In this document: piece by piece, positions 1 through 20,590 of the stretch | Position numbering within the stretch: the first letter of the stretch is position 1 | How the letters are laid out: each line of letters opens with the position of its first letter | Position numbers and translations under genes: made by a program | IMG/VR virus record: IMGVR_UViG_3300020410_001426 | Coordinates: 1 to 20,590 of that record | Strand: one strand, 5' to 3' | Origin: a virus | DNA length: 20,590 nucleotides | The notes under the pieces: model-generated | Told to the model about the DNA's origin: nothing | Database searches by the model: none | The model's input: the letters and a program-made list of their open reading frames with translations, nothing else

Positions 1-347
1 TCGTTCACTTCTTCAGCGGACTCGTTAGTGGCTTCAACAGCTTCTTCAACAGTCTCTTCGCCTTCGGTGATTTCTTCAGCAGCTTCGTTAGTTGCCTCAG
101 CTTCTTCATTAGTTGCCTCAGCAGCTTCGTTAGTTGCTTCAGCTTCTTCGTTGGTTGCTTCTGCAGCTTCTTCGATGGCTTCTTCGCCTTCGTTTTGTGC
201 TTCAGCAGCTTCTTCAACAGTTTCTGTCTCTTCTGTGATTTCTTCTTCGTTCACTTTCTCTTCCAAGAAGGATTCGGAAAGTGGAGCGAGGTTAGCTAAT
301 CCCATGAAACGACGAACTGTTGATTCGTTTAAAAGTTTCTTACTCAT
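1..347 (-). CDS. Acidic repeat-containing phage protein, 3' end off the window
   Basis: The first 115 codons of a gene that runs off the left edge. The start ATG (345-347) has a good ribosome site, AGGAG, about 8 nt upstream. The protein opens with a basic/hydrophobic stretch (MSKKLLNESTVRRFMGLANL). After about residue 30 it becomes almost wholly Glu/Ala/Thr/Asn, with four tandem 7-residue units of the type AEATNE(E/A), so it is probably strongly acidic and disordered or coiled. From memory, short proteins with a very similar opening followed by an acidic region occur beside head genes of marine phages. A scaffold, prohead-core or other structural role is therefore possible, but this is inference. 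It is the first gene after the sigma-like gene and is preceded by a 36-nt hairpin. A Lys/Leu-rich reading in another frame here is only a shadow of the repeats. Confidence 0.75.
   Translation of the reverse strand, partial: MSKKLLNESTVRRFMGLANLAPLSESFLEEKVNEEEITEETETVEEAAEAQNEGEEAIEEAAEATNEEAEATNEAAEATNEEAEATNEAAEEITEGEETVEEAVEATNESAEEVN
82..165. repeat. Four tandem 21-bp repeats inside the acidic protein gene
   Basis: Four consecutive 21-bp units (82-102, 103-123, 124-144, 145-165) share a core like TTAGTTGCCTCAGC on the plus strand. They encode the (A/E)AEATNE heptads on the minus strand. Units 1 and 3 resemble each other more than they resemble units 2 and 4, so a 42-bp unit may have duplicated. 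The reading frame is kept throughout. The array could vary in length by slippage. Confidence 0.7.
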
Positions 348-386
348 AGTACTATTCTCCTCTTGATATTTTTAAATCGATTTTTT

Positions 387-422
387 CAAGATATACTCTG
401 CGAAAGTGCAGAATAACTCTTG
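387..422 (-). other. Imperfect 15-bp stem-loop upstream of the acidic protein gene
   Basis: On the minus strand, arms CAAGAGTTATTCTGC and GCAGAGTATATCTTG enclose a 6-nt ACTTTC loop, with two mismatches and one G-U pair. The hairpin ends about 40 nt upstream of the start codon. In the transcript it is followed by A-rich sequence, not a U run, so it is not a standard intrinsic terminator. A processing site or leader structure is more likely. No convincing sigma-70 promoter is visible in the 348-453 gap. A TTAAATAAAT stretch at the end of the sigma-like gene only partly resembles T4 late-promoter sequence. Confidence 0.5.
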
Positions 423-453
423 TAATTAGTGTTGTAGATCCGAAAAACCCCAT

Positions 454-744
454 TTATTTAACTGAAACGGCATTTTGCAATCTTTTTCTCATCTTTAGCA
501 CCGCCTGTTTTTCAATTTGGTGCACTCGGACGCATGTTATTCCGAGGCGGTCGCCCACCTCCTGCAGAGTCATTCCGCCAGGGTTTTTGTCAACTGCGAC
601 TAAGCAACAGTTGAGGTCTTCCTCGTGATTCATCCACATCTCGCATCCCGTATTCGGACAGGAAACCGCTTTTTCCTTACATTTTCTTACACACTCCTCC
701 TCAATCGCTTGTTTTGGTTCTTCATAAATACTGAACTTAAACAT
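454..744 (-). CDS. Sigma factor region 4-like protein with a cysteine cluster
   Basis: A 96-residue protein. The C-terminal part, about residues 58-89 (MTLQEVGDRLGITCVRVHQI then KMRKRL), fits the helix-turn-helix of sigma-70 region 4, which contacts the -35 element. There is no region 2, so it cannot be a complete housekeeping sigma. The N-terminal half has Cys18, 22, 29 and 34 and a Cys46-Cys47 pair, which could hold a metal. The start at 744 is preferred over the adjacent ATG at 747 because GGAGG is then 6 nt away. A start further upstream would overlap the previous gene more. It overlaps the end of the 123-aa gene by 8 nt and lies just before a probable structural gene. A role in late transcription is plausible but inferred. 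Confidence 0.65.
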   Translation of the reverse strand: MFKFSIYEEPKQAIEEECVRKCKEKAVSCPNTGCEMWMNHEEDLNCCLVAVDKNPGGMTLQEVGDRLGITCVRVHQIEKQAVLKMRKRLQNAVSVK

Positions 745-1108
745 CATCGTCCTCCGACTCAATGAGGTCAAAGATGTTCTCTATATCCTCTGGAGAAAGA
801 GCAAACTTCTTATCGATAGCAGCTGCCTTTTCTCGTTCTTTTTTTATCATTCGTCTGCTCCTCTTGGAGTCGATCTCCTTTCGCTCCTTATACCGCTCAA
901 TGAATGAGTTAATGTCCCTATCACCGTCGATAAACCCATGTACAATTGCCCTGAAGAACTCTGTCTTCGTGAGCTTCTCGTACTCCAACTTCATTATTAA
1001 ACGAACATACACGGAATCCTGGCTGTCGATATAGAGGGATGGAAACACCCTCCTGTTCAACCAGCCATACTCTTCCTTGACTGTTTCGTCTTTCTTTTCT
1101 TCCGTCAT
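737..1108 (-). CDS. Unknown 123-aa protein, possible ribbon-helix-helix
   Basis: I do not recognise a named family. Residues about 31-62 (DSVYVRLIMKLEYEKL, then TKTEFFRAIVHGF) have the strand-helix-helix pattern of ribbon-helix-helix DNA-binding proteins. They are followed by a very basic helical stretch (about 70-98) and an acidic tail with NIFDLIESEDDDV. A basic body with a short hydrophobic-acidic tail could suit a DNA- or polymerase-associated regulator. It starts 3 nt after the stop of the IMPDH/GMPR gene, with GGGATAAGG upstream, and overlaps the sigma-like gene, so the two are probably translated together. DNA binding is inferred from the pattern only. Confidence 0.6.
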   Translation of the reverse strand: MTEEKKDETVKEEYGWLNRRVFPSLYIDSQDSVYVRLIMKLEYEKLTKTEFFRAIVHGFIDGDRDINSFIERYKERKEIDSKRSRRMIKKEREKAAAIDKKFALSPEDIENIFDLIESEDDDV

Positions 1109-1111
1109 GCC

Positions 1112-2137
1112 TTATCCCAATATGTGCGGCTTGCTTTCCGCAAGTGCCGCTGAGGTTTGGTTGACGAATGTTGCCGTCAATCGAAGCTGGTTAAGGTTTT
1201 GACAGCCACTGTAAGACAGACCGCTGCGGATGCCGCCAACGATGTTTTCCATCACATCAACGACACTACCTTTATATGGCACCGTTGTGGAAACACCCTC
1301 GACGACTGACACCTTGTTTCTCCAGGAGTTTTGTGCATCTCCGGAAGCCATGCCTCGATAAACTTTTCTTTTATGCCCCGTTCTTTCGTCTGTAATGACG
1401 GAGCCTGGTGATTCGTCTGTTCCCGCGAGGAGTGAGCCGACCATAACAAGGTCTGCACCAGCTGCGATTGCTTTGACGATATCACCGCTACCTCGCACAC
1501 CACCATCTGCGATTAGCATTGCAGAACCTGCTGACTCTGCACAACGCATGATTGAATCAAGAACAGGAAGACCGTGACCTGTGCGGGTTCTCGTGCTGCA
1601 TGCTGCACCACCGCCGACACCGACACGGATGCTGTCTGCACCCCAGTTCGACAAATCTTCAAATGCCTGTGCCGTTGCGACATTGCCTGCCATGATGTGA
1701 ATGTCGCTACCAAAAGCACCACGGAGTTGGCCGATGGCTCTCTTCACGAGCTGGTGATGGCCATGTGCGACATCTACACAGAGAATCTCCGCACCTGCAC
1801 CGACGATCTCTGTGGCTCGTTCAAGAAAGTCACCAGTTGCACCAATTGCAGCTGCAATGGGGTGTTCACCCAACGAACGACCGATGACCTCGGAAACCAT
1901 GTCGACCTGCTCATTAATCGTGCAGTATCGATGCAATACACCGAAGGTGCCCATGTCACTCAATGCAGCAGCCATCTCGGTGCCAACCACAGTGTCCATT
2001 GGAGCTCCAATCACAGGAATGTCCAAGGTTATGACTTTATCCAAGTCGGTGGTGATGTCAACCTCTGATCTGCTGGTGATGTCCGAATACTTCGGAACCA
2101 GCAGGACATCATCGTATGATAGAACTTTTCTCATCAT
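1112..2137 (-). CDS. IMP dehydrogenase / GMP reductase family enzyme
   Basis: A 341-residue TIM-barrel enzyme of the IMPDH/GMPR family. These enzymes catalyse either NAD-dependent oxidation of IMP to XMP or NADPH-dependent reduction of GMP to IMP through a cysteine-linked intermediate. Visible motifs are the N-terminal [10 protein letters not shown] and GAPMDTV, the catalytic loop [17 protein letters not shown] with nucleophile Cys180, DGG at 211-213, MVGS, the YRGM flap start at 260-263, and [11 protein letters not shown] near 280. There are no CBS domains, and the length matches GMP reductase (about 345) or CBS-less IMPDH. The loop has GGGAAC where both subfamilies usually have GPGS(I/V)C, so I cannot choose between the two activities. 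The start overlaps the upstream stop as ATGA, with AGGGAG 5 nt before it. It probably shifts host purine pools. Confidence 0.88.
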
Positions 2138-2403
2138 GCTGACTCCCTGTCTTTGATTCGCTGTTCAAAATCTTTCACAACCTGTTGTGCCTTCGACCAG
2201 CACTCTGGGCAGTAGAGGCGAACATCTTTCTCCTCGTTGCGAACCACAACATTCCAAGACATCACCTGTTCTTTATTTTGCCGATCAAAGGGTTCCGAGC
2301 AAGCAAGGCACTCTTCGGGTAGCATGTCAAACAAGCCCAACTTTTGTTTGTAGTCTTTTTGGGTTTGCTTATGGGTCTTCTTGTTCTTGATCTTGCGGAC
2401 CAT
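2134..2403 (-). CDS. Small zinc-ribbon-like phage protein
   Basis: An 89-residue protein with a basic N-terminus (residues 1-22) and two CxxC knuckles: Cys32/Cys35 (CLAC) and Cys65/Cys68 (CPEC in RLYCPECW). About 30 residues containing a WNVVVR strand separate them. The arrangement predicts one zinc-ribbon fold. Similar small CxxC proteins are frequent among phage nucleotide-metabolism genes, but I know of no established function. It joins its neighbours as TAATG with the methyltransferase stop and ATGA with the IMPDH/GMPR start, so all three should be translationally coupled. Confidence 0.7.
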   Translation of the reverse strand: MVRKIKNKKTHKQTQKDYKQKLGLFDMLPEECLACSEPFDRQNKEQVMSWNVVVRNEEKDVRLYCPECWSKAQQVVKDFEQRIKDRESA

Positions 2404-2882
2404 TACATCACCGCCAATTTGGGTGGGTTTTCAACGGGATGACCTGCACCGCTGCCAAAGACAAGAACTGCAGAAGGGAACGGTGCGGAGTTCTTGCCTC
2501 CACCGAACTTGAGACGACCTTTGATAAGGCGAATCTCATCTGCTCTCATTGCATACTTGTGCCAATATTTAGTATCGGTACGTGCAGGAATGAGCATGAC
2601 GACGGTTGTGTCCTTTTTGAGACTCTCGTCATATGCTTTCTCAAACCAACGACCAATGCCTCTACCATATGGCGGATTAACAAACACTTTGTTTCCGCCC
2701 CAATCTTGCTCAAGACCATCATCGTCGGGTGTGAAGTATTTTGAGCACAGTGCATTGTGGCTCTTTGCACAAGGGTCCAATGTAAAGTTGAATTGCGAGT
2801 CTAGTTTACGAAAAAATTCTCGCGGTGTTGCCCACTCCATACTCTTGCTACTGAACAACACCTTGGCATCATGCTTTTTCAT
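2403..2882 (-). CDS. Phage DNA N6-adenine methyltransferase (Dam-type)
   Basis: A 159-residue protein typical of the short phage N6-adenine methyltransferase family, whose members are normally about 150-180 aa. Recognisable parts are the opening SSKSMEWATPREFF, the FTLDPCA segment (residues about 33-39, SAM-binding side), the catalytic NPPYGR at 69-74 (the DPPY/NPPY motif of amino-methyltransferases), and VVMLIPARTDT. It should transfer a methyl group from SAM to adenine in DNA, most likely to protect phage DNA from host nucleases. The recognition site cannot be read from the protein. No restriction endonuclease partner is adjacent, so it looks like an orphan. The start overlaps the dUTPase stop as ATGA. 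Confidence 0.85.
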   Translation of the reverse strand: MKKHDAKVLFSSKSMEWATPREFFRKLDSQFNFTLDPCAKSHNALCSKYFTPDDDGLEQDWGGNKVFVNPPYGRGIGRWFEKAYDESLKKDTTVVMLIPARTDTKYWHKYAMRADEIRLIKGRLKFGGGKNSAPFPSAVLVFGSGAGHPVENPPKLAVM

Positions 2883-3346
2883 CTCTTACCTCCGTCGGTG
2901 GAACCCAGGGCACCATCGCCACGATCACTAATTGTGATTGGATACCAGTTATAAAGATCTTTGCTGTGAGTCTCAAGTGCTCGGAAATGAACCACTGGGA
3001 CCATTACACCTTGTGCAATCTTGGTCTGAGGGGTGATGGTCTGTGCCTCTGTTCCAATGTTGTGAAGATTTACAAACACTTCACCATCGTATCCTGAGTC
3101 TACGACACATGCACCGACGATGAGGCTTCTCTTTGCCGCCACACTGCTTCGGTTCTTAATCTCAATCATGTAACCATGTGGCACACCGAATCGATAACCA
3201 GTTGGCAACACTGCAGACTTGCCAGGTTCAATGACAACCTCTTTCCCGTCTTCGGGGTTAAAGAACAAGTCTAAACCTGCATCTGATGGGTTTGCCCTCT
3301 CTGGTGGGTGTGCGTCTTCTCTAATTCTTGCATATTCTAAAATCAT
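2879..3346 (-). CDS. dut: dUTP diphosphatase (trimeric dUTPase)
   Basis: A 155-residue dUTPase, which hydrolyses dUTP to dUMP and pyrophosphate. This keeps uracil out of DNA and feeds dTMP synthesis. All five motifs are visible: I SDAGLDLFF (21-29), II KNRSSVA (64-70), III GACVVDSGYDGEV (78-90, with catalytic-region Asp83 and Tyr86), IV KIAQGVMVPV (109-118) and V RGDGALGSTD (142-151). Motif V has Leu where the uridine-stacking Phe is more usual, and an Asp in place of the final Gly. The start has AAGGAG 5 nt upstream. A promoter-like site lies about 95 nt upstream, inside the preceding small gene, so dut may head its own transcript. Confidence 0.95.
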   Translation of the reverse strand: MILEYARIREDAHPPERANPSDAGLDLFFNPEDGKEVVIEPGKSAVLPTGYRFGVPHGYMIEIKNRSSVAAKRSLIVGACVVDSGYDGEVFVNLHNIGTEAQTITPQTKIAQGVMVPVVHFRALETHSKDLYNWYPITISDRGDGALGSTDGGKR

Positions 3347-3355
3347 ATCATCTCC

Positions 3356-3592
3356 TTAGTTTATATGTTCTTTCCCGTCCAACTGTCTCAACTGTAGCCA
3401 TGCTAACATATCAAATGGACCGCCGTATGTCACTACTATATCATAACTTGTTTCTGCATATTTGTCAACAAGTTCTTGTGTTTGTGTCTCAGTGGTGGTC
3501 CTATCCTTGATAGTTCTCCGCTCTTCTATCTTGAGCTTCGAATTGTGAATCACGACAATTGTATCAAAGTTAGACTTCGGGCTTGTTTTCAT
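3356..3592 (-). CDS. Unknown 78-aa protein
   Basis: A small protein of no recognised family (KTSPKSNFDTIVVIHNSKLK at the N-terminus). It has a predicted strand (TIVVIH), a charged middle rich in Thr/Glu/Arg, and a second hydrophobic segment (YDIVVTYGGPFDMLAWLQL). I place the start at the ATG at 3592. A TTG 12 nt further upstream, at 3604, has a better spaced AAGGA and would add four residues. Either start overlaps the end of the upstream small gene. The stop lies 9 nt before the dUTPase start. The gene also contains a TTGACA/TATGAT promoter match that probably serves dut. Confidence 0.6.
   Translation of the reverse strand: MKTSPKSNFDTIVVIHNSKLKIEERRTIKDRTTTETQTQELVDKYAETSYDIVVTYGGPFDMLAWLQLRQLDGKEHIN
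3440..3468 (-). promoter_or_regulatory. Sigma-70-type promoter inside the 78-aa gene, toward dut
   Basis: The -35 TTGACA lies at 3463-3468 and the -10 TATGAT (one mismatch) at 3440-3445, with an exact 17-bp spacer and minus orientation. The start of transcription would be near 3433, about 88 nt before the dUTPase start codon. It lies wholly in coding sequence, so coding constraint could produce it by chance. The exact spacing, shared with four other sites in the window, argues otherwise. Confidence 0.5.
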
Positions 3593-3785
3593 CTTTTTTA
3601 GCAACCTTCAATTCCTTCTTCTTGGATCTCTTGATAGCTCTCTTTAGTTTGCTTATCATTTCTCTCTTCCACACGATCTCCATATCCTCTTCGGTCACGT
3701 CAATCGCATCAAGAATCATCTTTATTTCTCTCCTGGAAAGATAAACCTTCTTAAGAAATGCTGGTGGTCTTTTACCTGTGTTCAT
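3570..3785 (-). CDS. Unknown 71-aa basic helical protein
   Basis: A small protein with two probable helices: LSRREIKMILDAIDVTEED and then a run dense in Lys and Arg (residues about 38-66). The composition suggests nucleic-acid contact, but no family is recognised. The start ATG is 3 nt after the dnaE stop and is preceded by GGGG at about 6 nt. It overlaps the next small gene. Its place directly behind the polymerase gene suggests co-expression, not a known function. Confidence 0.6.
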   Translation of the reverse strand: MNTGKRPPAFLKKVYLSRREIKMILDAIDVTEEDMEIVWKREMISKLKRAIKRSKKKELKVAKKDENKPEV

Positions 3786-3788
3786 GAT

Positions 3789-6700
3789 CTACCCCAACAT
3801 CCTAAAGAACCTTGAGATGCTTCGGGAAGAGAAGCCCCACTGTTCACTATGATCAAGGCGAGCCATGTAAGCTCGATTAAGATGAATGTTATCCTTGCCC
3901 GGACGAACACCCCAACACTTGATGTGGCTAATGACATTGTTCTCGTCGATGACCTGAACAACCCAGTATGTCTTTCCGTTCTTTGTTTGGCGAGGTGTTA
4001 CCTTGCGAGGAATAAACCAAGCGGCACCGAGCATCGGGTCAAAGTCGGAAATGGGGGGAACACCAAGATCACGAAGCTCGTTGGTAATACTCTCATCGAC
4101 AACCAAGTGCATCGGGAACACACCTGTAAGATTCGTAAGATTCTCAATCTTCTCCTCAGTGGAGAAGTCTCCCTCTGGGTGGTACTTTGTGATGTTCTCT
4201 GTGAGGTCTTTTTCCTTACGAGGACGCTCAACGGCGACTGCGGTCCAGAAGTGTTTGGAGCCGGAGAATCGATCATCTTTAAGACAGTCCAATGCATGAG
4301 AACGGACGAGGACATCAAGTGCCTTCTTGTTCAGCTTGCTGTAAGTCATCTTCTCGTTAAAGAGAAAGTCTTCAATCTTGTTGAACGGACGACCAGCAAA
4401 GACCTGATCAATTGCCGAATCGCCAAGACCCTTAACAGATGTCAGAGGCTGAATGAGGGTTGTGCCATCGTCGGAGTACTCCCAAACCTTTCCGGAAGTA
4501 TTCACATTGAGAGACTGGATACTGTATCCGAGACTCTTCGCCGTGTTGATAGCTGCCTCTTTGCGACCTTCTGGTTCTTTATCCAAGAATGCGGCAATCC
4601 ACTCTGTCTGATGATACTTCAACAACCATGCACACTGGTAAGACAATGTGGCATAAGAAATAGCATGAGATGCGTTAAAACCATAGCCGGAGAAGAATTC
4701 CATCTTCTTCCAGAGATCATCGGCATCCTCAACTCGAATACCCTTGTCTTCGCAACCCGCGATGAACTTGTTGCGAATTCGTTCGAGGTCTTTGGCACCC
4801 TTGCCGGTACCCTTCTTTGTGAGAAGTTTACGAAGCATATTGCCCTCGTCAAGAGAGACTCGGCGGCCTAGCTTGTGAGCAAGCAAAGCCAACTGCTCCT
4901 GGAACACAATGAAGCCATAAGTATCTTCGAGACACTCTTTGACAACAGGGTGGATGTACTCAATCTCATCTGGGTTTGACTTTGCGGCGACATAGAGGTC
5001 GTGCACGTTCGCAGACAAGGGACCTGGGCGATAAATCGCTGTAATGGCTGCAAGGTCAACGAGGCTTCGAGGCTTCGCATCCTTGCAGAACTTTTGGGCA
5101 CCGTGTTGTGTGAACTGGAATACACCTGCCCACTTACCCTCATGAAAGACACTCTCCCAGACAGACTGGTCTTCGAAGTCAATCACATTCGGATCGAGGT
5201 GCTTATCGTAATATTCTTTTACATCCGCGAAAGTGGGCTCCTTGATATTGAGCTTGCTCTTCAGGATGTGGCGAATTGCACCCTCAATCATGCGAAGAGA
5301 AGCCAAACCAAGAATATCAAACTTAATGAAGCCCATTGGCTCCAAGTGACGAACGTTCATACCTTCAGACCACGGAGTCTGTCGCACACCGCCAGAAGCG
5401 ATGAGGGGCATATACTGATCAAGATTCTCACCGACGAGCACACCACCAGCATGACGGGAACACGAACGAACGGAGCCGTACAGTTTCATAATATGTGTCT
5501 TGATGTGGGGATATTTAGAAAGAAACCCACGGAGACTGTCCGAGTATTCAATCAACTCTTCAAAAGTCGGAGTATACACACCAGCGGAGATATTGTTCGC
5601 TGCTTTGGCACGAGGGGTTGCCTCGGAAAGCATGCGACTGGTCACTTGGTTGACCTCGGAGAAGTCAATCTTGTAGAACTTTGAAATATCCTTGATGAGA
5701 GAGCGAAGCTGGAGGGTGTTCCAGTTTGAAATAGGAACAACAACATTGTCACCCCACTCATCAATCAGCAAATCTTTAAGCTCCATTGGGTCGGCGACGT
5801 CGTAATCAATATCGGGATAGTCGACGGCATCTTTACGAAGGAATCTCTCAAACTGGAGGTTGTATTTGATGGGATCAACCTGAGTGATGCTGAGGCAGAA
5901 AGCGACGAGGGAACCTGCAGCGGAACCTCGACCTGCACCGACGAGCTGCACCTCTTGTGCCTTGTCGGAGATCGCCTTCATTGTCAGGAAGTATTTACTA
6001 AAACCACGAGAGGAGATGACATCGAACTCTTTTTCGAGCCGCTTCTCGTAATTCTTCTTACCCATCAGACCCCGCAGACGAAGACCCTCCTGAGCATAGG
6101 ACCAGAGGGCTTCGTCTGCAGTGCAGTCTGCGGGGACAACAAAGTCAGGTAGGCGAACAGTGCTGTCAGGGAAGAAGGCTTCCACCTTCTTGTGTGCGAT
6201 CTCGTAAGTTCGCTCGACACTTTCAATGAGTAGCTTTTCGTCATACTCGACCCCTCTGGGAAACAGGGGTTTGTCGTTTTCGCGATAGATCCAGTTCTCA
6301 GACTGAGTGTACTTACGGATCGCTTCAACCATCTCGTCACCATTCTTGGGATACAACTCGCAACGAGTTTGGTCGATAGAGTCGGGGAGAGTGGCTTCCT
6401 CAAGTCCCCCCTTGGACAGCCAGCCAAGTTTCCTGTAAAGTTCCCGGTCTTTCCAGGAATCCTTGTCGGGATAGTGACTGTCCGATGTGGATACGAGCTG
6501 AATGCCTAGCTCGCCACACACCTTGATGACGAACTTATTAATGGCATGCTGGTCGGGAATGGCATTCCACTGCACCTCTCCATAAAAGTTGTCACCAAAG
6601 ATTTCTTTAAAACGGGTTGCGGTCTTGGTCATCGCCTCGATGACTGCCTCCTCGCCCTGTTCGCGGTTTTTCCAGTAATCGCTGGCAAACACACCGCCCA

Positions 6701-7256
6701 TGCAAGCACTGGAAACAATAATACCCTCTTTGTGTGCTTCGAGAGTGTCGAAGTCGAGGCGAGGGTAACGATAGAAGTTCTCCGGAGTATAAGACTTGGA
6801 GATCATTGTAAAGAGGTTGCTTAAGCCTTTCTGATTAGCGGCAATAAGAACAAGATGACTACGACGAGAAAGAATATCTTTAACAGCACTTTTACTAGCT
6901 TCTTCATCTTCAACTGTTGTTCCCGATGCCTCTGCATCTTTTTTTGCCTTCTTCTTATCTAGTTCGGCGGCTTCTTTTTCTTTGTGCCATTCTTGCAAAC
7001 TTGGAACAAAATATGCCTCGCAACCATAGATCGGTTTGAAGTTCTTGCCAGCATCGTGCATCTTCTTGGCATGAAGCACCTGATAAGCAAGACCATTCAT
7101 GTTGCCGTGGTCGGTCAAAGCAAGGGCATCCATGCCATTATTGTATGCGGAGTCCATGTGCTCTTGGGGATAACCAAGGGCATCAAAGGGGGAACCCGCA
7201 ACACTGTGTGCGTGAAGACCAACATACTTTACTTTTGGAGACAATCTATCCATCAT
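3789..7256 (-). CDS. dnaE: DNA polymerase III alpha subunit (DnaE type)
   Basis: A 1155-residue family-C replicative polymerase, full bacterial length (about 1160). The N-terminal PHP domain (about 10-300) shows LHAHS (His15, His17), Asp25, LTDHG (His50), GCEAY (Glu80), SHLVL (His134), SSACMGG (Cys185) and TSDSHY (Asp259, His261). This matches the complete nine-ligand metal set of PHP domains that proofread. It is interrupted by a charged Lys/Glu insert (91-125). The catalytic core has GAGRGSAAGSLVAF (440-453), PDIDYD with Asp482 and Asp484, SRHAGG, and FIKFDILGL with the third Asp647. GVFQFTQ and YRPGPL follow. An OB-fold-like region lies near the end (about 1070-1140). No clear tau-binding extension is seen. 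It is driven by a consensus promoter just upstream. AGAGG precedes the two adjacent ATGs at 7256 and 7253. Confidence 0.96.
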   Translation of the reverse strand: MMDRLSPKVKYVGLHAHSVAGSPFDALGYPQEHMDSAYNNGMDALALTDHGNMNGLAYQVLHAKKMHDAGKNFKPIYGCEAYFVPSLQEWHKEKEAAELDKKKAKKDAEASGTTVEDEEASKSAVKDILSRRSHLVLIAANQKGLSNLFTMISKSYTPENFYRYPRLDFDTLEAHKEGIIVSSACMGGVFASDYWKNREQGEEAVIEAMTKTATRFKEIFGDNFYGEVQWNAIPDQHAINKFVIKVCGELGIQLVSTSDSHYPDKDSWKDRELYRKLGWLSKGGLEEATLPDSIDQTRCELYPKNGDEMVEAIRKYTQSENWIYRENDKPLFPRGVEYDEKLLIESVERTYEIAHKKVEAFFPDSTVRLPDFVVPADCTADEALWSYAQEGLRLRGLMGKKNYEKRLEKEFDVISSRGFSKYFLTMKAISDKAQEVQLVGAGRGSAAGSLVAFCLSITQVDPIKYNLQFERFLRKDAVDYPDIDYDVADPMELKDLLIDEWGDNVVVPISNWNTLQLRSLIKDISKFYKIDFSEVNQVTSRMLSEATPRAKAANNISAGVYTPTFEELIEYSDSLRGFLSKYPHIKTHIMKLYGSVRSCSRHAGGVLVGENLDQYMPLIASGGVRQTPWSEGMNVRHLEPMGFIKFDILGLASLRMIEGAIRHILKSKLNIKEPTFADVKEYYDKHLDPNVIDFEDQSVWESVFHEGKWAGVFQFTQHGAQKFCKDAKPRSLVDLAAITAIYRPGPLSANVHDLYVAAKSNPDEIEYIHPVVKECLEDTYGFIVFQEQLALLAHKLGRRVSLDEGNMLRKLLTKKGTGKGAKDLERIRNKFIAGCEDKGIRVEDADDLWKKMEFFSGYGFNASHAISYATLSYQCAWLLKYHQTEWIAAFLDKEPEGRKEAAINTAKSLGYSIQSLNVNTSGKVWEYSDDGTTLIQPLTSVKGLGDSAIDQVFAGRPFNKIEDFLFNEKMTYSKLNKKALDVLVRSHALDCLKDDRFSGSKHFWTAVAVERPRKEKDLTENITKYHPEGDFSTEEKIENLTNLTGVFPMHLVVDESITNELRDLGVPPISDFDPMLGAAWFIPRKVTPRQTKNGKTYWVVQVIDENNVISHIKCWGVRPGKDNIHLNRAYMARLDHSEQWGFSSRSISRFFRMLG

Positions 7257-7287
7257 TCGAACCTCTTTCTTAAAATTAGCAGTCTTT

Positions 7288-7316
7288 ATTATAACATAAA
7301 GACGGGATCATGTCAA
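7288..7316 (-). promoter_or_regulatory. Perfect extended sigma-70 promoter for dnaE
   Basis: The -35 TTGACA is at 7311-7316 and the -10 TATAAT at 7288-7293, with a 17-bp spacer. TGT precedes the -10 directly, which gives an extended -10. This is a full consensus match. It lies in the 90-nt gap before dnaE and points at it. The leader would be about 25 nt. Confidence 0.9.
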
Positions 7317-7323
7317 GCATTAC

Positions 7324-7361
7324 ATTACGAAATTAAATGGTTTCATTTAAAGCTTCGTAAT
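7324..7361. other. Long hairpin between the 78-aa gene and the dnaE promoter
   Basis: Arms ATTACGAA (7324-7331) and TTCGTAAT (7354-7361) pair perfectly, as do inner arms TTAAATG (7333-7339) and CATTTAA (7344-7350). A 1 by 3 internal bulge separates them, and the loop is GTTT on the plus strand. The hairpin covers the stop codon of the upstream gene and ends 8 nt before the -35 box. No U run follows on either strand. It may insulate the dnaE promoter from read-through, protect the upstream mRNA 3' end or bind a regulator. Confidence 0.6.
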
Positions 7362-7583
7362 TCGGTGAATGTGGATCATGTGTATTTGACCAAGGTGGTA
7401 AATTTGAGCAAAGGTGTAATATTTTGGTGTGCTCTTCGCCACCAGACCGACTTCGTACTCATCAACCATTACAATGTCGCCTGCTTTTAGCGACCAATCA
7501 TCAGGTTTCGGAACCGGCTCCTGTATATTCTCTTTTTGTTGTCTCTCTTTGGAAGACTGTGATGCCATTTGCAATGTTTTCAT
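7347..7583 (-). CDS. Unknown 78-aa protein
   Basis: A small protein with a polar Lys/Gln/Glu-rich N-terminus (1-30) and a beta-rich remainder (SLKAGDIVMVDEYEVGLVAK, then YYTFAQIYHL and IHMIHIHRI). It could be a small barrel of the SH3/KOW size, but there is no family match I can name. The start at 7583 has GGTGAT about 5 nt upstream and lies 83 nt inside the end of the nucleotidyltransferase-like gene, a longer overlap than elsewhere in this window. The next in-frame ATG (7568) has no ribosome site. The stop sits in the hairpin before the dnaE promoter. Confidence 0.6.
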   Translation of the reverse strand: MKTLQMASQSSKERQQKENIQEPVPKPDDWSLKAGDIVMVDEYEVGLVAKSTPKYYTFAQIYHLGQIHMIHIHRITKL

Positions 7584-8397
7584 TTTTTATCACCGCATGT
7601 TCTGATGACAGGTATTCTCTATAATTCTCCCATGAATCAATAGGGTAATACCAGTCCAATTCGATCTCGCTTGGATTATCCATTCTAACAGATTTAAAAA
7701 CTTCGTCAAGTGTTGTTTTGTATTTTCTTATTTCCCGACGGGCATAAACAAAGACATCACGGTCGAAAGTGAAACCAGTAAAAAGACCATCAGCAACACA
7801 CTGCCCTTGGTAGGTCAAAATCTGGGAAACGGATGAGCGAAAGTTACCCCTGTTCTTCCTCAGCTTCGCAGTGTCGTAAATCCCATAAGGAAAGGCAATA
7901 TAGTACTTATCCGGGATGAGCCACTTGCTGACACGATAAGACATGCGGAAGGAGTTGATCGCACCTGTGAGTGCACTCCAGCCTAGACTCTCTCGACGTT
8001 GGAAATCCACTGGCTTGAGCTTGACATAGTAAATTGGTATCCTTCTGATGTTGTCGCTTATTTTTGATCTTGGATTGCCGGCAATCTTATCGACCTCGAC
8101 AGGATCATAAATCCAGTCACCAAGGCGGTGACGGATCAGAGGGGTGGTGCCCTCCTTGCAGACGACCCATATGGTATTTACTCCTGCACAGGCACACTCA
8201 TAGACGGCATGCTCGATTGCAAGGTAATTTGGACTAATGGGCATAAGAGAGTCATGCCAGGGCATCTTAAAGTCAAGAACTTCTCCCGTTACTGGGACGA
8301 TACCGGACATGTGAAAGTCTCCGACGGCATACTTGCCTTTCCTAGACTTTCTTTTCTGCCTCAACATCCTTACTTGTTCTAGCTTTTCCTCTTCCAT
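7501..8397 (-). CDS. Nucleotidyltransferase-like protein
   Basis: A 298-residue protein. After a basic N-terminus, the segment GIVPVTGEVLDFKMPWHDSL, then MPISPNYLAIEHAVYECACA and GVNTIWVVCKEG, follows the order of sugar-nucleotide and NTP transferases: a first strand, a lysine, the 'P-(I/V)-x-P...IEH' helix, then 'AGV..I.VV'. The usual glycine-rich GxGTR signature is degenerate (PVTGE). RIPIYYVKLKP and GWSALTGAINSF resemble the second conserved part of the fold. So the fold is a reasonable guess and the substrate is unknown. The ATG at 8397 has GGGAG 5 nt upstream and is chosen over an upstream TTG. It overlaps the preceding gene by 56 nt. Downstream of it comes one small gene and then the dnaE promoter. 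Confidence 0.5.
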   Translation of the reverse strand: MEEEKLEQVRMLRQKRKSRKGKYAVGDFHMSGIVPVTGEVLDFKMPWHDSLMPISPNYLAIEHAVYECACAGVNTIWVVCKEGTTPLIRHRLGDWIYDPVEVDKIAGNPRSKISDNIRRIPIYYVKLKPVDFQRRESLGWSALTGAINSFRMSYRVSKWLIPDKYYIAFPYGIYDTAKLRKNRGNFRSSVSQILTYQGQCVADGLFTGFTFDRDVFVYARREIRKYKTTLDEVFKSVRMDNPSEIELDWYYPIDSWENYREYLSSEHAVIKNENIANGITVFQRETTKREYTGAGSET

Positions 8398-9199
8398 ATG
8401 GACTCCCAAACACTACTTCCAATAGATCATTATAAGGCAACTTTTCATCCTTTTTAAGGTCTATGTCCTTTATAAACTTTATTGTCTTCGTGTTCGCATA
8501 TTCATTGCGGTGCAAAGGCACCTTATCTCGCTGAGAGAATTCGATTTTAAGTGATTGATAAGCCGGCTTACCATTGTAAGCCTGTGTTCCGTTTTTGTTT
8601 CCCTTAAGACCTGCATCCTTCATCATCTCCCTGACCTTGAGAACGGTGTATGTCTCCGAGTAGTCGAGGGACTTTAACTTCTTCTCTGTCAAAACAGAGA
8701 CTGCACAGGCATTTTTATACTGTTTGTGATAGCCGATGCCAGAATAGAAAACCACCTTTTTAACAAAGTCGTCACTGTCTTCGTCGATGAGGTAGTCATA
8801 TGGGTGGTTACGTCCACGGACGACCTTTAGCCAATCAAACACTAAATATTCTTTTTTAGCCTGCTTGGTGGGCAGCGGAATGCCACCTACACCGAGGTCA
8901 TCAACAAGGTGAATCGTCTCGTACTCAATCTCTATCATTCTTGAATTTTCTGTGAAACACTTGATGATTTTCTCATCTTCAATGATACGAATAGAGGTCA
9001 AACCCTTGGCAATTGGGAGTTGTCCGGCAAGAGACAGAAAGAAAGATAAATTTTCCCACTCAGAGCGGTGTTTATCGAGGAAAAAATGCGGTTTCTGCTT
9101 GATGCCGATGACAGGTAGCCCTTTAGAATAGGCATAAGAAAGAGCCTCTAAACTCCCGCCAATAACGATGTTTTTATATGATAGCTTACATGTGCGCAA
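8342..9199 (-). CDS. Unknown 285-aa protein with Rossmann-like N-terminus
   Basis: No family is recognised with confidence. Residues about 8-33 (YKNIVIGGSLEALSYAY and GLPVIGIK) look like the first beta-alpha-beta unit of a nucleotide- or flavin-binding Rossmann fold, with a GGS turn. The rest mixes predicted strands and a Lys/Tyr-rich C-terminal half. No conserved catalytic motif stands out. The likely start is a TTG at 9199, since the only nearby ATG is in another frame, with AGGTG about 4 nt upstream. The stop of the methyltransferase gene is 7 nt away. Position between a nucleotidyltransferase-like gene and two methyltransferases suggests a shared pathway, but this is inference. Confidence 0.65.
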   Translation of the reverse strand: MRTCKLSYKNIVIGGSLEALSYAYSKGLPVIGIKQKPHFFLDKHRSEWENLSFFLSLAGQLPIAKGLTSIRIIEDEKIIKCFTENSRMIEIEYETIHLVDDLGVGGIPLPTKQAKKEYLVFDWLKVVRGRNHPYDYLIDEDSDDFVKKVVFYSGIGYHKQYKNACAVSVLTEKKLKSLDYSETYTVLKVREMMKDAGLKGNKNGTQAYNGKPAYQSLKIEFSQRDKVPLHRNEYANTKTIKFIKDIDLKKDEKLPYNDLLEVVFGSPYGRGKARTSKDVEAEKKV

Positions 9200-9206
9200 A
9201 TGTCAC

Positions 9207-9776
9207 CTATAAAATCTTGTATTTAAACTTGGCACCGTCAGGATAATAACTTGTGGGTGCCTCAAATGTGCCGTCAGGATCAAAACTGTTTGGGCCGCGA
9301 GTGATAAGGAGGCAACCAGCTGGCAAGCGAGAAACAAGACGACTGGATTCTGGGGTCTTAAACATTGTGCCGTCAAAATATGCAACCGTGGCATCGGAAA
9401 AGTCATGGCGGAAGGCATCCCCATGAATCATAACTGGTGGTCTGGCACCAAAATCAACAAGGGAAAATATATCATTTGCATTTTTGACCCTCTGCTCAGC
9501 GAGTTCAATGCCAATTGATTTCGAAACATCCGTCTTCAATGCGATGTGGCTAATGAGCTTTCCCTGACCAGCACCAATGTCATAAAAAACATTACCAGAG
9601 GTAAACCTGTCTGGAAACTTAGATATGATAATTTCGACACCTTCTCTGAGTAGTTCTCCATACACCGCATGCTCTTTCTTAATGAAGATTTGAACTGCAA
9701 GGCGGGTGTCGATTGCATGTCCGTGAACCTTTGCCTCGTACACCTTGTCGAGCTTTTCCTCCACACTAGTCGTCAT
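9207..9776 (-). CDS. DOT1-like SAM-dependent methyltransferase, copy 2
   Basis: A 189-residue class I methyltransferase. The SAM-binding motif VFYDIGAGQGKLISHIAL (63-80), the acidic end of strand 2 (GIEL, Glu91) and the preceding YGELLREGVEIII helix fit the DOT1 histone-lysine methyltransferase layout (YGE..., then YDLGSGxG, then GIE). DATVAYFDG (129-136) sits at the motif IV position, followed by LPAGCLLITR. It is clearly a paralogue of the gene just upstream, since motif order and spacing match, but the C-termini differ. It overlaps that gene by ATGA. A bacterial host has no nucleosomes of the usual kind, so the substrate is unknown; a protein lysine or another nucleophile is possible. Confidence 0.75.
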   Translation of the reverse strand: MTTSVEEKLDKVYEAKVHGHAIDTRLAVQIFIKKEHAVYGELLREGVEIIISKFPDRFTSGNVFYDIGAGQGKLISHIALKTDVSKSIGIELAEQRVKNANDIFSLVDFGARPPVMIHGDAFRHDFSDATVAYFDGTMFKTPESSRLVSRLPAGCLLITRGPNSFDPDGTFEAPTSYYPDGAKFKYKIL

Positions 9777-10399
9777 GTTATCACTCGGTATGATGCCATT
9801 TGGGCCCAGAAGTTCTTGAGGTCGCTGTCGTTTGAAATTGAAGAGGCTAGAGATCGCATGGGGAAAAATGCATCTCCAGTGAACGCTCCGTGGTGGCGAT
9901 AGATTAGAAGACAGCCCGGAGGGAGAAGAGACGTAATTTTAGCAGTCTCTTCGAGTGTGTATCCAATGGGGTCAAAATAAACAATCGTGGCATCTGAAAG
10001 ATCTACATTTCTAAAATCTGCATTAATGATCTGCGGCTGTGTTTGCGGAAACTCCACTTCTTCTGAGATGGCAACAGCCTGGGAAAATCTTTCCTTGTTG
10101 AGCTCGATTCCTGTGATTTTTGACATCTTTGTCTCAATTGCAAGGTGCATGATGAGCTTTCCTTGACCACAACCAAGATCATAAAACACCGCCTTCTTGC
10201 CCATTGACGAGGCAAAGAACCTAATCATACTCTCTGCACCGGATTGCAAGACCTCATTGTAGGTGGCCATGGCGGGATCTTCGAATTCGGGCAACTCAGC
10301 TTTTAAGGCACCCTCGATCCCAAAAGAGTAAATCTTGTCTAATTGTTCTTTTTTAAACTTTTTGGTGATTCTTTTTCTTTTTACTTTTTCAACTGTCAT
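9773..10399 (-). CDS. DOT1-like SAM-dependent methyltransferase, copy 1
   Basis: A 208-residue class I methyltransferase with a very basic N-terminal extension (residues 4-16). Motifs: MATYNEVLQSGAESMI (44-59, equivalent to the DOT1 YGE helix), VFYDLGCGQGKLIMHLAIET (71-90), GIEL (97-100), DATIVYFDPIGY (136-147) and LLPPGCLLIYRHHG. The YDLGCGQG and GIE elements are the strongest pointers to the DOT1 group over DNA methyltransferases, and no (D/N)PPY is present. The first copy has Asp-Pro after the motif IV YF, whereas the second has Asp-Gly, so their active sites may differ. AAAGGAA precedes the start. Confidence 0.75.
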   Translation of the reverse strand: MTVEKVKRKRITKKFKKEQLDKIYSFGIEGALKAELPEFEDPAMATYNEVLQSGAESMIRFFASSMGKKAVFYDLGCGQGKLIMHLAIETKMSKITGIELNKERFSQAVAISEEVEFPQTQPQIINADFRNVDLSDATIVYFDPIGYTLEETAKITSLLPPGCLLIYRHHGAFTGDAFFPMRSLASSISNDSDLKNFWAQMASYRVIT

Positions 10400-10420
10400 T
10401 TTCTTGTTTCCTTTGCCCCA

Positions 10421-10630
10421 TTAATTAGTTGGGAGGATCACGATTGATGAAAATACCTGAAAGAAAGATGCAACATAATTGCCAAGCTGACCGAAAAATG
10501 CAGTGCCGGCATTATAGACGAATTCTGAACATCCTGGAATAAAGATCACAGAAAACAGAACAAAGGGCGGGAGAATCAAAATTAAAATTGGGGTAAAGAC
10601 TTGCTCTACCCTTTTAATGCGACTGGGCAT
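10421..10630 (-). CDS. Small membrane protein
   Basis: An open frame of 69 codons from the ATG at 10630 (longer in-frame choices are an ATG at 10666 and a GTG at 10684). A basic N-terminus (PSRIKRVEQ) precedes a strong transmembrane segment (FTPILILILPPFVLFSVIFI, about residues 12-31). A second hydrophobic, Phe-rich stretch (FFGQLGNYVASFFQVFSSIV) lies near the end. None of the starts has a good ribosome site, which lowers confidence. The gap between its neighbours would otherwise be empty, and the hydrophobic pattern is unlikely by chance. Size and topology would suit a small inner-membrane protein of unknown job. A holin cannot be excluded, but no lysis genes are near. Confidence 0.5.
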   Translation of the reverse strand: MPSRIKRVEQVFTPILILILPPFVLFSVIFIPGCSEFVYNAGTAFFGQLGNYVASFFQVFSSIVILPTN

Positions 10631-10709
10631 AACATATCGGCTAGAAGACCCTAACCTGGTTGGCATCAGCCATAAGACTCTCACGTTCTTTCGAGCGCAA
10701 CTCCTTGTT

Positions 10710-10982
10710 TCAGAGCCTCACTTCGCAAAGCACATAGTTTGCTTGCAGTAAGTAGTGAGCCTGCCCCTCAAGGGTAATCTCTCGTATCATATTCGGCTCT
10801 GCGACGACAATAGACCCTTCTTGGATCTCCTCTTTTACAGAGTCGTGCACACTAAGAACCTTTGCGACAACATAGTCTTTTCTCTTCTGGTAATCGGCTG
10901 GAAGAAGAACAGAGGACTTTTCCTGCTCTTCTTCCTCGATCATCTCGATGAGAATATGCTTATTCTTTGGCAAGACTTTCAT
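10710..10982 (-). CDS. GroES-like co-chaperonin
   Basis: A 90-residue protein with the layout of Cpn10/GroES. It opens MKVLPKNKHILIEMIEEEE (compare 'RPLHDRVIVKR' in GroES). Next comes a mobile-loop region with SSVLLPADYQKR (23-34), then VVAKVLSVHD, then EGSIVVAEPNMIREITLEG in place of 'VGDxVxF', and YVLCEV at the end. GroES caps the GroEL folding cage. Phage versions (T4 gp31 and others) replace the host cap so that large phage proteins such as the capsid fold. Similarity is by pattern and is modest. It overlaps the upstream stop by one base (TAATG) with GGGGG 8 nt before the start. Confidence 0.6.
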   Translation of the reverse strand: MKVLPKNKHILIEMIEEEEQEKSSVLLPADYQKRKDYVVAKVLSVHDSVKEEIQEGSIVVAEPNMIREITLEGQAHYLLQANYVLCEVRL

Positions 10983-11254
10983 TATAAGCTACCCCCGACA
11001 GTCTCATAGAAATCCGTCAACTGCTCAAGGTCAACATCATCTTTCAACATCTTGTATGCTTTGACTGCGAGTTTAATTTCTTCTTTGCTCAACCAGCCAT
11101 TTTCCACATAATTGGTCTTCAGAGCCTTCTTTTGCTCATTGAAGGGAAGGATGGCTTCCTCAATGGCAGCGATAGACTTGATGTAGTCAACGATGCGGTC
11201 TTCTTTTGATACTTTTTGATCTTCTGCTTGTGTGTTATCGATTGCTAGTTTCAT
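10982..11254 (-). CDS. Small helical protein, possibly DUF2312/GapR-like
   Basis: A 90-residue, almost entirely helical protein. It has a polar N-terminus, a helix RIVDYIKSIAAIEEAILPFN followed by EQKKALKTNYVENGWLS, then KEEIKLAVKAYKMLKDDVDL and TDFYETVGG. The order 'long coiled-coil helix, turn with Gly, AVKxYKMLK..., TDFYE' resembles the DUF2312/GapR group of small coiled-coil DNA-binding proteins, but the match is loose. The start is the ATG at 11254, with AGGAG 5 nt upstream, rather than a GTG at 11272 that would overlap the ribonucleotide reductase stop. The gap to nrdJ is 8 nt. Confidence 0.65.
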   Translation of the reverse strand: MKLAIDNTQAEDQKVSKEDRIVDYIKSIAAIEEAILPFNEQKKALKTNYVENGWLSKEEIKLAVKAYKMLKDDVDLEQLTDFYETVGGSL

Positions 11255-11262
11255 TTTGTCTC

Positions 11263-13692
11263 CTATCCGCACTTAGCATATCCGCATTGAGTGCATGTTA
11301 CGCAACCATCCTGATAAATAAGACCATCGGCACTGCAGCTTGGGCAGGTTTTATCCGATGCTTTTTCTCCATCAGGAATATACTTCTTCAGAACACGAGA
11401 CAACACTTTATTGAAAGATGTGAAGTCTGTATCCTGATCCTTTAGCAACTGCTCGACGACGAACTTTACATTCGCTCCGTGTCGCAGAGAAAGTGAGATC
11501 ATGCGAGTAAAAATCGCATTATTAGGATTATCAAAGATATTGATAATATCGCTGATAGTCAATTGATCGTCGCCTTCTCCCAAGACCAAATCATAGATTG
11601 ATCTGGTTGTCTTTCTTGGATGCTTCACAATTATACCATGAGTGTATTTGTTTGGCAAGGTAATTTTTGAAGAAAGCCCTGCAAACAGCTCATAAGGCTT
11701 GCCTTCGACAAGACCAACCAAAACAACCCACTTTTCGCCCTTGATCGTGGTTCTATGGATCTCACACTCCACCAAGTCTGGACGGGCTGCAGCATCTCGC
11801 TGTACGAAGCCCTCTTCTTCCTTGTTTGTGTCGGTGACGAGAACACCTGTACGGGAACCGTCCACATATACAGTGATTCCCTTGAGCCCTCGTTTCCAGC
11901 CCTCTTTATAGAGTTCGCCGACAACCTTTGGTTTTGTGCCAGCTGGTAAGTTGATGGTAGAGGAAATTGCATGGTCGATGTGCTTCTGAATAGTCTCCTG
12001 AATCTCCACACGGCGCAACCAATCAATCTGATCTGATTCTACGAAAAAGTCTGGAATCTCCTCTGATGTCTCTCCTGTGTGGAGTTCGTTTTCTTCCCTC
12101 CACTCTTGCACATTGTGGTGGAACACTTTGTATTCCTGCCACTTGTCTCCGACATCATCGATGAAGTCGACTTTCGTCTCTGTGTCGTTGTGGCTGATTT
12201 TGCGACGACGAACATAGAAGTTGCGGAACACGGGCTCAAGACCGGAACTTGTCTGACTCATGATAGACACGGAGCCAGTCGGTGCATTTGTCAGAATTGA
12301 AATGTTTCTACGACCATGCTTTTTGATCAAGTCCTTAATCTCTTGAGGCAATGCTTTGATATAAGCATTATCTTTTTCGATCTCCCAGTCAAAGTGCGGG
12401 AACGGACCTCGCTCAACAGCAAGATTGCAAGATTCTCGGTATGCCTCTGTTTTCAGGGTGCCGTAAATCTTGTCGATGACCTTGATTGCATCGTCACCGT
12501 CATATCGGAGACGCAGGCATGCCAAAGCATCAGCAAGACCGTGAGTTCCAAGACCTGTGCGGCGACCATTAGCTGCGGCATCACGAAGCTTCAGCCAGAG
12601 TGCCTTTTCGTCCTTTGTATCGCAGGAATTCATGATTGATGTAATTTTCTCAATTTCCAATTCCACCAAATCGTCAGAAAGGCGCATTGCTTGCCGCACT
12701 GTGTCGCCAAAAGAGTCAAAATTGAAGGATGCTTTGTCGGTGAAGGGATTCTCGACGAAGTTCTTCAAATTGACAGAAATAAGGCGACAACTATCGTAAG
12801 CAGACAGCGGAATCTCTGCACAAGGATTCGTGCAAATGGTCTTGTATGCTGGATAGTCGTGGGCAGGCAGGTTTTTAGTGATATTGTCCCACATCAAGAT
12901 ACCTGGCTCTGCAGTGGTTGTTGCGGATTCAACGATCTTGTCCCAAGCATCAAGGGCACAGATCTCTTTCGTAATTTTTGGGTTGTCAGAGCCGACAGGG
13001 TAAGTCAATGTAAACTTCTCGTCGTTCTCGACAGCTCGCATAAAGTCATCACTGATTTTAACTGAGACATTTGCACCTGTAACCTTGGTCAAGTCGTGCT
13101 TCATTGTGATGAACTTCTCGATGTCTGGATGGCGGACATCCATTGTGATCATCAGAGCACCACGGCGACCATTCTGACCAACCATGCGGCAAACATAAGA
13201 GTAAAAATCAGCAAAGGACCATGCACCGGTGGTGGTGCCTGCACTGTTGCTAACTGCAGCACCTTCAGGGCGGAGCTGAGAGATGTCAAGACCGACACCA
13301 CAGCGACGTTTAAAAAGGTTTGCCAAGTCCTTACCAGAATCAACAATAGACGATATGTTGTCATCTGGGGATTCCACAACAACACAATTGGACAGGGAAA
13401 CATTAACAAAGTTGTTTCCGATACCATACATGGGTGATCCTTGTGGTACAATCTTTTTAAATCCTTTTATACTCTCGAAAATCTCTTCTTTGGACATTTT
13501 GCTCCCGCCGAACTTATCCTCAATACGAGCAAACTCACCTGCAAGGCGAATGTGCATGTCGTTGGGGTTCGTCTCTTGGAACTGTCCTTCTTTATCTCTC
13601 AGAGCATACTTTGTGATGAAGACATTTGTAGCAAGCTCGTCTCCATCGAAGTACTCCTTGGTTTCTCTCGTCACTGTCTCAATTTTAGGCAT
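11263..13692 (-). CDS. nrdJ: Class II ribonucleotide reductase (adenosylcobalamin-dependent)
   Basis: About 809 residues. It reduces ribonucleotides to deoxyribonucleotides using coenzyme B12 to make the thiyl radical, so it needs no oxygen and no separate small subunit. Visible are QGSPMYGIGNN, the first redox cysteine LSNCVVV (Cys103), the active-site NPCAEIPL (Asn289, Cys291, Glu293), the second redox cysteine in SCRLISVNL (Cys302), and NAPTGSVSIM. A TSCPD-type C-terminal region and a terminal zinc-ribbon/redox tail (Cys783, 786, 797, 800, 803, 808) follow. No N-terminal ATP-cone is seen. The start at 13692 is favoured because GAGAAGGG precedes it; an ATG at 13707 is weaker. The phage depends on host-supplied or salvaged B12. 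Confidence 0.93.
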   Translation of the reverse strand: MPKIETVTRETKEYFDGDELATNVFITKYALRDKEGQFQETNPNDMHIRLAGEFARIEDKFGGSKMSKEEIFESIKGFKKIVPQGSPMYGIGNNFVNVSLSNCVVVESPDDNISSIVDSGKDLANLFKRRCGVGLDISQLRPEGAAVSNSAGTTTGAWSFADFYSYVCRMVGQNGRRGALMITMDVRHPDIEKFITMKHDLTKVTGANVSVKISDDFMRAVENDEKFTLTYPVGSDNPKITKEICALDAWDKIVESATTTAEPGILMWDNITKNLPAHDYPAYKTICTNPCAEIPLSAYDSCRLISVNLKNFVENPFTDKASFNFDSFGDTVRQAMRLSDDLVELEIEKITSIMNSCDTKDEKALWLKLRDAAANGRRTGLGTHGLADALACLRLRYDGDDAIKVIDKIYGTLKTEAYRESCNLAVERGPFPHFDWEIEKDNAYIKALPQEIKDLIKKHGRRNISILTNAPTGSVSIMSQTSSGLEPVFRNFYVRRRKISHNDTETKVDFIDDVGDKWQEYKVFHHNVQEWREENELHTGETSEEIPDFFVESDQIDWLRRVEIQETIQKHIDHAISSTINLPAGTKPKVVGELYKEGWKRGLKGITVYVDGSRTGVLVTDTNKEEEGFVQRDAAARPDLVECEIHRTTIKGEKWVVLVGLVEGKPYELFAGLSSKITLPNKYTHGIIVKHPRKTTRSIYDLVLGEGDDQLTISDIINIFDNPNNAIFTRMISLSLRHGANVKFVVEQLLKDQDTDFTSFNKVLSRVLKKYIPDGEKASDKTCPSCSADGLIYQDGCVTCTQCGYAKCG

Positions 13693-13714
13693 TTTTCCCT
13701 TCTCCATTTCTATC

Positions 13715-15076
13715 TCACTGTTTCTCTGATTTCCAGTCTTTATATTTTTCTCTAATCTTCTCTTGCTGCTCTTTTACAGAGGTCACAAGAATAGACGAGG
13801 GGGTGTCCCCCTGATATGGCAAAACCTGCATGTCAATCTTTCTAGTATCTACGAACATTGGATAAACCAAGCCGTCTTCGCCATTTCTGTTTTTTGCGAT
13901 AAACATATTCCCGGTTCGTGTTGCCTTTTGCTCAGCATTACGGGAAATTGTACAAATAAAATCTGCGACAAAGCACTTGTTGAATGCTTCACTGATTGCG
14001 TCGAGGCTGATGCAGTCTGAGTTGTATCCACTTCTATTTGTCTGGGATGCTGTCCAAATGGGGCACTCGTACTCCTGTGCGATTGCTCTCATTTCCTCAT
14101 AAATTGACTCCAACTCATTCCTCTTTTCTTTCTGTGCGGAGACTGGTCGTAAAAGGTCCCCATAATCAACAATAATCATGTCGATTGGCATTTCCCGCTT
14201 CTTCATTCTTTCCAAATGATTCCGAAGTGTATTGGTCGATGCCGATTTTGTCGGATACTCTTTAATTATCAGTCCGCCAGAAAGTTGTGTAATCTCTTCG
14301 TAAATATCGTCCTTAAGGCCATGAAGAGAGTTGAGTGGGGATTGAGTCAAGCAGGCATCATAGCGACTGCCGACAACGGTGTCGGCGAGTTCCAAAGTAT
14401 AATGAACAACACTCAAACCCGCCTTGATTGCTTGTGCTCCCAAGTGAACCAGTGCCATTGATTTACCTGCACCAGTGGGAGCAACGACGACACCAAGCTC
14501 ACCTCGACCAAGACCGCCTTGAGTCAATTGATCGATCTCTTTCCAGCCTGTTGTTACTGGATTTCTGCTCTTAAGCTTGAATCGTTCTTCAAAGTCCACG
14601 ATGTACTCGTGCCCAAAGTCATTGTCCATGCCGAGCATCATAGCCTTGTCGAGATTTAGTTTGATTTCTTCGAATTTGCAGCTCTTGAGAAGTTCTGCAC
14701 AAGAAAGCATCGCTTCCTTGAGTTTCTGCTTTTTACAGAAATCGAGAGAATGCTCTTTAATGTAATCAACATCCTTAACATCCTCTTTTGCCGCAATTGC
14801 ACGTGCAAAGAAGTCTCGAACCTGCTTTTGCACAAGTTCATTCTCTTCGTTCAGGCTCGTTCGCAAAACCGTTTCCAAGATGGAGCGGGTTGGGTGGACA
14901 TTATACTTGTCTTTGTAGTCCTTCAGAAGCTTGTTAAAAACCTGAAGATATTTTTGTTCAAAGAAGTTGATATCGAGAACTTCCAGGATCTGATCCGAGA
15001 AAGAGCGATCATCGATGATCAGCCTGGTAAGATTCTCTTGGAATGTCTTTCCGAAGCGAGCGAAGTTATCATTCAT
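13715..15076 (-). CDS. DnaB/gp41-type replicative helicase
   Basis: A 453-residue hexameric helicase. It travels 5' to 3' on the lagging strand and usually recruits primase. The N-terminal DnaB-like helical domain spans about 10-150. Then comes TTGWKEIDQLTQGGLGRGEL, Walker A APTGAGKS (199-206, Lys205), the YTLEL motif, Walker B MIIVDYGDLL (300-309, Asp304), and the sensor-like ASQTNRSG (343-350, Gln345). The length matches DnaB (about 470) and T4 gp41 (475). The start overlaps the exonuclease stop as TAATG. No primase gene is in the window; it may lie outside. Confidence 0.92.
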   Translation of the reverse strand: MNDNFARFGKTFQENLTRLIIDDRSFSDQILEVLDINFFEQKYLQVFNKLLKDYKDKYNVHPTRSILETVLRTSLNEENELVQKQVRDFFARAIAAKEDVKDVDYIKEHSLDFCKKQKLKEAMLSCAELLKSCKFEEIKLNLDKAMMLGMDNDFGHEYIVDFEERFKLKSRNPVTTGWKEIDQLTQGGLGRGELGVVVAPTGAGKSMALVHLGAQAIKAGLSVVHYTLELADTVVGSRYDACLTQSPLNSLHGLKDDIYEEITQLSGGLIIKEYPTKSASTNTLRNHLERMKKREMPIDMIIVDYGDLLRPVSAQKEKRNELESIYEEMRAIAQEYECPIWTASQTNRSGYNSDCISLDAISEAFNKCFVADFICTISRNAEQKATRTGNMFIAKNRNGEDGLVYPMFVDTRKIDMQVLPYQGDTPSSILVTSVKEQQEKIREKYKDWKSEKQ

Positions 15077-16074
15077 TATTTTTTGCCCTCAACGGAAAAG
15101 CGTTTCATGTATCTGTACAAATTTTCATGTCGGGCGGTGGCTATGTCGTCTTTTCGTTTCATAATCTCAATTGAGGTTTTGTCGAATGACATGTCCATCT
15201 CCCTGATACTGTCTTTGATGATCTTTGTCGACTGATATGGAATATTTGGAGCATCAAGCTGCATCATTCCGTAGTTCGTTAAGATCAAGTTCTTACTATC
15301 ATTTATACTATCATATATTTTCAATTTGCCAAGGTTTTTTTCACAATCTTCAAAAATTTCTTTAAGACTGTGCTCTTTTTCCTCAGCAAGATATGGAAAC
15401 CTCTTGGCAATCTTGCCAAGACCCACATTTGATGCACCGGGAAGGTTGTCGGATTTGTCACCAGCAATGGACCTTGCAACTGCAAAGTTTCGAGGGTGAA
15501 TTCCGCTATCTTCCAGGATCATGTCCTGGTGAACCAGCTCTGCTCGGCCGCCAGTCTGGGGTCGGTAGATCAAGGTATCGATATCGCCAAGACTACCCCT
15601 AGCAAGCTGATAAAAGTCCTTATCCGAAGAATAGATGACCTTCTGCCATTCTTCAAAATCTTCCATTTGAGCGACATAGGAGATCACATCATCCGCTTCG
15701 ACATTTTCGATCATGATCTGGTGAATTGGCATCTTGTCGATGTATTCATACAAGCGACCCAGCTGCCACAAATGACTTTCGGCATGCTGTTCCGGTGTCA
15801 TCTGTTGCCTATCGAAACGGTTAAGTCGAGGAGGCTTACGCCCCTGCTTGTAGCCTGGGGCAATCTTTCGCTTACGAAGACTGCCACCTGGACCGTCCCA
15901 AACCATAACAACTTTATCTGGATCGAGTTCGTTGCAGACTTTCTGAATTGAGTTCATGGTTCCGACCAGACCTCCAACAGGTCCAGTTTGAGAAACTGCA
16001 GGGTTTGCCTCAAAGTTTCTTCTGAACATGTTGGAGCCATCTATTATCAGAACTCTGTTCTTTTTATTCGACAT
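15076..16074 (-). CDS. 5'-3' exonuclease / flap endonuclease
   Basis: A 332-residue PIN/FEN nuclease that removes RNA primers and 5' flaps. Metal-binding acidic residues are in place: LIIDGSNMFRRNF (Asp12), VMVWDGPGGSLRK (Asp60), ENVEADDVISY (Glu126, Asp128, Asp129), IYSSDKDFYQL (Asp151, Asp153) and AGDKSDNLPG (Asp206, Asp209) leading into the helix-hairpin-helix GASNVGLGKIAKRF. In bacteria this domain is fused to DNA polymerase I; here it is separate from polA, as in T4 (RNase H) and T5/T7-like phages. The ATG at 16074 is chosen, with GGTGA 5 nt upstream. An upstream ATG (16086) lacks a ribosome site. It overlaps the recombinase end by 11 nt. Confidence 0.92.
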   Translation of the reverse strand: MSNKKNRVLIIDGSNMFRRNFEANPAVSQTGPVGGLVGTMNSIQKVCNELDPDKVVMVWDGPGGSLRKRKIAPGYKQGRKPPRLNRFDRQQMTPEQHAESHLWQLGRLYEYIDKMPIHQIMIENVEADDVISYVAQMEDFEEWQKVIYSSDKDFYQLARGSLGDIDTLIYRPQTGGRAELVHQDMILEDSGIHPRNFAVARSIAGDKSDNLPGASNVGLGKIAKRFPYLAEEKEHSLKEIFEDCEKNLGKLKIYDSINDSKNLILTNYGMMQLDAPNIPYQSTKIIKDSIREMDMSFDKTSIEIMKRKDDIATARHENLYRYMKRFSVEGKK

Positions 16075-17197
16075 CTTGTTCACCATCGCCGTAGAAATCT
16101 TCTGCACTTCCGACACGATCAGCAAACTTGCGGACCACCTCTTCATTGAAGATATCCATTACGGAGGTTCTGAACTTCTCTTCTTTCATCTTATCGTTCC
16201 ACTGCTTAGATTGAAACTTTTCTTTTTCACCATCAGTGTGTACCAGAGTATACCATGCTCCTGCTGAAGCAATCTTGTCGGACTTTCCTTTGATTGCCTC
16301 GAAAATGCTCGCATCGTCTTCGATAAACACATCGTCGCCCCACATAATCTTAAAGAAGGCTTCGCGACCTTCTGTACCGAAGCGAGACTTCTTGATCTTT
16401 GCCTTGGTTTCTGAGCCAATACGAAAACCGTTATCATCATAGATGTATGATGCCTTGCCTTTTCTACCTGTCAGAAAGATACGCAGACTGGAAGAATAGT
16501 GCATCGACTTACCACCTGGAGAGATGTATGGATCAATCAAGGCTGATGCCATGTCTCTGGTGATGTTTGTCTTCAACTGATTTAAGACTAGGAAAGTGCT
16601 GTTTGTCTCATTCAAAGGAACAGTTAGTTTTGCCATTGCCTTTGAGAGAATCCGTGCCTTAACACCGATAGACTCTGAGGGGTTGTATGTTCCTGCAACA
16701 TCCAATTCCGTTGGTGTGTTTGCAAGGGAGTCCCAAATAAACAACACCTGCTCGTTGCCCTCTGTTAAGATCGTCTCAATTGTTTCAAAAACATTCTCAA
16801 CAGAAGTGGGGGTAACTCTAAGAAAGTTATCCTCGTCGATACCTGCTTTTTTGAGGAAATTAAAGTCCAATGCTGCTTCGGAGTCGAAGTAAACAACACC
16901 GATGTCTTTTGCATTTGCGTTTGCTGCGACTTGGGCAGCAAGATAGGACTTGCCTGATCCTTCAAGACCACACATTTCAGTAATTCTTCCAACTGGGATT
17001 CCTCCCATTCTGCCTCGGGCGATGACACCATCAAGCCAAGTGCAGCCGGTTGAAATCCAGTCTTGCACATCTGAGGGGTTGGTGTCGGAAAGATCTGCGG
17101 CGACGGTCATGCCTGCTTTCTTATTTAAAACCGACTTAATGCCTGCGATGCCCAATTTACCGGGCTTAGTTCTCATTTTTTTCATATCTGTTGCCAT
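16064..17197 (-). CDS. uvsX: UvsX/RecA-type recombinase
   Basis: A 377-residue strand-exchange ATPase. Walker A is GLEGSGKS (77-84), followed by VVYFDSEAALD. Walker B is QVLFIWDSLAN (150-160, Asp156). The L1/L2 area has VLNQLKTNI and PGGKSMHYSSSLRI, the latter close to the 'PGGxxLxFxSSxR' of RecA. The length is between T4 UvsX (391) and RecA (about 350), and the C-terminus is acidic. It forms filaments on ssDNA for recombination-dependent replication and repair. The gene lies just downstream of the tRNA, with GAGAGG 7 nt before the start and no promoter of its own that I can see. Confidence 0.93.
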   Translation of the reverse strand: MATDMKKMRTKPGKLGIAGIKSVLNKKAGMTVAADLSDTNPSDVQDWISTGCTWLDGVIARGRMGGIPVGRITEMCGLEGSGKSYLAAQVAANANAKDIGVVYFDSEAALDFNFLKKAGIDEDNFLRVTPTSVENVFETIETILTEGNEQVLFIWDSLANTPTELDVAGTYNPSESIGVKARILSKAMAKLTVPLNETNSTFLVLNQLKTNITRDMASALIDPYISPGGKSMHYSSSLRIFLTGRKGKASYIYDDNGFRIGSETKAKIKKSRFGTEGREAFFKIMWGDDVFIEDDASIFEAIKGKSDKIASAGAWYTLVHTDGEKEKFQSKQWNDKMKEEKFRTSVMDIFNEEVVRKFADRVGSAEDFYGDGEQDVE

Positions 17198-17219
17198 TGC
17201 AATACCTCTCTTTAAAAAA

Positions 17220-17294
<75 letters not shown>

Positions 17295-17320
17295 AAAAAA
17301 GCCGGGGGGTAAACCCCCCG
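17295..17320 (-). terminator. Intrinsic terminator after the ssDNA-binding gene
   Basis: On the minus strand, CGGGGGG and CCCCCCG form a perfect 7-bp GC stem (17303-17320) around a 4-nt loop TTTA. GC and then six Ts (17295-17300) follow. This is a textbook Rho-independent terminator 9 nt behind the stop at 17330. The tRNA starts at the next base. Confidence 0.93.
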
Positions 17321-17329
17321 ACTGGTGCT

Positions 17330-18097
17330 CTAGGCATTGAGTAAATCGTTTAACTGATCTTTCACCGTGCCTGTTGCTGCAGCAGCAACTGGGGCATTTG
17401 CATACTTGGCTGTCTCTTTTGACTCGCCTTCTGCGGAAGTGTCACCGGATAAATGACCGTCCAAAATGGTTTGGACCTCAGCAGTAGATTTCTTCTCGAA
17501 TAACTCGTCCAAACTTGGGACAGTTTCGAGAATCTCTGCACATTGCTCAGGACTAGAATCCTCACAGACAGAAGAAGACTTACGTTTTGGAGTCAACTTT
17601 GTTTGCGGGAAAGACTGACCTGGTGCTTTGCCATAATGCAAGTCCAAATCGGTACCTTCCTGAACATCGGTGATGTCCCCGTATTCTGGATTAAGAACCA
17701 AGTTCAAAAGTGTTTCGTATGCCATTTTGCCATAACCCCACACTTTAACACCCAAGTTCTCTTCACCACGAACCAAGACAGGAGAAAAGAAACGTTGACG
17801 AGCAGTTAAATCCTTTGCCATCTTGACGCTATCGTCATCTCCATCGCGATAGAGTTTGCTTGCGAAATCACAAACAGGGCACTCTTCGCCAAAGTTCTTC
17901 TTGGGACACAGGAATCCACCGTTGGTGCCAACATTGTAGTGAAAGAAGTAATCCTTGAAAGGATCTCCATCTTTTGTAGGTACAATTCGAATCGTTTGAT
18001 TGCCGTCGGACGGGCGCCAGAAATTGGAACCGCCGCCTTGTCCTTTGGTGGTCAGCTTGGTCAAGCGATCTCTCATTTTACTCATATCAATTGCCAT
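17330..18097 (-). CDS. gp32-type single-stranded DNA-binding protein
   Basis: A 255-residue protein with T4 gp32 features. It opens MAIDMSKMRDRL with a basic region, then FWRPSDGNQTIRIVP. A zinc site follows, formed by His53 in FFHYNVG, Cys64 (LCPKKNFG), Cys73 and Cys76 (CPVC), close in spacing to the His-Cys3 set of gp32. FFSPVLVRG and VKVWGYGKMAYE follow, with a Ser/Ala/Glu-rich linker and a C-terminal VKDQLNDLLNA that may contact replication partners. It coats ssDNA and organises the helicase, recombinase and polymerases. AAGGAG lies 9 nt before the start. It has its own strong promoter and terminator, so it is expected to be made in large amounts. Confidence 0.88.
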   Translation of the reverse strand: MAIDMSKMRDRLTKLTTKGQGGGSNFWRPSDGNQTIRIVPTKDGDPFKDYFFHYNVGTNGGFLCPKKNFGEECPVCDFASKLYRDGDDDSVKMAKDLTARQRFFSPVLVRGEENLGVKVWGYGKMAYETLLNLVLNPEYGDITDVQEGTDLDLHYGKAPGQSFPQTKLTPKRKSSSVCEDSSPEQCAEILETVPSLDELFEKKSTAEVQTILDGHLSGDTSAEGESKETAKYANAPVAAAATGTVKDQLNDLLNA

Positions 18098-18162
18098 ATT
18101 ATTTTTCTCCTTGTAAAGACATGGGGCAAATCTCCCCGCATGCCTGGTTTGTTAGTTTGTTT

Positions 18163-18191
18163 ATATTAACACAGTACCCAGAACGTGTCAA
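18163..18191 (-). promoter_or_regulatory. Strong extended sigma-70 promoter for the ssDNA-binding gene
   Basis: The -35 TTGACA is at 18186-18191 and the -10 TAATAT at 18163-18168, with a 17-bp spacer and TGT directly before the -10. The match is strong, but the -10 has two mismatches at exactly this register. Transcription would start near 18156 and give a leader of about 58 nt that includes a small GGGG/CCCC hairpin (18123-18137). The -35 overlaps the stop codon of the upstream gene. Confidence 0.82.
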
Positions 18192-19024
18192 GTCGTTTTT
18201 TGTATCACTGCTGATGATTGGATACAAAAAACATGAGGCTCCTCGTAAGATGTTGAATACACTCGGTAAGAGGTCCTCTGCTCGGCATCTCGCTTAGAAT
18301 CAATCTGCTCTCTAATTTTTGAGATAAGATTATTATCGTTTCTAAGTTCAGTGTCGTTTATACCATAATAATACATTCTTTCCTTCGTGTTGTCAAGAGG
18401 AAAGAATGATTTTTCTTGTCCCGTCGTGAAATCGACCATCCCAAGGGTCATAATACGGGAATGATCAATCTTCTCTGAATCTGAGCTCAAGACGGGTTTT
18501 GCATGCTCAAAATAATAAATTAAATTAAGAGAGTTTACGATGTATCCGCGAAAAGTCTCTTCATAGCCAATAATTGGAACATTACCAATCGCAGTTTCGA
18601 TGTCTTTCGCATTCGTCAAGATTACACCAGCAATAACCCCAGAACGAGCATATTCCTGCAAAACATTAAAAATCATTCTTTCAGTAAGGCGAGATTGTTC
18701 GTTTAGGGTGCGCAGGTCGGGTTGAACATATAAAACAGTTGTTTTGCTGCTGGGCAGTTGCTCAAGGACCCTGAGAGTGATGGCGGAAATTAGCTCTCCT
18801 CCCGACACAAGAACAAGACTCTTGCCGGACATACCCTTGAAGAAATAGGATAAGCCAGGACAATTCTGTTCATACTTCTCTGGTGTTTTTTCTTTTTTAA
18901 TGCCTCGTGTTCTCTTGGTCTTTTCCAGACCATGATCAAGCTTGTAGACATCGTAGTTTTTCAATTTTTCGAAATCAGCTGCGAGTTCGCAACCAAGCTT
19001 TCCAATACCAACAATGTTTATCAT
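18188..19024 (-). CDS. Possible divergent tubulin/FtsZ-like protein
   Basis: A 278-residue protein that I cannot assign firmly. The order of elements follows the tubulin/FtsZ GTPase fold. MINIVGIGKLGCELA (1-15) is at the first nucleotide loop. SLVLVSGGELISAITLRVLEQL (69-90) is where the G-box and helix 4 would be. TTVLYVQPDL then RTLNEQSRLTERMIFNVLQEY (105-125) is like 'VVTxPF..EG..R...A...L'. GVILTNAKDIE (133-143) is like 'IxNDRLL'. The YEETFRGYIVNSLNLI helix is like the 'AF..AN..L' helix. The classical GGGTGTG is missing, so GTP binding is doubtful. Alternatives are another Rossmann-type NTP-binding protein. ATGA overlap with polA; GGAG 5 nt before the start. It contains an internal promoter match. 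Confidence 0.45.
   Translation of the reverse strand: MINIVGIGKLGCELAADFEKLKNYDVYKLDHGLEKTKRTRGIKKEKTPEKYEQNCPGLSYFFKGMSGKSLVLVSGGELISAITLRVLEQLPSSKTTVLYVQPDLRTLNEQSRLTERMIFNVLQEYARSGVIAGVILTNAKDIETAIGNVPIIGYEETFRGYIVNSLNLIYYFEHAKPVLSSDSEKIDHSRIMTLGMVDFTTGQEKSFFPLDNTKERMYYYGINDTELRNDNNLISKIREQIDSKRDAEQRTSYRVYSTSYEEPHVFCIQSSAVIQKTT
18368..18396 (-). promoter_or_regulatory. Possible sigma-70 promoter inside the tubulin-like gene
   Basis: The -35 TTGACA is at 18391-18396 and the -10 TATTAT (one mismatch) at 18368-18373, with a 17-bp spacer. Transcription would begin near 18361, about 264 nt before the ssDNA-binding start, and would make a second upstream promoter for that gene. It lies wholly in coding sequence, so confidence is moderate. 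Confidence 0.45.
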
Positions 19025-20232
19025 TTTAGCTCCAACTTTTTCATGCTACCGAAGGTTTTTCCTGCGGATGCACCAACTCTGATCTTTCCGAATCTGGTGT
19101 TCGAAAAAAGATCCACTAGATCCATTATACAGTCTAGTTCAGACTTTTTAAGATCAATTACAATAGAATCATGCAAACAAAATTTTATGAAACTCTCTGT
19201 GCCCTGAAGGTGCTTATAGACCTTTGCCATCTGCTCAAAAACCATATCTGCAGTGGTTGACTGCACGAGGTGGTTTAAGGCTCGGAAGTCATCAGTCTTG
19301 ATCGTCCTCCCCATTGGGGTGGTAACTGAATCTTCCTGGCGGTTGTAAAAAGAGGTCAGGATCTTGTCCTTGTCGTAAAGCTTTTGTATATTTTCTCCAA
19401 TATCGGAGGTCTTCGAGCCATACAGCCAAGAGAGCACGAGCTCTTTCGCTTTTTCTCTGGATACGCCCAGACTTGATGCGTGCCATTGATGTATGTCTCC
19501 TTCTGGTTGCTTCATGCCTGCCAATGCAAGCAATACACGGATTTCCGCTGCATTATAATCGAGCTCAAGCAACAGATCGTTTTCTGGTAAAAGGATCTCC
19601 CTGAAACTCTTGTCTAAATTAAGTATCGGGAAGCTGCTTGATTTTACCGCAAGACGTCCAGTTTTTGTTCTAAACGGATCATATATAATTGTGTTTGATT
19701 TCTTTCCTTGTTTGATTGCCTCGAAAAGATCCCTTGCTCGCTTCTTGTGAAGCATGCCCTTTAGGGCGGCAGGATTGAGGGTTATTTTCCTTTTTTTGAT
19801 GTCGGCGACCATCACCACCAAATCTTTCAATAAATCGTAATTTTGGGGCTTAAGTTGCTCTGCGAACACGGATTTAACGATTCTCGTCTTGAGGTCACAA
19901 TACTCCTTCAAATATTGGTCTGGAATAAGGTCAAAGAAGCAGTTTTCGTTCAAATCAACCTTTGCTTCGACAAAAGAGCTGTGATATGCGGTCATTCTTT
20001 TATTAATCTTATTCCATCTTGCCTTGATTCCCTTTGGGCACACTTCATCGAGTGATTTGCCCTGACAATACAGGTTTGCAAACTCCACCTGATCTGCACC
20101 GATGGAGGCGAGGGAATCTGTATGTTTCCAAGTGTGGGTCAAGCCGTCGGGAATGCCTTGAAAGTGCAATTCACCGTCGCAATAGACCCCGACACACTCT
20201 GATTTGTCGTCGAGGGTTACGAAATGTCTCAT
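19021..20232 (-). CDS. polA: Short family-A DNA polymerase (PolA), polymerase domain only
   Basis: A 403-residue family-A polymerase. It has TKTGRLAVKSS (189-199), motif A LELDYNAAEIRVL (222-234; Asp225, Glu230), motif B SREKAKELVLSWLYG (258-272; Arg259, Lys263, Tyr271), FRALNHLVQSTTADMV (316-331) and motif C CLHDSIVID (352-360; His354, Asp355). Catalytic Asp225/Asp355 are kept. The residue at the E. coli Phe762 position is Leu267, and the Glu after the motif C Asp is Ser356. About 180 N-terminal residues have no visible 3'-5' exonuclease motifs, so the protein cannot proofread by the usual domain. The start has AGGTG about 4 nt upstream, 7 nt after the previous stop. A promoter lies in the upstream gene. 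Confidence 0.9.
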   Translation of the reverse strand: MRHFVTLDDKSECVGVYCDGELHFQGIPDGLTHTWKHTDSLASIGADQVEFANLYCQGKSLDEVCPKGIKARWNKINKRMTAYHSSFVEAKVDLNENCFFDLIPDQYLKEYCDLKTRIVKSVFAEQLKPQNYDLLKDLVVMVADIKKRKITLNPAALKGMLHKKRARDLFEAIKQGKKSNTIIYDPFRTKTGRLAVKSSSFPILNLDKSFREILLPENDLLLELDYNAAEIRVLLALAGMKQPEGDIHQWHASSLGVSREKAKELVLSWLYGSKTSDIGENIQKLYDKDKILTSFYNRQEDSVTTPMGRTIKTDDFRALNHLVQSTTADMVFEQMAKVYKHLQGTESFIKFCLHDSIVIDLKKSELDCIMDLVDLFSNTRFGKIRVGASAGKTFGSMKKLELK

Positions 20233-20239
20233 CTATCAC

Positions 20240-20590
20240 CTAAAATACGAAATTTGGTTTTCTGTCCGACTGTTCAACGAAAAGTGGGTTGAACTCATCA
20301 TTAATATAACGCAATGCTGCCGTTCTGTCAAGGCTTTTTTCAATGTTCACTGCTTTTTTGACGATATTGTCAAATTCTTGCTGAGAAATGTCCTTATTTG
20401 CTTCCCTGGCTTTAATAAAGGTAAACACCCTCAGCCAATAGTCAATACCCAGATCCGAAATTGCACCCTGAATGGTTGCTGGTTCGAAAGTTGGACGGGT
20501 TTTGAGGGAATATGAGGTTTTGCCGTTTTTATGGCAAATCTCAGCATAAGACTCTTCTTGTGAGAACTCAGATGCATAGAAATCTGAGAT
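20240..20590 (-). CDS. 3' end of an unrecognised gene, 5' end off the window
   Basis: The frame is open from the right edge to the stop at 20240, giving at least 116 C-terminal residues. A GTG at 20428 is inside this frame and need not be the start. The visible part is mostly helical and charged (GAISDLGIDYWLRVFTFIKA, then KKAVNIEKSLDRTAALRYI) and ends FVEQSDRKPNFVF. No family is recognised. It sits 7 nt before polA and carries a promoter match that probably serves polA. Confidence 0.75.
   Translation of the reverse strand: MSDFYASEFSQEESYAEICHKNGKTSYSLKTRPTFEPATIQGAISDLGIDYWLRVFTFIKAREANKDISQQEFDNIVKKAVNIEKSLDRTAALRYINDEFNPLFVEQSDRKPNFVF
20304..20332 (-). promoter_or_regulatory. Sigma-70-type promoter inside the upstream gene, toward polA
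   Basis: The -35 TTGACA is at 20327-20332 and the -10 TATATT (one mismatch) at 20304-20309, with a 17-bp spacer. The start would be near 20297, about 65 nt before the polA start. The site encodes part of the C-terminus of the upstream protein (LDRTAALRYI). Confidence 0.6.

Follow-up and report, generated by a model that had tools for sequence, protein, structure and literature searches.

A conserved pair of orphan genes preceding dnaE in uncultured T4-like ocean phages

The closest described counterparts of the phages considered here are the Far-T4 phages, an uncultivated part of the T4 superfamily with a separate replication module (PMC4360716). The clade that we describe shares these properties; it carries a pair of adjacent genes, P3 and P4, and a DnaE-type DNA polymerase, neither of which is described for the Far-T4 phages in the part of that report covered here. 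Our starting point was a window of 20,590 nucleotides (positions 1 to 20,590 of IMG/VR record IMGVR_UViG_3300020410_001426). The P3-P4 clade is large and comprises uncultured marine relatives of T4: all 12 genomes of 160-205 kb encode the T4 major capsid protein gp23 (E about 1e-58 to 1e-63), and it is on these large genomes, and not on the 20.6-kb window, that the assignment to the T4 superfamily rests. In the same 12 genomes we found no B-family polymerase; their replisome therefore differs from that of T4, and the clade appears to have replaced the B-family enzyme with DnaE.

Gene map and a variable slot upstream of P3

We confirmed four open reading frames, P1 to P4, on the minus strand of the window between positions 10399 and 7501 (Table 1). 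Their tight packing is as originally predicted: P1 and P2 are joined by an ATGA overlap (9776-9773), P2 and P3 are separated by 7 nt (9206-9200), and P3 and P4 overlap by 56 nt, a value that depends on taking the start of P4 as the ATG at 8397, which is conserved in alignments, and not the listed TTG at 8409. The P3 and P4 frames overlap or abut in most of 104 loci in which they are adjacent, with -4 nt the commonest arrangement. Both are genuine genes and not chance reading frames, being conserved at the protein level across more than 100 viral contigs.

Table 1. Positions of P1 to P4 and of neighbouring genes in the window
Feature	Position	Strand	Description
P1	10399-9773	-	208 aa; DOT1/aKMT-like methyltransferase, accessory gene; PF08123 E 2.7e-6
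P2	9776-9207	-	189 aa; second DOT1/aKMT-like methyltransferase, accessory; PF08123 E 3.7e-9
P3	9199-8342	-	285 aa, TTG start; orphan; flavoprotein/Rossmann-like predicted fold; first half of pair
P4	8397-7501	-	orphan; RmlA/GalU (NTP_transferase) predicted fold; second half of pair
P3-P4 reading-frame overlap	8342-8397	-	56 nt; putative translational coupling
DnaE-type DNA polymerase III alpha subunit	3789-7256	-	Pfam DNA_pol3_alpha, finger, PHP, HHH
GroES-like (Cpn10) gene	10710-10982	-	PF00166 E 3.4e-6
Ribonucleotide reductase, replication module	11263-13707	-	PF02867 E 2e-95

The products of P1 and P2 are paralogous (39.8% identity over 166 aa), and both exceed the cut-off of PF08123, the Pfam DOT1 family, in agreement with the original prediction of two DOT1-like methyltransferases. 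Both contain class I methyltransferase motif I and the GIE motif, and their profile matches the DOT1-family 9ne1 (E 7.6e-15), archaeal 5fa8 (1.8e-14) and 5jwj protein-lysine methyltransferase chains; they fall far below the NCBIfam archaeal methyltransferase cut-off. DOT1 proteins carry an NNF motif, at which the P1/P2 alignment reads D[N/P/G]xx[Y/F]. P1 and P2 are probably protein methyltransferases; within the aKMT group, aKMT4 methylates archaeal MCM (PMC4639711).

We found such methyltransferases in five contigs, every one of them belonging to the window's own subclade. The tandem second copy was seen only in the window, and each of the other four contigs has a single copy, which in the close relatives L001 and L002 lies directly before P3. 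These single copies, together with the tight gene coupling in the window, favour the proposal that P1 to P4 form one modification pathway, as had been predicted. Against it, methyltransferases are missing from nearly all P3-P4 loci, the close relatives L003, L004 and L037 included, and P1 is only 42-51% identical to the L001 and L002 copies whereas P3 and P4 there are 82-87% identical, so that the methyltransferases diverge far faster than the neighbouring genes. Moreover, the interval between GroES and P3 is a variable slot, its upstream edge marked by the GroES-like gene in 96 loci, and elsewhere it is occupied by unrelated genes, ThyX among them. Because P1 and P2 do not stay with P3 and P4 in related phages, co-occurrence across the P3-P4 loci led us to reject a four-gene unit; a shared four-gene pathway is very improbable, and a unit of two genes is likely. 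P1 and P2 are recent accessory genes outside the P3-P4 unit, which is now set apart from methyltransferases that adjoin it by happenstance.

P3 and P4 in the replication module

The IMG/VR contigs include at least 586 stretches that encode P4. In a survey that started from P4, P3 adjoined it in 115 of 118 loci, the remaining three being cut by the contig end. In a survey that started from DnaE, both genes preceded the polymerase in 118 of 120 loci; in one further locus P3 lies on the same contig but farther upstream, which brings the loci with the pair before DnaE to 119. The remaining locus (L147) has neither gene in the 18 kb of sequence covered. The L147 lineage thus apparently does without the pair, which counts against an obligate unit. 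A single divergent P3 used as the query returned five loci, all of them with P4, and each of the 12 genomes of 160-205 kb contains one P3 and one P4. The dnaE gene is the downstream neighbour of P4 in nearly all loci, and the pair is sited in a conserved replication module, between RNR/GroES and DnaE/dUTPase/IMPDH.

The partial correlation of evolutionary distances between P3 and P4, given DnaE, DnaB, GroES and dUTPase, is 0.455 (0 of 2000 permutations), close to the 0.57 of DnaE-DnaB; for P4 and DnaE it is 0.35. Co-evolution of P3 and P4 exceeds what shared ancestry gives, although the signal of neighbouring genes is inflated because linked genes share their local history. From these observations, we consider that P3 and P4 are likely to be a real two-gene unit and, since they almost always stand paired just before the DNA polymerase, that they are probably central to the copying or modification of DNA in these phages.

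Neither protein has a family in Pfam, PHROGs or NCBIfam, and neither matched any of 50,697 phage records. Sequence searches of the PDB with the two profiles gave nothing meaningful, and in the openly licensed literature we found no paper on the pair. The original statement that no counterpart can be named holds for P3 and P4. Matches to P3 and P4 are essentially restricted to virus contigs. Three matches come from bacterial genomes, on short MAG contigs or at the extremity of a WOR-3 'chromosome'; they have the look of phage DNA that was assigned to bacterial bins, and we infer no cellular family from them. The three family collections and the phage records named above lack what are probably core genes of an uncultured T4-like group that is very common.

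The restriction to virus contigs, and a replication operon that is apparently expressed early, would also suit a host-takeover or counter-defence module carried in the operon by happenstance. We regard this as quite unlikely: neither P3 nor P4 was matched by PADLOC, and the pair is near-universal and vertically co-evolving, whereas typical counter-defence genes turn over fast.

Predicted folds and possible roles of the pair

The AlphaFold2 (AF2) model of P4 (pLDDT 85.9, pTM 0.86) has the Rossmann-like nucleotidyltransferase fold of the RmlA/GalU proteins (PF00483), and the best 50 Foldseek matches in the PDB are all of RmlA/GalU type (E 8e-8, probability 1.00, TM about 0.5). Support from sequence is weak: hhalign of P4 against GalU/RfbA/GalF gives E 1.4e-4 and prob 52, the first 56 columns of P4 being aligned ('IVPVAG...LMPI...ECA.AG..TIW.V'). 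PF00483 itself has its cut-off passed by none of 82 P4 sequences (best E 0.012), the P4 of L011 giving a weak match of 15.2 bits (cut-off 21.2). The 82 sequences lack, throughout the family, the GxGTR loop, the PK lysine and the motif-III metal Asp; the corresponding columns read G-Q-P-L-D-F, W-H-D and F-P-Y-G. The fold is thus a degenerate one, as predicted. The near-invariant polar residues of P4 include H29, D49, E67, R89, D98, D131, R135, D136 and R183.

For P3, the AF2 model (pLDDT 90.0, pTM 0.80) and Foldseek bear out the predicted nucleotide/flavin-type first turn. The model has the N-terminal beta-alpha-beta turn, and perhaps the general topology, of PHBH/geranylgeranyl reductase-type FAD-dependent oxidoreductases; the best E against the PDB is 2.5e-6, yet TM-scores are only about 0.3-0.4. 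The GxGxxG dinucleotide motif is relaxed to G-x-[S/G]-L-x-A, with the first Gly in 64 of 65 sequences, the second in 15 (Ser in 28) and the third mostly replaced by Ala (53 of 65). Two candidate relatives were rejected, neither having profile similarity to P3: UDP-galactopyranose mutase, and the Nalpha-GlyT lyase gp47 of phage PaMx11 (8z79; Foldseek rank 38, E 1.3e-4), which is similar in length (286 aa against 285 aa) and has a low TM. Near-invariant polar residues in P3 include D122, H132, D163, S168, N203 and R224.

Our best explanation, which we hold tentatively, is that in this T4-like clade with a DnaE-type polymerase P3 and P4 form an obligate unit of two proteins within the replication module, and that they would act on nucleotides or on DNA. 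P4 would descend from sugar-1-phosphate nucleotidyltransferases with the GalU/RmlA scaffold, retaining a nucleotide-binding type of fold in which new invariant polar residues replace the pyrophosphorylase signatures, and P3 would be its flavoprotein-like partner, possibly in a complex. The ligand of P4 may be a nucleotide, whether free as a dNTP or present as the base or end of a DNA molecule, and P4 and P3 together may carry out or control the modification of nucleotides or of DNA while phage DNA is being synthesised.

Since P4 has lost the nucleotidyltransferase signatures and P3 has a relaxed form of GxGxxG, both proteins could be pseudoenzymes; the nucleotidyltransferase fold is reused without catalysis in GMPPA and in eIF2B subunits. 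It is possible, though somewhat doubtful, that the pair is catalytically dead and serves the DnaE replisome as a structural or regulatory accessory, for instance by tethering the polymerase, by acting as a processivity or helicase adaptor, or by sensing nucleotides. The site directly before dnaE, the co-evolution of P4 with DnaE and a replisome unlike that of T4 are consistent with such a role. However, P3 and P4 each have about a dozen near-invariant polar residues, as enzymes do and more typical of active sites, and among the Foldseek matches listed there is nothing that resembles a clamp, a clamp loader or another replisome fold.

These residues would favour an enzyme, and we put forward as an unlikely conjecture that the pair is an enzyme of a new kind in the replication core, with two components that modify nucleotides or DNA through new active sites on GalU/RmlA and flavoprotein-like scaffolds. 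Against our best explanation count the low TM-scores of the structural matches of P3, and also the absence from the 12 genomes of 160-205 kb of PF18723 (5-hmdU kinase, HMUDK) and PF00303 (thymidylate synthase/dCMP or dUMP hydroxymethylase), the marker families by which we rejected hypermodification via hydroxymethyl-pyrimidines. If the conjecture were true, such an enzyme would be core to replication in an abundant uncultured T4-like lineage that uses DnaE; the pair is in any case a specific target for seeking a new DNA or nucleotide modification or a new replisome component.

That P4 is instead an active sugar-nucleotide pyrophosphorylase, with the pair supplying an activated sugar that would serve to glycosylate DNA or to alter the host surface, is improbable. 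Although its fold matches are all of RmlA/GalU type, the family-wide replacement of the three signatures led us to reject canonical sugar-nucleotide synthesis by P4, and its gene lies in the replication module and not among genes for surface functions or glycosyltransferases. In 3 of the 12 large genomes, canonical PF00483 proteins that exceed the cut-off are encoded elsewhere in the genome.

Conservation of the P3-P4 pair

The window, a 20.6-kb IMG/VR virus contig, carries a replication module in which two methyltransferase genes, P1 and P2, precede the orphan genes P3 and P4. These four genes and their spacing, as first described, were checked in the window and are borne out; ATG 8397 is probably the true start of P4, and yields a 56-nt overlap with P3.

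Features of the window's replication module, in module order, and of related collected loci (L numbers)
Feature	Position	Strand	Part of module	Remark
Family-A DNA polymerase fragment	window:19021-20232	minus	upstream half	403 aa; the phage also encodes DnaE
Orphan protein	window:18188-19024	minus	upstream half	278 aa; beside gp32-like SSB; kept in 17 loci
gp32-like SSB, RecA, 5'-3' exonuclease, DnaB		minus	upstream half	
Ribonucleotide reductase	window:11263-13707	minus	upstream half	same position in L044, L084
96-aa protein, GroES-like, small putative membrane protein		minus	middle	
P1	window:10399-9773	minus	middle	
P2	window:9776-9207	minus	middle	
P3	window:9199-8342	minus	middle	285 aa
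P4	window:8397-7501	minus	middle	
DnaE, dUTPase, Dam-type methylase		minus	downstream half	
IMP dehydrogenase / GMP reductase (IMPDH)	window:1112-2137	minus	downstream half	conserved 3' of dUTPase in 62 loci
Sigma-region-4 protein		minus	downstream half	
Low-complexity repeat	window:5-366	both		contig end; Ser/Ala- or Lys/Leu-rich
Gly/Ala-rich low-complexity proteins	L106 1132-1620; L062 5444-5869; L084 9600-10037			between P3 and P4, several lineages
P3-P4-DnaE phage segment (L116)	CP070664.1:1-12976			opens 2.8-Mb WOR-3 MAG

From 118 assembled loci collected through P4, a few of which are repeat views of one contig, we recovered P3 in 115; in the remaining three the sequence stops upstream. 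In 104 loci no more than 200 nt separates the two genes, which mostly overlap; in the others an insert of approximately 0.5-3.4 kb lies between them. A collection made from DnaE comprised 157 distinct polymerases, 120 of them with at least 3.5 kb of upstream sequence, and both genes are present in 118 of these 120. One locus of this collection, L192, shows P4, with P3 further up the same contig (visible in L056). The sole DnaE locus of the clade that has ample upstream sequence and neither gene is L147 (IMGVR_UViG_3300013108_000687), where the operon runs from GroES through a lytic-transglycosylase-like gene (labelled by eye) and an 80-aa ORF directly to DnaE; where the pair is absent, neither gene is therefore present. 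Each of 12 large genomes (160-205 kb) encodes exactly one P3 and one P4. We looked for P3-P4 fusions and found none.

In a distance-matrix test covering six genes in each of 38 non-redundant loci, P3 and P4 retain a partial correlation of 0.455 after removal of DnaE, DnaB, GroES and dUTPase (0 of 2000 permutations). The corresponding values are 0.57 for DnaE-DnaB, 0.35 for P4-DnaE and approximately zero for P3 or P4 with GroES. Co-evolution thus supports a physical or functional P3-P4 unit; it is not proof, because neighbouring genes share a local recombination history.

The original prediction had suggested a single pathway for P1 to P4, and as one conserved set they do not hold together. P1 and P2, paralogues of the DOT1 family, are in structure-chain searches about as close to archaeal protein-lysine methyltransferases as to DOT1. 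Among the neighbourhoods collected, the methyltransferases are confined to five contigs, all within the subclade to which the window belongs, and the second tandem copy occurs in the window only. Just three of the DnaE-first loci show them, on contigs already counted; many loci of the DnaE-first collection extend only 4 kb upstream, so that a distant copy could be missed. Three loci (L003, L004 and L037) whose P3 and P4 are 53-57% and 70-72% identical to those of the window have no methyltransferase at that place. The methyltransferases also diverge faster: between the window and L001/L002 they share 42-51% identity, against 82-87% for P3 and P4. Other lineages carry different genes, ThyX among them, between GroES and P3, and this interval is a variable insertion slot.

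The phage lineage

A profile-based scan found relatives of P4 encoded by at least 586 IMG/VR stretches; 50,697 phage records gave no match for four P4 and two P3 queries. The 12 large genomes (those behind L037, L045, L087, L113, L080, L100, L108, L011, L014, L010, L063 and L072) all contain a T4-type gp23 capsid gene, and all lack a B-family DNA polymerase in searches whose controls were positive; their replication module has a DnaE-type polymerase in its place. From these observations, the pair-bearing lineage belongs to the T4 superfamily, and DnaE appears to be its replicative polymerase. It may or may not coincide with Far-T4, described in PMC4360716 as an uncultured T4-superfamily group. 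The L116 segment opens the 'chromosome' of a candidate division WOR-3 MAG, and represents either phage sequence that was mis-binned or joined on, or a link to a host.

Predicted folds and possible action

No family for P3 or P4 was found in Pfam, PHROGs, NCBIfam or PADLOC, and the two structural relatives of P3 in BFVD are both unnamed. The P4 model (82 family sequences; pLDDT 85.9, pTM 0.86) has RmlA/GalU-type enzymes throughout its best PDB matches (E 8e-8, TM approximately 0.5). Sequence similarity is weak but rightly placed: hhalign pairs 56 N-terminal columns with GalU/RfbA/GalF at E 1.4e-4. Among Pfam matches of the family that stay below threshold, PF00483 is the most frequent, and in a genome-wide scan it matches P4 of the L011 genome at E 0.0013. 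In contrast to RmlA/GalU, however, the P4 family has the GxGTR motif, the PK lysine and the metal aspartate all replaced, and possesses near-invariant polar residues of its own. The P3 model (pLDDT 90) best matches flavin monooxygenases and reductases; because TM-scores are low and the dinucleotide motif is relaxed relative to flavin enzymes, we describe the predicted fold as flavoprotein-like and do not claim FAD binding. Both proteins are new family members of known folds.

The two genes are obligate partners within a replication module (RNR, dUTPase, IMPDH, DnaE), and their products have scaffolds of nucleotide type; the most economical reading is therefore that the pair would act on nucleotides or DNA. 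Loss of the nucleotidyltransferase signatures and relaxation of the dinucleotide motif would suit a non-catalytic replisome accessory, which is nearly as likely; the conserved polar residues of the sequences, however, lead us to favour an enzyme. Hypermodification based on hydroxymethyl-pyrimidines is not indicated by the gene content of the 12 large genomes.

Elsewhere in the module, the 278-aa protein has no match in Pfam, NCBIfam or the PDB, and two types of ribonucleotide reductase alternate at one position, that of the window (approximately 810 aa) and another, 620-750 aa long, whose domains are of the B12-dependent class II.
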